Assembly (NCBI GenBank): GCA_035998445.1
Contig: DASYHQ010000007.1
Coordinates: 1-64,000, forward strand
DNA: 64,000 nt
Origin: Tepidisphaeraceae bacterium
GTDB lineage: Bacteria; Planctomycetota; Phycisphaerae; Tepidisphaerales; Tepidisphaeraceae
Direction: 5' to 3'
Made by a program: the position numbers and the translations under genes. The stretch's first letter is position 1, and each line of letters opens with the position of its first letter. The notes beneath the pieces were generated by a model. That model searched no databases. It was not told where the DNA came from and saw only the letters and a list, made by a program, of their open reading frames with translations. This document shows positions 1-64,000 of this stretch, one piece after another.

Positions 1-267
1 ACGAACAATCACGAGACCGGCGTCACCTACCCGATCGACGTGCGGCGCATCACGATCCTGCGCAACAACATCATCGGCGGTCGCATCTACACGACGGGCC
101 GCAACTGGGGCGAGCCCGGCGCGCAGGTCAGCCGGCAGATCGCCAGCGACTACAACCGGTTCAAGCCGGATGCCAGCGGCGTCTGCTGGCGGTTCTTCCG
201 CACCGACATGCGGACGTTGCCGCAGATGCGGGCGTTCGGGTTCGAGGTCAACGGGGCGATCGTTTAG
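1..267 (+). CDS. C-terminal end of a phage tail protein, possibly beta-helical (5' end outside window)
   Basis: The frame is open from the first base of the window and ends at a TAG, so only the last 88 residues are visible. The visible part has short alternating strands and Asn/Gly turns (DVRRITILRNNIIGGRIYTT), the pattern of right-handed beta-helix tail spikes and fibres, followed by a compact C-terminal cap. It sits immediately upstream of the SGNH hydrolase gene and in the same direction as the tail genes, so a tail or adhesin role is inferred. Too little is visible to name a family. Confidence 0.5.
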   Translation, partial: TNNHETGVTYPIDVRRITILRNNIIGGRIYTTGRNWGEPGAQVSRQIASDYNRFKPDASGVCWRFFRTDMRTLPQMRAFGFEVNGAIV

Positions 268-359
268 GGATCGACCCCAAGGCGACGGTCGTCAAGTGGG
301 GGCGTCGGGACGGGGGAAGTGGGCGGCGTTTAAGCAGCACGACGGAGCAATGACGATCC

Positions 360-2600
360 ATGCCAGCCATCCACAACAACGCAACCCGCCCTGCCTTCAA
401 CGCCATGCGCGCCAATCGCGTGGATGTCGTGATGCTATCCGACAGCAACGGGCTGTTCGGCGGGCACGGCTGGGACCACGGCTGGCAGCACGCGCTGAAC
501 CTGAAGTACAGCCTCTACGCCACCGGCTCCATGTACCAGAACGAAAACATGAGCAGCGGGTCGGGCGTGGGCTTCAACGCCCAAGTCATGCAGACCGGCA
601 ACTCGCTGCTCAGCCTGCCGTCGACCGCACTGACGGGCACCGGCTCAATCACGGCCAACGGCTTCACGCTGGCCGGCAGCGGCACGATGTTCACCACCGA
701 ACTGTCGGTCGGGCAGATCGTACGTGTCGGCAGTGGTTCGTTCGGTCGCATCGTCTCGATCACGAACGACACGACGGCAACGGTGGCACTGGCGTGGGGC
801 GGGTCGCTCAGCGGTCAAGCGCTTTTGAAGTATGCCAAGCCGCCGGCCGAGCTGTATCAGTACATCGACTTGGGCAACGTGTCGGACGTTGGGCTGCACC
901 CGATCAATTACTTCTACGTTGAGGCAGGAACGACCTTCAGCGCCGGCCAGAACGGCGTCATCCTCGCGTCCACCTCCCCCTTGGACGTGTCGGGGCCGCT
1001 CATCGCCCGCTGGCGCTACGGGACGTTCAACGGTGGTGCCGGATCGTTCCGGCCCGGCTTCCGCCTCGAATCGTCGCCGTTCACTGTGCTGGCGGTCCAC
1101 GGCAGCGGGGCGATCTCGACCAACACCGGCGCCGTCGGCATGGCGACGGCCGAGGTGTCGCTCGCGGCGGCGAACCGAGAGGGCTTAAACCTCGGGGTGC
1201 GGTGGCGTCTCGACGGGCAGGCCCACGCGGTCGGCCCGTTCTTTGGCCTGTCCACGCGCGTCTACCGTTCCGACCGCACGGCGGGGGCCAGCCTCCATAC
1301 GCTCGACTTCAAGGGCGGCAAGAGTACCCGCACGCTGGCGCTGGACGTCCAATCGGCGTCGGACGCGATGCTGACGGAGTACTTCGGCGAGGTGCGGGCG
1401 CTGCAGGCGTCGCAGTCCAAGCGACACGTCGTCATCGTCATCAACTCCGGCGTCAACGACCGCAACGAGACGGGTGCGAGCGTGGGGCCGACGCCGAACG
1501 CGACCGGCGACAGTCCCGCGGCCTACGCCGACAACCTCCAGGCGATCATCAACCGCGTGCGGGCGATCTGGACGCTGAACGGCTGGCCACTGTCGGAGCT
1601 TTACACCCTCGTGATGCCGTCGCACGCGATCAGTGCTCCCGACGATGCCGAGGTCATCACGTACCGCACCGCCGCGCAGGGCGTGGCCGACGCCAACCCG
1701 CAGACCGACGTGGTGGACCTGTCGCAACTGGCTGACTTCACCGTCATGCGAGCGAACGGCTGGTACGCGGGCACGGGCGACCGCAACCACCTGACGCAGA
1801 TCGGCTACGAGGGGCTGAGCGTGCGGATCATCGACGCGCTGTCGGCGGACCTGACGTACGCTGATCTGGCGGTTCAGTCGGACCTGGACACGTTGCTGAC
1901 CCGCATCCCTGGCGTCGTGCAGCCGCAGACCGGCGACGCCTACGCCAAGGCGGTAGAGGCCAAGGACAGCGCCGACGCGGCTGCACGACCCGGTGACGCG
2001 ATGACGCTGACGGCCGCGGCATGGCATACGGGTGGCGAGATCATCGAAGGTCACCTGCTCGACGAGGGCGACGGCCAGATGCTGGTCAACATGCTCGTCG
2101 GCGCCATCGGCAACAGCAACGTGGACGAACTGTCGCTCGTCGCCGCCATCCGCGCCGACATCGAACGCACGGGCGGCACGCTGGCGCTGACGTACACGGC
2201 CGCGGAAGGTGCGCGAACCATCGCCTCCAACACGTTCGACGCGGTGGGGGAGATCGACCTTACCGGCCTCGCGATGGAAACGACCGCTGAGGCCGCGCGC
2301 GTCGCAGCGGTGGATGCGAAGGCGGCGGCGGATGGGATCGATGCTGCCCCCGACCTGCGCGGGCCTGGCGCATCGTTGGTGACCATTCCCCTGACCGTGG
2401 ACGGCGCACCCCTGGCCGACGCCGACGTCTGGATTACGAGCGATGCGGCGGGCGCCAACGTCATCGCCGGCACGCTGCAGACCGACAGTGCGGGCGAGGC
2501 GACGTTCCTGCTGGACGCGGGGTTGACGTACTACGTTTGGGCGCAACGCGATGGCGTGAACGCGATTCGGGGTCACTCGTTTGTTGCGGTGGAGGACTAA
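360..2600 (+). CDS. SGNH/GDSL-type hydrolase, phage tail associated
   Basis: This 746-residue protein carries the SGNH catalytic blocks. Block I is MLSDSNG with nucleophile Ser29, block III is GVND at 364-367, and block V is GDRNH with Asp474 and His477. These enzymes usually deacetylate or de-esterify glycans, so cutting or binding a host surface polysaccharide during adsorption is likely (inference). A strand-rich insert near residues 80-145 contains the GSGTMFTTELSVGQIVRVGS type of motif seen in phage structural proteins. The last 90 residues look like a carboxypeptidase-regulatory or Ig-like fold. The ATG follows a GGAG at 344-347. The stop overlaps the next start (TAATG), so it belongs to the late operon. 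Confidence 0.8.
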   Translation: MPAIHNNATRPAFNAMRANRVDVVMLSDSNGLFGGHGWDHGWQHALNLKYSLYATGSMYQNENMSSGSGVGFNAQVMQTGNSLLSLPSTALTGTGSITANGFTLAGSGTMFTTELSVGQIVRVGSGSFGRIVSITNDTTATVALAWGGSLSGQALLKYAKPPAELYQYIDLGNVSDVGLHPINYFYVEAGTTFSAGQNGVILASTSPLDVSGPLIARWRYGTFNGGAGSFRPGFRLESSPFTVLAVHGSGAISTNTGAVGMATAEVSLAAANREGLNLGVRWRLDGQAHAVGPFFGLSTRVYRSDRTAGASLHTLDFKGGKSTRTLALDVQSASDAMLTEYFGEVRALQASQSKRHVVIVINSGVNDRNETGASVGPTPNATGDSPAAYADNLQAIINRVRAIWTLNGWPLSELYTLVMPSHAISAPDDAEVITYRTAAQGVADANPQTDVVDLSQLADFTVMRANGWYAGTGDRNHLTQIGYEGLSVRIIDALSADLTYADLAVQSDLDTLLTRIPGVVQPQTGDAYAKAVEAKDSADAAARPGDAMTLTAAAWHTGGEIIEGHLLDEGDGQMLVNMLVGAIGNSNVDELSLVAAIRADIERTGGTLALTYTAAEGARTIASNTFDAVGEIDLTGLAMETTAEAARVAAVDAKAAADGIDAAPDLRGPGASLVTIPLTVDGAPLADADVWITSDAAGANVIAGTLQTDSAGEATFLLDAGLTYYVWAQRDGVNAIRGHSFVAVED

Positions 2601-3160
2601 TGGCGATTGAACCGATCGACACGACGGCGGCGGAGGGGATTGAGGATACCGACTGGCACTACGGCACGCTCGCGAGCGTCGCCGACTTCGTGCGGCAGCA
2701 GAACCTGTCGATCATCAGCCCGAACGGCGATGGGACGATAGACGCGACCCGCGTGCGCCGTGACGGGCTCGACAGCGACGCCTACTTCAACGTGTCGATG
2801 CGCGGCGGCGTCTACGTGGTGCCGATCACGGTCGATGACGTGGCGCTGCCGGACCTTCCCGACACGCACGAGACGAAACGCTACTTCAACTCGTTATCCG
2901 ATTGGGACGTGGCGGCTAGGCTCAACGATCATCGCATGGTGTTCGGCGGCGGCAACCCGGCGGATATCGACAAGATGATGGGCGTGCTACGCGAACGCGT
3001 GGGGGCGGAGCTGGCGTTGGTGAAGTCGGGTGCCCGCGTGCTGGTGGCCGACCGGGTGCCGGTGGTCGCGAGCACAGTGGGGGTGTTTCAGTTCCCCGAA
3101 ATCGATCGGCGTGGCGGGTGCCGTTCTCGCGGTGGCGAATTCAGCAGCGGAGGTTGGTGA
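2600..3160 (+). CDS. Phage structural protein of unknown function
   Basis: The product has 186 residues and starts at an ATG overlapping the stop of the hydrolase gene by one base (TAATG). No family is recognised. The middle has strand-rich sequence (GGVYVVPITVDDVALPDLPD) and the end is Gly/Arg rich. Its place just before the tail-completion and tube candidates suggests a head-tail connector or minor tail part. An upstream in-frame ATG at 2537 lies inside the previous gene and is less likely as start. Confidence 0.6.
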   Translation: MAIEPIDTTAAEGIEDTDWHYGTLASVADFVRQQNLSIISPNGDGTIDATRVRRDGLDSDAYFNVSMRGGVYVVPITVDDVALPDLPDTHETKRYFNSLSDWDVAARLNDHRMVFGGGNPADIDKMMGVLRERVGAELALVKSGARVLVADRVPVVASTVGVFQFPEIDRRGGCRSRGGEFSSGGW

Positions 3161-3702
3161 TGCCCCGCACGTACCGTAGCGAACTTGTACAGGCCATTTA
3201 CGCTGCCGTCGGCGATAGCGCGCCCCTCGTGGCGACGCTGGCCAGCGTGCTGCCTGGCGCGCAGGTCCGCGTGCTGAAGGACAATCGCACGTCGCGGATC
3301 ATCCGCCTCACGCTCGGCCCGCCCGGCGGGTTCCCCGTCATTCAAGTGCGCACGGGCAACAGCGACAGCGGCGACATCTTCCCGACGCCGGAGACGTATC
3401 AGGCCGAGGCGGATGTCGAACTGACTGATGACGTGCGCCGCCAGGCCGAGGTCAACGTCGAACTGCTCTACGACGCCAACGCGCAGTCGCCGATCGACGA
3501 CGCAATCCGCGACCAAATCGAGACGCACGCGATGGCCGCGGTCGCGGGCCTTGGCCCGAAGGTCATCGACGGCCTGGGCCGCATGACCTACCGTCGCACG
3601 CAACGAATCAAAGAGACGATGAACGGCGTCGCGGTCGAACTGACCCGCATCGTCATCACTGCCAACTTCATCATCGAAGGCAGCGCGACGCTGCCCGATT
3701 AA
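3160..3702 (+). CDS. Phage tail completion / tail terminator candidate
   Basis: The product has 180 residues. The ATG overlaps the preceding TGA (TGATG) and follows a GGAGG at 3149-3153. The N-terminus is a helix (SELVQAIYAAVGD) followed by strands, and the centre reads like a small alpha/beta protein with a long helix at IDDAIRDQIETHAMAAVAGL. Size and position, two genes before the probable tube protein, fit the tail terminator or completion proteins of siphophages. The role is inferred from synteny only. Confidence 0.55.
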   Translation: MPRTYRSELVQAIYAAVGDSAPLVATLASVLPGAQVRVLKDNRTSRIIRLTLGPPGGFPVIQVRTGNSDSGDIFPTPETYQAEADVELTDDVRRQAEVNVELLYDANAQSPIDDAIRDQIETHAMAAVAGLGPKVIDGLGRMTYRRTQRIKETMNGVAVELTRIVITANFIIEGSATLPD

Positions 3703-3730
3703 CTGCCCCTCTCACAACCAGGAGTCCACT

Positions 3731-4084
3731 ATGCCCCGGAATACCCGATGGGCCGCCATCGTCACGTTGCCAGCCGGCGGCCAACGCCGCGTCGGTTTCA
3801 TGTACAGCAAGCCCGACGCCACCGAAGAGGAAGTGCGTCATCACACGACGTTCATCGCGCCGCTGCCGTTGTTCCGCGGCCAGACGGACGAGAACGTGAA
3901 GTTCTACGGCCCGTTCGCCAGCACGGCCGAAGAGGTTGCCGCGACGACCGCCGCCCTCAAGACGTCGTCCCTCAACGCCAAGGTCAAGACGCCCAAGGCT
4001 CGGAAGCTTGAGGGCGTCCCCGACATCGACCCCAACGCGCAGCCGGTGGCCGACGCGACCAAGGGCGACACAGCCGCCGAGTAG
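3731..4084 (+). CDS. Small phage structural protein of unknown function
   Basis: The product has 117 residues and a good ribosome binding site (GGAG, 7 bases before ATG). The N-terminal half is strand-rich (RWAAIVTLPAGGQRRVGFMY) and the C-terminal half is Ala/Lys/Thr rich and probably disordered. It lies between the tail-completion candidate and the probable tube protein. I do not recognise the family. A minor tail or head-fibre role is possible but nothing in the sequence decides it. Confidence 0.6.
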   Translation: MPRNTRWAAIVTLPAGGQRRVGFMYSKPDATEEEVRHHTTFIAPLPLFRGQTDENVKFYGPFASTAEEVAATTAALKTSSLNAKVKTPKARKLEGVPDIDPNAQPVADATKGDTAAE

Positions 4085-4133
4085 TCCACCATCCCCGTTC
4101 GACGACCCAGTAACAAATTAGAGGAGCATCACC

Positions 4134-4577
4134 ATGGCACTTACCCCCATTCGCGCCACGACCGGCGAGGCCGACTTCACCTTGACCGAGGAGGGCGGCG
4201 GCGGCACGCCCGTGTCGTACGCCAACATCGTCCGCGGCGTCACATTCCGCCAGGAGGCGAGCGAGGAGAACGAGAACGTCTACGCGAACGAAGCATCGGG
4301 CGGCGATTTCTCGCTCGGTACGCCGATCACCCGCGCGACCGTCCGGTATCAGTTGAAGTACGGGGCGGCCGCCACTGCTCCGTTTTATCCGATCGAGGAC
4401 TTCCAGAACCGCGGGTTCGTGAAGACCTTCGCCGTCGGGTGTTCGATCAGCGGGACGATCACCTTTACCAGTAGTCAGATCAGCGACGATTCCGGCGTCT
4501 CGCGCCGTGAGGGTAACGAGGCCACCGCCCGCCTCAACGGCGCGCAGGTGTTCGCGTGGGACGAAGGCACGCCGTAA
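4134..4577 (+). CDS. Probable major tail tube protein
   Basis: The product has 147 residues, mostly short beta strands with Gly/Thr turns and an ordered core (ATVRYQLKYGAAATAPFYPI), preceded by a strong GAGGAG ribosome binding site at 4121-4126. A strong RBS fits a high-copy structural protein. It stands directly before the frameshifting tail assembly chaperone, where tube proteins normally lie in long-tailed phages. The assignment rests on synteny and composition; no tube signature was identified with certainty. Confidence 0.6.
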   Translation: MALTPIRATTGEADFTLTEEGGGGTPVSYANIVRGVTFRQEASEENENVYANEASGGDFSLGTPITRATVRYQLKYGAAATAPFYPIEDFQNRGFVKTFAVGCSISGTITFTSSQISDDSGVSRREGNEATARLNGAQVFAWDEGTP

Positions 4578-4638
4578 TCCGGTCTGACTTGATTCCCCCG
4601 CCTCACCTCCCCCTCCCTCCCCCTTCGGAGCTTCCCCT

Positions 4639-5190
4639 ATGTACGACTTCACGTCCGGCGCTTCGGCGCCGGTGCCGGTCCGCGTTGATGGCGCGCGGAC
4701 CTACCAGGTCCAACGGTTCCTGCTGCCCGAGTTCGAGGCGCGCGTCGCGTCGTCGCGCCAACGGCAGATCGACGAGTTCACCGAGGGCATGAGCAAGCAC
4801 GAGCGTGCTCAGTTCCTCGCGTTGACCCCGCCCGTTCCGGTGGACATCTACGCCGTGTGGAAGGAACTCGTCACGCCCGAGGGCATCCGTCACGTCATCC
4901 AGACGTGCATGGCCAAGTCGGGCGTTCCACAGGCGGACATCGACATCGCCCTGCGGAACGACCCGATGATCCTCCGCCGGCTGGCTGACGACCTGTCGTC
5001 GGCCGACGCCACGATCGCCGAACTGGAAGGCCAAGCCGAACGGGGATTTGAACCGGAGGCGGGGGACAGCGCCCCAAAACCGCCTTCCGGCGGGCCTACT
5101 ACCGCCGGCTCCACTCCCTCGCCCGAGACTGGGGCGCAGACCTCGACCGGTTCTACGCCGCCCAGTACGGCACAGATCCAAGCCGCCTGA
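4639..5190 (+). CDS. Tail assembly chaperone, short (gpG-like) product
   Basis: The zero-frame product has 183 residues. Residues 1-135 form an ordered, mostly helical domain (IDEFTEGMSKHERAQFLAL; VPVDIYAVWKELVTPEGIRH). The last 40 residues are a Pro/Ser/Thr-rich tail typical of the part bypassed by a frameshift. Such chaperones coat the tape measure protein during tail assembly. The gene lies between the tube and tape measure genes as expected. GGAG at 4627-4630 serves the ATG. A slippery heptamer within codons 145-147 leads into a second, better ordered C-terminal domain in the -1 frame. Confidence 0.75.
   Translation: MYDFTSGASAPVPVRVDGARTYQVQRFLLPEFEARVASSRQRQIDEFTEGMSKHERAQFLALTPPVPVDIYAVWKELVTPEGIRHVIQTCMAKSGVPQADIDIALRNDPMILRRLADDLSSADATIAELEGQAERGFEPEAGDSAPKPPSGGPTTAGSTPSPETGAQTSTGSTPPSTAQIQAA
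5073..5079 (+). other. -1 frameshift slippery heptamer C CCA AAA
   Basis: In the frame of the chaperone gene the codons here read GCC CCA AAA CCG, so the heptamer fits X XXY YYZ exactly. After a one-base slip the ribosome continues at 5079 in a frame that opens after a TGA at 5049-5051 and stays open to 5385-5387. The zero frame runs on to 5190, so the heptamer lies well inside the shared window. The same arrangement directs gpG/gpGT expression in lambda-like phages. Confidence 0.75.
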
Positions 5191-5387
5191 CCTTCCTTCA
5201 GTTCCTACGCATGGCCAGCGGTGCCGAACGGGTGCTGAGCCTGCGAGCGCTGTTGGCGACGGGAACCAAGCAACGGCTCGACAAGATGGACGATGAGGCG
5301 ACGGCTAAACGCGACGAGGCGATCGCCGCCATCGAACGGGCGTGCGGTGAGATCCCACCGGAAGACGAGGACGACGACGATGAATGA
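5079..5387 (+). CDS. Tail assembly chaperone, -1 frameshift extension (gpGT-like)
   Basis: This frame adds 102 residues to the first 147 residues of the chaperone, giving a 249-residue fusion. The extension is ordered (YYRRLHSLARDWGADLDRFY) and ends in a run of acidic residues. It lacks a start codon and ribosome binding site at its beginning. An internal ATG at 5211 would discard the first third, so frameshifting is the better explanation. The T part of gpGT proteins normally recruits tube protein. The last bases overlap the start of the next gene, keeping it coupled. Confidence 0.7.
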   Translation, partial: TAFRRAYYRRLHSLARDWGADLDRFYAAQYGTDPSRLTFLQFLRMASGAERVLSLRALLATGTKQRLDKMDDEATAKRDEAIAAIERACGEIPPEDEDDDDE

Positions 5388-5784
5388 GGATTTCGTCGAG
5401 AACATCATGGCGGACGTCAACGCGGCGGCGGAACGGGCAATCCGTCCCGCCGTCGCTGACGTTTATGAGGGCGTGCGCGAGGCCGTCTCGGTGCCGGTCG
5501 GATACGCGCAGGGACCGCGTGGTGGCGTGATGGTGGTAAGGAGTCTCCCCGGCGAGGCTCCAAGGAAGGAACGCGGGGTCTACCGGGATTCGTGGCAGCA
5601 AGAGGTGGCGGTCGACGGTGACCGCGTAGAGGGCACCGTGTTCACCGACGACATCCGGGGGCTCTGGTTCGCGGAAGGCACGAAGGTGGGCGGCGTGACG
5701 CGCATGGCCCCCCGTCCCCACGGCGAGCAGCAGTTCAATGAGGTCGCCCCGTCCCTCCCGGCCCGCGTGGCGGAGAACCTGTAA
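5380..5784 (+). CDS. HK97 gp10-like tail/neck protein candidate
   Basis: The product has 134 residues. An N-terminal helix (VNAAAERAIRPAVADVYEGV) is followed by GEAPRKERGVYRDSW, a strand hairpin and a GTKVGG loop. This order of elements is that of HK97 gp10-like connector proteins, which join the tail to the head. Assignment is moderate. Its place between the chaperone and the tape measure gene is unusual, because gp10-like genes normally precede the tube gene. The start overlaps the end of the frameshifted frame and the stop overlaps the tape measure start (TAATG). Confidence 0.55.
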   Translation: MNEDFVENIMADVNAAAERAIRPAVADVYEGVREAVSVPVGYAQGPRGGVMVVRSLPGEAPRKERGVYRDSWQQEVAVDGDRVEGTVFTDDIRGLWFAEGTKVGGVTRMAPRPHGEQQFNEVAPSLPARVAENL

Positions 5785-8700
5785 TGGCAGAACAGCAACA
5801 CGTCTACGAACTCAAGTTCGTCTCCGACTCCGCCGACGTCCGGTCGGACCTGGCGGAGCTGCGCGAGGATGCCGCCAAGGGCGTCAACGTGCCGCTGCGG
5901 ACCGGTTCCGAGGCGGGCGAGAACGGCGGCCGTCGACCGCCCCGCGATGGCCGTAACACGCCAGCCACGCCCGACGATGGCCCGCCACCGCGGCGGTCGG
6001 ACCCGCCCCGGCAGAACGCGCCCCAGCAGTTCAACGCCGACTTCGCGCAGCGGTTCGACCGTTCGCTGCGCGCCACGTTCAACACGTTCTCCGTGATGCT
6101 GGCGACCCTTGAGACGATCCAGCAGGGTACGGGTGGCGTCGACCTCAACACGTTGAAACAGCGGGTCGAGGTCGCCAAGGGCCGCGTCGCGGCACGGTTG
6201 GGCGGCGAGCCCATCACCCGTGCCAGCGTGGCCCGCGAGATCGTCGAACGCGTAGCCGAGGTGGTCGAACCCGTCCGGTCGCGCCGTACCCAGATGCCGG
6301 ACGTGCGCCGGGCGGTCGAGTATGCCCGCCAGAGCGATGACCCGGCCCTCCGACGTTTGGCGACCCAGTACGACGACCCGCGCGAGTTGGGCATCGCCAA
6401 TGCCGAGCGACGGAGGACTGCGACAGTTGAACCAACGGCAGTGCCGCGTCGGCGCCGTCGGCAGCCCGTGGTGGAGGCAGAGGCGTTGCCGGAAGACGTG
6501 CCCCCGGCCCCGTCCGCGCGCCCTGCGCGTCGCCGCCAGCGAGCTGCGATTGAACCGGACAGGGCCGACCGCCCACAGCGCGCCACCGAGGCGTTGCCCG
6601 AAGACGTGCCGCCTGCGCCACGCCCGGTGGCCGCACCGCCGCGCCGCGCAGAACGCGAGCCCGCCCGGCGCGATCCGGCCACCGGGCGATTCGTTGCCCG
6701 CCCGCAAAGGGCGCGTGACGCGCAGGGACGGTTCCTGCCGGTCGAACGGATGCTGGGCCCGGAGAATCGCCCACCCGAATGGAATCCGCCGTCCCCCCCG
6801 TGGGACGGCGACGCATGGCGACGGGAAACGGCCCAGCGCGCTGCACAGTTCGGCATGGACCCGGACACGCTGCGGGCCAGGGAGAGCATCGGCGGGCGGA
6901 TGACGCCCGAATTGGCGTCGCGGTACATCCGTCCTGTGGATCCCCGGCAGTCCGAATGGTTGCGCGGCCCGCAGCGGCCGCAGGAGCCGGCGGAACTGGC
7001 TGACCCGCGGGGGCTACCCGCCTTCACCGGTCGACGCCGGGAGTTCGGACCGCAGCCGCGACCCATCCCCGTGGCGGTGGATGCCGGGCAGGCACGCGCC
7101 GAGTTGTCGAAGGTCGAGGCCCAGGTAACCCGCGTCCAGAACGCGCGACCGACGGTGAGAGTGGGGGCAGACGGTGCGCCCACGCGACGGAGCGCAGGTC
7201 CGGACCTGGCGGGCAACCCGGCTGCGTTGTTCGATCGCCGCGACATCCGGCGCAACGCGCAGTTCTTTGATGCCACGATTGCCGATCTATCCCCGCGCCA
7301 GCAGCTAAAGCGGGTGCGAGAGCGGTTAGAGCAGGTGGGCCCGGGCGGGCAGCCGCCGGCGCCGAACGATCCACTGTTGCCAGAGTTCACGCGGTTGAAG
7401 CGGCGGGAGGATGCGCTGCAGGCGCAGCGGGGATTCGGGCGTTTCCTGACGCAGGAGAACTTGGGCAGGGTCGCCGCCGTTGGGGCGGGTGCTCAGATCG
7501 CCGAGACGCTTTTCGCGTCTAGCAACGTCCTGTTTGACACCGGCCGCGGCGCCGATCGGTTTAGCATTCAAGGCCAGTTGGCGGCCCGCCGGTCTGGCGA
7601 GCAGGTGCTGCGCGGCATTCCGCTGATCGGTGGGGCGCTGGCGGAAGGTCGCGGGTTCCTCGACCGTCTGACGGGGCAGGCGACCGAGCAGCAGATTCAG
7701 GATCGACTCGCTTCGGCGCAGGCGGGGGATGAGTTGACGGCCCTGCGTCGTTCGCGTGGCGAGGCCGCCGAGCGTCGGGCCACGTTCGACCTCGGTGACA
7801 CGGCACGCCGACGGCTCGAGATCGAACAACGACGCCGGGCCGTGGTGAACACGGCTGGCGACCAACTGTCGGAAGTCTCGATCCAACTGAATGAGATCAC
7901 GCCACCGGGCCGGCAGGTGCTGCTGTCGCGCGAGCAGGCACAGAAGCGCGACGACCTGCTCGCGCGGCGGAGCGAACTTCAGCGACAGGCCGCCGAAGGC
8001 AATGACCAAGCCGCGTTTGAGATCCGACAGCTGGCCATCGAGCGGGGCGACCGTAACTTCGCTCTCGACGCATCGTCGCGCGGCCAATCCACGTACAGCG
8101 TGCAACGCGAACTGCTGGAACGCAGGCGGCCCCGTGGCGATCAAGACGCGCCGCTCGAGATGCAGGCGTTGGACCGTACCGAACGGCGATCCAACAATGC
8201 CATCGCCCGACGGTTCGACCAGGGCACCGACGCATCGGCCTTGCAACGGACCGGCTTCACGCGCCAGGCTGCAGAGGCTCGAGTTAATCAGCAGTTCGAT
8301 GAACAGGTGCGCGAGGCGGCGAAGAACCGCACGGCGCCGGGCGGGGAGGGTGCGCTGGACGCAATCCGGAAGGCCCGCGAGGAGGCCATCAAGGTGGCAG
8401 TGGGGGAGGTGGATAGGGCGGCGATGCAATTCTACGGGCGGGTCGACGCCTCCCGACTGACCCGCCGGGGCTTTGGTGCCGCCGCGGCGCTGTTGGACGT
8501 CAGTACGCAGTTCCAAGCCACGACCCGCGGCATGGACCGCAACAGCGACGCCTATCGGCAGGCCGTGGCCGCGCGCAACGAAGGATTCTCCCTCGTCAAC
8601 GAGCAGCAGCGCCGGCAGAACACGTTGGGCCGCGCCGACTACGAGGCGGGGGCGCTCCGGCTCAACCGCAACCCGCTGGCGGCCCAGCTACGTGAGAACC

Positions 8701-9254
8701 AGGGGCAGATCGACGCCGAGGTGGGTAATCGTCCGTGGTACTCGCCCGACGCCATGCGTGCCCGCATGTTCGGCGAGCAACGACGGCGGATGATCCTGCA
8801 GCAGGACGCCGACCAAACCCAATCGCTGGGGATTAACCTGACGGGGCGAGAACGCCAGCAGGCGGCGATACGCAACCGCGACCCGCTCGGGGCGCAGGCC
8901 GCGGGGATCGTGGCGTCGACGCGGGAAGAAGAATTGGGGTTGAGGCGCGCGGGAAGGGGGGCGGAGGCGGAGCGGGTGAGGGAGCTGGGCATCGGCCAAC
9001 TCGACCAGACGCGCGACGACTACCTGCGCGGCTTCCGTGGCGAACAACGTGACCTGCGTCTGTTCGACACCAGCAACGCCCACGACGTGGAAGATCCGGC
9101 CAGCGTGCTGCGGACGATCGCCGACGCGAAGAACGAACTCGGCACGGCAGCCAAGCCTGCGGGCGATGCGGTCACCGTCCAACTTTCGGACGAGGCGATT
9201 TCCTCGCTGGTCACCGGCATCGGCAATTACCTCACCAACCTTGTGAAGAACTAA
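5784..9254 (+). CDS. Phage tail tape measure protein
   Basis: At 1156 residues this is the longest late gene and follows the tail chaperone, as tape measure genes do. Residues 45-430 are a low-complexity Pro/Arg/Ala region containing two copies of EALPEDVPPAP. After residue about 480 it is dominated by charged helices with many Gln and Arg (RRLEIEQRRRAVVNTAGDQL). A hydrophobic patch lies near GRVAAVGAGAQIAETLFA. The length sets tail length and the helices are expected to fill the tube lumen. No lysozyme or peptidase domain is visible. Confidence 0.85.
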   Translation: MAEQQHVYELKFVSDSADVRSDLAELREDAAKGVNVPLRTGSEAGENGGRRPPRDGRNTPATPDDGPPPRRSDPPRQNAPQQFNADFAQRFDRSLRATFNTFSVMLATLETIQQGTGGVDLNTLKQRVEVAKGRVAARLGGEPITRASVAREIVERVAEVVEPVRSRRTQMPDVRRAVEYARQSDDPALRRLATQYDDPRELGIANAERRRTATVEPTAVPRRRRRQPVVEAEALPEDVPPAPSARPARRRQRAAIEPDRADRPQRATEALPEDVPPAPRPVAAPPRRAEREPARRDPATGRFVARPQRARDAQGRFLPVERMLGPENRPPEWNPPSPPWDGDAWRRETAQRAAQFGMDPDTLRARESIGGRMTPELASRYIRPVDPRQSEWLRGPQRPQEPAELADPRGLPAFTGRRREFGPQPRPIPVAVDAGQARAELSKVEAQVTRVQNARPTVRVGADGAPTRRSAGPDLAGNPAALFDRRDIRRNAQFFDATIADLSPRQQLKRVRERLEQVGPGGQPPAPNDPLLPEFTRLKRREDALQAQRGFGRFLTQENLGRVAAVGAGAQIAETLFASSNVLFDTGRGADRFSIQGQLAARRSGEQVLRGIPLIGGALAEGRGFLDRLTGQATEQQIQDRLASAQAGDELTALRRSRGEAAERRATFDLGDTARRRLEIEQRRRAVVNTAGDQLSEVSIQLNEITPPGRQVLLSREQAQKRDDLLARRSELQRQAAEGNDQAAFEIRQLAIERGDRNFALDASSRGQSTYSVQRELLERRRPRGDQDAPLEMQALDRTERRSNNAIARRFDQGTDASALQRTGFTRQAAEARVNQQFDEQVREAAKNRTAPGGEGALDAIRKAREEAIKVAVGEVDRAAMQFYGRVDASRLTRRGFGAAAALLDVSTQFQATTRGMDRNSDAYRQAVAARNEGFSLVNEQQRRQNTLGRADYEAGALRLNRNPLAAQLRENQGQIDAEVGNRPWYSPDAMRARMFGEQRRRMILQQDADQTQSLGINLTGRERQQAAIRNRDPLGAQAAGIVASTREEELGLRRAGRGAEAERVRELGIGQLDQTRDDYLRGFRGEQRDLRLFDTSNAHDVEDPASVLRTIADAKNELGTAAKPAGDAVTVQLSDEAISSLVTGIGNYLTNLVKN

Positions 9255-9257
9255 ACC

Positions 9258-10118
9258 ATGCCCACACTGAAGATAGACACGGTCCGAGGGTCCAGTCTGG
9301 AAGCGGTCGACGGCGTGGGCACGCGCCTGATTCGCACGGCCATCGTTGACGACATCGACCTTGCCAGCGGCAACGATCCCGAAGCCCTGATCAAGGTGCT
9401 CTCTGTGACCGGGATGCCGCAGTTGAAGGACGCGTTGCCCGGCCAGCCATCGATGTTCCTGCGCCGAACGATCGTGCGGCCGTCACTGACGCGATGGCGA
9501 CGGGCATATGTGGACCTCGAGTACAGCAACGAGTTCGGGCTGATCCCCACGGCCTACATCGTCCGCGACGACGCCTTTCTTCAGCAGGTGGAAACGAACC
9601 TCATCCCCGGCACGTTCGTGCCGATCCGGGTCAACTGGCAGAACCCATCCGAGGCCACCGAAAAGGTACCGGCCGACAACATCACCTTCAGCTTCGGCAT
9701 TCCCATTCGTGCCATTTCGATTTCCGGCCTCGCCTACGGTTCCCCCAACACGTACCAGGGGAGCGTCGGCATGGTGAACGCGGGGACGTGGGCGGGCAAG
9801 GCGGCGGGGCACTGGCGCCTGGACCGGTACGCCAGCGAAATCAACAAGCAAGAGGGCACCTATACGTACAACGCGATGGCCGTCTCGCGCGCGTACGGGG
9901 ACTGGTCCGAGTGGGGCGTGCTCAGGAATCAACAGACCGGCCGTTACATCCCCATCGCATCTGCAGACCGGACGGCTGCCCTTGCGCTCGCCTACAGCTA
10001 CGGCATCATCTACCCGACCGCGACCCCCGACACGAGCAACAAGGGATTCGTCCGCGTCGGCCCGTACCAGACGACGAACTTCGAGACGATCTTCGGGTTC
10101 ACCGACCCCTACGCATAG
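9258..10118 (+). CDS. Distal tail protein candidate
   Basis: The product has 286 residues and starts 3 bases after the tape measure stop. The N-terminus is strand-rich and the middle resembles a beta-sandwich (AYVDLEYSNEFGLIPTAYIV). It takes the position of a distal tail protein, directly after the tape measure gene. No family signature is recognised, so a structural role in the baseplate region is inferred from position. Confidence 0.6.
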   Translation: MPTLKIDTVRGSSLEAVDGVGTRLIRTAIVDDIDLASGNDPEALIKVLSVTGMPQLKDALPGQPSMFLRRTIVRPSLTRWRRAYVDLEYSNEFGLIPTAYIVRDDAFLQQVETNLIPGTFVPIRVNWQNPSEATEKVPADNITFSFGIPIRAISISGLAYGSPNTYQGSVGMVNAGTWAGKAAGHWRLDRYASEINKQEGTYTYNAMAVSRAYGDWSEWGVLRNQQTGRYIPIASADRTAALALAYSYGIIYPTATPDTSNKGFVRVGPYQTTNFETIFGFTDPYA

Positions 10119-10120
10119 CC

Positions 10121-10645
10121 ATGTACAAACAAGCCAACATCGCCAAACGCGGCCCCGGGCTCGCGTCGACCCACATCACGAACGAACTGGCCGAACATGC
10201 CAACGGCAACGGGCCGCCGTTCCACGTCGGACAGGTGGCGGGGGACGATCCCTTTCCGCGGCGCGACATCGTGCTGGTGAAACTCACGTCTGCGGCAACC
10301 GGCGTGGGCCGCTACAACGGTCGCATGAGTGACATGGTCATCAACCTTGAGGCCACCGGCGCCCTTGCCGAAGCGAACCTCGGCACGTTCGCCACCGCCG
10401 ACGATACGATCGTCTGGCTCATGAGCGACGCGGCGCAGTCGTCCAACAGCGTGACGACGTTCAGCCCCGCGCCGTACGTGCTCGGCTGGCTCGTCGACAC
10501 GAACGATGCGGGGAAGAAGATCGTGATTGTTCCGAGGGGGGGCGGGGGCAGCCTGCCTTCCGGCACGGGCCGTTACAAGGTAGTTCAAGTCATCGACACT
10601 CTTAGCCCGGGCACGCTGGGCATCGACTACCTGAGGTTCCCGTAA
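10121..10645 (+). CDS. Phage tail-region protein of unknown function
   Basis: The product has 174 residues and begins 2 bases after the preceding stop. It contains strand motifs (DIVLVKLTSAATGVGRYNGR; IVWLMSDAA) ending in YLRFP. I recognise no family. It could be a small baseplate or hub protein. Its TAA overlaps the next ATG (TAATG), so the two are translationally coupled. Confidence 0.6.
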   Translation: MYKQANIAKRGPGLASTHITNELAEHANGNGPPFHVGQVAGDDPFPRRDIVLVKLTSAATGVGRYNGRMSDMVINLEATGALAEANLGTFATADDTIVWLMSDAAQSSNSVTTFSPAPYVLGWLVDTNDAGKKIVIVPRGGGGSLPSGTGRYKVVQVIDTLSPGTLGIDYLRFP

Positions 10646-12057
10646 TGCCAATCCCCGACTGGAATCACGTTTGGACTGAGGATGACGCGCATCTCGCGGT
10701 ACAGGATCAGCAGGTTGCGCAGATGTTCGCCGACGCCGCCGCCGAACGGATGCGGTACAGCGGTGGCAACAATAGCCCATACGAGCGCGCTCTTAGCCTC
10801 ACCCCGTGGGCACCAGTTGACCCGCTCTACCCGGCGTCCGGCGCTGACACCATGGCATGGTGGAAGGCGCTACAGATTCGCATTAACAACATGAAGGCGT
10901 ATTGGGTCATTGCCCACGACGACGAAGGGGAGGAAATCGACTACACCGGGCGCACCGGCATCGACACATGGGATAGCCAGATGGTCGACCCGTTTAACTG
11001 GGTTGGACCCCACGACGTCGGCCAGCCTCGTACCAGTTCGCTCCCCGGTGGCACGAGTAGACCGTTTCCGCCGACGCCAGGGGCGAGCAGTCCGATAGGC
11101 TGGCGGCGAGTCTATGCCCGCACGATTCAATCGCTTTCCGACACCGGCTCGGAAGGGTGGGTCGCACGATTTGAGGCGACCGGTTCAACACTGCTGGCGG
11201 AACGACCACTATCGGGGAAATACTACACCCGCATCGGCGGCGTGTGGGTTGAAACACCAGAGGCGATCGATCCGGACCACATCGAAGGATTCGGCCTCAT
11301 CCAGACGGGCGACTACTGGGGCGCGCACATCCTTAACGATCTGCGTACCGCTCTAAATGTGATGGTGTGGACGTTCGGCGTAGTCGATTGGACGCTGCCG
11401 GTATCGCCGCCGTCGCGTAGCGGTCGCAGAGGATCGCCGCCGCTTGCCAGCGGGCCGACAGGCGACTTTGTCGACAGTGACTTTACGGCAGTGAGGTCGA
11501 GCGCTACGAGTCTCTTCAATAGTACGGCAGACTTCCCGAGCGACCGACCGATCAAAGTTGGGCGACTCACCTGCCTGCCTAAGACGTCATTCAACTCCGC
11601 GAGGGTAGGCGCAAGCACGATATCCACGTTCAAGTATCCGTTCATGAAGGCGTTGAAGCCGCCACACATCGCCGGGCATGGTTCATTTGAGGCGCAGATC
11701 TACTCCTCCAACTCTCGGATAGGAGAGATCGATTCAGTCGGTAACATCAGTAACACAGTTTACGATAACTACGGCATGTATGACGCGGAAGTGCTGCCTG
11801 GATTCTGGTTTGCTTTGGGCGACCATATCGATGAGGGCGACATAGTATCTAAGCCGTCAACGCTGAACTACAACGGATACCTAGGGCCCGTGTACGGCGA
11901 CACGTCGATGACGCAGCCCGCGTGGCCGTCACCGCCGTTCCCGACACCCAACACGCTCAATGCTAACAATTACGACTACAGCTACGGTATCCAAGCTGGC
12001 GACCCGTTAGCGGTGATAAAGTTCAATGTGGCCGGCGGCTTCCTCTATCAAGAGTAA
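10645..12057 (+). CDS. Phage tail-tip or receptor-binding protein candidate
   Basis: The product has 470 residues and is the last rightward late gene, ending 2 bases before the convergent leftward prepilin-like gene. It is rich in Trp, Tyr, Asn and Ser with short strands, in the style of phage adhesins. The second half is visibly more AT-rich than the genes before it, which often marks adhesin modules acquired by exchange. No domain is recognised with confidence, and the receptor-binding role is inferred from position and composition. Confidence 0.6.
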   Translation: MPIPDWNHVWTEDDAHLAVQDQQVAQMFADAAAERMRYSGGNNSPYERALSLTPWAPVDPLYPASGADTMAWWKALQIRINNMKAYWVIAHDDEGEEIDYTGRTGIDTWDSQMVDPFNWVGPHDVGQPRTSSLPGGTSRPFPPTPGASSPIGWRRVYARTIQSLSDTGSEGWVARFEATGSTLLAERPLSGKYYTRIGGVWVETPEAIDPDHIEGFGLIQTGDYWGAHILNDLRTALNVMVWTFGVVDWTLPVSPPSRSGRRGSPPLASGPTGDFVDSDFTAVRSSATSLFNSTADFPSDRPIKVGRLTCLPKTSFNSARVGASTISTFKYPFMKALKPPHIAGHGSFEAQIYSSNSRIGEIDSVGNISNTVYDNYGMYDAEVLPGFWFALGDHIDEGDIVSKPSTLNYNGYLGPVYGDTSMTQPAWPSPPFPTPNTLNANNYDYSYGIQAGDPLAVIKFNVAGGFLYQE

Positions 12058-12059
12058 TG

Positions 12060-13100
12060 CTACTCGCTGCGCGTCAGCGTGCCGTTGTAGCGGTTGACGA
12101 GCAGCAGCAGGCCGTTGTCGGATAGCCAGTTCTCCTCAGTCAGTTCATCGGCGGCGGGCGTGGCAGCGTATGGGCCGATCGGATAGCGCGTGTCTTCCTC
12201 TGTGCCGGGTGCGTTTAAGAACGGCTCACGCTCGTACATCATGACGGCCGTGTGACCTTGCAGCCGTGGGCTCTGGACGCCGGGGAACACGGGATCGGGA
12301 TTGCGAGGAATGCGTTGTCCGGTAGACAAGCCGATCAGGTCGCCAAGGGGCGTACCGGCCTGGATCGCGTAGCTGTCCGTCGATAGCTGGCCGTTGGTGT
12401 TGAACAGGACGATTCCGGTTCTCAGGAACCGATCGTTGTTCGTCACCACGCCCTGCGGATCGTTGACCAGCTGAAGTCCGATGCCCGGCTGAAGGTACTC
12501 AATATCCGCGTCAAACAGTTCAAGCGTGAGGGGCGGGGCTTCCTCCCAAAACGTGTTCTGGACCGCCGGCGGGTTCGGCGGGGCGTTTCCTGTCGTGCTG
12601 CTGGGAATATCCACTCGCGCGATGTAGCGGCGCGTGACGAACTTGCGATCGACGGGGCGTGCCGCACCTGTCGCGGAGTCAGGCGCATTGCCCACGCTCG
12701 CCTCATCAGCATCATTGCCCATCGCGCCGCCCGCGTTGCCCGTGTCCCATCCTGCGTAGTAGACCATTTGCCCGGCGGCATAACTGACGGTCTGACCGGC
12801 CGCGGCAGTCGTCGTCCACTGGTGGTAGTCTGATTCGCCACTTGTCGCGTCACCTGAGACGATCGCCATTGCCGTGCGTTCGTTGTCGCGGTCGAAGTAG
12901 AACGCAACGCCCATCGTCCGTTGCTGGTTAATCGCCTCGCTGCGGGCGCGACCGAGCAAGGCGCCGACGATGTTCTGCCCGGCATCCACGCTGCGGTTGC
13001 CCGTGATGAAGTTGAACGCCGGCAGGGCCAGCGCGATCAGAATCACGATCAGGCTGATAACGACAAGCAACTCGGTGAGGGTGAAGCCGCGCCTACGCAT
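12060..13100 (-). CDS. Prepilin-like (GspH/FimT-type) protein inside the prophage
   Basis: The product has 346 residues and begins RRRGFTLTELLVVISLIV, a type III signal with cleavage between Gly5 and Phe6, Glu at +5 and a hydrophobic helix. The globular part has strand-rich sequence and ends NRYNGTLTRSE. Such proteins are processed by the host prepilin peptidase and enter type IV pilus or type II secretion pseudopili. The gene overlaps the upstream 2-TM gene by 8 bases. Whether it is phage cargo or a host insertion is unclear. Phage use as receptor interference is speculation. Confidence 0.75.
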   Translation of the reverse strand: MRRRGFTLTELLVVISLIVILIALALPAFNFITGNRSVDAGQNIVGALLGRARSEAINQQRTMGVAFYFDRDNERTAMAIVSGDATSGESDYHQWTTTAAAGQTVSYAAGQMVYYAGWDTGNAGGAMGNDADEASVGNAPDSATGAARPVDRKFVTRRYIARVDIPSSTTGNAPPNPPAVQNTFWEEAPPLTLELFDADIEYLQPGIGLQLVNDPQGVVTNNDRFLRTGIVLFNTNGQLSTDSYAIQAGTPLGDLIGLSTGQRIPRNPDPVFPGVQSPRLQGHTAVMMYEREPFLNAPGTEEDTRYPIGPYAATPAADELTEENWLSDNGLLLLVNRYNGTLTRSE

Positions 13101-13383
13101 CTTTGCCTTTCGTTTCGACCGCGAAGCCGTGGCTACGCCGCTCGGAAATGGATTGCCACAGGCGACGCTCGTTGATCCAGCTCAGGATGACAAGGGCGAC
13201 GGCCCCGGCAACGAACACGTACATCATGTGCAGGCTGATGGCGAACTTATACCACGACACGAAGGCCGCAATTCCAATCCCGCCCGCCACCAGACACAGC
13301 AGCAGGTTTACCCGCCGCTGGCCCGCCACTTCCCGAATATTCTTGTCAACGTCCATCCGGGGGGAATAATACGCGATGTCCAT
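13093..13383 (-). CDS. Small membrane protein with two transmembrane segments
   Basis: The product has 96 residues. Two hydrophobic helices are visible (NLLLCLVAGGIGIAAFVSWY; MMYVFVAGAVALVILSWI) with a basic C-terminus. The start could be the ATG used here, a TTG one codon upstream or an ATG 10 codons in. It is coupled to the prepilin-like gene by overlap. A role with the prepilin protein or as a holin are both possible from topology, and neither is shown. Confidence 0.6.
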   Translation of the reverse strand: MDIAYYSPRMDVDKNIREVAGQRRVNLLLCLVAGGIGIAAFVSWYKFAISLHMMYVFVAGAVALVILSWINERRLWQSISERRSHGFAVETKGKDA

Positions 13384-13413
13384 CAACTAATGGTAGCACA
13401 ACGCCAAGAGGCC

Positions 13414-13443
13414 AAGAGGCGACCCCTTATAAGGTCGCCTCTT
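13414..13443 (-). terminator. Strong hairpin after the toxin operon
   Basis: AAGAGGCGACC and GGTCGCCTCTT form a perfect 11-bp stem around an 8-base loop. It lies between the end of the MazF-like gene and the start of the 2-TM gene, so it separates the two leftward units. A clear T tract is lacking on either side, so termination strength is uncertain. Confidence 0.55.
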
Positions 13444-13518
13444 TCGCGTAATAGGTGGCGTGGCAGTGACTTAACTCGCAATCCTCAGCAGCGGCTGCCC
13501 CTTCGGGCGTGGTAGGGG

Positions 13519-13914
13519 TTAAAGGGCAGCGTTCACTCTTGCTTCGTACGCCAGCAACACCTTCTTCAGCTTTGCGCCGCCGAGCGTGCCCGAGTACTCA
13601 CAGGTAACCAGTTTCTCATTGGCGATCGGCAGGAACCACCGCGGGATCGCCGAGCAGGGCCGGGGCAATCCCGTTGAGCACTGCGGCTCAGTGGACCTGT
13701 TCGGCATCGGAACGCTATCGGCCTCGCGCGGGCCAGCCGTGGCAGAGCACGCGATGACGATCGAGGTTCCGTCCGCCTCAGGATCGGGATCGACGACGAT
13801 GATCGGCCGGCGCTTGTCGGTGTCGCCGTCCAAGGGCGGACAATCGTCCCACCAGACAATTAGCCCATGCCTGGGTTTGATGGCGATTGGTTTGGGTGGT
13901 GTGTTCCCCCGCAA
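13519..13914 (-). CDS. MazF/PemK-like toxin candidate
   Basis: The product has 131 residues. The GLIVWWDDCPPLDG strand-loop followed by KRRPIIVVDPD and, later, SAIPRWFLPIANEK and a C-terminal LKKVLLAYEARV helix match the order of elements in the MazF/PemK fold, an mRNA interferase in type II toxin-antitoxin pairs. The start appears to be TTG 10 bases after the stop of the 70-residue partner gene. The catalytic residues were not verified. In a prophage such a pair would act in stability or superinfection defence (inference). Confidence 0.55.
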   Translation of the reverse strand: MRGNTPPKPIAIKPRHGLIVWWDDCPPLDGDTDKRRPIIVVDPDPEADGTSIVIACSATAGPREADSVPMPNRSTEPQCSTGLPRPCSAIPRWFLPIANEKLVTCEYSGTLGGAKLKKVLLAYEARVNAAL

Positions 13915-13924
13915 CGCTGCTGGC

Positions 13925-14137
13925 TCAAATTTGGGCGCGGTTGATCAGCTTTGCGGCGTTGGCCTGGGCCTTGCGCATCGCGTCGGCACGGTTGGCCTTC
14001 AACCGGTCCTTCACCTGCCGCAGGGTCGGCTCTTTAGTCCGCTCTTGGCGGTGCGCAGTAAACTCGGTCTCAACGAGGATCACGGCATCCTCCGAGAAAG
14101 TTTCACACGCGGCGTTGTGTAGGAGCATTGTGTTCAT
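13925..14137 (-). CDS. Putative antitoxin partner of the MazF-like protein
   Basis: The product has 70 residues, with a short N-terminal part and a long basic helix (TLRQVKDRLKANRADAMRKA). It precedes the MazF-like gene, as antitoxins do, and its ATG overlaps the stop of the upstream gene (ATGA). It does not look like MazE or a ribbon-helix-helix protein, so it may be a different neutralising partner. The function is inferred only from gene order. Confidence 0.45.
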   Translation of the reverse strand: MNTMLLHNAACETFSEDAVILVETEFTAHRQERTKEPTLRQVKDRLKANRADAMRKAQANAAKLINRAQI

Positions 14138-14568
14138 GGCAGTTCCCCAACTTTAGGCCCTTTGATCACAATAGTCGTCTGGGCAAACGGCGATCCGCCG
14201 TGCTCGGCACTGAAAAGGTACCTTCCGGGGGTCGTGATTTCAAATGGGGGAATTCTGATGATCAGCGTGTGCGTCTCAAGCGGATCACTCTTGGCGGGTG
14301 ATTTTGCCTCCATTCCAAAGATAACATCGTCATCCTCGTTGCGGAAGTTTAGCTTGATCTTTTGACCCCCGTACACATTCGACCACCGTATATACGCTAC
14401 ATACGGACCAATGATCGCTGGCAGCTGCAATAATTGTACGCCCCCGATGACGCCCTGAAGGATGTGCTTGCCCCGTATCGTGCTCCGCAACACGTCGTCA
14501 CAGAGCAAGAGACAGCTGTTCATCGGTGCTTCAAGCGAACTCTTCCCCACCTTGCGCCGCTTAGCCAT
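14134..14568 (-). CDS. DUF6941-like protein
   Basis: The product has 144 residues from MAKRRKVGK. The core SCLLLCDDVLRSTIRGKHIL followed by a Pro/Ile/Tyr-rich beta-sandwich and FSAEHGGSPFAQ is the pattern I associate with DUF6941, a widespread family without known role. The same frame stays open upstream and encodes protein-like sequence (TTRGDYWFKGFRAGRMGLGL), so an earlier start such as a TTG or internal ATG could extend it. The gene is coupled to the downstream antitoxin candidate by a 4-base overlap. Confidence 0.6.
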   Translation of the reverse strand: MAKRRKVGKSSLEAPMNSCLLLCDDVLRSTIRGKHILQGVIGGVQLLQLPAIIGPYVAYIRWSNVYGGQKIKLNFRNEDDDVIFGMEAKSPAKSDPLETHTLIIRIPPFEITTPGRYLFSAEHGGSPFAQTTIVIKGPKVGELP

Positions 14569-14726
14569 GGTGCGATTCTGCGCGAGGAAGTGGTTCTCGT
14601 CCAGCGTCCCCCGCAATCCCAGCCCCATCCGACCCGCCCGGAACCCCTTGAACCAGTAATCGCCCCGCGTCGTGCGAGCCACGGGCGCCGGGCGCCGTTT
14701 GTCATCCCACCTCAAATCCGTAACCG

Positions 14727-14945
14727 TTACGTTTTTGACGCCGGCGCCCTCAGCCTCCCCCTCTGCCTCCCCCTTACCGGCACCTCCACCGGGCACTCCC
14801 GACACCTGCGCCGCTTGTAGTGCCCGCCAGCCGGGTTGTACGGCCTCTCTAGCGGCCATGGCGCGTGATGCCCGCACGCCAGCACGTCGTAGGCGGTGCG
14901 GCCCTGGGGGACGGTGCGGAGGACGGCGCGGAGGGGGTGGGTCAT
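14727..14945 (-). CDS. Small Cys/His-rich phage protein
   Basis: The product has 72 residues. LACGHHAPW with RRRCRECPV forms a CxxH...CxxC arrangement suggesting one bound zinc. Its ATG overlaps the stop of the upstream gene by 4 bases. Small zinc proteins of this kind are common in phage early regions and their roles are mostly unknown. About 160 bases separate it from the next downstream start; an open frame there may extend the DUF6941-like gene. Confidence 0.55.
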   Translation of the reverse strand: MTHPLRAVLRTVPQGRTAYDVLACGHHAPWPLERPYNPAGGHYKRRRCRECPVEVPVRGRQRGRLRAPASKT

Positions 14946-15178
14946 GGGGCGACCAGCAATATCCGGCGTGGATAGGACGGGTGGAAAGTCGTACCTGGGA
15001 AGGTCACAAGTAGCCCGCCATCATAAAGCGGCGCGCCGGCGAGAAGGGATCGAAGGTAGGCATCGCGGGTTTCGTCCGACCCGAACTCCAGCCACAGCCG
15101 GGGCCGCATGTAGGTCTGTGTCGGTTCTTCCTCAACTAAGTCAAACGGCGCGGGATAGTCAATCGCCATAATCGTCAT
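14942..15178 (-). CDS. Small phage early protein of unknown function
   Basis: The product has 78 residues with acidic N-terminus and strands (PRLWLEFGSDETRDAYLRSL; GLLVTFPG). No motif is recognised. It overlaps the next gene downstream by ATGA, which supports it as a translated gene. An ATG four codons in is an alternative start. Confidence 0.55.
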   Translation of the reverse strand: MTIMAIDYPAPFDLVEEEPTQTYMRPRLWLEFGSDETRDAYLRSLLAGAPLYDGGLLVTFPGTTFHPSYPRRILLVAP

Positions 15179-15249
15179 CCTACCCTTCCCGCCCGGCGAT
15201 GCCCGGCCGCTTTACGCTACGCCGTAGGGTCAAGTACGCGATACACAAG

Positions 15250-15369
15250 TCACCAGTCGCACCACAGCACGTCCTCCACCCTTACCCCGTCCCGGTGCCA
15301 CACGTAGCAACGGACGTAGCGCCACGGCTCGCGGCGGGGGCGGAAGAGGAAGAGGAGGCGGGCGATCAT
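15250..15369 (-). CDS. Tiny basic phage protein (39 residues)
   Basis: The ATG overlaps the stop of the upstream zinc-ribbon gene (ATGA at 15366-15369). The peptide starts MIARLLFLFRPRREPWRYVR and ends in VLWCDW. It is supported only by the overlap and by filling an otherwise empty gap between two leftward genes. No function is suggested. Confidence 0.45.
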   Translation of the reverse strand: MIARLLFLFRPRREPWRYVRCYVWHRDGVRVEDVLWCDW

Positions 15370-15641
15370 CGGTGCCCCATCAGGCTAGGCGTGACGACCT
15401 CGGACAGATACCATTTCCGCATACATGGCAGAACGCGGCTCAATGGCGGGAACCGGCCAGGCTCGCCCGTGTGAGCCGCCATTTCGACCGCGCCAGCATC
15501 TAGGCATTCTTGGCACCGATGCTCTAGCCGTTCGTCTACGGTGCCGCAGTCGCCACAGAATTCCGTGTTGCACCGTTCGCAGCAGATGAACTGTATCGCG
15601 CCATCCTCGCCGCATCGCTTGCAATAGCGTTCGCTAATCAT
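15366..15641 (-). CDS. Double zinc-ribbon phage protein
   Basis: The product has 91 residues. The N-terminal half contains CKRCGEDG, CCERCNTEFCGDCG and HRCQEC, giving Cys pairs for two zinc sites, like small rubredoxin-type knuckles. The C-terminal half is not recognisable. It starts 3 bases after the stop of the large zinc/coiled-coil gene and overlaps the next one, so it belongs to the same transcript. The role is unknown. Confidence 0.6.
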   Translation of the reverse strand: MISERYCKRCGEDGAIQFICCERCNTEFCGDCGTVDERLEHRCQECLDAGAVEMAAHTGEPGRFPPLSRVLPCMRKWYLSEVVTPSLMGHR

Positions 15642-15644
15642 GGT

Positions 15645-16649
15645 TCACGCTCCCTTCTCTTCCGTGGTGGGCGTGGCTGGGGCAAGGGCGGCGCGGGCGC
15701 GAGCGCCGGGCATTCCCGTTGCGTCGTACCCGTCCACACTGCACAGGTTAGCGTAGGAGTCGGTGGACGTGTCTGGCGCAGCAGGCAGGTAGTTGCGGGG
15801 CTCCGCGTACCATTCCACCGCCCCCCTCAACCTCTGCGCCACCATGTGCGCCGGTTCCGTCTGTTCCTCCGAGCGTCGGACGCCAAGGGCGAACTTCACG
15901 TTTTCCAACTGGTGCGCGGCCCCGGCCTGCGTCGTACGGATGCGCAGCAGTTCGGCGTCGCGGACTCGGACTGACTCCCTCAACCGTTCCACCTCTGCCC
16001 GTGCCACGTCCCGTTCGGCCTCGGCACGGGTGGCGCGGGCGTCCCGGTGCGCCAGTTCGGCGGCGATGTCGCCCTTGGCGTGTAGCCCTTCGCGCGTCAT
16101 GGCATGGACGTGTGCCACGTACAGTTCGCCCAACTCTTCGATGTCGCGACGGGCGTAGAGGTTGCCCGCTGGCGAGGATGGAGCGGCATCGGCCTTCTGG
16201 TCGTAGAAGTGTTCTTCTTTGGACTTGCCGCACCTCGCACAGGTTCCGCGATCGCCGCGCGACGAACGCCTCTCTGCATAAAAGCTGTGTTCAATCGGGC
16301 AGTGAAGAACTTTCACCGGCGGCACGGACTCCCCCGCCGCCCCGTGCCGCACCTCGTGTCCGGTCGTATCGCGTTCGTCAGACACAACCGGCGTTGGTTC
16401 GGCTGGGGCAGACACAAGGGGTGCGGGCCGATGTTCTTCCGGCCCGTAGTCCGATCCCGCCTGCCCTGGTTCATTGCTCCCGGTGCAGGCCAGCCAGTGC
16501 GCCGTCGCGCGGGGACACCGCTTGTTGCCGCATGTGGGGCAGACCAACATCCGGGGCGGCATCGCGAGCGAGGCATTGCGTTCCACCTCTACGCAACGGG
16601 CACAGTCACAGCCCAGCACACGTTCGGCGGGCGTCGTCTCATCGGGCAT
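15645..16649 (-). CDS. Multi-zinc-ribbon coiled-coil phage protein
   Basis: The product has 334 residues. The N-terminus carries CDCARC and CPTCGNKRCPRATAH...CTGSN, a segment found as a conserved patch in many unrelated phage early proteins. A second zinc site is CARCGKSKEEHF near residue 137. Residues about 180-250 form a charged coiled coil (RAEAERDVARAEVERLRESV). A GGAG stands 7 bases before the ATG. Fusion of the conserved patch to a long coiled coil suggests a scaffold or sensor role, but function is not known. Confidence 0.65.
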   Translation of the reverse strand: MPDETTPAERVLGCDCARCVEVERNASLAMPPRMLVCPTCGNKRCPRATAHWLACTGSNEPGQAGSDYGPEEHRPAPLVSAPAEPTPVVSDERDTTGHEVRHGAAGESVPPVKVLHCPIEHSFYAERRSSRGDRGTCARCGKSKEEHFYDQKADAAPSSPAGNLYARRDIEELGELYVAHVHAMTREGLHAKGDIAAELAHRDARATRAEAERDVARAEVERLRESVRVRDAELLRIRTTQAGAAHQLENVKFALGVRRSEEQTEPAHMVAQRLRGAVEWYAEPRNYLPAAPDTSTDSYANLCSVDGYDATGMPGARARAALAPATPTTEEKGA

Positions 16650-16688
16650 CGGGGTTCTCCGGTAGGGGGCTGTCGGGCGCAGGGCGAA

Positions 16689-16904
16689 CTACTCCGAGTT
16701 GTCCTGATCCATCACGTCGTCAATCTGTTCTCTCGCCAAGCTTTCGACGCCTTGGCGGGTGGCACCGTGGAACTCGCCACCGACGCTGACGTTTGCGACC
16801 CACCAGTTCGGGTCGTTCTGCCATAGGAGGTACTCGACACCGCGATAGTCGAACACTTCCGGCTCGGTCGGGTACACGTCGCTCTTGTTCTCATTCGCGG
16901 GCAT
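16689..16904 (-). CDS. Small phage protein of unknown function
   Basis: The product has 71 residues from MPANENKSD, after an AGAGG ribosome binding site. The core VEYLLWQNDPNWWVANVSVG forms a probable beta hairpin and the end is acidic. A longer in-frame extension upstream is Arg-rich and overlaps the next gene, so the internal ATG is preferred. Function unknown. Confidence 0.55.
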   Translation of the reverse strand: MPANENKSDVYPTEPEVFDYRGVEYLLWQNDPNWWVANVSVGGEFHGATRQGVESLAREQIDDVMDQDNSE

Positions 16905-16923
16905 CGGTGCCTCTGTTGGGTTG

Positions 16924-17418
16924 TTAGGGGATGTTCCCATTTTCAACCTCGCGTTCGTAGTAGGCGACGGTGTCGGCGTCGGGTTCGTGGCCGTCGGGTA
17001 GTCGCGGGGGCTTCGGCGCGTGGCTGGCAATGATCGACGCAATGCGGTCCCGGCTCTGTACCGGCGTTCTCGCCTTGCCCTTCCACGCCGCGTCGTACGC
17101 TGCGGAGATGCGGTCGCCCACAATCTCGTCTGCCGCCTCTACGGCCCACGCGGGCACGTCGTTAGGGTTGCTCGCCTCTTTCTTAGTCGCTCTTTGCAAC
17201 CGCAGGTATTCATCGAACACGTTGCCGCCGTCCGGATCCGCGTGGAACTTGGCGAGGTTGTTGTCGTACGCGCCGCCCCTCTGCCCCGTGACGGCATCGC
17301 GGAACGTCCAGTGATTCGAGATGCAGCCGTTGTCGCCCTTGTATGATCCGCTCACGATGAACACGCGACGGCCGTCGTGGATCCAGAAATCGCCGATGCG
17401 GGGACTAGGGTTGCTCAT
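16924..17418 (-). CDS. Phage early protein of unknown function
   Basis: The product has 164 residues from MSNPSPRIGDFWIHDGRRVF with GGAG upstream. The first 60 residues look like an SH3-like barrel and the C-terminal half is helical (WAVEAADEIVGDRISAAYDA), followed by an Asp/Glu-rich end. I recognise no family. It overlaps the upstream zinc-knuckle gene by 14 bases. Confidence 0.6.
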   Translation of the reverse strand: MSNPSPRIGDFWIHDGRRVFIVSGSYKGDNGCISNHWTFRDAVTGQRGGAYDNNLAKFHADPDGGNVFDEYLRLQRATKKEASNPNDVPAWAVEAADEIVGDRISAAYDAAWKGKARTPVQSRDRIASIIASHAPKPPRLPDGHEPDADTVAYYEREVENGNIP

Positions 17419-17662
17419 GGTTCGCTCCGGGTTGGACGGTCTGGAACATCTCTTCGCATCCGCACCGACGACACCTGCGTCCCACGCGGTCACAGGTGGC
17501 GGTGTAGCCGATCTTGATCCAGTGCTCGTCATGGTTGATCGTGCTGCGCCGTTCGACCACGCGATAGTTATCGACCAGGCTAGTCCAACGGTGGCCGAAC
17601 CAACGGCACCAGCGGTTGCCCACCTCCACGCCCGCCGGGTTGTCAGGGGTCGCGTTGCTCAT
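17405..17662 (-). CDS. Small zinc-knuckle phage protein
   Basis: The product has 85 residues. CDRVGRRCRRCGCEEMF supplies four cysteines for a zinc ribbon and WCRWFGHRW precedes it. This resembles small phage proteins sometimes annotated as DUF1660-like. It overlaps its neighbours on both sides, consistent with a tightly packed leftward operon. The biochemical role is unknown. Confidence 0.55.
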   Translation of the reverse strand: MSNATPDNPAGVEVGNRWCRWFGHRWTSLVDNYRVVERRSTINHDEHWIKIGYTATCDRVGRRCRRCGCEEMFQTVQPGANHEQP

Positions 17663-17949
17663 CGGGGGGACTCCGTAGGGGTGGCAAGGTCGTGGGCAAC
17701 AAGGGCGGCGGTGATGACAGAGTACGGGACGCGACCGATCATTTGCGAAGCGTGGTCATAACGCTCACGCGCATGATCGTTATCAATCACCCGCTGCACG
17801 TTTCCCCTTGTGGCGGCATCTTTAGCGGCTTGCTCTGCCTCGGTGGCTGCGTCATCCCAATGCGTCTTGATGGCACGTATAACAAGGGCAGCAAACCGTT
17901 CCTGTTCGCGCCTCGGCATCGCCCGGTACCTTTCGATCAGGTCTCGCAT
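17659..17949 (-). CDS. Small helical phage protein
   Basis: The product has 96 residues, all helix (RAMPRREQERFAALVIRAIK; EQAAKDAATRGNVQRVIDND). The ATG overlaps the stop of a 32-residue upstream frame (ATGA), and a GTG one codon earlier is possible. No family is recognised. Confidence 0.55.
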   Translation of the reverse strand: MRDLIERYRAMPRREQERFAALVIRAIKTHWDDAATEAEQAAKDAATRGNVQRVIDNDHARERYDHASQMIGRVPYSVITAALVAHDLATPTESPR

Positions 17950-18047
17950 CACGTTCCTTTCGTGGGTCGCTTCGCACGCGGGGCGGGGAGCGAGTCACTG
18001 CGCCTCACGGGGCGCGACCGGCTAACGCCGTTAAGGATCAGGTCCAT
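17949..18047 (-). CDS. Tiny phage reading frame (32 residues)
   Basis: MDLILNGVSRSRPVRRSDSL begins this Arg/Ser-rich peptide. Its TGA overlaps the next ATG, the same junction style used between the established genes here. There is no other evidence. It may serve only for translational coupling. Confidence 0.35.
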   Translation of the reverse strand: MDLILNGVSRSRPVRRSDSLPAPRAKRPTKGT

Positions 18048-18059
18048 CCAGCCCCGCGT

Positions 18060-18125
18060 CTATGCTGCCACCCGCTCGCGTTCTCTCTGGCGGGCCACCT
18101 GTTTTGCCGTCGTCTGCTTTGCCAT
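18060..18125 (-). CDS. Tiny basic phage reading frame (21 residues)
   Basis: The peptide is MAKQTTAKQVARQRERERVA plus one Ala, a single basic helix. A good ribosome binding site (AGGAAGGA) lies about 8 bases before the ATG. It could be a real micropeptide or a leader; support is weak. Confidence 0.3.
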   Translation of the reverse strand: MAKQTTAKQVARQRERERVAA

Positions 18126-18164
18126 CGTCTTCGTCCTTCCTCTCCGGGGTCTGGCCGGGCGGGG

Positions 18165-18443
18165 TTAGCCTTGGGGCTTGGCGAGTGCCGACAGCATTTC
18201 AGGGCTTGGCACCATCACTTCGTCCGGCGTGCCGTGGTACTCCCCGGCGGTCCACCTGCGCGGGTTCATTGGTGGCCCATCACAGATTTGGCGGGCCTCT
18301 GCCAACCCGTATCGCCCGGCGTCGCGGACCTGCTGCGTGTAGCCCTTCCATTCCGGCCGCCACCACGCGTTATGTTCATTCGACCAGACCAGCCATGGGC
18401 CGTCGTTTGGGTTTACCGGCATTGCGTTCGTGTCCTCTGCCAT
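18165..18443 (-). CDS. Small Trp-rich phage protein
   Basis: The product has 92 residues from MAEDTNAMPV. The segment WLVWSNEHNAWWRPEWKGYT is rich in tryptophan, and a helix RYGLAEARQIC follows. This pattern recurs in phage proteins of unknown function that carry a short beta-sheet with surface Trp residues. No enzyme motif is seen. The next leftward start is in a separate frame after an empty 40-base gap. Confidence 0.55.
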   Translation of the reverse strand: MAEDTNAMPVNPNDGPWLVWSNEHNAWWRPEWKGYTQQVRDAGRYGLAEARQICDGPPMNPRRWTAGEYHGTPDEVMVPSPEMLSALAKPQG

Positions 18444-18493
18444 CCTCGTTCCTCTCTCTGTCGCCCCGCCTGCTACGGCGGGGCGGTTGGGGG

Positions 18494-18718
18494 TCACCTA
18501 AAAAATCCAATGACCTTCACGTACCGGGACTCGATGTCGTCAATGCGGCTGATACACCACCGCAACTGCTGTGCATCCCCTTCGTTCATCTTGTCCCGCG
18601 TGCGCCGTGCCATCGCCTCCGCGTCATCCTCGCACTTCTGCCACACCTCTTCGGTGCAAGTCACGTCGGGTAGTTTGATGTGGCCGACGAACGCGATGCG
18701 GCTATCTGTCTGTCCCAT
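18494..18718 (-). CDS. Small helical phage protein
   Basis: The product has 74 residues from MGQTDSRIAFVGHIKLPDVT. The middle is a single charged helix (EDDAEAMARRTRDKMNEGDA), and the end reads SRYVKVIGFF. Upstream in-frame sequence is low-complexity and overlaps the neighbouring gene, so the internal ATG is used. Function unknown. Confidence 0.5.
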   Translation of the reverse strand: MGQTDSRIAFVGHIKLPDVTCTEEVWQKCEDDAEAMARRTRDKMNEGDAQQLRWCISRIDDIESRYVKVIGFFR

Positions 18719-18759
18719 CTCTCTCCTACTCCTCTCCCCGCGTCCGGGGGTGCCGGGGG

Positions 18760-18951
18760 TTAGCGGGGCTTGTTGGCGGCGATCAGCGACCGCGTGTGAC
18801 GACAGCGGGGACAACGCAGCACCACACCCGCGTCTGCGTCGCCGCCGAAACATTGGGCCGCACTCCACTCCATCATTTCCCCGCCGCATGGGCAGCGGTG
18901 GATGCGGATAACTTCGATCGTCTCCGCCGCTTCGTTCGCGTCCTTCTTCAT
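18760..18951 (-). CDS. Small zinc-ribbon phage protein
   Basis: The product has 63 residues. CPCGGEMMEW and CPRCRHTRS form a two-knuckle zinc ribbon. The ATG overlaps the stop of the MazG-like gene by 4 bases. Such proteins may act as transcription or DNA-binding accessories; nothing specific is visible. Confidence 0.55.
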   Translation of the reverse strand: MKKDANEAAETIEVIRIHRCPCGGEMMEWSAAQCFGGDADAGVVLRCPRCRHTRSLIAANKPR

Positions 18952-19439
18952 GGTTGCTCTGTAGGGGTAATGGCTGATCCCGGCAATGGCGAATAGGCCA
19001 GCTTCGTTGCCCGCTTCGCCCTGATCTTTTCCACCTTCGTCCAGATGCGAGCCAACTCGACCTCGCCACATTCGTGCATGTCCACGTCGTGCGCGAGACA
19101 GAGCGCCGCGAGCGTCACCATCACGCCGCCAACCTCCTGCCGCAGTTCGCCGATGGGTCGCCCGTAAACGTAATCCACCAGCAACAGCACTTCCTCGCGC
19201 GTCACACCACCGGCCTGTACCAGTTCCAACGCCTCTTCGATGAACCGATGGCCACGCTCCTGGCGGTTGCTGGATATCTCTGCGCCAAAGCAGGCGAGCA
19301 TCCACGGCCAGACGCGAGGCTGTAGCGCCTCCCCATCAATCCTCCCCGCCAGCCACCGTTGCTCGGCGTCGGACAGGTGGCGCTTGTTGGCCGAAAAGTC
19401 GGCGGCGATACGCTCGCCGGGGGTCGGGGTGTGTGGCAT
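18948..19439 (-). CDS. MazG-like nucleotide pyrophosphohydrolase candidate
   Basis: The product has 163 residues from MPHTPTPGERI. The helix HRFIEEALELVQ followed later by GELRQEVGGVMVTLAALCLA and a lysine-rich end (KVEKIRAKRA) matches the layout of all-alpha NTP pyrophosphohydrolases, where EExxE and ExxD-like helices hold magnesium. Here the second motif is E..GGVMVTL rather than a full ExxD, so activity is uncertain. In phages MazG proteins are thought to hydrolyse NTPs or alarmones during infection. Confidence 0.6.
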   Translation of the reverse strand: MPHTPTPGERIAADFSANKRHLSDAEQRWLAGRIDGEALQPRVWPWMLACFGAEISSNRQERGHRFIEEALELVQAGGVTREEVLLLVDYVYGRPIGELRQEVGGVMVTLAALCLAHDVDMHECGEVELARIWTKVEKIRAKRATKLAYSPLPGSAITPTEQP

Positions 19440-19467
19440 GGTCGGGGGCTCCGTGCTTGGGCGCAGT

Positions 19468-19662
19468 TCAAATCGCGGAACGAATTTCTGCCCACCGTTC
19501 CGCATCTGTCAAAGATTCCCACCGGTCAAAGCGTGCGTTATGTAAGTCAAGTTCGTACTGTCGCGACTCAAGGCATTCGGGGCAGTACCCTTCACGCAGT
19601 TCCGGCGTCGGCTCGCCACATCCAGGGCAATCGAAATCGCATCGTGTCGTCGTCTCTGCCAT
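19468..19662 (-). CDS. Small zinc-ribbon phage protein
   Basis: The product has 64 residues. CDFDCPGCGEP and YCPECLESR give two CxxC knuckles, followed by a helix ending in WAEIRSAI. A second ATG directly upstream is an alternative start. Function unknown; it belongs to the series of small zinc proteins in this operon. Confidence 0.55.
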   Translation of the reverse strand: MAETTTRCDFDCPGCGEPTPELREGYCPECLESRQYELDLHNARFDRWESLTDAERWAEIRSAI

Positions 19663-19677
19663 CATCGTCTCCCTTGG

Positions 19678-19950
19678 TCATCGCCCGCGCGTGGGGGCGG
19701 GTGGGGCGATCGCTGCGCGCCCTTCGTTGGTGATTCGGTACTCGCCCCATTGCGTACAACCACGTGCGTCGCGAGGATGATTGATTAGGCCACGATCCTG
19801 CATCCGCGAGATGAAGTTCAAGGGCAACTTGGCTTCGTAGTCGGGGCTAAGAATCCACCAGCCGTCATCCATCCTGCCGACGCGCGCACGATCAGACGAT
19901 TGCAGTACGCCCAGCACTGACTTCTCTCGCCTCGTCAGCCTCATCTCCAT
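19678..19950 (-). CDS. Winged-helix-like phage protein
   Basis: The product has 90 residues. The pattern LTRREKSVLGVL, then FISRMQDRGLI, then WGEYRITNEGRAAI reads as a small winged helix in which the last strand pair is the wing. That suggests a DNA-binding regulator, though no homologue can be named from sequence alone. Its 5' part overlaps a smaller frame by 59 bases. Confidence 0.5.
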   Translation of the reverse strand: MEMRLTRREKSVLGVLQSSDRARVGRMDDGWWILSPDYEAKLPLNFISRMQDRGLINHPRDARGCTQWGEYRITNEGRAAIAPPAPTRGR

Positions 19951-20047
19951 CTCCCTTCACGTCCCACCCCCACCGACGCCCGCCACGCAGCGGGGCAAAG
20001 TTAAACCGCCATCCGACGTTCTCCATCGAAAGGCGGGGCACGGTCAC
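19892..20047 (-). CDS. Small phage reading frame (51 residues)
   Basis: A GTG overlaps the stop of the preceding gene (GTGA). The peptide includes MENVGWRFNFAPLRGGRRWG and an acidic tail. It overlaps the winged-helix-like gene by 59 bases, which weakens the call. An internal ATG seven codons in is an alternative start. Confidence 0.35.
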   Translation of the reverse strand: MTVPRLSMENVGWRFNFAPLRGGRRWGWDVKGDGDEADEAREVSAGRTAIV

Positions 20048-20265
20048 TTGCTGCCATCCAGAGCTGTTACCTGCGTGGCGTTTTTCACCTCCGCATAGCC
20101 CACCAATTCGTAAACGCCAACCTTCAGTGTTTCCCCGTTCTCCACTAGGCATTCGGGGCATTCGTCGGTACGCAGGAACTGGTCACTCGTGCCCTCTTCG
20201 TGCCAGTGACCGTAAATCTTCTGCGGCAATTTATTGGTCTGCCGCGACTTCTTGGACTTCTTCAT
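20044..20265 (-). CDS. Small phage protein with a Cys pair
   Basis: The product has 73 residues. A lysine-rich start (MKKSKKSRQTNKLPQKIYGH) is followed by ECPECLVENG, a single CxxC, and a strand pair. It overlaps the upstream helical gene by 4 bases and the downstream GTG frame by 4. Function unknown. Confidence 0.5.
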   Translation of the reverse strand: MKKSKKSRQTNKLPQKIYGHWHEEGTSDQFLRTDECPECLVENGETLKVGVYELVGYAEVKNATQVTALDGSK

Positions 20266-20540
20266 TGCTGCTCCTTTTGAGTGATTGCCGGGATGATGGT
20301 GACGATCGTTTCTTCGGCCTTGTCCACGTTCATCGCGCGTAACGTCACGAAGCCTTCCGGCGTCAGCTTTGGTTGTATCTCCGAGATCATCTCCATGTGT
20401 TCGTCAAGCTGCCTCTGGACCTCCTCTAACCTCCTTTCCGTCTTGATAAGCCTGTCGACCAGCGCGATGACGAAATCGTCGGCCTTCAAAGCCTCGCCTC
20501 TCGCGCCCGTTGTTTTTGTGACCAGTTTTCTACGCATCAT
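20262..20540 (-). CDS. Small coiled-coil phage protein
   Basis: The product has 92 residues from MMRRKLVTK, after an AGGAAG ribosome binding site. The segment RLIKTERRLEEVQRQLDEHM is a clear coiled coil, and a short strand region follows. It probably forms a dimer or binds a partner; no domain is recognised. Confidence 0.55.
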   Translation of the reverse strand: MMRRKLVTKTTGARGEALKADDFVIALVDRLIKTERRLEEVQRQLDEHMEMISEIQPKLTPEGFVTLRAMNVDKAEETIVTIIPAITQKEQQ

Positions 20541-20586
20541 TTTTCTTCCTCTCTCGCACTCGTCCCAACGCCCCACGACCGGTGAC

Positions 20587-20898
20587 CTAGCGGCCTTCCG
20601 CCTTGGCGTCGTCATCGAAGAACACGCTTGACGGGTAGAACTCTCGGTAAGCGTTTTCCGGCACCGGGCGAAAGCGAGTCGATGTAGCCTGCATTCTTCC
20701 GCCGGCGTTGTGCCCCGTCAGCACGCGGCCAACGATCAGGCATACGAGTGATGTGTCGGCTGCCCCGTTAGGGGTCAGGTGGAACGCCTCAACGCGGACC
20801 CGTCGCCCGTCTTCGTCCAAGACTTCATCGCCGACACCAATGCCGATTAGGCATGTGCTACTTGCGATCCTCGTTTTGCCATCGGCCATCTCGCTCAT
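20587..20898 (-). CDS. Phage early protein of unknown function
   Basis: The product has 103 residues from MSEMADGKTR, after GAGGAAGG. It is strand-rich (IGIGVGDEVLDEDGRRVRVE; SLVCLIVGRVLTG), possibly a small beta barrel. A GTG three codons upstream could also start it. No family recognised. Confidence 0.55.
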   Translation of the reverse strand: MSEMADGKTRIASSTCLIGIGVGDEVLDEDGRRVRVEAFHLTPNGAADTSLVCLIVGRVLTGHNAGGRMQATSTRFRPVPENAYREFYPSSVFFDDDAKAEGR

Positions 20899-20966
20899 CC
20901 CATCCACCTTCCTCAGTTAATGCCCCAACGGCGGGGCGTGCGGTCAATGCAGGGGGATCGCGGGTG

Positions 20967-21347
20967 CTAACGAACCTGCCACGTCCGCAACACGACAGAC
21001 CCAGCCAGCTGCTCGACACCGACGATTGCAGTTGTTGCCGCCTCATCGTGATTCGACACCCAGACCGCCGTATCGCGCCACATCGTGTACTCGCCGCCCT
21101 TGTAACCATCGAACACGCCACCGTCCGCTGCTCGCAGCACGGCGAGCAGTTCGCCCACAGTGACGATTTCGCGGCCGGGCTTGAGTTCACTGGTGTAGCC
21201 GATGGCCAGTTCGGAGTAGATGCCGCGCCAGCTGTGGACGCCATCGGGGCGGAAGTACGCGAAGTCAAAGTAGACACTATCGGTGCCATCCTCGCCCGCC
21301 AGCGCATCGATCAACTCGCCAAGGTTCATTTGCTTCATGCTGTCCAT
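20967..21347 (-). CDS. Conserved phage protein of unknown function
   Basis: The product has 126 residues from MDSMKQMN, after GAGAGG. The elements NLGELIDAL, VYFDFAYF, SWRGIYSELAIGY, TVGELLAVL and FDGYKGGEYTMW follow the order seen in a family common in phages and plasmids whose role is not known. The fold appears to be alpha/beta with a GYKGG loop. The gene is the last before the tRNA-like element. Confidence 0.6.
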   Translation of the reverse strand: MDSMKQMNLGELIDALAGEDGTDSVYFDFAYFRPDGVHSWRGIYSELAIGYTSELKPGREIVTVGELLAVLRAADGGVFDGYKGGEYTMWRDTAVWVSNHDEAATTAIVGVEQLAGSVVLRTWQVR

Positions 21348-21395
21348 GTTCCATCCTCTCTGGCCCATCCCACGCCGCCGACGCGGGCTACTTCA

Positions 21396-21492
21396 ATGCA
21401 GGGGTGGGAGTCGAACCCACACCGACTTGTGCGTGACGGGCGTCTATAGCCACCCCTTCACGAACCCGCTCTGCCGATTGAGCTACCGCTGC
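21396..21492 (-). tRNA. tRNA-like gene with abnormal central region; isotype not assignable
   Basis: The first 25 bases carry a normal D arm (TAGCTCAATCGGCAGAGC) and the 3' part a normal T arm (GTGGGTTCGACTCCCAC). The 47 bases between them do not fold into an ordinary anticodon and variable arm. Instead CGTGA and TCACG, with GGG and CCC inside, form one long hairpin whose loop contains CTATAG. The acceptor strands GCAGCGG and CCCTGCA pair only when shifted by one base and with one mismatch. It may be a decayed or unusual phage tRNA. Confidence 0.5.
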
Positions 21493-21616
21493 ACACGACT
21501 TACGGCAGTCGTCGCCATCAATCCCGATCCACTCACAACAGCACTGTGGCTTCACAGGATTCCACGGGCCTTCCGGCCCATCCCACCCGCCGACGCGTCT
21601 GGCCAGTGGGCGGGGG

Positions 21617-21805
21617 TTAATCCTCGTCGTCGTAGTACGTCGGCTCATCCGGTTCACAGCCGCATTCGATGCCGTACTCGTCGCTGAAGGTCTTCCCGCA
21701 CATCACGCATTTATCGAGCATGCTTTCGCCGGTCCGAATGCAGTCCCCACTGCCACGGCACAGGTCGTCAATGCACGGCTTGCAGTCCTTGGGGCATATT
21801 TGCAT
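21617..21805 (-). CDS. Cys-rich phage protein
   Basis: The product has 62 residues with ten cysteines, including CPKDCKPC, LCRGSGDC and CVMCGKTF, and an acidic end. Two or three zinc sites are likely. It is one of the small zinc proteins of the leftward operon. Function unknown. Confidence 0.55.
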   Translation of the reverse strand: MQICPKDCKPCIDDLCRGSGDCIRTGESMLDKCVMCGKTFSDEYGIECGCEPDEPTYYDDED

Positions 21806-21869
21806 CCGCTCATCCTCGCTTTCCTTTTAAAGCCCGACGCCCGACCGGTGGGCCAAAAATAGCAGCGTG

Positions 21870-22547
21870 TTAGTGCAGAATTCGCAGCGTGTTTAGCGCA
21901 GTTCGGGCGCTCCGGATCATGGTGTACGTGACATCTGCCAGAGGCGCATTATCGTCCTCGCCATCTTTGGGTGGCGCAAACCGTTGCTCGCAAGCCGAAA
22001 TCAGGGCGTCGATACAATCCATCGATAACGCCTTGTTCTCATCCCCGGTCCTCCGCGTGCAACCCTGATGAATTTTCCAAACCGTGTAAGTTGTGACGCA
22101 ATACTTGGCGGCAATCGCCGAGACGGAACCGCCGTTGAGCATTTCCTTTCGAATTAAACCCACGGTCTCTTGGTCAAACTTCGTTCGCCGGTCCTGCCTG
22201 TGCCAACTAGTGCCATGCATTTCTCGGTGCAGTTGGTTTTCTGAAGGTGTCACCCATCTCAGGTTTTGCAAACGGTTGTCGCCTGGGCAACCGTTGAGAT
22301 GCGCTACCTGCATATCTGGTCCGGCGTCCCCGAGAAACGTCAATGCCACAAGACGATGAACCACGTAGTTCTTGGGGCAAGCAAGTCCCTTTTGGACCGT
22401 GATGCGAGCGTACCCCTTTCTAGTTGTCCAGCTGCGCAGAACCCGATGGCTTTTTGCATCGCGAACCCGGCCCCCATCAGAAACCTCGTAGCAGGGCACC
22501 ACCACACAGGTCTTCCATTGCTCTCGCGTAATCTGCAATGTTTCCAT
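21870..22547 (-). CDS. HNH homing endonuclease with NUMOD4 and C-terminal helix-turn-helix
   Basis: The product has 225 residues from METLQITREQ. Residues 11-40 are a NUMOD4 motif (YEVSDGGRVRD). Residues 64-104 are an HNH nuclease (HRLVALTFLG, then AHLNGCPGDNRLQNLRWV) with His83 and Asn residues for the metal site. Near residue 145 a helix-turn-helix follows (VSAIAAKYCVTTYTVWKI) for target binding. The gene is AT-richer than its neighbours, consistent with a mobile selfish gene. It reads away from the ribbon-helix-helix gene across a shared operator. Confidence 0.85.
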   Translation of the reverse strand: METLQITREQWKTCVVVPCYEVSDGGRVRDAKSHRVLRSWTTRKGYARITVQKGLACPKNYVVHRLVALTFLGDAGPDMQVAHLNGCPGDNRLQNLRWVTPSENQLHREMHGTSWHRQDRRTKFDQETVGLIRKEMLNGGSVSAIAAKYCVTTYTVWKIHQGCTRRTGDENKALSMDCIDALISACEQRFAPPKDGEDDNAPLADVTYTMIRSARTALNTLRILH

Positions 22548-22556
22548 ACGCCTAAT

Positions 22557-22598
22557 ATACGCCAATTATCGTTTGCGTCAAGGGGATAATTGGCGTAT
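22557..22598. promoter_or_regulatory. Perfect 14-bp inverted-repeat operator between divergent phage genes
   Basis: ATACGCCAATTATC (22557-22570) and GATAATTGGCGTAT (22585-22598) are exact reverse complements around a 14-base spacer. The repeat fills the short space between the divergent HNH and ribbon-helix-helix starts. The region is AT-rich against a GC-rich background, as promoters are. The likely binder is the adjacent ribbon-helix-helix protein (inference). Confidence 0.7.
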
Positions 22599-22607
22599 TG
22601 TTTACGC

Positions 22608-22847
22608 ATGGATACGATCAACCGCATGGGACGACGGAAGCTGAATCGCGAGAAGGCCAACCTCACGCTGCCAAAGGAACTGAAGCGCAAGGCGGGCGAG
22701 TTGGCCGACGCTACGGGCAAAGACCTGTCTCGCATCGTGGAAGACCTATTGCAGCCGTACGTCGATAAGCATTGGACGCCCGACATGCACAAAGACGAAG
22801 ACGCCAAAACCCCGAAGCCCTCCCCCGCCCCCCGCAAGCCCCGGTGA
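22608..22847 (+). CDS. Ribbon-helix-helix regulator
   Basis: The product has 79 residues and is the only clear rightward gene in the leftward early region. ANLTLPKELKRKAGELADAT with SRIVEDLLQPYVD is a ribbon-helix-helix fold of the CopG/Arc type: one strand, then two helices. The C-terminus is Pro/Lys rich. An ATG six codons later is an alternative start. It faces the inverted-repeat operator and probably autoregulates and controls the leftward HNH promoter. Confidence 0.7.
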   Translation: MDTINRMGRRKLNREKANLTLPKELKRKAGELADATGKDLSRIVEDLLQPYVDKHWTPDMHKDEDAKTPKPSPAPRKPR

Positions 22848-22867
22848 AGGGGCGTCAACGGGGGCGG

Positions 22868-23074
22868 TCATGACTTGGGAAGGTACTGTTTGAGTTCTTC
22901 CTTCAGCACTTGGCCGACTTTGTGACTGACCACCGCGGCGTCGAACCGATCAAAGTTCAGTTCGGGGTTCTTCACTAACTCGACCAGCGCTTCGAGGATG
23001 GCCGACTCGCCGCCTGAGTCCCACCGGAAGATGTAGTGATGCTCGCCCTTCACTAATGCCGCGTCGCGTGCCAT
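22868..23074 (-). CDS. Small phage early protein of unknown function
   Basis: The product has 68 residues from MARDAALVKGEHHYIFRWDS. A strand pair is followed by two helices (ESAILEALVELVKNPELNFD; HKVGQVLKEELKQYL). No family recognised. The longer upstream frame is Arg-rich and improbable. Confidence 0.5.
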   Translation of the reverse strand: MARDAALVKGEHHYIFRWDSGGESAILEALVELVKNPELNFDRFDAAVVSHKVGQVLKEELKQYLPKS

Positions 23075-23114
23075 CACCCACCATCCTTCCCGCCCGCGTG
23101 GGGCGTGCTGACCG

Positions 23115-23585
23115 TCACCGTGCGAACCCGTAGAACAGCGGATCGCCATAATGGTTGTTGCGCTTGGCCGAGAGCATCGGGCGGATTGGAAATTCGTCAT
23201 CCTTCGGGACCGGCAAGGGCGCCAACAGGCGCAGCGTCTCCGCACCCCGCCTCATGCGGTCGACCGCCTCTCGATGCTTGGCCTCGCGCACGCGCTGCTC
23301 CCACCGCAACCGCCGTGGCGACTTCCGCCGCTCGAATCGTGGGAGCCATGGCGCAACGACGACGGTGAGGCCGGATAGGTCCCACGGCGCGACACTCTCG
23401 CGCGGGGATGGCGGTGGCAATCGCTTCAGCCGCTTCAGCCGCTCCAGCGCGTCGGCGGTCATGTAGCAGACGTTGCCGCGAACCTCGATGTCCACACGCT
23501 CCATGCGTAACTGATCGGCGCGACGGCATTGCTCCGCAGACCGTCGTGCGTCACCCGTAAGGATTGGCCTAAAACCGTGCTTCAT
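23115..23585 (-). CDS. Phage early protein of unknown function
   Basis: The product has 156 residues. The N-terminal half has short strands (VDIEVRGNVCYMTADALERL) and the centre is highly basic (RRKSPRRLRWEQRVREAKHR), so nucleic-acid binding is plausible. Its start overlaps the rusA stop. No family recognised. Confidence 0.5.
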   Translation of the reverse strand: MKHGFRPILTGDARRSAEQCRRADQLRMERVDIEVRGNVCYMTADALERLKRLKRLPPPSPRESVAPWDLSGLTVVVAPWLPRFERRKSPRRLRWEQRVREAKHREAVDRMRRGAETLRLLAPLPVPKDDEFPIRPMLSAKRNNHYGDPLFYGFAR

Positions 23586-24034
23586 CACTCGCTCGCTTTC
23601 CCGCCCGTAGGCGTGCTGACCGTTATCTCCACCCGTGGTCGATCCTTATCCTCGAACCGCCGCGCGTGAATCACCGACACCTGCGCGTCGTCGTCCCACG
23701 CCACGCCCTTCAATGAATCGAGCGTGCTCTTTAGCGCGTTGTCCAAATCCCCGGCGCGGCGCGGGCGGTACACGTCGATGCTCACTGTCACGTCCTGCCC
23801 CTTGGGGATGGGACGCAGGCCCGCCGCTCGTGCCATTGCTGCCGCCTGCGCCTTGAACTGGCGACCGTCTGCCGTCAATACGCGACGGCCCCGCACGGTG
23901 GCGTACAGGTTGTTTGTCGATGGCGGGTACGGCAGGACCACCGGACCCACCGGGCATCGCGGGGCCGCTGGCGTCACGTCCCGGCCCATGCGGGCCATGT
24001 GGGCGCGGTAGTCGGCGCTGGTGATGTTGCCCAT
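23585..24034 (-). CDS. rusA: RusA-type Holliday junction resolvase
   Basis: The product has 149 residues, close to the usual 120-150. PYPPSTNNLY near the start, DVYRPRRAGDLDNALKSTLD with Asp96, Asp98, Asn99 and Lys102, and WDDDAQV are the conserved RusA blocks. The Asp residues hold the catalytic magnesium and the Lys assists cleavage. In phages RusA resolves recombination or replication junctions before packaging. It follows the next upstream gene directly, in one leftward unit. Confidence 0.85.
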   Translation of the reverse strand: MGNITSADYRAHMARMGRDVTPAAPRCPVGPVVLPYPPSTNNLYATVRGRRVLTADGRQFKAQAAAMARAAGLRPIPKGQDVTVSIDVYRPRRAGDLDNALKSTLDSLKGVAWDDDAQVSVIHARRFEDKDRPRVEITVSTPTGGKASE

Positions 24035-24517
24035 TTAGGTGCCTGCCTTCCGGTAGTGGGCCTTGAGGGCGGCGCGGGCGATAGCAGTCGATTCCAGCGC
24101 GTGCCACGCCTCTACGCGGTCGCCGTTACTCCAATCGAACTTGGCGACCCATGTGTTCGTGTAGGGGTTCAGGTGGATCGCAAAGGAAGTCATGCCGCCC
24201 GCATGCGGGTTGCGCACGGTCGCGACAGTGTGCTTTGCAGCCTCCCACGCCGCCGCGATGCTGGTGGCGAACCGGGGCACCTTCGGCGTTCCATCCATCG
24301 CCATTGATACGCCCTCCGTTCCCGCAATGCGTTCGTGCGGTATCGTTACCGACCCATCGGAGTCGTAGGTCCAGTTTCGGCGCAGCACCTCCGGCGTCGG
24401 ATAGTTCGGCGGAGCCAGACATTTCCACGCGTCATTCCAGACCCAGCCGAACACGTGCGCGGCTACGGCTACACTGAGTTCGTCATTCGTCAGCTTGTCG
24501 ATTTCCTCATCCGTCAT
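24035..24517 (-). CDS. Phage ABA-sandwich domain protein
   Basis: The product has 160 residues. Helix ELSVAVAAHVFGWVW, then a CLAPPNYPTP loop, a strand pair and the late helix ATSIAAAWEAAKHTV form an order I associate with the small alpha-beta-alpha sandwich proteins frequent in phage early regions (inferred match, not searched). These proteins have no firm biochemical role. It ends directly before rusA. Confidence 0.6.
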   Translation of the reverse strand: MTDEEIDKLTNDELSVAVAAHVFGWVWNDAWKCLAPPNYPTPEVLRRNWTYDSDGSVTIPHERIAGTEGVSMAMDGTPKVPRFATSIAAAWEAAKHTVATVRNPHAGGMTSFAIHLNPYTNTWVAKFDWSNGDRVEAWHALESTAIARAALKAHYRKAGT

Positions 24518-24581
24518 AACGTCTCCTCCCGTCCGTCCCCCTTGTCCAACCTCGTTACGCTCACCCCGGCGGATGGGGGCG

Positions 24582-25478
24582 TCAGGCGGCGGTCTTAGCC
24601 AGTGACGGTCCGTTAAGGATCAACACGTCAGCCGCCTCGTCGTTCGCCTGATCTCGCCCGCCCAATTCCAGCCAGGTCCATCGGCTCTGTGGGTACAGTT
24701 CCCGAATCAGCGGGTGGTCGCCGTAACGCACGACGACGCGCGATTGCTTAAATTGCGAAAGCCGTTCGACGATGCGCGCGTGGAACTTCCGGTCGTCCAC
24801 CGCGTGCGTGTAGACCTTGCCCGCTTTCGGCCACGGCGGGTCGAGGTAGACGCCCAGCCGCGGGCTATCGTGCTGTCTGGCGAGGAAGTCGAAGGCGTCC
24901 TGCGTCGTGAACTCGCACCGTCGCAGCACGTTTCGCCATTGCGGGATCGACGCCACCCAATTCTGAAACCGCTGCGCTGATCCGCCACCGTTGGGGCTGT
25001 ATCGAATGGGCAGCGCGCCGGTGAACTCGCTCCGCGTGCCGCTCTTGCCGCCACGGTTCATCCATGTGGCCACGGCGTAATCTTCGGCCCACTTCAGGCA
25101 CGGGCCATCATCGTTTGCTGGCGGGGCTTCGTTGCCGCCAAACAGCATCGCGCCGGGCTCGCTCGCTCGCTCCATCGACTTGCACCCGACCTGCGCGGCA
25201 TCCAGTTCGTCCTGCGTGAAAGCCTTGCGACGCAGCGCGCGGTACAACTGCGGCCCCAGCGTGCGATCGGCCATCACCCGCGCGAGGTTGATGACGTGCC
25301 GGTGCAGGTCGTTCACGAGGATCTTCGCCGCGCCGATGTGGGGCAGTTCGCTCATGCCACCGGCGAACGGGACGGCGACCAGCGCGCAGCCCGCCAATTC
25401 CTGCCCCACGCGGTGCGCCAGCATCCGATTGCCGCCAAACCAATTAGCGACGGCCGTTACCTTCATCTCGTTACTCAT
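24582..25478 (-). CDS. Dam-like DNA adenine methylase
   Basis: The product has 298 residues from MSNEMKVTAV. FGGNRML at 14-20 is the AdoMet-binding FxGG/K-type motif, VNDLHRHVINLARV at 55-68 is the usual second motif, and YLDPPWPKAG with DPPW at 213-216 is the catalytic N6-adenine motif. These mark a D12-class methyltransferase. The order places it with phage DNA modification enzymes that protect against host restriction. The recognition site cannot be read from the sequence. It overlaps the upstream gene by 8 bases. Confidence 0.8.
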   Translation of the reverse strand: MSNEMKVTAVANWFGGNRMLAHRVGQELAGCALVAVPFAGGMSELPHIGAAKILVNDLHRHVINLARVMADRTLGPQLYRALRRKAFTQDELDAAQVGCKSMERASEPGAMLFGGNEAPPANDDGPCLKWAEDYAVATWMNRGGKSGTRSEFTGALPIRYSPNGGGSAQRFQNWVASIPQWRNVLRRCEFTTQDAFDFLARQHDSPRLGVYLDPPWPKAGKVYTHAVDDRKFHARIVERLSQFKQSRVVVRYGDHPLIRELYPQSRWTWLELGGRDQANDEAADVLILNGPSLAKTAA

Positions 25479-25953
25479 CCCCCACCTCCCGGCTCGCCCC
25501 GGCGGCGGGGTGGGACGCAGTTTCGGTGGTGCCGACTTTGCGCCACTTGCCGTCTTCCATCGCCACCCATCGCGGATCAGCAGCGCACGACAGCACGAGA
25601 TCAGCAGCAACTGCCGCGACACCGGTGAGGTCAAAGCTCTCGTTGATCGCTTTCCGCACAGCGCGTTGCCACGCCCACAGTTCCGCCAGTTCCTTCACCA
25701 GGACGGGGGCACGGTTGCGGATGTAGACCAGCCCGTCGATGTTGGCTTGGTCCTCAGCCGACCATTTCTCTGGCTTGATGTCCGTAACACCGTCGCCGGG
25801 GATGATTCGCAGGAATCCGTGGATGCGGTTGGTGCCGATACAGCCGCACTTCCGACAGCCGCACCGCTGCCAGTCGCCGCCATCGTCTTTGCCAGAGGTG
25901 GGCGTCATCCGCGCCAGCACGTCCGCGTCTCGTTTCAGGTCGTCGTCGTTCAT
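25471..25953 (-). CDS. Phage early protein of unknown function
   Basis: The product has 160 residues. It carries CGCRKCGCIG in a Cys-rich loop near residue 32, then helices (RAPVLVKELAELWAWQRAVR). This suggests a small zinc-binding protein with a helical tail. It is coupled to the methylase gene by overlap, so it may modify or target that enzyme (inference). Confidence 0.55.
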   Translation of the reverse strand: MNDDDLKRDADVLARMTPTSGKDDGGDWQRCGCRKCGCIGTNRIHGFLRIIPGDGVTDIKPEKWSAEDQANIDGLVYIRNRAPVLVKELAELWAWQRAVRKAINESFDLTGVAAVAADLVLSCAADPRWVAMEDGKWRKVGTTETASHPAAGASREVGDE

Positions 25954-25987
25954 CGCGTTCCTCGTTGGGGGTGAAGGGGGCGGAAGG

Positions 25988-26254
25988 TCAGGCCGCTGGA
26001 TCGCACACCGCGCACTTGTGGCCCGCGGCGATCATCTTCCGCAGGCACTTCTCCAATTGGTCTGCCGGGAATCCGGTCATCAGGTGCTCGCCGTCGTCAT
26101 CCTTCCGGGTGACGGGGACGCAGCCGATCACCCGCACGGCAACGCCCGCGTCGTCGCCGTAGAGCTGGATGAAGTCGCCCACCCGGAAGAAATGAACGAA
26201 CTCCGGGTGAGCGGCCTTCAACTTCTCGTGCTGTTTTTGGGCTGGCGACTTCAC
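25988..26254 (-). CDS. Stand-alone MutS domain I protein
   Basis: The product has 88 residues and consists of one domain. FFRVGDFIQLYGDDAGVAVR followed by GFPADQLEKCLRKMIAAGHK and AVCD matches domain I of MutS, the N-terminal mismatch-binding module. In MutS the Phe-Tyr-Glu residues stack on the mispair; here they read Phe28-Ile29-Gln30, so Phe is kept and Glu is replaced by Gln. No ATPase or clamp domains follow. The GTG start overlaps the upstream stop (GTGA). It could interfere with host mismatch repair or bind unusual phage DNA (inference). Confidence 0.7.
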   Translation of the reverse strand: MKSPAQKQHEKLKAAHPEFVHFFRVGDFIQLYGDDAGVAVRVIGCVPVTRKDDDGEHLMTGFPADQLEKCLRKMIAAGHKCAVCDPAA

Positions 26255-26406
26255 GCTGCCACCGCTTCGGCCCTCGGAGCTTCTTTGGGGTTGCCGGTCA
26301 GGTCGATCTCGTGCGACCGCAACGCCTGATAGGCACTGGTCGGATTCATCGACACGCCCGAACGCCGCATCCGCCGCGCCACGCTGGCGACCGTATCGAG
26401 GTTCAA
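26251..26406 (-). CDS. Small frame downstream of an in-frame amber stop
   Basis: The frame is open from directly after the TAG of the upstream gene and ends in a TGA overlapping the GTG of the MutS-I gene. A TTG start about 30 bases after the TAG has GGGCGAG upstream and would give 51 residues (NLDTVASVARRMRRSGVSMN). It is in the same frame as the upstream gene, so both may once have been a single gene of about 150 codons, or may be joined by amber readthrough. Function unknown. Confidence 0.45.
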   Translation of the reverse strand: MNLDTVASVARRMRRSGVSMNPTSAYQALRSHEIDLTGNPKEAPRAEAVAA

Positions 26407-26433
26407 GTCGATCTCGCCCTTGTGCTTATTGAC

Positions 26434-26703
26434 CTAGCCCAAGGCGCGGTCCCACTTACGGCCGTTATGAGAGGTGGCGGTCGGGACGCGAGTGGCCCCC
26501 TTGTACTCCCGGCTGAAGTAGAATTGGCACGCCTCACGAGCCACGCGGCCAAGCGAGATGCCTTCCGGGTTGATGCCCGCCTCGGCAAGCCGCCTCTTCA
26601 GCGAGGGGATGCTCAGGGCCAATCCGTAATACTCGCGGTCGTGGAACTTTAGATGTTCCTTGATCCGCACGATGCTCGCCTCGCGTTCTGCTTTCTTGGA
26701 CAT
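26434..26703 (-). CDS. Small phage protein ending in a suspicious amber stop
   Basis: The product has 89 residues from MSKKAEREASI. It is helical (LSIPSLKRRLAEAGINPEGI) and ends KWDRALG at a TAG after which the same frame stays open for a further 60 codons. A helix-turn-helix-like piece (SIPSLKRRLAEAG) would fit a small regulator. Either the gene was truncated or the continuation is made by readthrough. Confidence 0.5.
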   Translation of the reverse strand: MSKKAEREASIVRIKEHLKFHDREYYGLALSIPSLKRRLAEAGINPEGISLGRVAREACQFYFSREYKGATRVPTATSHNGRKWDRALG

Positions 26704-26762
26704 AACTGACTCCCGTAAAAGTTCGTTTTCATTCGTCCCCCTCGCCGCTGGGCAGCGCCGGG

Positions 26763-27197
26763 CTAGGCGGCGTCGACCGTCACCAGAGACGCCGCCGCTC
26801 CCCTCTGCCCGACCGGTCGTTCCCGCCGTTCTTGGGAGGGAGGGGCGGCCAGGTCCGCGGGCGACACGCCCAGATATGCGCACGCCCGCGCCAACAGGTC
26901 CGGGGCCGGCTCGTACCGACCATTCTCCCAGCTTGAGACCGCGTCCCTCGATTGGCCGACGACGGCGCCCAACTCCCGCTGCGTCACCCGGCGAACCTCG
27001 CGGGCGGCCTTCAGCCGCTTACCCAGATTCGCCCGCTGCGGAATGACCAGCTGCGGCGCCGGCTTACGTTCGTGAGCGCGTCGGCGGTCGCGCCGGGCCA
27101 CCCGTTCGGCCTGCCGGACCATCGCGTTGATCCGCGCCGCGTGCTCGGCCGACAGGTTGACGCCCGTACGCTCGGGGATTCCGTCGTCGTATCGCAT
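26763..27197 (-). CDS. XRE-family helix-turn-helix repressor candidate
   Basis: The product has 144 residues from MRYDDGIPERTG. The C-terminal half carries the Cro/C1-type domain: LGKRLKAAREVRRVTQRELG, AVVGQSRDAVSSWENGRYEP and RACAYLGVSPADL. The N-terminal half is a basic helical segment. A longer frame upstream crosses the terminator and the tRNA and is rejected. As the rightmost gene of the element, transcribed into the leftward early block, it is the best candidate for a lysogeny regulator. Confidence 0.7.
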   Translation of the reverse strand: MRYDDGIPERTGVNLSAEHAARINAMVRQAERVARRDRRRAHERKPAPQLVIPQRANLGKRLKAAREVRRVTQRELGAVVGQSRDAVSSWENGRYEPAPDLLARACAYLGVSPADLAAPPSQERRERPVGQRGAAASLVTVDAA

Positions 27198-27322
27198 GGG
27201 GTGGCTCCGGGTGGGGGAGGTCGGGACGTGGGATCGCACACCCGTCCGCACTCCCTGTTTGGTGTGCGTTCGGTGCTTATTGGTGCGTTTTGCTTGTTTG
27301 GCTAGGTGGGGCGGGAAAACAA

Positions 27323-27359
27323 AAAACCCCTCAAAACCTAATGGTTTTTGAGGGGTTTT
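27323..27359 (-). terminator. Rho-independent terminator after tRNA-Ile
   Basis: AAAACCCCTCAAAACC pairs with GGTTTTTGAGGGGTTTT around a 4-base loop, and reading leftward it is followed by TTTTTTG, a good T tract. It ends the tRNA-Ile transcript. The stem is nearly symmetric, so it could act in both directions and shield the prophage from host transcription. Confidence 0.8.
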
Positions 27360-27364
27360 CCAAA

Positions 27365-27439
27365 TGGGCCCGAATGGATTCGAACCATCGACCTCGTCCT
27401 TATCAGGGACGCGCTCTAAACCAACTGAGCTACGAGCCC
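27365..27439 (-). tRNA. tRNA-Ile (GAT)
   Basis: All arms pair: acceptor GGGCTCG/CGGGCCC, D arm GCTC/GAGC, anticodon stem CGTCC/GGACG with loop CTGATAA, and T arm GATGG/CCATT closed by a wobble pair. The anticodon GAT decodes AUC/AUU. No CCA is encoded. Its 3' end points at the phage-like region, so it is a plausible attachment site. Confidence 0.95.
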
Positions 27440-27568
27440 GCCGATTTGGGAGGGACGATTGTATTTGCATCGGCCCGTCTGTCAACGCCTCTGCACGGGG
27501 CACTTCTGTGGTTGGAAGGCCGGCAGGCGGTCGGTATGGTGTCGGGGCACTAACTGGAGCAAACTTTT

Positions 27569-29212
27569 ATGGCCAAAAGCCCCCTGGCCGGCAAACCGGC
27601 GCCGAAGGAACTGCTGATTGACGTCGCCAAGCTGATCCGTCAGTACTACGAACAGACGCCCGACGTCGGCAACCCGCAGCAACTGGTCAGCTTCGGCACG
27701 AGCGGTCACCGTGGCACGTCGGCGGACGGGACGTTCACCGAAGCGCATATCCTCGCGATCACGCAAGCGATCTGCGAGTACCGCGCGAGCCAGGGCATCA
27801 CCGGGCCGTTGTTCATGGGCATGGACACCCACGCCCTGTCCGACGCCGCCCAGCGCACCGCGGTCGAAGTACTGGCGGCAAACGATGTCGAGACTTACGT
27901 GCAGGCCGACAACGGCTACACGCCGACGCCCGTCATCTCGCACGCGATCCTGACCTACAACAAAGGTCGCGCGAGTGGCTTGGCCGACGGCATCGTCATC
28001 ACGCCGTCGCACAACCCACCGACCGACGGCGGCTTCAAGTACAACCCGACCAACGGTGGCCCGGCCGACACGGACGTGACGTCGTGGATTCAGGATCGCG
28101 CAAATGCCCTGTTGCGCGAGAAGAACGTTCCGGTGCGCCGCATGCCGTACGACTACGCGATGAAGCGTGCCGGCACGCACGCGCACGACTACGTCACGCC
28201 GTACGTGAACGATCTGGCCAACGTGATCGACATGGCCGCCATCAAGGGCGCGAACCTGAAACTAGGCGCCGACCCGCTAGGCGGCGCGTCGGTCGGCTAC
28301 TGGGGCCCGATCGCTGAGAAATACGGCCTGAATCTGACAGTGGTAAACAAGTCCGTCGACCCGACGTTCGCATTCATGTCGGTCGACCACGATGGCAAGA
28401 TTCGCATGGATTGCAGCAGCCCGTACGCGATGGCGTCGCTGGTTCGGCTGAAGGACGACTACGCCGTCGCATTCGGCAATGATCCCGACAGCGACCGCCA
28501 TGGCATCGTCACGCCGTCGGTTGGGCTGCTCAACCCGAACCATTACCTCGCCGTCGCGATCAACTATCTGTTGCAGAACCGCCCGAACTGGCCGAAGACG
28601 GCAGCGGTCGGCAAGACGCTGGTCAGCAGCAACATGATCGACCACGTCGTGAAAAGCCTTGGCCGCCCGCTGAGCGAGGTGCCCGTGGGCTTCAAGTGGT
28701 TCGCGGATGGATTGTTCAAGTCAACATACTGCTTCGGTGGTGAAGAGAGCGCGGGGGCCAGCTTCCTGCGGCTGGATGGCACCGTATGGTCGACCGACAA
28801 AGACGGCATCATCCTCAACCTGCTAGCCGCCGAAATCACCGCGCGCACCGGCAAAGACCCCGGCCAACACTATCAGGAACTGGCCAAGAAGTTCGGCACG
28901 CCGTTCTACACGCGCATTGATGCCCCTGCATCACCGCAGCAGAAGGCAGCCTTTAAGAAGCTGACACCAGAGGCTGTCACCGACAGCACGCTCGCCGGCG
29001 ACGCGATCACCGCGAAGCTGACGAAAGCACCCGGCAACGGCGCGTCCATCGGCGGCCTGAAGGTCACCACCGACCACGGTTGGTTCGCCGCCCGACCGTC
29101 GGGCACGGAGAACATCTACAAAATCTACGCGGAAAGTTTCAAGGGCGAAGGGCACTTGAAACAGATCGTCGACGAGGCGCAAACGATCGTGACGAAGGCG
29201 CTCGGCGGCTAA
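27569..29212 (+). CDS. pgm: Phosphoglucomutase (alpha-D-glucose phosphate specific)
   Basis: The 547-residue enzyme interconverts glucose-1-phosphate and glucose-6-phosphate in the cytosol. FGTSGHRGT lies near the N-terminus, the phosphoserine loop is ITPSHNPP with Ser147, the metal loop is DPDSDRHG, the sugar loop is GEESAGAS, and RPSGTE ends the domain series. All four family loops are intact. It is the first host gene right of the tRNA. Its product feeds polysaccharide synthesis and glycogen pathways, matching other carbohydrate genes in the window. Confidence 0.95.
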
Positions 29213-29233
29213 TCAATTCGTCTGCCAAACTCA

Positions 29234-29316
29234 GCGTGCCACTGGCGGCTTGCCCGCCCCTGTCTTCGTTCATTTGGAAAAGAAAAACACGCGCGGTTAA
29301 GCCGCCGGTGGCACGC
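29234..29316. repeat. Inverted repeat of a dispersed family, after pgm
   Basis: GCGTGCCACTGGCGGCTT at 29234-29251 and AAGCCGCCGGTGGCACGC at 29299-29316 pair with one mismatch around a 47-base centre. It separates two convergent genes and could terminate both. GTGCCACTGGCGGC-type repeats are common between genes in planctomycete chromosomes (recollection, not searched). Confidence 0.65.
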
Positions 29317-29335
29317 ATCGCAACTGTCTGCCGAT

Positions 29336-30244
29336 CTAAAGCCCCTTCGTTCTCAAATACGCCAGCCCGGCAGATGCCCCCGCCAGCCGGTCCGTCAGTT
29401 CAAGCGGATCGACCGTCAACACGCCGCCGTACCCCGCGGCCTCGAGGTTGGCGAGCAGCTCGTCCCACTTCGTGTCGCCACGTCCGATCGGCAACGGCTT
29501 CGTCCGTCGATCCGAACCCACCGCGGCGTCACGCGCCCGCACATGGCGGATGAGCGGAGCGATCTGCGAGAACACTTCATCGGCCGACCATGCGTCGCGC
29601 AGCAACGCCACCGGATCAAGATCGATCGCGAACCACGGGCACCGCGGCCCCTGCACCGCGCGTAGCAGCGCCGCAAACGACGACAGCTCTGACCGAAACG
29701 CCAGCGTCACACCCGCCTGATCGCACCGTTGCGCGAGCGCCGCCATGGCCGTGTCCACCGACGCCTGATGCGCCAACTCCGCGGGCGTTGCCTCGGCCGG
29801 TTGGGGTGGGGGCGCTTCGACGGTCGGTGGCAGGATCAGCAGCCCCGCCAGATCCGGATTCACCTTCGGCCGTGGTGCCACCTTCGCCGGTGGCTCGGGT
29901 AACGGCCCAACTTCGACACAAACCAGCGGCGCCCGCAGCCCCGCCGCCGCGGCCATCACCTTGGACATCTGCCACAGCAACCGGTCGACATCCACCCCCG
30001 GCCGCAACCCATGCTGGCCCACGTCGTACCGCAACCCCACCAACTGCTGCCCCTGCGACGACAGGATGTGCGAGAACTCGCGCAGTCCCGATTGTGATAA
30101 ATCTGTGGCGTCAAACGCTTTTGAGACGGCGTCGAACTGCAGCCCACCAAATCCCGCCTCCCGCGCCATCCGCGCCGCCGTCCGTACGTCCGCGCTCAGC
30201 GCCGCCGCGACAACTGAAATTCGCTTGCTCGGTTCGATGACCAT
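29336..30244 (-). CDS. Sugar phosphate isomerase/epimerase-like TIM-barrel protein
   Basis: The product has 302 residues from MVIEPSKRISVV. Repeated strand-helix units (MAREAGFGGLQFDAV, HILSSQGQQLVGLRYDVGQH, AGLRAPLVCVEVG, WFAIDLDPVALL, AGYGGVLTVDPLEL) are those of xylose-isomerase-like TIM barrels. Conserved Glu, Asp and His for a metal are partly present (CVEVG, AIDLDP, VRARD). A Pro-rich insert near residue 120-140 is unusual. A GTG seven codons upstream is an alternative start. The substrate is unknown. Confidence 0.65.
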   Translation of the reverse strand: MVIEPSKRISVVAAALSADVRTAARMAREAGFGGLQFDAVSKAFDATDLSQSGLREFSHILSSQGQQLVGLRYDVGQHGLRPGVDVDRLLWQMSKVMAAAAGLRAPLVCVEVGPLPEPPAKVAPRPKVNPDLAGLLILPPTVEAPPPQPAEATPAELAHQASVDTAMAALAQRCDQAGVTLAFRSELSSFAALLRAVQGPRCPWFAIDLDPVALLRDAWSADEVFSQIAPLIRHVRARDAAVGSDRRTKPLPIGRGDTKWDELLANLEAAGYGGVLTVDPLELTDRLAGASAGLAYLRTKGL

Positions 30245-30364
30245 CCCCTGATTGTACGCTGCCACTCACCGCGATAAGAATCCCCCAGCCACCTCCACCT
30301 TGCGTAGCACGTCCGCCATCTTGCAAACCCGCGCACGGTCCCTATACTTCACCACCCCAAAGCC

Positions 30365-30447
30365 GGGCGTGTTCCGGAGCGGCCAAACGGGTCAGATTGT
30401 AAATCTGATGGCTTACGCCTTCGTGGGTTCGAATCCCTCCGCGCCCA
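30365..30447 (+). tRNA. tRNA-Tyr (GTA)
   Basis: The acceptor stem GGGCGTG/CGCGCCC, anticodon arm CAGATTGTAAATCTG with GTA, a long variable arm and the T arm GGGTTCGAATCCC are all present, as in class II tRNA-Tyr. The CCA end is not encoded. Confidence 0.95.
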
Positions 30448-30454
30448 CTAACCT

Positions 30455-30485
30455 CAAGAACCTCCGCAATTTGCGGAGGTTCTTG
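30455..30485 (+). terminator. Terminator hairpin after tRNA-Tyr
   Basis: CAAGAACCTCCGCAA and TTGCGGAGGTTCTTG pair perfectly, starting 8 bases after the tRNA. The tail TGTTTG is only moderately T-rich, but the stem is strong. The remaining bases up to 30,651 hold no gene that I can support. Confidence 0.75.
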
Positions 30486-30651
30486 TGTTTGCCGACCCCG
30501 CGTTATTCGTCCTAAGCGGGTGCTGAATAAGGCGTAAGGCTTAAAAGTGGCGCGAATGGTGCGCTGTTCAACGCGTGGTACGCCCTAATTCGCACCCTAT
30601 TTCGTTAGGGGACGGTTCGATCCGGATGCGGGCTGTTACTTCCGGTTTGGC

Positions 30652-31746
30652 TTACCGGTTGAACGCCGTGTTCAAGCGTTCGGCCGCGAACTTTTGAGCG
30701 GCTTTGGCCTCGTCGATGACAGCGCCCATACCGAAGAACTCGTGCGTCACGCCATTGAAGTTGCGGTTGGTAATCTCCACGCCGGCGGCCCTCAGCTTCT
30801 CGGCGTACTGTTGTCCGTCGCTCATCAAGGGGTCGATTTCGGCCGTGATAACGGTGGCCGGTGGCAACCCGCTCAGTTCGCCTTGGCTGGCTTTCAGGGG
30901 CGACACGTACTTGTTCTGCGCATCGCTCGCGTTGGCAGCAAGGTAGTGCTTGAAGAACCACTGCATCATCGCCTTGTTCAGCGGCTTGGCCTCGGCGTTG
31001 GCTTGATACGACGGGGTACTGAAATCGTTGTTCGTGATTGGGTAGACCAGCAGTTGGTGGACGGGCATTGCGCCGCCGCGATCCTTGGCTATCAGGCAGG
31101 CGACGGTCGCGAGGTTGCCACCCGCGCTCTCGCCGCCAATGGCGATGCGCTTGGGGTCACCGTTGATCTCGCTGGCGTTCTTGCTCGCCCACTGCAACAC
31201 GCCGTACACGTCTTCGGGGGCGGCAGGGAATTTGTTTTCGGGCGCTTGCCGGTAATCGACGGAGACGACCACGCAGTCGGCCATCTTGGCTAGCGCGCGG
31301 CACGACGCGTCGTAGGTGTCGAGCGTGGCAATCACCCAGCCACCGCCATGCGCATAGACGAGCACCGGCAGCGGACCCTGCCGTTGGGTCTTGGGCGTGT
31401 AGACGCGGACGGGCACGTTGCGGCCGTCGGCCGTGGTGACGTTGCGGTTGTTCACGCTGGCCATCGGCTCCGGCGACGTGTCCATGCCCCGTTCCTGCAT
31501 CAACTGCTTGACCGCCTGCGTCGGGGTCGGCTGCTGGCGGGCCTGTTGCGGGCTGAGGTTTTCGACCGGCTTGGGGTTGAGTTCCTTCAACTCGTCCAGC
31601 ACGGCCGTCATCTGCGGGTTCGCCTTGCTCAGCGCCGCCTGCGTGCCCGACTTCATCGGCTTCTCCGCGTCGTTCGCACATCCGACCATGAGGGCTGCCG
31701 CAGTGCTGATCGAGGCGACGATGACGAGGTTTCTTCCGAAGCGCAT
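30652..31746 (-). CDS. Lipoprotein alpha/beta-hydrolase (HSL-type esterase)
   Basis: The product has 364 residues. A lipobox (ALMVGC, Cys23) places it as an outer or periplasmic lipoprotein. HGGGW at 133-137 is the oxyanion hole of hormone-sensitive-lipase-like esterases, GESAGG holds nucleophile Ser207, and Asp305 with His335 (THEF) complete the triad. It should hydrolyse short acyl esters, possibly acetyl groups on sugars (inference). A linker of about 70 residues with a Gln/Pro-rich stretch separates the lipid anchor from the catalytic domain. Confidence 0.85.
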   Translation of the reverse strand: MRFGRNLVIVASISTAAALMVGCANDAEKPMKSGTQAALSKANPQMTAVLDELKELNPKPVENLSPQQARQQPTPTQAVKQLMQERGMDTSPEPMASVNNRNVTTADGRNVPVRVYTPKTQRQGPLPVLVYAHGGGWVIATLDTYDASCRALAKMADCVVVSVDYRQAPENKFPAAPEDVYGVLQWASKNASEINGDPKRIAIGGESAGGNLATVACLIAKDRGGAMPVHQLLVYPITNNDFSTPSYQANAEAKPLNKAMMQWFFKHYLAANASDAQNKYVSPLKASQGELSGLPPATVITAEIDPLMSDGQQYAEKLRAAGVEITNRNFNGVTHEFFGMGAVIDEAKAAQKFAAERLNTAFNR

Positions 31747-32239
31747 TTGTTGACTCCGCTATATTGCGTCGATCCCGCTGCTGCGCACGTGGAAGCAACT
31801 CGCCGACAATTCGCCCGAATGCAACAACTGTGCCTTGGCGGGAGATCAGGTGCCACGGGTCGGCGTACTCGAAGACCTGCGAATTCTCATGAGGCGATCG
31901 ACGACAAAGGTCTCGGCGTCCGGCGACCCGTGGCACCCACCTCAACGGGGCCCACGTCTTCACCATGATCCGAACGACCTGATTGCGGAAACTAAAGCAT
32001 CTCACTTCACTCGTAGCGGGCGCAGGACTCGTTGTCATGCCGAATGTAGCGCTAGCGACCTGACCCATCTCGACAGGGCGAGCACGGATGCTCGGACCGA
32101 TCCCTCAGGTCGCTACCGCTCCCGTCGGGATGACAGTGCCGCGGCCCGCAACGAAGTGAAAGTGCTACATATAGGCGGCGAAAAGCGGAAGGCAGACTTG
32201 GATCGAAACGATTTCTCGCCTCCGATCGTAACCGACGCA
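31747..32239. other. 493-base intergenic stretch without a supported gene
   Basis: No reading frame here has a start, ribosome binding site and protein-like content together. The right part holds a repeat element listed separately. The left part, upstream of the leftward esterase, may carry its promoter, but no clear -35/-10 pair was identified. Confidence 0.6.
32034..32133. repeat. Dispersed hairpin repeat (GTCAT...ATGAC family)
   Basis: The element starts GTCATGCCGA and ends TCGGGATGAC, with GCGACCTGA near the left part and TCAGGTCGC near the right, forming an imperfect long inverted repeat. A related element with the same inner GATCCCTCAGGTCGC lies at 40,543-40,644. It looks like a REP- or MITE-type repeat. 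Confidence 0.65.
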
Positions 32240-35200
32240 TCAGGCCATGCCCGCGGGCTCGCGGTGGGGGGCGGGCAGGGGAACGACATCAGCGTCGGTC
32301 GCATTAGCCTTACGACGGGATTTGACCCACGCGCCAGCATCATCCAGCAGCGAGTACACCACCGGTGTCACCAACAGTGTCAGCAAAAGCGACATTGTCT
32401 GCCCACCAATAACCACCACCGCTACGGCGCGGCGTTCTTCTGCGCCGGGGCCCGTGCCGAGCCACAGGGGCAGCATGCCGCCGACGAGGGCGAGCGTCGT
32501 CATCAGGATGGGGCGCAGGCGGTCGCGGTTGCCCTGAATGATGGCATCGAACCGGTTGTAGCCTTCGTGCCGCAGGTGGTTCATGTGGTCGATCTGGAGG
32601 ATCGAGTTCTTCTTCACCACGCCGAACAGCACGAGGATGCCGAGCGCCGAATACAGGTTCAGCGTGTTGCCGGTCAGCCAGAGCGCAAAGAGCGCGAACG
32701 GGATCGACAGCGGCAGCGCCAGCAGGATGGTGACCGGGTGCACCAGGCTCTCGTAATTGCTAGCCAGAATCATGTACATGAAGACGACCGACAGGCTGAA
32801 CGCGATCAGGAACTCGACGAACGTGCGTTCCAACTCGCGGCCACGGCCACCGATGCTGGTGGTGTAGGCGGGGCCCATGTTCAGCTTGTCGGCGGCGGCC
32901 TGAATGGCGACCAGGCGGTCGGCCAGCGCGTAACCCGGCGCGACGCCGCCGCGCACGTTGGCGGCGCGTTGGCGGTCGTAGCGATCGATTCGGCTGGGGG
33001 CGGTGCCCGGTTCCAGCTCGGCTAAGTTGCGCAGTTCGGTCGTGCCGCCACCGCGCCGGGGCAGCAGCAGGGTGGGGAGGTCCTCGGGGTTCTGCCGGTA
33101 TTCCTCTTCGAGCCGCAGTTGGACGTCGTAGTCCTCGTTCGTCTGCGGGTCGAGGAAGCGCGTGATCTCGGTGTCGCCGCCCACCAGCAGGCGCAGCGCG
33201 GTGCCGACGTCGGCGCCGGTCACTCCCAGGTCGGCGGCGCGGTCGCGGTCGATGTTCACGCGGACCTCAGGCTTGGTCAGCTTCAGCGTGGTATCGATGC
33301 CCTGAAGGCCCAGTTCGTCCTGCTGGTCACGCAGGGCCTCGGTGTACTCCGAGAGCTTTTCGAGTTCGGGCCCGCGAATGATGAAGTCGACCTCGAAGTT
33401 GCCACCACCGATGTTGAACGACGCGAAGTTGCGCACGCTGGCCCGCAGGTCCGGGTACTTGCGGCGCAGCGTGCCCCCGATCTCGCGCATGACGTCCGAT
33501 TGCTTGTAATTATTCTTGAACGCGTTCAGCGGGTTGCCGTTCAGCGTCTCGCGCCACAGGCGCGAGAACGACAGGTAGCGTTCATCGTGCGGCGCGATGC
33601 CGACGTAGACGTCGCCACCGTTGGTGCTGCCGAGGAAGCCACCCCCCGCGGTGGCCAGCACGGTGCGCACGCCGCGTACGTTGCGGATGTCCTCCTCGAT
33701 CGACAGCATGGCGTCGTTCATCGCGGCGAAGCTGGTGCCCTCAGGGGCGCTGATGCGCACCTGGAACTCGGCCTCATCGACGTCGGTGGGTGTGTACTCC
33801 TGCTGCACCAGACCGTAGATCGGAATCGCCGACGCGATGACGAGCAGCGCGACACCGGTGGTGATGAATCGGTGCCGCATCACCAGGCGCAGCAGGTATT
33901 CGTAGCCGCGGTCGATGTGCCGGTAAAAGCCACCGCGGCTGTCGGCGCCGTGGCCGTCACCACCGGCGTCGCTCCTCTTCAGCAGGCGCGCCGACATCAT
34001 CGGCGTCAGCGTAAAGCTGACGAGCAGGCTCACCAGCACCGCGACTGCCGCCGTGATGCCGAACTGGTAAAGGAAGCGCCCGCTGATGCTCGACATGAAC
34101 GAAACGGGGATGAAGATGACGACTAGGCTCAGCGTAGTCGCCAGCACGGCCAGCGCGATCTCGCCGGTGCCTTGGCGCGCGGCCTCGAAGGGGGTCATCT
34201 TCTTTTCTTCGATGAAGCGGAAGATGTTTTCCAGCACGACGATCGCGTCGTCGATCACGATGCCGACCATCAGCACCAGCGCGAGCATCGTGACGCTGTT
34301 GAGCGTGAAGTCCAGCGCCCACATCATGCCGAAGGTGCTGATGACCGATGCCGGGATCGCGATGCCCGCGATGAGCGTGGCGCGGAGGTTGCGCATGAAC
34401 GCGTAGACCACCAGGCAGGCCAGGAACGAGCCGAGCACGAGGTGGATGTTGATCTCGTGCAACGCGGTGTTGATGTAGCGCGACTGGTCGCGAATGATCA
34501 ACATCTCGACACCCGCCGGCAGCTGCGGGCGAATGCGATCGAGGTTGGCCTTGGCGGCATCGATCGTCTCGATCGTGTTGGCGCCGCTTTGGCGCAGCAG
34601 CTCCAAAGTCACGGACGGCCGACCGTTCAGCCGGGCGACCTCGCGTTGCTCCTTGGTGCCATCCTCGGCCCGGCCGACGTCCTTCACCTTGATCGGCGTG
34701 CCGTTGACGGTCGCGATCACGATTTCGTTGAACAGGCGGGGATCGCGGATGCGGCCCATCGGGCGCAGCGCCGACTCGCGCTGCTCGTTGGTGACGTTGC
34801 CGGCCGGCACGTCGATGTTGTTGGCGACGACGGCGTCGCGGACGGCGGTGATGGGCAGGCCCAGCGCCGCCAGGCGGTCGGCATCCACCCAGACGTTGAT
34901 CGCGCGCTCGAGGTCGCCGACGATGCGGATCTCGCCCACGCCCTTGCCGCGCTCCATCTGGACCTTCACGACCTTATCGGCCAGTTCGGTCAGCTCGCGC
35001 ACGCTGCGGTCGCCGGAGAGCGCGACTGTGAGGATCGGTTCACCCTCGTTGTTGTTCTTCGTAACGATCGGTGGGTCGACATCCTCCGGCAGCCGGCGGA
35101 TGGCGGTCGCGACCTTGTCGCGCACGTCCTGGGCGGCCACGTCGATGTCGCGGTCGAGGTTGAAGGTGGCGATGATGTAGCTGCTGCCCGACCCGCTGAT

Positions 35201-35449
35201 GCTGCGGAGCTCGTCAATGCCCTCGACGGTGTTCACGACCTCTTCCAGCACCTGCGAAACCTGGGATTCGATCTCTTCGGGGCTTGCGCCCGGCAGGCTG
35301 GTGCGGACCGAGACGGTGGGGAGGTCGACCGAGGGCAGGCGGTCGACACCGAGGTTCGTGTAGGCCGCGGCGCCGACGACGACGAGCGCGAGGATAATCA
35401 TCGCCGCGAAGATCGGGCGGCGGATACAAATGTCGGCCAGGGTACGCAT
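32240..35449 (-). CDS. RND-family multidrug efflux pump inner-membrane subunit
   Basis: The product has 1069 residues from MRTLADICIRRP, the usual size of AcrB/MdtB-type transporters. It shows the expected layout: TM1 near the start, a first porter domain, TM2-6 with VGIVIDDAIVVLEN holding the paired Asp residues of the proton relay, a second porter domain, and TM8-12 with GVVKKNSIL holding the Lys of TM10. It would export drugs, dyes or lipids using the proton gradient. No membrane fusion protein or outer membrane channel gene is adjacent; its neighbours are an esterase and an FGGY kinase. Confidence 0.9.
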   Translation of the reverse strand: MRTLADICIRRPIFAAMIILALVVVGAAAYTNLGVDRLPSVDLPTVSVRTSLPGASPEEIESQVSQVLEEVVNTVEGIDELRSISGSGSSYIIATFNLDRDIDVAAQDVRDKVATAIRRLPEDVDPPIVTKNNNEGEPILTVALSGDRSVRELTELADKVVKVQMERGKGVGEIRIVGDLERAINVWVDADRLAALGLPITAVRDAVVANNIDVPAGNVTNEQRESALRPMGRIRDPRLFNEIVIATVNGTPIKVKDVGRAEDGTKEQREVARLNGRPSVTLELLRQSGANTIETIDAAKANLDRIRPQLPAGVEMLIIRDQSRYINTALHEINIHLVLGSFLACLVVYAFMRNLRATLIAGIAIPASVISTFGMMWALDFTLNSVTMLALVLMVGIVIDDAIVVLENIFRFIEEKKMTPFEAARQGTGEIALAVLATTLSLVVIFIPVSFMSSISGRFLYQFGITAAVAVLVSLLVSFTLTPMMSARLLKRSDAGGDGHGADSRGGFYRHIDRGYEYLLRLVMRHRFITTGVALLVIASAIPIYGLVQQEYTPTDVDEAEFQVRISAPEGTSFAAMNDAMLSIEEDIRNVRGVRTVLATAGGGFLGSTNGGDVYVGIAPHDERYLSFSRLWRETLNGNPLNAFKNNYKQSDVMREIGGTLRRKYPDLRASVRNFASFNIGGGNFEVDFIIRGPELEKLSEYTEALRDQQDELGLQGIDTTLKLTKPEVRVNIDRDRAADLGVTGADVGTALRLLVGGDTEITRFLDPQTNEDYDVQLRLEEEYRQNPEDLPTLLLPRRGGGTTELRNLAELEPGTAPSRIDRYDRQRAANVRGGVAPGYALADRLVAIQAAADKLNMGPAYTTSIGGRGRELERTFVEFLIAFSLSVVFMYMILASNYESLVHPVTILLALPLSIPFALFALWLTGNTLNLYSALGILVLFGVVKKNSILQIDHMNHLRHEGYNRFDAIIQGNRDRLRPILMTTLALVGGMLPLWLGTGPGAEERRAVAVVVIGGQTMSLLLTLLVTPVVYSLLDDAGAWVKSRRKANATDADVVPLPAPHREPAGMA

Positions 35450-35496
35450 CAAGTCTCCATCGGGCGCGGGTCGTCGGCTTTCGGCTCGTTAAGCAG

Positions 35497-35584
35497 TCAA
35501 GGTGACAAGGTGAGGGAGTGACCGGGTGAAGCGGTCGAACGCAGCTGCGTTCACCTTGTCACCCCGTCACGTTGTCACTTTGTC
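35497..35584. repeat. Imperfect inverted repeat of GTGACAAGGTGA units
   Basis: GTCAAGGTGACAAGGTGA on the left and TCACGTTGTCACTTTG on the right are imperfect inverted copies of a short iterated unit. The repeat lies between two leftward genes, upstream of the RND gene. It belongs to the set of intergenic inverted repeats in this host region. Confidence 0.55.
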
Positions 35585-35603
35585 TCAATCAACAATCGGC
35601 ATC

Positions 35604-36902
35604 TCAAATCTTCAACATCCCCAACCCCCGCAGCGTCGCCTCTTCCGGCGGGATGACGAACTCCCACCGGCCGGGCCAATCGCGGTGCAGCACGTGCGAC
35701 AGGCGGCGACCGACGCCACCGGCGACCATCACGCGGCGCCGGAATGATACGCCCGGTTGACGCAACAATTCCAAGCGCGCTGCGCTGTCGCGGGCAAGGC
35801 TGTCGACGATCGCCGATAGCATTTCCTCGCGGGTGGTGGCGAGCGTAATCCCGGTGAAGCAGCCCGTCCGCTGGTCGATCTGCGTTCGATCACCGGCCAG
35901 GTGGTTCTCAAACGCCACGCGCGAGCCGGGCGATCGTTTCGCGGATGAAACGAGCTTCCAGAATTTTTGTTCGGGCAGATCGGCAAAAAACTGATCGCGC
36001 GCCCAGTTCAGCGCCGTTCCCACGGCGGCAATCGTGCTGACGGAGACCCACTTTTGATCGACGCCGAGCGCGCGGGTCAGGAGTCGATCGTGCGGCTGTG
36101 GCCGGTCGACGCACAGGGCCAGTACGTCCGTGGAGCCGGACACGTTGAACAGCTGGCCTGCCTTCGCGCCCGCCAACAGCATGCCGCAACTACCGTCGAC
36201 GATTCCCGCCAATACGGGTAATCCCTCAGGCAGGCCGAATCTCCGGGCACCTTCTTTCGAGACATTGCCACCGACCGCATTGCTGGGCAGGACCTGCGGC
36301 AGCAGCGCCTTGGGCATGCGTGAGGCGTCGCACAGTTCGTCGCTCCAGCCGGTGAGGGCGACGGTTTCGTAGAATCCGGTGAAGCTGGCGTTCGATGGGT
36401 CGATCACCCGCTTGCCTGTCATGTGGCGATGCAGGTACGTATTCAGGTGGCCGACGAGGTCGGCATTCTTCAGCCGCTCGGCTTCGTGCTGGCGATACCA
36501 TGCCCAGGTGGTGGAACTGATGCCGCCGGGGAACGGACGGTTGCCCGCGAGCTTGAGGTGGCGGGCCTTGCCGACCCGCTGTTCAATTGCGTGTGCCTCG
36601 GCAACGCTACGGCGATCCTGGTGGGTGACGAGCGGCGTGAGCGCTTTGCCGCGACTGTCCATCGCGACCCACGCCGGTGACATCACCGAGATCGCGACCG
36701 CATCGACCTTCTTCACCGCGGCGCCGAGCTGCCCGATCGCGCCGCGGACGGCCTTCAGGACCTCGTCGGGCGAGACTTCCGATCGCGCGCCGTCGTAGCG
36801 TGTCTTGAACCGCTGGGTGGCGACCTCACCGACGATCTTCGTCTCGCGCAGGACGGCCGTTTTGACCGAGGAAGAGCCGATGTCGAGACCGAGGATTGGC
36901 AT
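35604..36902 (-). CDS. FGGY-family carbohydrate kinase
   Basis: The product has 432 residues. The start PILGLDIGSSSVKTAVL is the first phosphate-binding motif, PLVTHQDRR and the ISSTTWAWY region belong to the sugar site, GIVDGSCGML lies mid-protein with an Asp that can act as base, and VMVAGGVGRRLSHVLHRDWP is the adenosine-binding end. It phosphorylates a sugar or polyol, but the substrate cannot be read out. The protein is a little shorter than the usual 480-520, mainly in the C-terminal domain. Confidence 0.85.
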   Translation of the reverse strand: MPILGLDIGSSSVKTAVLRETKIVGEVATQRFKTRYDGARSEVSPDEVLKAVRGAIGQLGAAVKKVDAVAISVMSPAWVAMDSRGKALTPLVTHQDRRSVAEAHAIEQRVGKARHLKLAGNRPFPGGISSTTWAWYRQHEAERLKNADLVGHLNTYLHRHMTGKRVIDPSNASFTGFYETVALTGWSDELCDASRMPKALLPQVLPSNAVGGNVSKEGARRFGLPEGLPVLAGIVDGSCGMLLAGAKAGQLFNVSGSTDVLALCVDRPQPHDRLLTRALGVDQKWVSVSTIAAVGTALNWARDQFFADLPEQKFWKLVSSAKRSPGSRVAFENHLAGDRTQIDQRTGCFTGITLATTREEMLSAIVDSLARDSAARLELLRQPGVSFRRRVMVAGGVGRRLSHVLHRDWPGRWEFVIPPEEATLRGLGMLKI

Positions 36903-36934
36903 TACGGCTTAACGTGTGTGGGGAAAAGATGAAA

Positions 36935-37013
36935 CCCACGAATGGGCACGAAACAACGCGAATTAGGGAAAAAATAGCTTCCCATTCGTGTCGATTCGTG
37001 CCCATTCGTGGGG
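36935..37013. repeat. Dispersed inverted repeat with CACGAATGGGCACGAA ends
   Basis: The left arm CCCACGAATGGGCACGAA and the right arm TTCGTGCCCATTCGTGGG are reverse complements around a short centre. A second member of the same family lies at 50,162-50,247. It sits between two leftward genes. Confidence 0.75.
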
Positions 37014-37022
37014 GGAGAATCC

Positions 37023-37337
37023 TCAATCCGTTTCGCGCCAGTTGTACGGCCACTGGTCGGAACTGCGCACGTTCAGCGACCGCGCCAGCTCCTGATGGGC
37101 GCGGTAGGTGGTGGTGACGGTCGCGACGCGGTCCTTGCCAAGCTGTGCCTCGGCGGTCGTGCCGTACTTGTCCTGTTCGTTCTGCAGCACTTCCTGCACG
37201 AACGTGTAATCGCTGGGGCTGCGCATGTCGTACATGCGCGTGTACTGCTTCGTGGGCGAGCTGCACCCCGCCGACACCGCCACGCCGAGCGCGACGAGCG
37301 ACAGTGATGGGAACGCACGTTTCAGTTGGCGGATCAT
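37023..37337 (-). CDS. Small lipoprotein of unknown function
   Basis: The product has 104 residues from MIRQLKRAF. A signal peptide ends in VALGVAVSAGC with the lipid Cys at residue 25. The mature part is helical (DYTFVQEVLQNEQDKYGT) and basic. Size and style resemble small envelope lipoproteins, but no family is recognised. It precedes the kinase gene in the same direction, separated by the repeat listed above. Confidence 0.65.
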   Translation of the reverse strand: MIRQLKRAFPSLSLVALGVAVSAGCSSPTKQYTRMYDMRSPSDYTFVQEVLQNEQDKYGTTAEAQLGKDRVATVTTTYRAHQELARSLNVRSSDQWPYNWRETD

Positions 37338-37430
37338 AATCCTCCGGATGGCCGTGGGCCCGTGGCGGTTGACGGTGGCGTTACAACACAGTTCAAGCAA
37401 CGCCGGACCACGCCGATTATTCTGCAAACG

Positions 37431-37482
37431 GGCGTGCGGATCGCGGAATGGCCAAAGTCGCCAGTTCCGCGATCCGCACGCC
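37431..37482. repeat. Perfect 18-bp inverted repeat after gnd
   Basis: GGCGTGCGGATCGCGGAA and TTCCGCGATCCGCACGCC are perfect reverse complements around a 16-base loop. GTTCCGCGATTG follows as an extra partial copy. It lies just after the gnd stop in leftward reading and may act as its terminator, although no T tract follows. Confidence 0.65.
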
Positions 37483-37500
37483 GTAGTTCCGCGATTGCTG

Positions 37501-39012
37501 CTACAGCGTCTTCTGAGGCTGGCCCTCTTCGCTCAGGTCCGACCCCGGCTTGTGGGCCGGTTGCTCGGCCGACCACTCGGTGTGGATGAACGTGCCGGGG
37601 TTGTCCAGCCGTTCGTACGTATGGGCGCCGAAGTAGTCGCGCTGGGCCTGAATCAGATTGCCCGGCAGGCGGTCGCGGCGGTAGGTGTCGTAGTAGGCCA
37701 GCGAGCCACCGAACGCCGGCAGACCAATGCCGTTGGTGATGCCGATGCCCACGATTCGCCGCCACGCGTCCTGCTTGGCGTTGATCATCGCGGTGAAGGT
37801 CGGGTCGATCAGTAGGTTCGGCAGGTTCGGGTTGCTCTTGAACGCCTTGGTGATCTCTTCGAGGAAGACGGCTCGAATGATGCAGCCGGCGCGCCAGATC
37901 ATCGGCAGATCGGGCAGGTTCATCTTGAAGTCGTACCCACCGTCCTTCACGGTCTTGTTGGCCGCGGCCAGCATGGCCATGCCCTGGGCGTAGCTGCAGA
38001 TCTTGCTGCAGTAGAGCGCGTCCTTCACGTCGTTGATGAATGCCTTGATGTCCCCGTTGAACTTCTTCGGGCTGGGGCCACCCAGCACCTTGCTGGCGGC
38101 CACGCGTTCGTCCTTGGCCATGCTCAGCTCGCGCGCGTCCACCGCAGCGGCGATCGTCGGGATGGGCGTCAGCAGGTTCAGCGCGGCCTGAATGGTCCAG
38201 GTGCCCGTGCCCTTCATGCCGACGACGTCGCGGATCTGCTCGACAAGGGCACCCCCATTTGCGCCACCGCCCTGTGGGTCCTTGTAGTTGATCACCTTCT
38301 CGGTGATGTCGATCAGGAAGCTCTGAAGCTCGCCCTTGTTCCACTCGGCGAACACGTCGCGCAGCTGCTGGTTGTCGAGGCCGCCCACGTTCTTCAACAA
38401 ATCGTACGCCTCGGCAATCAACTGCATGTCGCCGTACTCGATGCCGTTGTGGACCATCTTCACGAAGTGGCCCGCGCCACCGTCGCCGCAGTAGGTGACG
38501 CAGGGTACGCCATCGCTGGGCGCCTTGGCGGCGATCTTCTCCAGGATGGGGCGCAAATGCTCGTAGCTCTCGCGGTCGCCGCCCGGCATGATGCTGGGGC
38601 CCCACAGCGCGCCTTCCTCACCACCGCTGACGCCCATACCGAAGAACTTGATGCCGGTGCCCTTCAGGGCCGCCGAGCGACGTTCGGTGTCGGTGAAGAG
38701 GGAGTTGCCACCATCCATGACGATGTCGCCGGGCTCGAGGAAGGGCTTGAGCTCGTCGATGACCATGTCGACCGGCTTGCCGGCCTTCACCATGATCAAA
38801 ATGCGCCGCGGGCGCTCGAGCGACGCGACGAACTCCTTGATCGTGTGCGGGCCGACGGCGTTCCTGCCTTTGGCCAGCTCGGCGATGAAGTGCTCCGTCT
38901 TGCTGGTGGTGCGGTTGTAGACCGAAATGGGGAACCCGTTCCGCTCGATGTTGAGCGCGATGTTGCGACCCATGACTTCCAAACCGATGACGCCGAAAGC
39001 TTGCCCTGGCAT
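37501..39012 (-). CDS. gnd: 6-phosphogluconate dehydrogenase, decarboxylating
   Basis: The product has 503 residues from MPGQAFGVIGLEVMG. It oxidises 6-phosphogluconate to ribulose-5-phosphate with NADP in the pentose phosphate pathway. GVIGLEVMGRNIALNIERNG is the dinucleotide-binding loop (the usual Ala is Glu here), followed by VSGGEEGA and the catalytic-lysine region GAGHFVKMVHNGIEY, and finally GTGTWTIQAAL and the C-terminal tail. The size is normal. A longer in-frame start exists but lacks a ribosome binding site. Confidence 0.95.
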   Translation of the reverse strand: MPGQAFGVIGLEVMGRNIALNIERNGFPISVYNRTTSKTEHFIAELAKGRNAVGPHTIKEFVASLERPRRILIMVKAGKPVDMVIDELKPFLEPGDIVMDGGNSLFTDTERRSAALKGTGIKFFGMGVSGGEEGALWGPSIMPGGDRESYEHLRPILEKIAAKAPSDGVPCVTYCGDGGAGHFVKMVHNGIEYGDMQLIAEAYDLLKNVGGLDNQQLRDVFAEWNKGELQSFLIDITEKVINYKDPQGGGANGGALVEQIRDVVGMKGTGTWTIQAALNLLTPIPTIAAAVDARELSMAKDERVAASKVLGGPSPKKFNGDIKAFINDVKDALYCSKICSYAQGMAMLAAANKTVKDGGYDFKMNLPDLPMIWRAGCIIRAVFLEEITKAFKSNPNLPNLLIDPTFTAMINAKQDAWRRIVGIGITNGIGLPAFGGSLAYYDTYRRDRLPGNLIQAQRDYFGAHTYERLDNPGTFIHTEWSAEQPAHKPGSDLSEEGQPQKTL

Positions 39013-39124
39013 TGCTGAATCCTTCTTGTTGTAAGCCGCGGCCCATTGTGGGGGAGCGCGGCGGTTGTGGCAACAGGGGTGGCCGTTCTTGGCTGTTCCC
39101 ATTTCCCCGTGTTACCCTGCGCCC

Positions 39125-39631
39125 ATGTCGCTCATCACCAAACATGCCGACGGCAGCTATCGGGCGTGCAACAGCATTGTTACGGGCGACGTCGCGATCG
39201 GTGATCTGGCCAGCATCTGGTTCGGCGCCGTCATCCGCGGGGACGTGGCAAAGGTGTCGATCGGTCGGCGGGCGAACGTGCAGGACAACGCGGTCGTCCA
39301 CTGCGACAGTGGCGTGCCGAACGTGATCGAGGACGACGTGGTGATCGGCCACGGCGCGATCGTCCATGGCATGTTCGTCGGGCAGGGATCGTTGATCGGC
39401 ATGGGCGCCACCGTGCTCGGCCGTAGCAAGATCGGCCGGGGTTGCCTGATCGCCGCCGGCGCCTTGGTGCCACCGGGGCTGGAGGTGCCGGATGGCATGA
39501 CCGTCATGGGTGTTCCGGGCAAAATCGTGCGGCCAGTGAAGCCGGACGAACAACAGTACATGCAGTGGCTACGCGATCATTACGTGCAGCTGGCCCAGAA
39601 GTACGTTGATGGCGCATTCGAGAATGCGTGA
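39125..39631 (+). CDS. Gamma-carbonic-anhydrase-like hexapeptide protein
   Basis: The product has 168 residues. A left-handed beta-helix made of hexapeptide repeats (DVAIGDLASIWFGAVIRGDV) spans residues 15-140. His59, His76 and His81 are the three zinc ligands seen in the gamma-carbonic anhydrase / YrdA / CaiE family, which form trimers. Activity as carbonic anhydrase is uncertain because the extra acidic loop of the best-studied enzyme is missing, as in YrdA. It diverges from gnd by 112 bases. Confidence 0.85.
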   Translation: MSLITKHADGSYRACNSIVTGDVAIGDLASIWFGAVIRGDVAKVSIGRRANVQDNAVVHCDSGVPNVIEDDVVIGHGAIVHGMFVGQGSLIGMGATVLGRSKIGRGCLIAAGALVPPGLEVPDGMTVMGVPGKIVRPVKPDEQQYMQWLRDHYVQLAQKYVDGAFENA

Positions 39632-39638
39632 TCCTGTC

Positions 39639-39663
39639 CCTCTCCCGCATGCGTCGGGAGAGG
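39639..39663 (+). terminator. Hairpin following the hexapeptide gene
   Basis: CCTCTCCCG and CGGGAGAGG pair around a 7-base loop 8 bases after the stop. The following sequence GTCAGGTGAGGG is not T-rich, so termination is uncertain. The rest of the gap up to 39,822 holds no supported gene; an upstream extension of recR was rejected. Confidence 0.45.
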
Positions 39664-39822
39664 TCAGGTGAGGGTCCCTTTCCGTCCCGCTGTCTGCGCG
39701 CCCGTTGTGGGAATCACCCCACCCAGCCTCCCCCGGAGTACCGAGGGAGGGGGCAGACGCGCCGGTTTGTTCCGTTGTCATCAGACGACTTTCTCTCCGA
39801 TCCGCCCTACAATCATCCCTCT

Positions 39823-40428
39823 ATGGCCGGTTACACCCAAAGCATCCAAACCCTGATGAACGAGTTCGCGCGCCTGCCCGGCATTGGCATGCGCAGCGCC
39901 GAGCGGATCGCCTTTCACCTGCTGAAGGAAAGCCCGGAAGACGCCATGCGGCTGGCGGATGCGATTCGCGACGTGAAGACGCGCATCAAGCACTGCAACA
40001 TCTGCTACAACCTGACCGAACAAGACCCGTGCAACATCTGCGCCGACGGTAACCGCGATCAGGGGCTGGTCTGCATTGTCGAACAGCCGAAGGATCTGCT
40101 CGCGCTGGAGGCGGCCAGCCTGTACCGCGGGGTATATCACGTGCTGCTGGGACGCATCTCGCCGTTGGAGGGGATTGATCCGGAAGATCTGACCATCGAG
40201 CCGCTCATGGAGCGTTTGGCCAGCGGCACGATTCGTGAACTCATCATGGGCACGAACCCCACGATGGAAGGGGACGGCACCGCGATGCACATTCAGAACC
40301 TGGTGGGCAACCAGTTCCCCAACGTGCAGGTGACTCGCCTGGCTCGCGGCCTGCCCGCGGGCAGCAATATCGAATACGCCAACCGCAACATCCTCGCCGA
40401 CGCCATCAGTGGGCGCCAGCGTATGTGA
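39823..40428 (+). CDS. recR: Recombination mediator protein RecR
   Basis: The product has 201 residues, the normal length. The HhH segment LPGIGMRSAERIAFHLL, the zinc finger with Cys58, Cys61, Cys70 and Cys73, the Toprim region GLVCIVEQPKDLLALE and the TRLARGLPAGSNIEYAN Walker-B-like end are all present. RecR works with RecO to load RecA at single-stranded gaps. No dnaX or DUF149 neighbour is in view. Confidence 0.95.
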   Translation: MAGYTQSIQTLMNEFARLPGIGMRSAERIAFHLLKESPEDAMRLADAIRDVKTRIKHCNICYNLTEQDPCNICADGNRDQGLVCIVEQPKDLLALEAASLYRGVYHVLLGRISPLEGIDPEDLTIEPLMERLASGTIRELIMGTNPTMEGDGTAMHIQNLVGNQFPNVQVTRLARGLPAGSNIEYANRNILADAISGRQRM

Positions 40429-40542
40429 TCGAGTGCGCAACACACCTCGCCGGACTTGCCGCTTGAGCGGTAAGTTCTTCCGCCCCATCTCTTCAGCGCC
40501 CTAAAGGCTAGCGGAAAAAGCCCCTTCGTTGTTCAGAGACGT

Positions 40543-40644
40543 GTCATCCCGATGGGAGGCTTGCCGACCTGAGGGATCGCTCAAGGCCGAGAACCGTCCG
40601 TGGTTCGAGATCCCTCAGGTCGCCTTAGGCCCATCGCGATGGCA
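40543..40644. repeat. Dispersed hairpin repeat (GTCAT family), second copy
   Basis: The ends GTCATCCCGATGG and CCATCGCGATGGCAT are imperfect inverted copies. The inner pair is GACCTGAGGGATC and GATCCCTCAGGTC. It shares this inner pair with the element at 32,034-32,133. It lies between recR and the convergent deacetylase gene; no gene is seen in the remaining bases of this gap. Confidence 0.65.
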
Positions 40645-40680
40645 TTCGCACGCGATGCGACAGGGCGTTGTCCCCTAGCC

Positions 40681-41679
40681 TTAAGCGTTCTCGCGCGACC
40701 GGTTGTCGATGCGTCCCGTGCGTGGTTGCCACGCGAAGAACGCCTCCAATTGCTGCTCGAACGCCAGCCCGTCCCAGTTCCGCACCAGAAAGCGCGGCAA
40801 TTGAAATGGATCCGTCTCGCGTGTCACCTGACCGTTGAAGTTGGAACATGCGTACGCGTAGCCCGCCGTCTTCAGGAGGTCGACCGTTTCCCGCGTGTAG
40901 TCGTGCCGCGTGCCGAACGGATAGGAGAACCCGCGCCGGCCACTGCCGATTTCCAGCTGCTGCGCGACGGGAGATTCGTTGGACAGCCGCGGATGCGCGA
41001 TCGTGTGCCCACCAAACTCCAGAAGCGGATCAGCCTCCGCCTCGGCCAGTTCAGGGGCGGTCATCATGCGGTGTGATTCGCGGCCAGCCGATCCCAATCC
41101 CGACCAATCGTGAAGCGCTGCCATCGCCGCGGCGCGGTCGGCGACGGTTGCCCGGTGCAACAGGCCGCACAGTTCGCGGTAAACCTTCTGCCGTGGCGAG
41201 GGCGCGGTTGGCATCGTCACGTCCCAATGGCAATCCTGCGCAAACGCGTCGGGCGAATACGTCGCGGTGCTTTGCAAATCGATTGCATATCGCTCGCGGC
41301 CGACCGCCACAATTAACTTCTGGGGCAGCGTGTTCGGACGCAGGAAAATTCGTTCCAAATCGTCCCAGAAGAACTCGCGTTGGGTGTCGGTTAAGCCAGA
41401 TGTCGCGAAGATCGTCGCCGGGACGTTCGCGGCCCGCAGCAGTGGCAGGGCGTGGCGGAGGTTGTCCCAGTAGCCGTCGTCGAACGTGATCGCCACCGCA
41501 CGCTCGGGCAGACGCCCGGCGGCCGCCAGTTCGAGCATTACCGCGAGCGACATCGGCGCCGCCACCCGCTTCAGCGTGCGCAGGTGCTCGGCGAAGTTGG
41601 CCCGCGAGACGCACAGCAGTTGCGGATCGGTCGGCAGCTCGATCACGCGGTGATAAAGGAGGATCGTTCCACCGATCAT
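40681..41679 (-). CDS. NodB-type polysaccharide deacetylase
   Basis: The product has 332 residues from MIGGTILLYHRV. AITFDDGYWDNLRHALPLL carries the TFDDG motif with the catalytic and metal Asp, and GGHTIAHPRLSN is the HxxxH metal motif. RGFSYPFGTRHDYTRETV is the following motif with Arg and Pro, and later strands complete the fold. There is no signal peptide, so it acts in the cytosol or on lipid-linked sugars. It overlaps the methyltransferase gene by ATGA, forming a two-gene unit divergent from the glycosyltransferases. Confidence 0.9.
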   Translation of the reverse strand: MIGGTILLYHRVIELPTDPQLLCVSRANFAEHLRTLKRVAAPMSLAVMLELAAAGRLPERAVAITFDDGYWDNLRHALPLLRAANVPATIFATSGLTDTQREFFWDDLERIFLRPNTLPQKLIVAVGRERYAIDLQSTATYSPDAFAQDCHWDVTMPTAPSPRQKVYRELCGLLHRATVADRAAAMAALHDWSGLGSAGRESHRMMTAPELAEAEADPLLEFGGHTIAHPRLSNESPVAQQLEIGSGRRGFSYPFGTRHDYTRETVDLLKTAGYAYACSNFNGQVTRETDPFQLPRFLVRNWDGLAFEQQLEAFFAWQPRTGRIDNRSRENA

Positions 41680-42347
41680 GGGCTTGCCTTCGTTGCGCGC
41701 ACCGTCACGATGACCTCGTAGTCGGCGTCGCGGAAATCCAGTTCTTGGCGCGTCACCTCGTGCAGCGCCATCCCCTGAAGAAACGCGTTGGCAATCAAAA
41801 CATTGCCGAACGTTTCGACGGCCAAATCGCCTGGCCGAAACGCCTCTTCGAACAGTCGCCGTGCCGATAGGCTGGTGAAGCGCCAAAAGTCGCCCCAGCG
41901 GTCCATGTCGTACCGGCTGATTTGGCTGATGCCGGCCATCGTCGCCAGCACCGTGCCACCCGGGGCCAGCGCCGCGTATGCGGATCGGACCGCGCCGCGC
42001 ACGTCGTACAGGAACGGTAGTACCTGCGTCAGCACGATACAATCGAATGCGCCCGCTGGAATCCCCGCGCCCGTCTCCAAGTTGCCGACGAACGTCGCCT
42101 TGCGGTTACCGGGCACTGCATGCAGCACGTCGCTCTGCGTCACGCGGTCGCCACCAAACTGCCGGGTGTACGTCGGGTCGCCCACCTCCATCACCCGGCC
42201 GCGAATCGACTGTTGATTGGCCTGCAGGAAACCTTCGATGTAATACCGGTCGATCGGCGTGCCGCGATCGGTGCCGAACAGGCGGCTGACGGGCTGGGTG
42301 CTTCGCTGAGGGGGCAATGGGTCCTGCAACACGAAATAGTCCTCCAC
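41676..42347 (-). CDS. Class I SAM-dependent methyltransferase of the glycan locus
   Basis: The product has about 223 residues using the GTG shown; a TTG 13 codons upstream is possible. GRVMEVGDPTY is the AdoMet-binding motif I, FDCIVLTQVLPFLYD motif II/III, and ALAPGGTVLAT motif IV, a typical Methyltransf_11 order. The N-terminal 70 residues and the aromatic tail are not standard. In this context it may cap or modify a surface sugar. The stop overlaps the deacetylase start. Confidence 0.8.
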   Translation of the reverse strand: MEDYFVLQDPLPPQRSTQPVSRLFGTDRGTPIDRYYIEGFLQANQQSIRGRVMEVGDPTYTRQFGGDRVTQSDVLHAVPGNRKATFVGNLETGAGIPAGAFDCIVLTQVLPFLYDVRGAVRSAYAALAPGGTVLATMAGISQISRYDMDRWGDFWRFTSLSARRLFEEAFRPGDLAVETFGNVLIANAFLQGMALHEVTRQELDFRDADYEVIVTVRATKASP

Positions 42348-42389
42348 AACTTCTATCGGTTTGCCGCCCGTTCGTCCGATAATCAATCC

Positions 42390-44096
42390 ATGCGTATCGC
42401 GTTCCTTTCGCACCAATGGCCCGGCGCCCGAATGGGTGGCATTGGCTCGTACGTGCGGAACGCCACCGCGGCGCTGGCGCAGGCAGGGCACGACGTGCAC
42501 GTCTTCACGTTCGCACTGCCCGCCGACGTGCGGGCGAACGTGCCGCCGGAGATTAAGCTGCACGAGACGCCCGACCTGGCGTCGCGCGTGATGTCGGGCG
42601 CTGTGCCCGCGCCCATGGCGGCGGTGTTGAACGCGGGGGGTGAGGGAATTTATCGCCTGGCGATTGCGCACCTGCTGACGGCAGCCTTTCAAGCTGAACA
42701 TGCGATTAAGCCGTTCGATGTTGTGGAAGTGCCCGAGGTGGAAGCGCTCGGCCTGCCATTGCTGTTGAACCATTCGCGCACGCTGCCCGTGGTGACGCAC
42801 CTGCACTGTGCGACCTCGATCGCTTACGCGGGCAACGGGGTTGAGGTGGGGCCGTCGCAACGACTGATCACCGAACTGGAGTTTGCTGCGATTCATCTCT
42901 CCGACAGCATTTGCGCCCCAACGCGTGCCGTGGTCGATCTGACCGAGCGGCACATGAACGCGACGGTCTCCGCTGCCGAGATCCCGCACGCCATGATGCG
43001 CGACTCGACGGCGTTCGAACCACCGCCGGCGGACGGTTCGGTGCTGTTCGTGGGACGGCTTGAGCGCCTGAAGGGCGTTGAGGTGCTGGCCGCGGCACTG
43101 CGACAGTTCTTGGCCGACAATGCCGCTGCGACCTTTCGGTTCTTGGCACCCGACACGAACACCGGGCCCAAAGGTGATTCGATGCAGCGGCACATCGAAA
43201 GCATCATCGGGCCAGACTTACTCGGCCGCGTGACGTTCCTGGGTGAAGTGTCGCGCGCGGTGGTTGATCGGGAACTGGCGGCCGCGTCGTTCTGCGTGAT
43301 GCCGAGCCTGCTTGAGAATTTCTCGATGGCATTATGCGAATCCATGGCTGCGGGGCGTGCGGTGGTCGTCGCGGGGGGAACAGGGTCGGTCGAGGTGGTC
43401 TGTGATGACGCGCTGGTGGCAGAGCGCGGCTCGGCCGATGATCTGGCACGACTCATGACACGTCTGTGGCGCGATCGTGGTGAACTCGCATTGCGCTCAC
43501 GCGCCGCACAGGAACGCGTCCGTCACCTTTGCGGTCCTGCCCGCGTGTCGCAACAACGGGCAGAATTCTATCGCGATGCGATGAACCAATTCCGATTGGA
43601 GACCGTCACCGATCGCGCCGCGCGGCTTTCAGCACTGCCCGCATCTACCGCAGCGACGTTGCTGCCGGCGGTGGTGACGCTGACGGGTGGGTTGTGTGGT
43701 GTGCGGTCCGCCGGTGAGCAGTCGCCGGGCGCACGGCTCTCAACCATCTTCAGCAGATTGTCCGCAGTGCAAGGCGGCCGCGCGCAGGTCACGCTGTACG
43801 CCGCCGGCAAGCACACGACGCGATTGCTTTCGGAGCGTCACCTGTGGGAATCGGCCGGCCACGACATTGCAGGCATCATCGACGACCACCCGCGGTTCGC
43901 CGAGGGCGGCGAGTACCTCGGCCTGCCCGTGCAGTCGATGGAGAGGGCGGTGGCGGCGGTGCGGGCGGGGCGGGCGTTGCCGCCGGTCGTGCTTAGCACC
44001 GATACGTACGAGGACCAGTTTTGGAATCAGACGGCGCCGCTGCGCGAATTGGGCGTCGCCGTCTATCGACTTTACGGCCAAGGGAGCGCCACGTGA
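42390..44096 (+). CDS. GT4-family glycosyltransferase with C-terminal Rossmann-like domain
   Basis: The product has 568 residues. Residues 1-400 form two Rossmann halves: MRIAFLSHQWPGARMGGIGS with the glycine-rich donor loop, then DGSVLFVGRLERLKGVE and MPSLLENFSMALCESMAAGR, the E-x7-E type motif of GT4 enzymes. Beyond residue about 460 there is a further small domain (VTLYAAGKHTTRLLSERHLW and VLSTDTYEDQ) that resembles nucleotide-binding folds found in sugar-modifying proteins. It starts 42 bases from the divergent methyltransferase and is coupled to the next gene by GTGA. Confidence 0.85.
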   Translation: MRIAFLSHQWPGARMGGIGSYVRNATAALAQAGHDVHVFTFALPADVRANVPPEIKLHETPDLASRVMSGAVPAPMAAVLNAGGEGIYRLAIAHLLTAAFQAEHAIKPFDVVEVPEVEALGLPLLLNHSRTLPVVTHLHCATSIAYAGNGVEVGPSQRLITELEFAAIHLSDSICAPTRAVVDLTERHMNATVSAAEIPHAMMRDSTAFEPPPADGSVLFVGRLERLKGVEVLAAALRQFLADNAAATFRFLAPDTNTGPKGDSMQRHIESIIGPDLLGRVTFLGEVSRAVVDRELAAASFCVMPSLLENFSMALCESMAAGRAVVVAGGTGSVEVVCDDALVAERGSADDLARLMTRLWRDRGELALRSRAAQERVRHLCGPARVSQQRAEFYRDAMNQFRLETVTDRAARLSALPASTAATLLPAVVTLTGGLCGVRSAGEQSPGARLSTIFSRLSAVQGGRAQVTLYAAGKHTTRLLSERHLWESAGHDIAGIIDDHPRFAEGGEYLGLPVQSMERAVAAVRAGRALPPVVLSTDTYEDQFWNQTAPLRELGVAVYRLYGQGSAT

Positions 44097-44872
44097 TCGA
44101 GCTTTCCATCGTCATCCCGACCTGCAATCGTGCACCTCTGCTGGCGCGCTGCCTGACCAGCGTTCGCCGAAGCATCTCCTGCAACTACGAGGCGATCGTC
44201 GTCAACGGCGCCAGCACCGACGAGACGTCCGACGTCTTGGCCGCCGCCAAGGACATGATGGGCGACCGGCTGCGGGTCATCAACGAACCGCAGCGCGAAG
44301 GCTTCGTGCGCGCTGCCAATAAAGGCTTTGCCGCCGCCCGCGGGCGCTGCGTGACCTGGGTGAACGACGATGCAAGACCACTGCCCGGCGCGCTCGACAA
44401 CGCGGCGCTGCAGTTGCTGCAAGCTCCAGCAAACGTTGGTTTGATCGCGATGTTCCACGACTTCCACGGCCAGCGCAACATCGCCTACGAGGCCGACCAC
44501 GGTGCCCGGCGATACAAGTTGCTGCACGTGCGCGGCACGCTCTACGCGAACTTCGGCCTGGGGCGGCTCAGCACCTTCCGCGATCTGGGCTTCTTCGACG
44601 AGCGCTACTTCCTGAACGCCGCCGACCCCGACTTTTCGCTGAAGGTATGGCACGCGGGCCTGGAGGTCGTGCCCGCCGCCGACAGCTTCATCGACCACGA
44701 CGAGCACGACGACGACCGCCGGGCGCAGGACGGCGACCGCGCGCAGGCGGACAACGTGAAGCTGTTCGAAAAGTGGGACCTGCCACCGAAGAATTTGGAG
44801 CAGAACGACTTCGATCCACAGCGTCCGTGCACCCTCCGCGGCCTTCGACCGACGACCGCTGTGGCGGCTTAG
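44093..44872 (+). CDS. GT2-family glycosyltransferase
   Basis: The product has 259 residues. IELSIVIPTCNRAPLLARCL, NGASTDETSD and VTWVNDDARPLPGA (the DxD-like donor site) mark a GT-A fold of family 2. LYANFGLGRLSTFRDLGFFD is the acceptor loop region. The GTG start overlaps the upstream stop (GTGA) with AGGGAG before it. The C-terminal tail is acidic (DHDEHDDDRR) and not part of the standard fold. It transfers a sugar in surface glycan assembly; donor and acceptor are unknown. Confidence 0.85.
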   Translation: MIELSIVIPTCNRAPLLARCLTSVRRSISCNYEAIVVNGASTDETSDVLAAAKDMMGDRLRVINEPQREGFVRAANKGFAAARGRCVTWVNDDARPLPGALDNAALQLLQAPANVGLIAMFHDFHGQRNIAYEADHGARRYKLLHVRGTLYANFGLGRLSTFRDLGFFDERYFLNAADPDFSLKVWHAGLEVVPAADSFIDHDEHDDDRRAQDGDRAQADNVKLFEKWDLPPKNLEQNDFDPQRPCTLRGLRPTTAVAA

Positions 44873-44884
44873 GAAGTTCCGATC

Positions 44885-46066
44885 ATGCTCGACGTCACGT
44901 TCCTCATCTCCACGTACAACCGCGGGCAGGTGTTGCTCAGTACCCTCGCGCAAATCGGCAACTGCGGTCTGGCGGCGGGGCGATTCGAGATCATCGTCGT
45001 CGACAACGCCAGCACCGACGGCACCGCCGACCTTGTCGCGCACTGGTTTCGGGAAGTGAAGCTCGTCCGGCTGGCCACAAACCGCGGCCCGTGCGCCAAA
45101 AATGAGGGGCTGCCGCTGGCGCGTGGACGGTTCGTCCTGTTTCTTGATGACGATTCGTTCCCGCAACCCGGTGCGGTCGCTGCCATGATCGAGAAGTTTG
45201 ATCGCGACCCCGAACTCGGCGCCGCGACGTTCACGATCACGCTGCCGAACGGCCGGCGAGAGTGCAGCGCGTATCCGAACGTCTTCATCGGCTGTGGCAC
45301 CGGGTTCCGAACCGACGCGCTCAAGCTGGTGGGCGGGCTGCCGACGGATTTCTTCATGCAGGCGGAAGAGTACGACCTTTCGCTGCGCCTGATGGACGCG
45401 GGCTGGCACGTGCGCTCGTTCGCCGATCTGCACGTCACGCATCTCAAGACGCCGGCGGCGCGGTATCCGGAGCGTGTGGCATCGCTGGACGTGCGGAACA
45501 ATCTGCTGCTCGTCGCTCGACACTTCCCGCTGCGCTGGGTGGCGCCATTCGCGTGGGATTGGACGAAACGGTACCGATTCATCGCCGGTGCCAACGGACG
45601 CAAGGCCGCCTTCTGGCGCGGTGTGGTGGCGGGCCTGTGGGCTATTGTTAAGGGGGCCCACCGCAAGCCCGTGAGCACGGAGACGTTCGAGACGTTCGCG
45701 CGATTAAATGCGATTGAAGCCGCTATGCGCGACTGGGCCGCGCGCTCGGGTGTAAAGCAAGTGTTGTTCGTCGATCTCGGCAAGAACAGCCTTGCCTACC
45801 ATCGTGCGGCACGGCGGTGCGGTTTAACTGTCGTCGCAGTGGCGGACGCGAATCTCGGCCAACATGGTTATACGTATCGCGGCGTACCGATCGTTACCGA
45901 CGATGTCGCCCTCCGCCTCTCGTACGACGCGGTGGTCGTGAGCAACCTGTCGCCGGTGCATGCACAATCCCGAACGGCTCATTGGCAAACGTTGACCGAT
46001 CGACCGGTAGTCGATTTGATGGCGCCGGCGGTGGAACGATCACGCGGCGTCGCAGTCGCGGCTTGA
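44885..46066 (+). CDS. GT2-family glycosyltransferase with C-terminal Rossmann-like domain
   Basis: The product has 393 residues. LDVTFLISTYNRGQVLLSTL, VDNASTDGTADL and FVLFLDDDSFPQPGAV mark a GT-A enzyme of family 2, and FMQAEEYDLSLRLMDAGW is the acceptor region with the general base. From residue about 285 a separate domain begins (VLFVDLGKNSLAYHR; GVPIVTDDVALRLSYD), resembling the extra domain of the GT4 protein two genes upstream. It is the last gene of the rightward glycan operon. Confidence 0.85.
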   Translation: MLDVTFLISTYNRGQVLLSTLAQIGNCGLAAGRFEIIVVDNASTDGTADLVAHWFREVKLVRLATNRGPCAKNEGLPLARGRFVLFLDDDSFPQPGAVAAMIEKFDRDPELGAATFTITLPNGRRECSAYPNVFIGCGTGFRTDALKLVGGLPTDFFMQAEEYDLSLRLMDAGWHVRSFADLHVTHLKTPAARYPERVASLDVRNNLLLVARHFPLRWVAPFAWDWTKRYRFIAGANGRKAAFWRGVVAGLWAIVKGAHRKPVSTETFETFARLNAIEAAMRDWAARSGVKQVLFVDLGKNSLAYHRAARRCGLTVVAVADANLGQHGYTYRGVPIVTDDVALRLSYDAVVVSNLSPVHAQSRTAHWQTLTDRPVVDLMAPAVERSRGVAVAA

Positions 46067-46072
46067 TCAAAA

Positions 46073-47854
46073 TCAAACGGATTTCACGAGCGGCAGTTCC
46101 ACCCAAAATTGGCTACCCGCCCCTTCGGTTGATCGCACGCCCACACGGCCGCCCATCCGCTCGACGGCTCGCTTGGCAATCGCCAGGCCGATCCCCGCAC
46201 CCTGGTATTTGCCGTTCTCGTTCAGCGACTCGAACGGAGTGAAGATGCGCTCGAAGTTCTCCGGCGAGATGCCGATCCCGCGGTCCTCGATCCAGATGCG
46301 CGCCACGTCCGTGCGTTCCTCTGCCCAAATGTTCACCTTCGCCCGCTCGCCCGGCTGCACGAACTTGATCGCGTTGCCGATGAGGTTCGCGAAGACGTGC
46401 TGCAGCGTCAGGCGATGGCCCAGCACCCAGGGCAACGGTTCCTGAAAGTGAATGGCTGCGTTGGCCATCTCCGGTTCGCGCTGGAGTTGGCCGATCAGCT
46501 CGTGCACGATCGTGACCGTGCTGACCGGCGACAGCGCAAGGTCGGCGCGTGCCAGCCGGCTGTACTCCAACAGGTCGGTGATCAGCCGATCCATGCGCGC
46601 CGACGACGCGATGACCCGCCGAAGCGATTCCAACCCCTGCTCGTCGAGCTTATCGCCCTGGCGGGCCAGCAACGTGGTCGCGAATCCCTGCAACGTGTGC
46701 AGCGGGGCCCGCAGGTCGTGCGATACGGTGTACGAGAACGCGTCCAGTTCCTCGTTCACCGCCTGCAGTTCCCGCGTGCGGTCTACGACGCGCTGCTCGA
46801 GCGTGGCGTTGAGCTGTTCGATCTCGTCGGCGGCGCGCTTCTGGGCGTGAATGTCGGTGATCGTGCCGAACCACTTGACCACGTTGCCCGCCTCGTCCCG
46901 CGCGGGCAGCGCACGGCTGAGGTGCCAGTGGTACTCGTCGCTGCCGTTGGCGGGGCGAATGCGATATTCGATGCTGTGCGGCTCATCGGCCGCGATCGAC
47001 GCGAACCAGCTCGTCGACACGCGGTGGAAGTCGTCGGGGTGGATGATGTTGCGCCACTGCGTCTCCCGCGCCTCGGCGACCGTCATGCCGACGTAACGCT
47101 GCCACTGTAGATTAAAGTAATCGGCGACGCCGTCCGGGCCGGCGGTGAAGACCATCTGCGGCATGGCGTCGGCCAGCTCGCGGAAGCGCGACTCGCTGCT
47201 GCGCAGCGCCGACTCGGCGGCCCGCTGCTGCGTCACGTCCTGCATGCTGACCACGCAGCGCAACGACGCGCCGGCGGCGTCGTGCACCAGCGTGCCCTGC
47301 ATCAGAACGCAAATGCCGGCGCCGTCCTTTCGCTGGCAGCGCGATTCCGACGCGTACTCCTGCGACCGGCCCTGGGCCATCGCCAGGTATGCCGACCAGT
47401 CCCGCTCGCGCGCATCGGCCATGCAGAGGTCGAACAGAGACATGCCGAGCAGTTCGCCCTCGGTGTAACCCGTGATCTCGCACATCTTCCGGTTCACGCG
47501 CAACAGTTTGCCGGCTGCCAGGTCGGCCTGAGCCATACCGATCGGGGCCAGGTCGAACGAGCCGCGCAGTTCTTCCTCGCTGGCGCGTAGCGCGTTCTCG
47601 TCGCGCTGTTGGCGAACGGTGGCGGTGTAGATGATCGCATACACCAGCCCGCTGGAGACGGCCACGAACACGAGCCCTTTAAACGACTGGGCCCACAGGT
47701 GGAAGGCTTCCGTCGACGATAGCAGGTGCAGTGCCCGGTCGCTCAGGATGATCCAGAGCGACGCGATGATGAAGTACATGGCGCTGGCGCGCAACGCCAT
47801 CCGGGCGGCGGTGGTTTGCGGGGGTGGCGGTTGGCTCGGTAAGTGGGAATCCAA
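46073..47854 (-). CDS. Membrane PAS-domain sensor histidine kinase
   Basis: The product has 593 residues. Two transmembrane helices lie near residues 24-38 and 59-78. A first PAS domain (GSFDLAPIGMAQADLAAGKL) occupies about 95-215 and a second (RFRELADAMPQMVFTAGPDG) about 225-340. The HisKA box is SYTVSHDLRAPLHTLQGF with phosphoacceptor His379, and the ATPase follows with the N, G1 and G2 boxes (NLIGNAIKF, DRGIGISPENFERIF, GAGIGLAIAKR). The ligand and response regulator are unknown. Confidence 0.9.
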   Translation of the reverse strand: MDSHLPSQPPPPQTTAARMALRASAMYFIIASLWIILSDRALHLLSSTEAFHLWAQSFKGLVFVAVSSGLVYAIIYTATVRQQRDENALRASEEELRGSFDLAPIGMAQADLAAGKLLRVNRKMCEITGYTEGELLGMSLFDLCMADARERDWSAYLAMAQGRSQEYASESRCQRKDGAGICVLMQGTLVHDAAGASLRCVVSMQDVTQQRAAESALRSSESRFRELADAMPQMVFTAGPDGVADYFNLQWQRYVGMTVAEARETQWRNIIHPDDFHRVSTSWFASIAADEPHSIEYRIRPANGSDEYHWHLSRALPARDEAGNVVKWFGTITDIHAQKRAADEIEQLNATLEQRVVDRTRELQAVNEELDAFSYTVSHDLRAPLHTLQGFATTLLARQGDKLDEQGLESLRRVIASSARMDRLITDLLEYSRLARADLALSPVSTVTIVHELIGQLQREPEMANAAIHFQEPLPWVLGHRLTLQHVFANLIGNAIKFVQPGERAKVNIWAEERTDVARIWIEDRGIGISPENFERIFTPFESLNENGKYQGAGIGLAIAKRAVERMGGRVGVRSTEGAGSQFWVELPLVKSV

Positions 47855-47948
47855 AACGCTCTCGCCGGGCGTGCGTGTATCGATACGTGACGGTAAGCGC
47901 CGGTCGATCGCGTCGTTGACTGCGACCGACCGGCGGCCCCCGAAGCCG

Positions 47949-48992
47949 CTAGACCGCCTTGGCGGCGCGGCGCGGTGTCGGCTCGGCGACGGCGCCCAGG
48001 TTGCGGAAGCGCTCGTAGCGCCGTTCGAGCAGGTTATCGAGCTTCACGCGCTTCAGGTCGCGGATCGTCTTGGCCAGGTACTGCTCGAGGTTGTGGGCCG
48101 CGGTGTGCGGATCGCGATGAGCGCCACCCAATGGCTCGGGCACCACGGCGTCGATCACGCCGTGCTTGATCAGGTGCTTGCTGGTCAGCTTCAGCGCGTC
48201 GGCGGCGTCGGCGGCGTTGGTGGCGCCCTTCCACAGGATGCCGCTGCAGCCCTCGGGGCTGATCACCGAGTACCACGCGAACTCCATCATCGCCACGCGG
48301 TCGGCCACGGCGATGCCGAGCGCGCCACCGCTGCCACCCTCACCCGTGATGACCGTGACGATCGGCGTCTTCAGGCGGCTCATTTCCATCATGTTGCGGG
48401 CGATGCTCTCCGCTTGCCCGCGCTCTTCCGCGCCAATGCCCGGGTACGCACCGGCCGTGTCGACCAGCGTCACCACCGGCAGGCCGAACTTCTCGGCCAG
48501 CTTCATGCAGCGCAGCGCCTTGCGGTAGCCTTCCGGATGAGCACAGCCGAAGTAGCACTGGATCTTCTCTTTGGTGTCCTTGCCCTTGTGATGCCCGATC
48601 AGCATCACCTTATGGCCACCGATGCGCGCCAATCCGCACTTAATGGCCGGATCGTCACCGAAGTGACGGTCGCCGTGCAGTTCGCGGAACTCACGGCACA
48701 GCACCTCGACGTAATCCTTAAACAAGGGCCGCTGCGGGTGACGGGCGACCTGAACGGTTTCCCAGGCGGATAGGCTATCGTAGGTCTTGCGCACCATCGC
48801 GGTGTAGTTCGACCGCAGCTGCCGCAGTTCCTTGCTGTAGTCGATCTGCTTCGATGCCTGCAGGCCTTCCAACTCGTGGATCTGTTCCTCAAGCTTGGCC
48901 AGCGGCTTCTCGAATTCCAGCACGTGCCGCAGGGGAACCTTGCTGGCGACGGCGGAACTTGTGGGTTCGGGTGCAGCCAAAGTGTGGGCCAT
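47949..48992 (-). CDS. accA: Acetyl-CoA carboxylase carboxyltransferase subunit alpha
   Basis: The product has 347 residues. LEFEKPLAKLEEQIHELEGL starts the conserved N-terminal helix, and later blocks include FRELHGDRHFGDDPA, GLPVVTLVDTAGAYPGIGAE and TGEGGSGGALGIAVADRVAM with the acetyl-CoA and biotin oxyanion loops. It pairs with the beta subunit (not in view) to make malonyl-CoA for fatty acid synthesis. Size is normal apart from 20 extra N-terminal residues. It is separated from the sensor kinase by 94 bases. Confidence 0.95.
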   Translation of the reverse strand: MAHTLAAPEPTSSAVASKVPLRHVLEFEKPLAKLEEQIHELEGLQASKQIDYSKELRQLRSNYTAMVRKTYDSLSAWETVQVARHPQRPLFKDYVEVLCREFRELHGDRHFGDDPAIKCGLARIGGHKVMLIGHHKGKDTKEKIQCYFGCAHPEGYRKALRCMKLAEKFGLPVVTLVDTAGAYPGIGAEERGQAESIARNMMEMSRLKTPIVTVITGEGGSGGALGIAVADRVAMMEFAWYSVISPEGCSGILWKGATNAADAADALKLTSKHLIKHGVIDAVVPEPLGGAHRDPHTAAHNLEQYLAKTIRDLKRVKLDNLLERRYERFRNLGAVAEPTPRRAAKAV

Positions 48993-49238
48993 CTTTCGTT
49001 GTTCGACCGACCGTACACGCGGTCGACCGCCTTGTATGTTTTTACGGACGTCAGAACTTGATCGAGTCCCGACGTTTCACTTGCGGACTTGCATGGAACC
49101 TGGTTGCCAAAGCGGCAATGCCAGAGCGTTCCGATTTCTCCCAGCTTGCCAACGGGAATACGGTAAAGCGATGCCCGAACGAACGCAAGGGAGACGCCGC
49201 CGGCGCGCCTCGGTTGGGGTTATCTCACTGGCGCGATT

Positions 49239-50102
49239 ATGATCGGCCGTATGACCTTCGAACGCGTGTGCATTCTAGGCGTGGGGCTGTTGGGCGGCTC
49301 GCTGGCGCTGGCCTTGCGTAACGTCGTAACCGACTGCCGAGTCGTCGGATACGGCCACCGCCAGTCGACGCTGGACACGGCGTTGTCGCGCGACGTCATC
49401 CATGAATCGTCCACCGACCCGGCCGAAGCCGTCCGCGACGCCGATCTGGTCGTCCTCTGCACACCGGTCGGCACGTTCAGCGACCTCATCCATCGGATCG
49501 GCCCGGCGTTGCGCGCCGACGCCATCGTGACCGACGTCGGCAGCACCAAGCGATCGATTGTGGTCGCGTCAAAGGCACTGCCGTCGCCCGGCCTGTTCGT
49601 CGGATCCCACCCTATGGCCGGCAGTGAAAAGCGGGGCGTGGAGTACGCCGACGGCAACCTGTTCCAGAGCGCCAACTGCGTTCTCACACCCACCGCCGAG
49701 ACCGACGCCACCGCGCTGGAAAGGGTCGACACGATGTGGCGTTCGATCGGCATGCGAACGCTGCGGATGACGCCCGAGGAGCACGACGCCCGCGTCGCCA
49801 CCGCCAGCCACGTCCCCCACGCCGTCGCCGCGGCGCTAATGTTGCTGCAGGACGAGGGCTCGCTCGCGATCGCCGGCAAAGGCTTGGCCGACACCACCCG
49901 CATCGCCGCCGGCGACGCCGGGCTGTGGCGCGACATCTTTCTCGACAACGGGGACAACCTGACCGCGGGACTGGAACAGATGAAATCCCGGATCGACCGG
50001 CTGCTTGGTTATGTTCGCGATAACGATGCCGCCGCCGTGGCGAATTGGTTGAACGAGGCGAGCGACCGGCGCGCCGAGTTCGCGTGCCGTCTCAAACCAT
50101 AA
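49239..50102 (+). CDS. tyrA: Prephenate dehydrogenase
   Basis: The product has 287 residues. CILGVGLLGGSLALALRN is the NAD-binding loop, VVLCTPVGTFSDLI and TDVGSTKRSI follow, GSHPMAGSEKRGVEYA carries the catalytic His and substrate Arg region, and SHVPHAVAAALM is the conserved histidine helix. It makes 4-hydroxyphenylpyruvate or, if arogenate is used, tyrosine; the two cannot be separated by sequence here. No ACT domain is present. An ATG four codons in is an equally good start. Confidence 0.9.
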   Translation: MIGRMTFERVCILGVGLLGGSLALALRNVVTDCRVVGYGHRQSTLDTALSRDVIHESSTDPAEAVRDADLVVLCTPVGTFSDLIHRIGPALRADAIVTDVGSTKRSIVVASKALPSPGLFVGSHPMAGSEKRGVEYADGNLFQSANCVLTPTAETDATALERVDTMWRSIGMRTLRMTPEEHDARVATASHVPHAVAAALMLLQDEGSLAIAGKGLADTTRIAAGDAGLWRDIFLDNGDNLTAGLEQMKSRIDRLLGYVRDNDAAAVANWLNEASDRRAEFACRLKP

Positions 50103-50161
50103 TAGGTTGCCTCTCCGGCGCCTCCCATGGGCGGTCAGAGGCGAGGCTCGAAATGCGTTTG

Positions 50162-50247
50162 GCCCACGAATGGGCACGAACGAATACGAATGAAAGAAGC
50201 CACCTGATCGTGCTCTTATTCGTGTTGATTCGTGCTCATTCGTGGGC
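50162..50247. repeat. Dispersed inverted repeat with CACGAATGGGCACGAA ends, second copy
   Basis: GCCCACGAATGGGCACGAA on the left and TTCGTGCTCATTCGTGGGC on the right are near-perfect reverse complements. The inner bases carry further CGAATACGAATGA and TTATTCGTG copies. It is related to the element at 36,935-37,013. It lies between tyrA and the phosphatase gene. Confidence 0.75.
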
Positions 50248-50382
50248 GGTCCCACTTCGGCTCCCCGGAACGAGCAAACTCACGACCTTGAGCGCACGCC
50301 CGCCAGCACGTACAAATCCGCACCCGCCGATGAAGGGCGGTGCGTCCCTCGTCCACTTAACCACGACTGGAAGTTGCCAAGT

Positions 50383-51165
50383 ATGAGCATCCCCATCCGC
50401 GACTTGATGAACACCGCGATCGACGCCGCCTACGCCGGTGGTCGGCGGGCGATGGCACACTACAACAACCGGGTTGAGGTCGAGATTAAGGATGACGGCA
50501 CACCGGTCACGCGCGCCGATCGCGAGTCGGAAGAGGTCATCCTGAACATCATCCGCTCGCGCTACCCGCAGTCGGCGATCGTGGCCGAGGAAAGCGGGCG
50601 GTCCGGGACCGAGGGCGCGAGCTTGCGGTGGATCATCGACCCGATCGACGGCACCAAGACGTTCATCGCCGGCGCGCCGATGTGGGGCGTGATGATCGGT
50701 GTGGAGCAGGCGGGTAAGACGGTCGCTGGCGTCGTCTACTTCCCCGCGCTCGACGACATGGTGGCGGCCGGCAATGGGCTGGGGTGCCACTGGAACGGGC
50801 GCATCGCGCGCGTGTCGGACGTGGCGGACTTCTCGCAGGCCATGGTGCTGACGACCGACTGGCAGCGGGCTACCCGCCGATCGAAGGCATTTGAGTCGAT
50901 CGCATCGCAGGCGCGCGTCGCCCGCACGTGGGGCGACTGCTACGGTCACATTCTCGTCGCCACCGGCCGGGCGGACGTGATGCTCGACCCCATCCTGAAC
51001 CCCTGGGACTGCGGCCCACTGCTGCCGATCATGCAGGAAGCCGGCGGGCACTTCACGACGTGGAAGGGCGAACCGACCGTATGGGGACCGGATGGCATTT
51101 CCGTGAACGCAAAGCTGTTCCAACCGACGTTGGACGCGATTCGCGCGATCGAGGGTGCGAAGTAG
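50383..51165 (+). CDS. Inositol monophosphatase family protein (histidinol-phosphatase-like)
   Basis: The product has 260 residues. KDDGTPVTRADRESEEVI, IVAEESG, WIIDPIDGTKTFIAGAPMWG and ILNPWDCGPLLPIMQEAGG are the metal- and phosphate-binding motifs of the IMPase fold. The family includes inositol monophosphatases, CysQ and the HisN-type histidinol-phosphate phosphatases. GTKTFI and the Trp-Asp loop fit the HisN group, and the tyrA neighbour is an amino-acid gene, so histidine synthesis is the preferred role (inference). Confidence 0.8.
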   Translation: MSIPIRDLMNTAIDAAYAGGRRAMAHYNNRVEVEIKDDGTPVTRADRESEEVILNIIRSRYPQSAIVAEESGRSGTEGASLRWIIDPIDGTKTFIAGAPMWGVMIGVEQAGKTVAGVVYFPALDDMVAAGNGLGCHWNGRIARVSDVADFSQAMVLTTDWQRATRRSKAFESIASQARVARTWGDCYGHILVATGRADVMLDPILNPWDCGPLLPIMQEAGGHFTTWKGEPTVWGPDGISVNAKLFQPTLDAIRAIEGAK

Positions 51166-51230
51166 CAGCCGCCGACGACCGGTGACGCGTTCTCTGAAGT
51201 CTCGAAGAGCACGTCGGCGTCCGCTCCGGC

Positions 51231-51366
51231 CGTGGCATGGGCGTCTCGCCCATGCTCGCAGTGGGCCGGAAGATCAGATTTGATGCAGCGGCTCGGTCAG
51301 CGCGGCACCCCACAAATCGAATCTCCCCTTCCGATCGACGCGCATGGGCGAGACGCCCATGCCACG
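51231..51366. repeat. Perfect 25-bp inverted repeat with GGCATGGGCGTCTCGCCCATG
   Basis: CGTGGCATGGGCGTCTCGCC... at 51,231-51,255 and its exact reverse complement at 51,342-51,366 flank an 86-base centre. Each arm is itself partly palindromic (CATGGGCG/CGCCCATG). It occupies much of the 346-base gap between the phosphatase and the polytopic membrane protein; no gene is seen in the rest of that gap apart from the GGAG that serves the next GTG start. Confidence 0.75.
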
Positions 51367-51511
51367 GTAAGGCGGCCGGCAGCCCATTGAACACCGCCTT
51401 GTCACGAACGATGACGGACTCCTCGCTCCTCCTCGCCCCCACCAATTCCCGCAACAGTTTCCAACGCCTCGCGGTCGCGGCGGTAGCATCAGTAGTTCAC
51501 CAGGAGCGTGA

Positions 51512-53488
51512 GTGGCCGATGCACAACCCGTAGCGACCGTACCCACCCCGAGCCGCCGTCAGCGGCAGCGTCGGGCGATCATTCGCCACGTCACGCTGTT
51601 GAGTGTCCTGGTGGTTACGGTCTTGATCTCGCTGAAGCTCGGGCTGGACCTGCGGCGCTGGACGTACGAGCACACGGGCTCGATTCGCCATACATACGAC
51701 GTGCACCACAACCTGCTTTTCGGCACGCGCGCGATGAACGAGGGCGTGCTGGACCTGTACGGCAACGTGATCGAGGCGACGCCGTCGGGCAATTATCGGT
51801 TGGATTACGTGCCGCTGCGCCTGCTGACGATGCGCCTCTGGGCGGGATGGGTGAACCACAACTACGGCTACACAGCCTGGCGGCCCGAATACGAGTTCAC
51901 GCGACCGCTGTTGCAGTTCAACGCGATGATGGAGGGGGCGTCGGCGCTGGCGATCTTCCTGCTGGTGCGGCTATGGGTTCGACGGTCGGACCGCGCGATG
52001 CTTCCGCCACTGTCACCCGAACCGAAACGCCCGCTCGACCCCTGGCGGGGCTGCTTCCTTGGCTTGGCCGGGGCGCTCTTGATGTGGTTCAACCCCGCGT
52101 CGCACGTCAGTTCGCAGACGTGGCCATCGTGGGACATCTGGATCGTGCCGTTCTACCTGTACACCGTGCTGCTGGCGAGCCTGAACTGGTGGTTCACCGC
52201 CGGCGTCGTGCTGGGCATCGGCACGATGTTCAAAGGGCAGCATCTGATGGTGGTGGCTCTGTTCCTGCTGTGGCCGTTATTCATGGGACAGGCGGGCGCC
52301 GCGCTGCGCTGGGCGGCTGGGTATTTGTTCGCAGCGGCGCTGATCGTGGCGCCTTGGCTGCTGCGCGACGAGACGACGCGAGAGCCGATTCACGCGGCGT
52401 GGATCTGGATCGCCTCGGCAATCGCGGCGTGCGGTGTGATGGCAGGGGCGCAACGCTTCCTACGCGACAAGTGGTGGGGCTGGGCGGCGGCCGGGCCGGT
52501 CGCGGTGCTGCTGTTGACGTGGCCTTGGATGAGCGAAGCCACCCGTGGGAACTGGTTATATGCGTTTCTGGTCGCGTGCGGCGTCGTCCTGCTGGGTTGG
52601 CGCGTTCCGCTGGCAAAGTACGCGTACCTCGTCGCGGGCATCATAGGGCTGTCATTGGCGGCCTGCCCGCTGTTGTTCAACAGTGACCTGACCTGGTGGG
52701 ACCTGGCGTTCCGTTACGGGGCCGAGAAGTTCCCCAGCCTCGTCCAGTTCTCCGCCAACACCGTGCCGACATTACTCGGCGGGCGGTTTGGGTGGAGTTC
52801 GCTGAACGAGGTCGTTTACTCGTTCGAGGCGGGCCAGTTCCTGTTCTGGTCGTGGGATGGCTACCAACTGCGGCTGAAGCAGACGCTGGTCGCGATCTAC
52901 GCGATCGGCATCGTCCTGTGCGCGTTCGCAATGGCCCGGCACACCCGCCACGGCGACCGCCGATTCCTGGCCGCCGCCGCGACGCCATGGTTGATCGCCT
53001 TCACGTTCATGCCGCAGATGCACTCGCGGTACCTGCTGTTCACGGCCTGCATCGGCATGCTCATGACCGGTGTTGGGCTGGGAATGACACTGCTGGCAGT
53101 GCTGATCAGCCTGCTATCGTGGATGATGACCCTCCACCTGATGTTCGGCAACACGCGCTTCCGCGGGCCCATGCTGCGTGGCTACCTGCCCGTGGAGTGG
53201 GCCGACCCGGTGCGGGACATCATTGTCCGCTCGCACCCGGACGCCGCCTGGGCGATCCTGCTGTTGACGCTCATCTTCCTATACACCGCGATGCGATCGT
53301 CACCCGATCGCCCGCGCCGCCCGTGGGTGGCCCGCATTTCCGATTGGCGTCGGGCGAGAGCGACCCGTCGCGGGGCCCGGAACCCCGGAAAGGGTTGCCG
53401 TGGAAGTCGCCAAAACTCGGCCGATCAAGCCCAACTGAACCCCAAACCTCGGAGTAACCGCGACGGCAATTGCAGACCGCGCAACTGA
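51512..53488 (+). CDS. Polytopic membrane protein, GT-C-type glycosyltransferase candidate
   Basis: The product has 658 residues with about 12 hydrophobic helices (HVTLLSVLVVTVLISLKLGL; GVVLGIGTMFKGQHLMVVAL). A periplasmic loop between TM1 and TM2 carries TYDVHHNLLFGTRAMNEGVL, and such loops hold the catalytic acidic residues of dolichyl/undecaprenyl-phosphate-mannose-type GT-C enzymes, although no DxD or ExD is clearly placed. The C-terminal 45 residues are Arg-rich. The GTG start follows GGAG at 51,503-51,506. Function beyond sugar transfer to lipid or protein is not resolved. Confidence 0.65.
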   Translation: MADAQPVATVPTPSRRQRQRRAIIRHVTLLSVLVVTVLISLKLGLDLRRWTYEHTGSIRHTYDVHHNLLFGTRAMNEGVLDLYGNVIEATPSGNYRLDYVPLRLLTMRLWAGWVNHNYGYTAWRPEYEFTRPLLQFNAMMEGASALAIFLLVRLWVRRSDRAMLPPLSPEPKRPLDPWRGCFLGLAGALLMWFNPASHVSSQTWPSWDIWIVPFYLYTVLLASLNWWFTAGVVLGIGTMFKGQHLMVVALFLLWPLFMGQAGAALRWAAGYLFAAALIVAPWLLRDETTREPIHAAWIWIASAIAACGVMAGAQRFLRDKWWGWAAAGPVAVLLLTWPWMSEATRGNWLYAFLVACGVVLLGWRVPLAKYAYLVAGIIGLSLAACPLLFNSDLTWWDLAFRYGAEKFPSLVQFSANTVPTLLGGRFGWSSLNEVVYSFEAGQFLFWSWDGYQLRLKQTLVAIYAIGIVLCAFAMARHTRHGDRRFLAAAATPWLIAFTFMPQMHSRYLLFTACIGMLMTGVGLGMTLLAVLISLLSWMMTLHLMFGNTRFRGPMLRGYLPVEWADPVRDIIVRSHPDAAWAILLLTLIFLYTAMRSSPDRPRRPWVARISDWRRARATRRGARNPGKGCRGSRQNSADQAQLNPKPRSNRDGNCRPRN

Positions 53489-53631
53489 TCGCAGGTGTAC
53501 CAGTACCGTACTGGTATACAGAATTTCTTCGAGAAACGGGCTCAAATTTTCCTTAAGTCCTTCATTTAAGCGGCATTAAGCGATATTTACGGACCATTTG
53601 CCTCAAGGTAAAGATGGTGTAGACTAGGACA

Positions 53632-54735
53632 ATGATCGAGAGTACCGGTATAGAGGCCCCGTCTTCCGTCTATGAAGCGCTGGCGGAACGGCTTCGAAAG
53701 TCGATTCGGCGGGGTGACTTTCAACCGGGGCAGTTGCTGGGGTCGGAGCATGAGCTCGCCCGGCAGCAGAGTATTAGCCGGATGACAGTGCGACGCGCCA
53801 GTGAGATCCTCGTGAGCGAGGGCCTCATCGAGCGCCGCCCGGGGCGTGGGTTATATGTCTGTTCCGGGTCCGTCGGCACGACGCTGGTGCAAGTGGTGGC
53901 GGGCAACCTGGAATGGGAACCGTCGTTGCAGGTGTCGCGCGGTGTTCAGCAGGTCGCCCGGCAGCGGGGCATTCAAGTTCAGTTGTACGACGCGCACGGG
54001 GATGAACTGCTGGATCTGGAAATGCTTCGCCGGTTGCCCGGTGGCATGGCGAAGGGGGCGGTGATCGTCTCGCTGCACGGGCCGAGATTCAACGAGGCCG
54101 TGTACGAGCTGCGGTCGAAGCGCTTTCCGTTCGTGCTGGCCGACCAACGGCTGCACGACATCGAGGTGCCCTCGGTGACGGCCGACAATTACGCCGGTGG
54201 TTACGATGTCGGCAAGCTGCTGCTGGGGAACGGGCATCGCCGGATCGCGTTCGTGGGCGACTTGGTCGCCAGCACGGTGCGGGATCGCCTCTCAGGCCTG
54301 CGCGACGCGATCGCCGACGCGGGCGTGGCGTTTGACCGGTCGCTGGTCGTCGACCTGTTGGCCGACAAGGATCGTCTGGGCGACTGGTCGGCCCATATCG
54401 AGAAGGCCGTCTCCGATTTGATGAGCCGCCCGACGCCACCGACCGCGGTCTTCTTCAGTTGCGACGGTGTGGCCCGACCGGGCCTGCGCGCGATGCTCCG
54501 GATGGGCATCCGCGTGCCGCACGACGTGAGCATCGTCGGGTTTGACGACGACCCGATCGCCGAGTGGCTGCAGCCCGGCCTCACGACCGTCCGCCAGCCG
54601 TTCGCCCAGATGGGCGAGGCGGCTATCGATTTACTTTGCAAGCTGATCGCCGACCCGAACGCGAAGGTCGAGCATCACACACTTCCGGTCCAATTGGTCG
54701 AACGAGGGTCCGTCGGCCCCGTCCGCAGCGCCTGA
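53632..54735 (+). CDS. GntR/LacI hybrid transcription regulator
   Basis: The product has 367 residues. Residues 12-75 are a GntR winged helix ([53 protein letters not shown]). From residue about 80 on a LacI/GalR-type sugar-binding domain follows, ending [20 protein letters not shown]. This AraR-like architecture responds to a sugar and represses carbohydrate genes. It lies 56 bases before the prepilin and GH5 genes, so it probably controls that locus in response to a released sugar. Confidence 0.9.
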
Positions 54736-54791
54736 TCGGCGTTGCAGGGACAGGGCACGAGCGAGAACGGCGTTTCCGAAGGCGGTTCGAG

Positions 54792-55607
54792 ATGTTCGCA
54801 CGCACGCGAAACAATTCAGCGTTCACGCTGGTTGAGCTACTGGTGGTGATTGGCATCATCGCGCTGCTGATCTCGATTCTGTTGCCCGCACTGCACAAGG
54901 CGCGGCAGTCGGCGCTGCAAGTGAAGTGTGCAGCAAACTTGCGACAGATTGGCCTCGGTTTCGCGATGTACCGCAGCGATTTCCGGAACTTCTTGGGGCC
55001 GCTCAACAGTGAGGTCCAGCGGCATGGCACTGCCGTGCCAGGATGGACCGATAAATCTTACGGAATGTGGGACACCATCGGGCCGTACTTGGGAATGAAG
55101 ACCTGGGCCGGTGAGAAGACGACCATAAGCTTCTGGAGCGGAGGCATCGAGTCAAACCGATTCAGGAGATCCGCCTTCCAGTGTCCATCCGTGCCTTTTG
55201 GCATGGCGTGGGCGAATAGGAATGGGGAGGCTCCGGGGTCATCGAGTTCGTGTTACGCCGAGTCGCTCTATTTGCAGGGTCCGAACGGGTCGTTTTCAGG
55301 CCCAAATCCGAGGCCGTGGGCCAAGTCGCGACCGATGTCGCGGGTGAAGAACCCATCTGCCAAGATTCACGTTGCTGATGCGGACGATTGGCATCTGGGT
55401 GGAGTCGGAAGCGTCATCGCTTACTTGCAGCCACACGCCGCACATGCGTTCGACATTTATCGACACTCCAACGGGGCCAACATTCTGTTCCTCGATGGAC
55501 ACGCGGCTTACTTCAAGGCCGACTACATCATCAAGAACATCTCGCGCATCAAGAACCCGAACGGCACGTTCAACACGAGCCATTCGGACAACTTTTACCT
55601 TGAATAA
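54792..55607 (+). CDS. Prepilin-like secreted protein of the planctomycete H-x-DG type
   Basis: The product has 271 residues. [20 protein letters not shown] is the long prepilin cleavage and hydrophobic segment, and [13 protein letters not shown] near the end is the conserved DG motif of the large planctomycete family of such proteins. The mature domain has [10 protein letters not shown] and other Cys and Trp residues, probably a compact extracellular fold. Members of this family are abundant in these bacteria and their role is unsettled. A paralogue lies at the other end of the locus. Confidence 0.85.
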
Positions 55608-55642
55608 GCAGCTGGGTTCTGCCGACAGAGGAAACTGCAAAA

Positions 55643-57298
55643 ATGACTAAGTATTTTTCCATTCATCGATTGATTGGTGGCCTGCTCGTCTGTGCGACGC
55701 TCTTCACGGGTGCCAGCGTTGTTCGCGCTGCGGACGACGAACCGTCGCTCATCAAAAACGGCAACTTCGAGACCGACGAGAACGGCGACGGTCAGCCGGA
55801 CGGTTGGCCTGTTAACGACAACGTGAAGTGGGAGACGGAGGACGGCAACCACTTTATCCGCCTCACGAGCCCCTCGGCCGGGGAGAACGTGATGGTGTAC
55901 AAGCTGGTGCCGATCAAGGACGAGCACAAGGCGCTCGAGCTGACCTACCGCGTGCGGTACGACAACATCAAGGCGGGTGACGAACTGTGGTTCGACGGCC
56001 GGATCATGATGAACTTCAAGGATGCCGACGAGAAGGTGGTCAAGCCGTCGCCGAAACCGCCGACCTTCAAGGGCTCGACGAAGGAATGGAAGGACCGCAA
56101 GCAGCAGTTCCTGGTGCCGGAAGGCGCCAAGAACCTGGAGATAATGTTGACACTGTTCAAGCCGGCCAGCGGCACGCTGGAGTTCGACGACATGGCACTG
56201 AAGCCGATCGACCCCGCCGTTGTCGCCAAGGCCGCCGCCGCTGCGGCGCCGACGCGGTCGTTCCCGGTGCTGCCCGACGTCATCCCCGCGCCCGCGGCCG
56301 AGAAGATGCCGCCCGAGCTTCGTGTGGTCGGCAACCAGATCCAGGACGCCGCCGGCAATTCCGTCTGGCTGCAGGGCGTGTCGGTGCCCAGCATGGAATG
56401 GTCGGCGACCGGTGAGAGCATCACCCGGTCGATCGAGATCGCCATTACCGAATGGAAGTCCAACTGCATCCGCCTGCCCATCAAGGAGAGTTACTGGTTC
56501 GGCACCGACAAGTCGCAGAAGGACGGCGGCGAGCAGTATCGTCAGATCGTCGATAACGCTGTGAACCTAACCGCCAGCCACGGCGCGTACCTTGTTCTGG
56601 ACCTGCACCGCTTCCGCGCCCCCAACGACGACCACGTGAAGTTCTGGAAGGACGCCGCCGAGCGTTACAAGAATAATCCGGCCGTCCTGTTCGAACTGTT
56701 CAATGAGCCGCACGGCATCTCGTGGGACGTTTGGCGCGACGGTGGCCAGGTAACCGACAAGAAGCAGGGGTCGTCCGATGCCCTGTCGGAGAACACTGAG
56801 GTGGTCAGCGGCTTCCAGTCGCCCGGCATGCAGAAGCTGGTCGATGCGGTGCGCGAGATCGGCGCGAAGAACATCGTGATCGTCGGCGGGCTCGATTGGA
56901 GCTACGACATCTCCGGCATACTCAACGGCTACGCACTGAACGACAAGGGCGGCAACGGCATCGTCTACTCGACCCACGTCTACCCGTGGAAGAGCAAGTG
57001 GCAGTCCAAGTTCCTGGACGTCGCCGCACACCACCCGATCTTCGTCGGCGAGGTGGGGGCGCCCAACGAGCGGTACGCGTTCATCCCGGCCGAACGCCAC
57101 GAGGACCCGCTCACCTGGTCGCCCGACATGGTCGCGCTGATCCAGCAACATAAGCTGCACTGGACCGCTTGGGCCTTCCACCCCAAGGCCGGCCCCCCCA
57201 TGTTGAACGATTGGAACTACACGCCCACGAGCTACTGGGGCGATTACGCCAAGCGGGCGCTGGCCGGTGAACAGTTCACGATGAAGCGGATGCGCTAG
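55643..57298 (+). CDS. Secreted GH5-family glycoside hydrolase with N-terminal binding-like domain
   Basis: The product has 551 residues. A signal peptide ends near ASVVRAADD. Residues 35-190 are a beta-sandwich resembling carbohydrate-binding modules (IKNGNFETDENGDGQPDGWP). The catalytic barrel follows from residue about 225: VLFELFNEPHG gives acid/base Glu355 and FVGEVGAPN gives nucleophile Glu470, the GH5 pattern. It probably cleaves a beta-1,4-glucan, mannan or related polymer. An Ala-rich linker separates the two parts. Confidence 0.9.
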   Translation: MTKYFSIHRLIGGLLVCATLFTGASVVRAADDEPSLIKNGNFETDENGDGQPDGWPVNDNVKWETEDGNHFIRLTSPSAGENVMVYKLVPIKDEHKALELTYRVRYDNIKAGDELWFDGRIMMNFKDADEKVVKPSPKPPTFKGSTKEWKDRKQQFLVPEGAKNLEIMLTLFKPASGTLEFDDMALKPIDPAVVAKAAAAAAPTRSFPVLPDVIPAPAAEKMPPELRVVGNQIQDAAGNSVWLQGVSVPSMEWSATGESITRSIEIAITEWKSNCIRLPIKESYWFGTDKSQKDGGEQYRQIVDNAVNLTASHGAYLVLDLHRFRAPNDDHVKFWKDAAERYKNNPAVLFELFNEPHGISWDVWRDGGQVTDKKQGSSDALSENTEVVSGFQSPGMQKLVDAVREIGAKNIVIVGGLDWSYDISGILNGYALNDKGGNGIVYSTHVYPWKSKWQSKFLDVAAHHPIFVGEVGAPNERYAFIPAERHEDPLTWSPDMVALIQQHKLHWTAWAFHPKAGPPMLNDWNYTPTSYWGDYAKRALAGEQFTMKRMR

Positions 57299-57410
57299 GC
57301 AACGGGTCGAGAGGGAGCGGGTTGGGGAGCGGCGTTCCGCGTGGGACGTCGAACGGGTTGAGCATCGAGGGATTGAGTCACGTCTAACGAAAAGCGGAGC
57401 GGAGAAACAG

Positions 57411-60335
57411 ATGATGAATACGAAGCACAGGTCGAGCGTCGCAATTTTGAAGAAGCGGATGAATGAATCGGGTCGGCGGTCGATGCGGGTGGCGGCGATG
57501 GTCGGTGCCGCGGGCGTCTGGATCGCGCAGCCCCACGTGGCGACCGCCGCTACCATTGGGTGGAATCAGACCGGGGCAGGAACCTACGACTACAACGATC
57601 CGGCCAACTGGGTTGGTGGCAACATCAACGGCCTGTTCGACGCGTCATTATCAATTACGGGCGCCCAAGCAGTCACGTTTGGCACCGACACGACGCTGAC
57701 GACCCCGATCGTCTTCAACCATAACGCTACCGGCAACTTCGACATCTTGATGCGTGCTGACGGCACCGGCGACCGCGTCCTCACGCTCGGTGGTGACGTA
57801 ACGCTTAACAGCGCCCTCAACCGCACGACCCTCGTCGGCTCGTCCACTAACGGCCAGCGGTTGACCGTCGACCTCGGCGGCGCCACCCGCACGTTCGACG
57901 TCACGAACAGTGGCAACAAGGTTCTGAATCTTCGTAACGGCATCACCGGAGGATCCGAAGGCGTCATCAAGGCCGGCAGCGGCACCCTCCAGATCGAGTC
58001 GTCCAGCACCTATTCTGGCGCAACGACCATCAACGGCGGCACGTTCTGGTACGGCGCCGGTGGTCGCACGGTCAATTCGGACGTCATCGTAAATACGGGC
58101 GGCACGCTCCGGTTCGACAGCTCGGGCAGTGGCAACACCAGCTTGGCCCGCACGAAGAGCGTCACCCTCAACGGCGGCAGCCTCACCGGCTCGGCCGCGT
58201 CCAGCACAAGCGTCAACACGAACGACCTCATGGGCGCCCTGTCGCTCGGCGCCGGCGGGTCGACCGTCATGCTCGCCCCGATCGGCACTCGCCACATGCG
58301 GATGACCGCCGACAGCTTCACCCGCGAAGCCGGGGGCACCGTTCTGTTCCGCGGCACCGGTTTTGGCGTAAACACGCTCGCGTCCAATACCGTCAACGCC
58401 ACCAACTTCGTATTCACCACCGCCCCGACGCTCACCGGCACTCCCGGGGGCAGTGGCACCACCGTCGGCATCATTAAGGGCGCCTACGCCGGCACGACCA
58501 ATAGCAGTAACGGTGAAGGGCTCGTCACCTACGATTCGACCTACGGCGTGCGGCTGCTGTCCGGTTCGGAATACGCGACTTCGATCATTGACGGCCAGAC
58601 CACGCTCGACAACGTCCGCCTGTCCAACGCGTCTGGCGTCGTGTCCAACGTCACGGTCGACGCCGCGACCACGATCAACTCCCTTTCGCTGAACGTCTCC
58701 GGGGTCACCTCGCCGATCAACGTCGGTGGCACCGGCACGATCACGCTCGGCAGCGGCACGATCTTCGCGCAGTCCGTCTCACCGGCCACGACCGGCGCGG
58801 AGATGACCGTCAACAACACCATCAACCTCAACGGCCAGCAGGGCGTGATTTTCTACAACACGGTCGGCAGCTCCAACGGGAGCAATGGAGCCAAGCTATT
58901 CCTCAACGGGCCGATCACCAACAGCGGTGGCAACGGCGTCGTCGTCGCGGGGTCGGGCGTCGTCGAGTTCAGTGGCGCGGGCGTCAACACGTTCACCGGC
59001 CCGACCGTCATGAATAGCGGCCTGCTGCGGCTCACGAAGTCGGTCGACAACTCCGCGGTCGTCGGTGACCTCGTCATCAACGGCGGCACCGTCCAGAACA
59101 CCGGCAACGAGATCGCCGACACCAGTGACATCATCATCAACGGTGGCTCCCTTCTCCAGAAAGGCGGCGCCACCAACTCCGGCAGCGGGGCCTCGGAGAC
59201 TTTCCGTGACCTCACCGTCAATGGTGGCTCCGTCACCTCGGGCGCCAGTGGTAGTGGCAGCACGACCAACATGCGTAACGCCAGCATTGCTGGTGGCAGC
59301 TGGACCCCCACGCGCGCACACACGGTCAACATGAGCGGTTCGCTCTCCGTATCCGGTGGCACGATCAACGTGGCGGGCACGTCCGACGGCAGCAGCGGCG
59401 CGAACATCAACCTCGCCGGTGACTTGAACATCACGAACACCGCCTCTGGCGTGTACGCCCCGATCACGCTCGGCAGTTCGACGGGCGCGGGCAACCCCGG
59501 ACGCATCACGCTGTCGGGCGACCTGACGTTCACGGGCAACGGCACCAACGCCAACACCGTCGCGATCACGACCACCGCCGCCCCGAAGCTCGGCGCGCTC
59601 ATCCTGAACGGCACGCGGACGTTGAACGTCGGCGACGGCGCGGCCACCCACGACCTCGAACTCGCCGTCGCACTGACGAACGGCACCTCGGCCGGTGGCC
59701 TGACCAAGACCGGCCTTGGCACGCTCGATCTGACCGGTGCCAGCACCTACACCGGTCCTACGAACGTGTCGGCCGGCACGTTGCTGGTGAACGGGTCGCT
59801 GGCCGCTGATAGCACGATGAACGTGAACGCGGGTGGCACGCTCGGCGGCAACGGCACCGTCGGGGGCGCGACCTCCATCACCGGCACGCTCGCCCCGGGC
59901 GCGTCGGCGGGCCTGCTGTCGTTCGGCAGCTCGCTGGGCCTCGGTGGCACGTCGATCTTCGAGGTCGACGGCCTCGCCCGCGGCGTGGTGGGCGGCTACG
60001 ACGCGACGAACGTCGCTGGCGAACTGACCTACGGCGGGGTGCTGAACGTCGTCTTCTCCGACACGTTCGCGATCGGCTCTACGTTCGACTTGTTTGACTT
60101 TGCGACCCAAGCCAGCGACTTCGCAGCCATCAGCCTGACCGGTGACTACGTCGGCACCTTGCTCAGCCTGGGCAATGGCAACTGGTACGGTTCGACCGGA
60201 TCGCAGGCCTTTACCTTCGATGGTTCCAGCGGCGTGCTGCAGATCGTCGATAACGTCGCCGTCCCCGAGCCGACCGCCATCGGCCTGCTCGTCGGAGCGG
60301 CTGGCATGATGCTGCGTCGTCGGCGCGCGGTGTAA
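57411..60335 (+). CDS. PEP-CTERM protein with autotransporter-type beta-strand repeats
   Basis: The product has 974 residues. The N-terminus has a long signal (VAAMVGAAGVWIAQ...VATAA). The body is Gly/Thr/Asn-rich with passenger-type repeats such as GSGTLQIESSSTYSGATTIN and TLDLTGASTYTGPTNVSAGT, which build a beta-solenoid. The C-terminus VPEPTAIGLLVGAAG plus RRRR is a PEP-CTERM sorting signal, so it is probably processed by an exosortase and held at the cell surface. It follows the GH5 gene and may bind or display polysaccharide (inference). Confidence 0.9.
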   Translation: MMNTKHRSSVAILKKRMNESGRRSMRVAAMVGAAGVWIAQPHVATAATIGWNQTGAGTYDYNDPANWVGGNINGLFDASLSITGAQAVTFGTDTTLTTPIVFNHNATGNFDILMRADGTGDRVLTLGGDVTLNSALNRTTLVGSSTNGQRLTVDLGGATRTFDVTNSGNKVLNLRNGITGGSEGVIKAGSGTLQIESSSTYSGATTINGGTFWYGAGGRTVNSDVIVNTGGTLRFDSSGSGNTSLARTKSVTLNGGSLTGSAASSTSVNTNDLMGALSLGAGGSTVMLAPIGTRHMRMTADSFTREAGGTVLFRGTGFGVNTLASNTVNATNFVFTTAPTLTGTPGGSGTTVGIIKGAYAGTTNSSNGEGLVTYDSTYGVRLLSGSEYATSIIDGQTTLDNVRLSNASGVVSNVTVDAATTINSLSLNVSGVTSPINVGGTGTITLGSGTIFAQSVSPATTGAEMTVNNTINLNGQQGVIFYNTVGSSNGSNGAKLFLNGPITNSGGNGVVVAGSGVVEFSGAGVNTFTGPTVMNSGLLRLTKSVDNSAVVGDLVINGGTVQNTGNEIADTSDIIINGGSLLQKGGATNSGSGASETFRDLTVNGGSVTSGASGSGSTTNMRNASIAGGSWTPTRAHTVNMSGSLSVSGGTINVAGTSDGSSGANINLAGDLNITNTASGVYAPITLGSSTGAGNPGRITLSGDLTFTGNGTNANTVAITTTAAPKLGALILNGTRTLNVGDGAATHDLELAVALTNGTSAGGLTKTGLGTLDLTGASTYTGPTNVSAGTLLVNGSLAADSTMNVNAGGTLGGNGTVGGATSITGTLAPGASAGLLSFGSSLGLGGTSIFEVDGLARGVVGGYDATNVAGELTYGGVLNVVFSDTFAIGSTFDLFDFATQASDFAAISLTGDYVGTLLSLGNGNWYGSTGSQAFTFDGSSGVLQIVDNVAVPEPTAIGLLVGAAGMMLRRRRAV

Positions 60336-60518
60336 GGATCTGGAGAGAGAGAGGCGGCATCGGGGTGTGCAATGCCCCATTGCCCCGAGACATGTCGGGC
60401 GGCCGTTAATCGCGGCTGCCCGGCAATAAGACAGTCGAACGCCACCATTTCCCAGCCTCGTCCCAGTGCTGCATGCGCGTGGGCCAAGGCGTGGCACAAC
60501 ATCTCACGCGGAGCGTCT

Positions 60519-61391
60519 ATGTTCATTCGAAATTCACGTCGTGCGTTCACTTTGGTTGAACTCCTCGTCGTCATCGGCATCATCGCGTTGCTGATCTCGA
60601 TCCTGCTCCCAGCGCTGAACAAGGCCCGCTCAGCGGCCCGCACCACGGCTTGTCTGTCGAACTTGCGACAGATGGGGTTTGGGCTTGCGCTTTACGCGTC
60701 GAACAACAATGACTGGCTGCCACCGGGCAGTCTGTCGCATGGCGGAGATAGCACTACCTGGGCCATATCGATTTCGCCGTATTTGGGCGGCAAGGGGCAC
60801 ACGCGGAACACAGCCGTATTCCCGTTACCCCCGGTTTTTCAGGATCCGAGTGCGACCATCCTGGAGGGAATGGTTCATTACTCTTCCAATCCCCTCGTTT
60901 TGCCAGACATGAACTACAGGGTCGGGTGGAACCCAGCCGACCGGGTCTATCTACGACAGTACAAGATGTCGCGCGCCCGACCGGCGGCCGAGCTGTTCGC
61001 ATTGGCGGACGGTGTACAGATCGGGAGCATCATGCTCGGTGGCAGCCGCTACAACGCTGCGGCGGTCGCGCGGTGGATCAACGCATCGATTTACGATCAG
61101 GAGTACAGGACTTACTCGCGCGAAGCGTTCTTCAACGGCCGTCCGGACTCGAAGATCGCGCTCAGCCGGAATAACAATCGCGACGCCGCATCGGGTACGC
61201 CGCCCGCCGGAGATATTCGCTATCGCGAACGACAAAACACGGCCGCGAACTTCCTGTTCTTTGACGGCCATGCTGAGACCATCATCCGTGGAACGGATAC
61301 CCCTGCAGGGCCTAACCCCGGATCGATCAAGCAGAGCAACCTGCGGCCGGCTGCGTTCAATAATCAACGACCGACCCCACCTTTCGAGTGA
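60519..61391 (+). CDS. Second prepilin-like secreted protein of the H-x-DG type
   Basis: The product has 290 residues. [20 protein letters not shown] is nearly identical to the N-terminus of the upstream member, and NFLFFDGHAETII is the DG motif. The mature parts differ. Together the two enclose the GH5 and PEP-CTERM genes. The ATG is well inside an upstream frame that lacks signal sequence, so it is the better start. Confidence 0.85.
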   Translation: MFIRNSRRAFTLVELLVVIGIIALLISILLPALNKARSAARTTACLSNLRQMGFGLALYASNNNDWLPPGSLSHGGDSTTWAISISPYLGGKGHTRNTAVFPLPPVFQDPSATILEGMVHYSSNPLVLPDMNYRVGWNPADRVYLRQYKMSRARPAAELFALADGVQIGSIMLGGSRYNAAAVARWINASIYDQEYRTYSREAFFNGRPDSKIALSRNNNRDAASGTPPAGDIRYRERQNTAANFLFFDGHAETIIRGTDTPAGPNPGSIKQSNLRPAAFNNQRPTPPFE

Positions 61392-61483
61392 TGCTCTGGG
61401 ATCGCAGCCTGGAAGGATAGCGGTCGAAGCTGTAACGGTCGCGTTGGCAATTACGGCGTTGCGTTTGAACAGATGTAGCGCGT

Positions 61484-63235
61484 TCACGCGTCGATGGTGA
61501 CGGGTCCCACGCAGTGCGCTTGGCACGCGAGCACGTACCCCTTAGCGCGATCGCTGGCGCTGAGCGCGTCTTGCGTTGTCATCTCGACCTGGCCGCCGAT
61601 CAGGTTCACCTTGCACTGGCCGCAGATGCCGGAGCGGCAGTCGAAGTCGATGTTCACGCCGGTCGCCTCGGCGACCTCCAGCACGCTTTGGTTCGTTGAA
61701 GCGACGCCGACGCGACCCGATCGTGCAAAAGTGACGGCGGCGCCGTCGGTGCTTGCCGCTGGGCTGATTATCGACGGTTCGGCCGTTCCAGCGATCAGCG
61801 GCGAAGCGTCTGCCACCTCTTCCATTCCCGCAACGTCACGGCCCGGTGACGTGAACGACTCGAAGTGAATTCGATCTTCCGGCACGCCTAATTCGCGCAG
61901 CAGCTGGCGGGTGGGTTCCAGCATGGCATCGGGGCCGCAAATGTGGACGACGCTCTCGCGGATGTGCGGCGCATGGGCGATCACCTGCTGGGCCGTCAGC
62001 CGGCCACGCGGGCCGGGGGTGGTTTGGGCATCGGCGCCGGTGAGGGTCGTCAGCACGTGCAGGTTTGAATGGCGGCGCTGCAGGTAGTCGAGCTCGTCAC
62101 GGTAGATCACGTCCGCAGCGGTGCGGGCGGCGTAGCAGAGGTGAATGTCGCCGGGCCAGCAGATGTCGGTGAGGTAGCGGATCTTCGACATCAGCGGCGT
62201 GATGCCGACGCCGCCGGCGATCATCACGATGTGCGGCGATTCCGTCCCTGCGAACGTGAATCGGCCGGCGGGTGCGGAGACGGTCAGCACGTCGCCCCTT
62301 TGCACGGCCCGATGCAGGAACTGCGACGCCACGCCGTCGCGCTTCACGGTGATCTCGCAGTACGCCGTCCGGCTTGGCGAAGACGCGATGGTGTACGAAC
62401 GGTTAACCGTCTGGCCGTCGATGTTCAACACGATGTTTAGGTACTGGCCGGGCAGGAACGTGAACGGCAGCGTGAGCCCGTCCAACGCCGTCAGACGAAA
62501 CGTGCGAACGTTGGGCGTTTCGTCGAACGTGCCTGCAACGCGCAACTGGCCGCGCCAGAACTTCGGCAAAAGGCGCGGCGCGATTGCAGTGGCCATGCCA
62601 GTCGGCTGCACGGAAACGTGAGCGATGGCCGGCGTCTTCTCCCGCATGCGCGATAGGCGGACGAGCGAGTAGACCGGGCGGAAGCCCAGCAGCACGCCGA
62701 GCGCCACCGCGAAACTCGCGGGGCGCGTGACGTCCGCCTTCACCAGCATGTAATAGTGGACCACCCCAAGGATCGCCGACACGTACGCCAGCCGATGCAG
62801 CAGTTTCCATCGCTTCGGCCCAAGCCGGCGGATCATGCCGTCGGTCGAGGTGACGGCCAGCGGCACCATCAGCAGCAACGCGGCGCTGCCGACGATCAGG
62901 TAGGGTCGCAGCACCATTTCCGACAGCGTGCTGCGCACGTTCATCGCACGGTCGCCGACGAAGAAGATGCCCAGGTGCAGCATCGCGTGGAAGAACGCGT
63001 ACAGGCCGATCGTCCGCCGGAAGAGCACCAGCCAGTTCCAGCCGGTCAATCGAGCCAGCGGGGTGATGAACAGCGAGCCGACCAGGAAGGTCAGCGCCAG
63101 CATGCCCGTCGTGCGGATCGCGAAGTTGACCGGGTTGGCGCCGAGTTGCCCGCGCAACGCGTCGTACCCCAGCAACGCCGCGGGCACGGCGCAGTTCAGC
63201 GCGACTATAAGCTTTTCAACGCGGGTGATCTTCAT
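61484..63235 (-). CDS. msrQ: MsrQ-like heme protein fused to ferredoxin reductase and 2Fe-2S ferredoxin
   Basis: The product has 583 residues. Residues 1-195 are a six-helix ferric-reductase-type membrane domain close to MsrQ (LHRLAYVSAILGVVHYYMLV), with candidate heme His83, His87, His147 and His160. Residues 225-460 are an FAD/NAD domain: NRSYTIASSPS for FAD, GGVGITPLMS and HICGPDAML for NAD(P)H. Residues 495-583 are a plant-type ferredoxin with Cys533, Cys538, Cys541 and Cys571. MsrQ alone normally has only the first domain. The fusion should carry electrons from NAD(P)H to MsrP, which is encoded next to it. Confidence 0.85.
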   Translation of the reverse strand: MKITRVEKLIVALNCAVPAALLGYDALRGQLGANPVNFAIRTTGMLALTFLVGSLFITPLARLTGWNWLVLFRRTIGLYAFFHAMLHLGIFFVGDRAMNVRSTLSEMVLRPYLIVGSAALLLMVPLAVTSTDGMIRRLGPKRWKLLHRLAYVSAILGVVHYYMLVKADVTRPASFAVALGVLLGFRPVYSLVRLSRMREKTPAIAHVSVQPTGMATAIAPRLLPKFWRGQLRVAGTFDETPNVRTFRLTALDGLTLPFTFLPGQYLNIVLNIDGQTVNRSYTIASSPSRTAYCEITVKRDGVASQFLHRAVQRGDVLTVSAPAGRFTFAGTESPHIVMIAGGVGITPLMSKIRYLTDICWPGDIHLCYAARTAADVIYRDELDYLQRRHSNLHVLTTLTGADAQTTPGPRGRLTAQQVIAHAPHIRESVVHICGPDAMLEPTRQLLRELGVPEDRIHFESFTSPGRDVAGMEEVADASPLIAGTAEPSIISPAASTDGAAVTFARSGRVGVASTNQSVLEVAEATGVNIDFDCRSGICGQCKVNLIGGQVEMTTQDALSASDRAKGYVLACQAHCVGPVTIDA

Positions 63236-63265
63236 AGGGCGGTTTCGTGCGTGATATCTAAGCGC

Positions 63266-63341
63266 GTCATCCTGAGGTACGTCAAAGGATCTCTTCAATT
63301 TGGCGGGTGCCAAGAGATCCTTCGGAGTACCTCAGGATGAC
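63266..63341. repeat. Inverted repeat with TCATCCTGAGGTAC and AAGGATCTCTT arms
   Basis: GTCATCCTGAGGTAC with AAGGATCTCTT on the left pairs with AAGAGATCCTT and GTACCTCAGGATGAC on the right, with 16 bases between the arms. It is a long, strong hairpin between msrQ and msrP and would be part of a shared transcript if both are cotranscribed. GTCATCC termini are shared with the other hairpin family. Confidence 0.8.
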
Positions 63342-63369
63342 GATGGTTGCATCGTGAAGCACTTAGCAT

Positions 63370-64000
63370 TTAGTACTGCTGTCGCAGGTCCATGCCACTG
63401 TACAGGCTTGCCACCTGCTCACCGTACCCGTTGAACATCAGCGTCGGTCGGCGGCCGGGCAGGCCGATGCGCTGTTCGGTGGCTTGGCTCCAGCGCGGGT
63501 GGGCGACCTCGGGGTTCACATTGGCGTAGAAGCCGTACTCGTTCGGAGCCGACTTGTTCCACGTGGTCGGCGGCTCGGCCTCGGTCAACGTGATGCGCAC
63601 GATCGACTTGATCCCCTTGAACCCGTACTTCCACGGCACCACCAACCGCAGCGGCGCGCCGTTCTGCGCCGGCATCTCGCGGCCATACAGACCACTGGCG
63701 AGCAACGTCAGGGGGTGCATCGCCTCGTCCATGCGCAGGCCTTCCACGTACGGCCAATCCAGCACGGCGCGGCGTTGACCGGGGAATCGCTGTGGATCGA
63801 ACAGCGTTTGAAACGCCACGTACTTCGCGTTGCTGCGCGGCTCGACCTTATCCAGCAACTTCGACAACGAGTATCCCGCCCAGGGGATGACCATCGACCA
63901 TCCCTCGACGCAGCGCATGCGGTAGACGCGCTCTTCCGGTGCCGCGACGGTCAGCAGATCGTCAAGGTCGAACTGCGTGGGCCTGGCGACGTTGCCATCC
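63370..64000 (-). CDS. msrP: Methionine sulfoxide reductase catalytic subunit MsrP (5' end outside window)
   Basis: The visible 209 residues are the C-terminal two thirds of the molybdopterin protein. [12 protein letters not shown] with Cys as the molybdenum ligand, [20 protein letters not shown] and [20 protein letters not shown] are conserved in MsrP/YedY. The enzyme repairs oxidised methionine in periplasmic proteins using electrons from MsrQ. The frame is open to the window edge. It lies upstream of the msrQ-type fusion in the same direction, as in the msrPQ operon. Confidence 0.9.

Follow-up and report, generated by a model that had tools for sequence, protein, structure and literature searches.

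A candidate programmed -1 frameshifting signal in the presumed tail assembly chaperone gene of a prophage-like region

A gene in a prophage-like part of the window (the whole 64,000-nucleotide stretch analysed here, which forms the start of a 119-kb contig) very probably encodes a lambda gpG/gpGT-type tail assembly chaperone, made via a programmed -1 frameshift. As far as can be read from the sequence, the -1 frameshifting signal of this presumed chaperone gene is complete but ordinary, and the system is of a known kind, the one by which tailed phages usually produce the two proteins that help to assemble their tails. The original prediction of such a frameshift in a gpG/gpGT-type gene is thus supported, in that every sequence feature tested agrees with it.

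The zero-frame ORF (4639..5190, + strand), recognized from the ORF listing, the coding score and a structure model, encodes a G-like product of 183 aa, the presumed tail assembly chaperone. Direct reading revealed the slippery heptamer C CCA AAA at 5073..5079 (+), where the zero-frame codons are GCC CCA AAA; CCCAAAA thus lies in the correct phase within the overlap of two frames. The -1 frame is opened by a TGA at 5049-5051, remains open over 5052-5384 and stops at the TGA at 5385-5387. Its extension beyond the heptamer (5079..5387, +), recognized from the open frame and its codon usage, consists of 102 residues followed by the stop codon and would form a T-like domain. With 147 zero-frame codons up to the end of the heptamer, the predicted fusion comprises 249 residues. 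The heptamer, its phase, the opening TGA, the 102 extra residues and the length of the fusion had all been given in the original prediction, and reading and recounting returned the same positions and numbers. An open -1 frame of this size (111 codons) is expected by chance in about 10% of cases in this GC-rich DNA and is weak evidence alone. In-frame heptamers of the form X XXY YYZ (Y = A or T) were absent from approximately 12,000 codons of other window genes; one of these controls, of about 210 codons, had been scored in the wrong frame, which left the result unchanged. The motif C_CC.A_AA.A falls in V_VV.A_AA.R, one of the most efficient motif classes measured in E. coli (PMC4066793). Genes for tRNA-Pro(TGG) and tRNA-Lys(TTT) are encoded in the host genome.

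Codon usage placed the change of frame at the same site. The scoring relied on codon frequencies derived from 24 further genes in the window and did not use the heptamer. Frame 0 was favoured up to approximately 5070 and frame -1 beyond it. In a likelihood model with one switch, the change from 0 to -1 was best placed after the heptamer's first base (5073), and the range within 2 log units was only 5067-5082. In the overlap (36 codons), the -1 frame was ahead of frame 0 by 14 log units; among 3,701 control gene segments of equal size, none favoured its own -1 frame as strongly. Past the overlap, the -1 frame was the only coding-like one. The GC contents at the second and third codon positions 3' of the heptamer were 0.86 and 0.72 in frame 0 vs. 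0.58 and 0.86 in frame -1, the latter being nearer to the surrounding genes. Since both codon usage and GC by codon position favour the -1 frame, the zero-frame tail, rich in Pro, Ser and Thr, is most plausibly an out-of-frame shadow of the -1 coding sequence.

Two candidate stimulators, neither of which was part of the original prediction, flank the heptamer. Folding yielded a hairpin at 5087..5108 (+) with seven G-C pairs (5087-5093 with 5102-5108), separated from the heptamer by a 7-nt spacer. Its energy was -15.6 kcal/mol (z -2.47; 3 of 200 shuffles were as good), and equally stable hairpins starting 4-10 nt in were found in 0.5% of gene windows. An internal Shine-Dalgarno sequence, GGAGG, was read directly at 5055..5059 (+), 13 nt 5' of the heptamer; GGAGG occurs in the equivalent zone at 0.5% of gene positions. 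The 3' end of the host 16S rRNA (...GGATCACCTCCTT) carries the anti-Shine-Dalgarno CCTCC, which is complementary to GGAGG. Stimulators of -1 frameshifting are common but not obligatory. Both candidates satisfy the rules used in searches for bacterial -1 stimulators, i.e., a hairpin starting 4-10 nt after the motif and a Shine-Dalgarno sequence 6-17 nt before it (PMC4066793). When a longer stretch was folded, bases around GGAGG paired with the spacer, an arrangement in competition with the hairpin; a ribosome sitting on the heptamer should open this pairing.

An AlphaFold model of the zero-frame product, built from the single sequence, consisted of a beta hairpin followed by helices, with moderate confidence (pLDDT mostly 70-85 over residues 11-110). 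Residues beyond 137 were modelled as disordered, with pLDDT <50 for most of 138-183, in agreement with the disordered tail described earlier. Family searches in Pfam and PHROG gave no significant match for either the zero-frame or the -1 part; the latter had marginal matches to two families of unknown function, PHROG 9435 and 5466 (E 0.003-0.008). The fold search with the zero-frame model likewise returned no significant match. In the PDB, the best hits (Z 4.0) were unrelated proteins, and YqbN, which we take to be a chaperone-like phage protein, scored Z 2.2, too low for use.

Relatives were sought with the zero-frame, -1 and fusion products, with the tube, gp10-like and tape measure candidates, and with the products of 9258-10115, 10645-12054 and 360-2597. 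Searches made variously in viral contigs, in genome contigs, in phage records and across the phylum or class (several hundred genomes) yielded nothing usable. One weak match to the tube candidate (G735) was rejected, as its locus appears, by reading, to encode recO- and ppdK-like host proteins; another (G027) was weak, with 26% identity over 65 residues inside a 461-aa frame. Weak matches to the fusion were not counted, since most of them lay within long ORFs of other proteins. The proteins are orphans; none of these collections yielded a close relative.

The genes between approximately 1 and 27 kb look like a prophage truncated at the beginning of the contig. The tRNA-Ile(GAT) gene at 27365-27439 (-), a possible attachment site that adjoins a host phosphoglucomutase-like gene (assigned by reading), probably marks the right border of this prophage. 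Pseudopilins and the overall gene content were read as those of a planctomycete host. A separate array of 25 tRNA genes covering most amino acids was observed within about 3 kb at G000:C52:100151-102989 (L062). Upstream of the frameshift gene lie a presumed tail terminator-like gene (3118..3702, +; 194 aa), assigned by position only, and a presumed tail tube gene (4134..4577, +; 147 aa), which had no significant family match and whose structure model was too poor for a fold search. Downstream, a small gene (5380..5784, +) overlaps the end of the -1 frame and has weak similarity to HK97 gp10-like/Neck1 proteins (Pfam PF04883, E 0.15; PHROG 5, E 0.13; neither significant). Next comes the largest gene of the module (5784..9254, +; 1156 aa), the presumed tape measure gene, which had no family match. 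The location between tube and tape measure genes, as originally proposed, fits in its order, with both flanking genes assigned by position and size only; immediate adjacency to the tape measure does not hold, as gene 5380-5784 intervenes. Other parts of the prophage carry a PemK/MazF-like ORF (13519-13914, -; E 0.00099, below the Pfam cut-off) and a type IV prepilin-like ORF (12060-13100, -; Pfam N_methyl above the cut-off).

Terminase and portal genes above the cut-off were found only on contig C18 of the same genome, which carries two further prophages, L009 and L011. Both have the layout tube, G, -1 T frame and tape measure, and the junction carries A AAA AAG. In L009, the G part matched the PHROG 344 tail assembly chaperone (E 3.7e-12), while its match to Pfam Phage_TAC_13 was below the cut-off; the T parts of both matched PF06223 Phage_tail_T above the cut-off as well as PHROG 337. 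These matches indicate that phages of the same host carry a G/T system. The G-like gene of L011 (approximately 7957-8290) also has a mid-gene frame break besides its A AAA AAG site, which reflects either a decaying prophage or an indel. Prepilin-like ORFs with an N_methyl match were present in L011 (13962-14855, -) and L009 (4477-5757, +) as well, i.e., strikingly, in all three prophages seen in the genome. They are opposed to the tail operon at its distal end, and in the window and L011 they directly adjoin the last tail gene.

The gene is laid out like gpG/gpGT, and its gene order, its seemingly disposable C-terminal tail and the frameshift signal point to a tail chaperone. It is unlikely that the frameshift is real and the protein is another tail or head component. 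Such a role would be compatible with the lack of a family or fold assignment for either product, but the location ahead of the module's largest gene, the overlap architecture and the same architecture in the two better conserved prophages argue against it. The fold matches to the zero-frame model, none of them significant, also include two phage tail assembly chaperones and YqbN.

A one-base deletion, whether an artefact of sequencing or assembly or a genuine mutation of a decaying prophage, could have split a single gene of about 249 codons. This is the main rival to a programmed shift, and we regard it as quite unlikely. The frame switch does fall in two short runs, CCCCAAAA; the assembly consists of 64 contigs; and the G gene of L011 has a frame break away from its own slippery site, a hint that indels do arise in this genome. 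Runs of four bases are rarely miscounted, however, and the other genes used as controls, more than 35 kb in total, were open throughout. An indel would need neither a phased heptamer nor a canonically spaced hairpin and Shine-Dalgarno sequence, nor would it have to strike the one tail-module gene known for -1 shifts.

It is very improbable that two separate proteins are made, the downstream part being translated from its own start and coupled to the upstream stop at 5188-5190. An ATG is available in the -1 frame at 5211, 20 bases past the zero-frame stop, but no Shine-Dalgarno sequence precedes it, and initiation there would leave the 44 codons of 5079-5210 untranslated despite their strong -1 coding signal. 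No ATG, GTG or TTG occurs in the -1 frame before 5211, the sole earlier near-start being CTG at 5187; these 44 strongly coding-like codons would therefore be reachable only via a shift. Transcriptional slippage was rejected, as the longest run here is four bases and the runs on which slippage is described comprise 9 A or T (PMC5009743).

For the preferred reading, programmed -1 frameshifting, we infer that shifting occurs at a rate at which most ribosomes would stay in the zero frame and produce the 183-residue G-like protein, with the shadow as its last 36 residues. A ribosome whose P and A sites are occupied by CCA and AAA, respectively, would be held by the hairpin ahead and by the pairing of GGAGG with the anti-Shine-Dalgarno behind, provided that both stimulators act as predicted. 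The tRNAs Pro-UGG and Lys-UUU would then move back by one base and re-pair with CCC and AAA, and the shifted ribosomes would complete the 249-residue GT-like fusion. If the chaperone role applies, the analogy with lambda would have G coating the tape measure and GT recruiting the tube protein through its T domain.

Read in this way, the conserved frameshift of tail chaperones would extend to an orphan prophage lineage, with C CCA AAA and both kinds of bacterial stimulators. For proteins left unnamed by the sequence searches made here, a role is suggested by the frameshift signature together with the order of the genes. A bolder and rather unlikely proposal is that the gene represents a new orphan G/GT family in which the cassette of Shine-Dalgarno sequence, C CCA AAA and hairpin drives shifting far above the level of lambda. 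If true, it would bring the GT:G ratio nearer to parity and imply a different stoichiometry of assembly.

In lambda, the two products are made at a molar ratio of 30:1, with G binding to the tape measure and T to the tube protein (PMC5009743). In contrast to lambda gpG/gpGT, the locus in the window has a different heptamer, C CCA AAA, a predicted hairpin and Shine-Dalgarno stimulators, and an extra gene before the tape measure, and its proteins have no sequence similarity to the lambda pair detectable in family searches. The pairs of L009 and L011 share with it the gene order, the -1 overlap design and the host; however, they use A AAA AAG and match known families, whereas the pair in the window uses C CCA AAA and is without a significant match. 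With the bacterial dnaX -1 cassette, the locus in the window has in common the upstream Shine-Dalgarno sequence, the heptamer and the downstream hairpin, while the gene and the heptamer sequence differ, and the shifted product is the shorter one in E. coli dnaX vs. the longer one predicted here.
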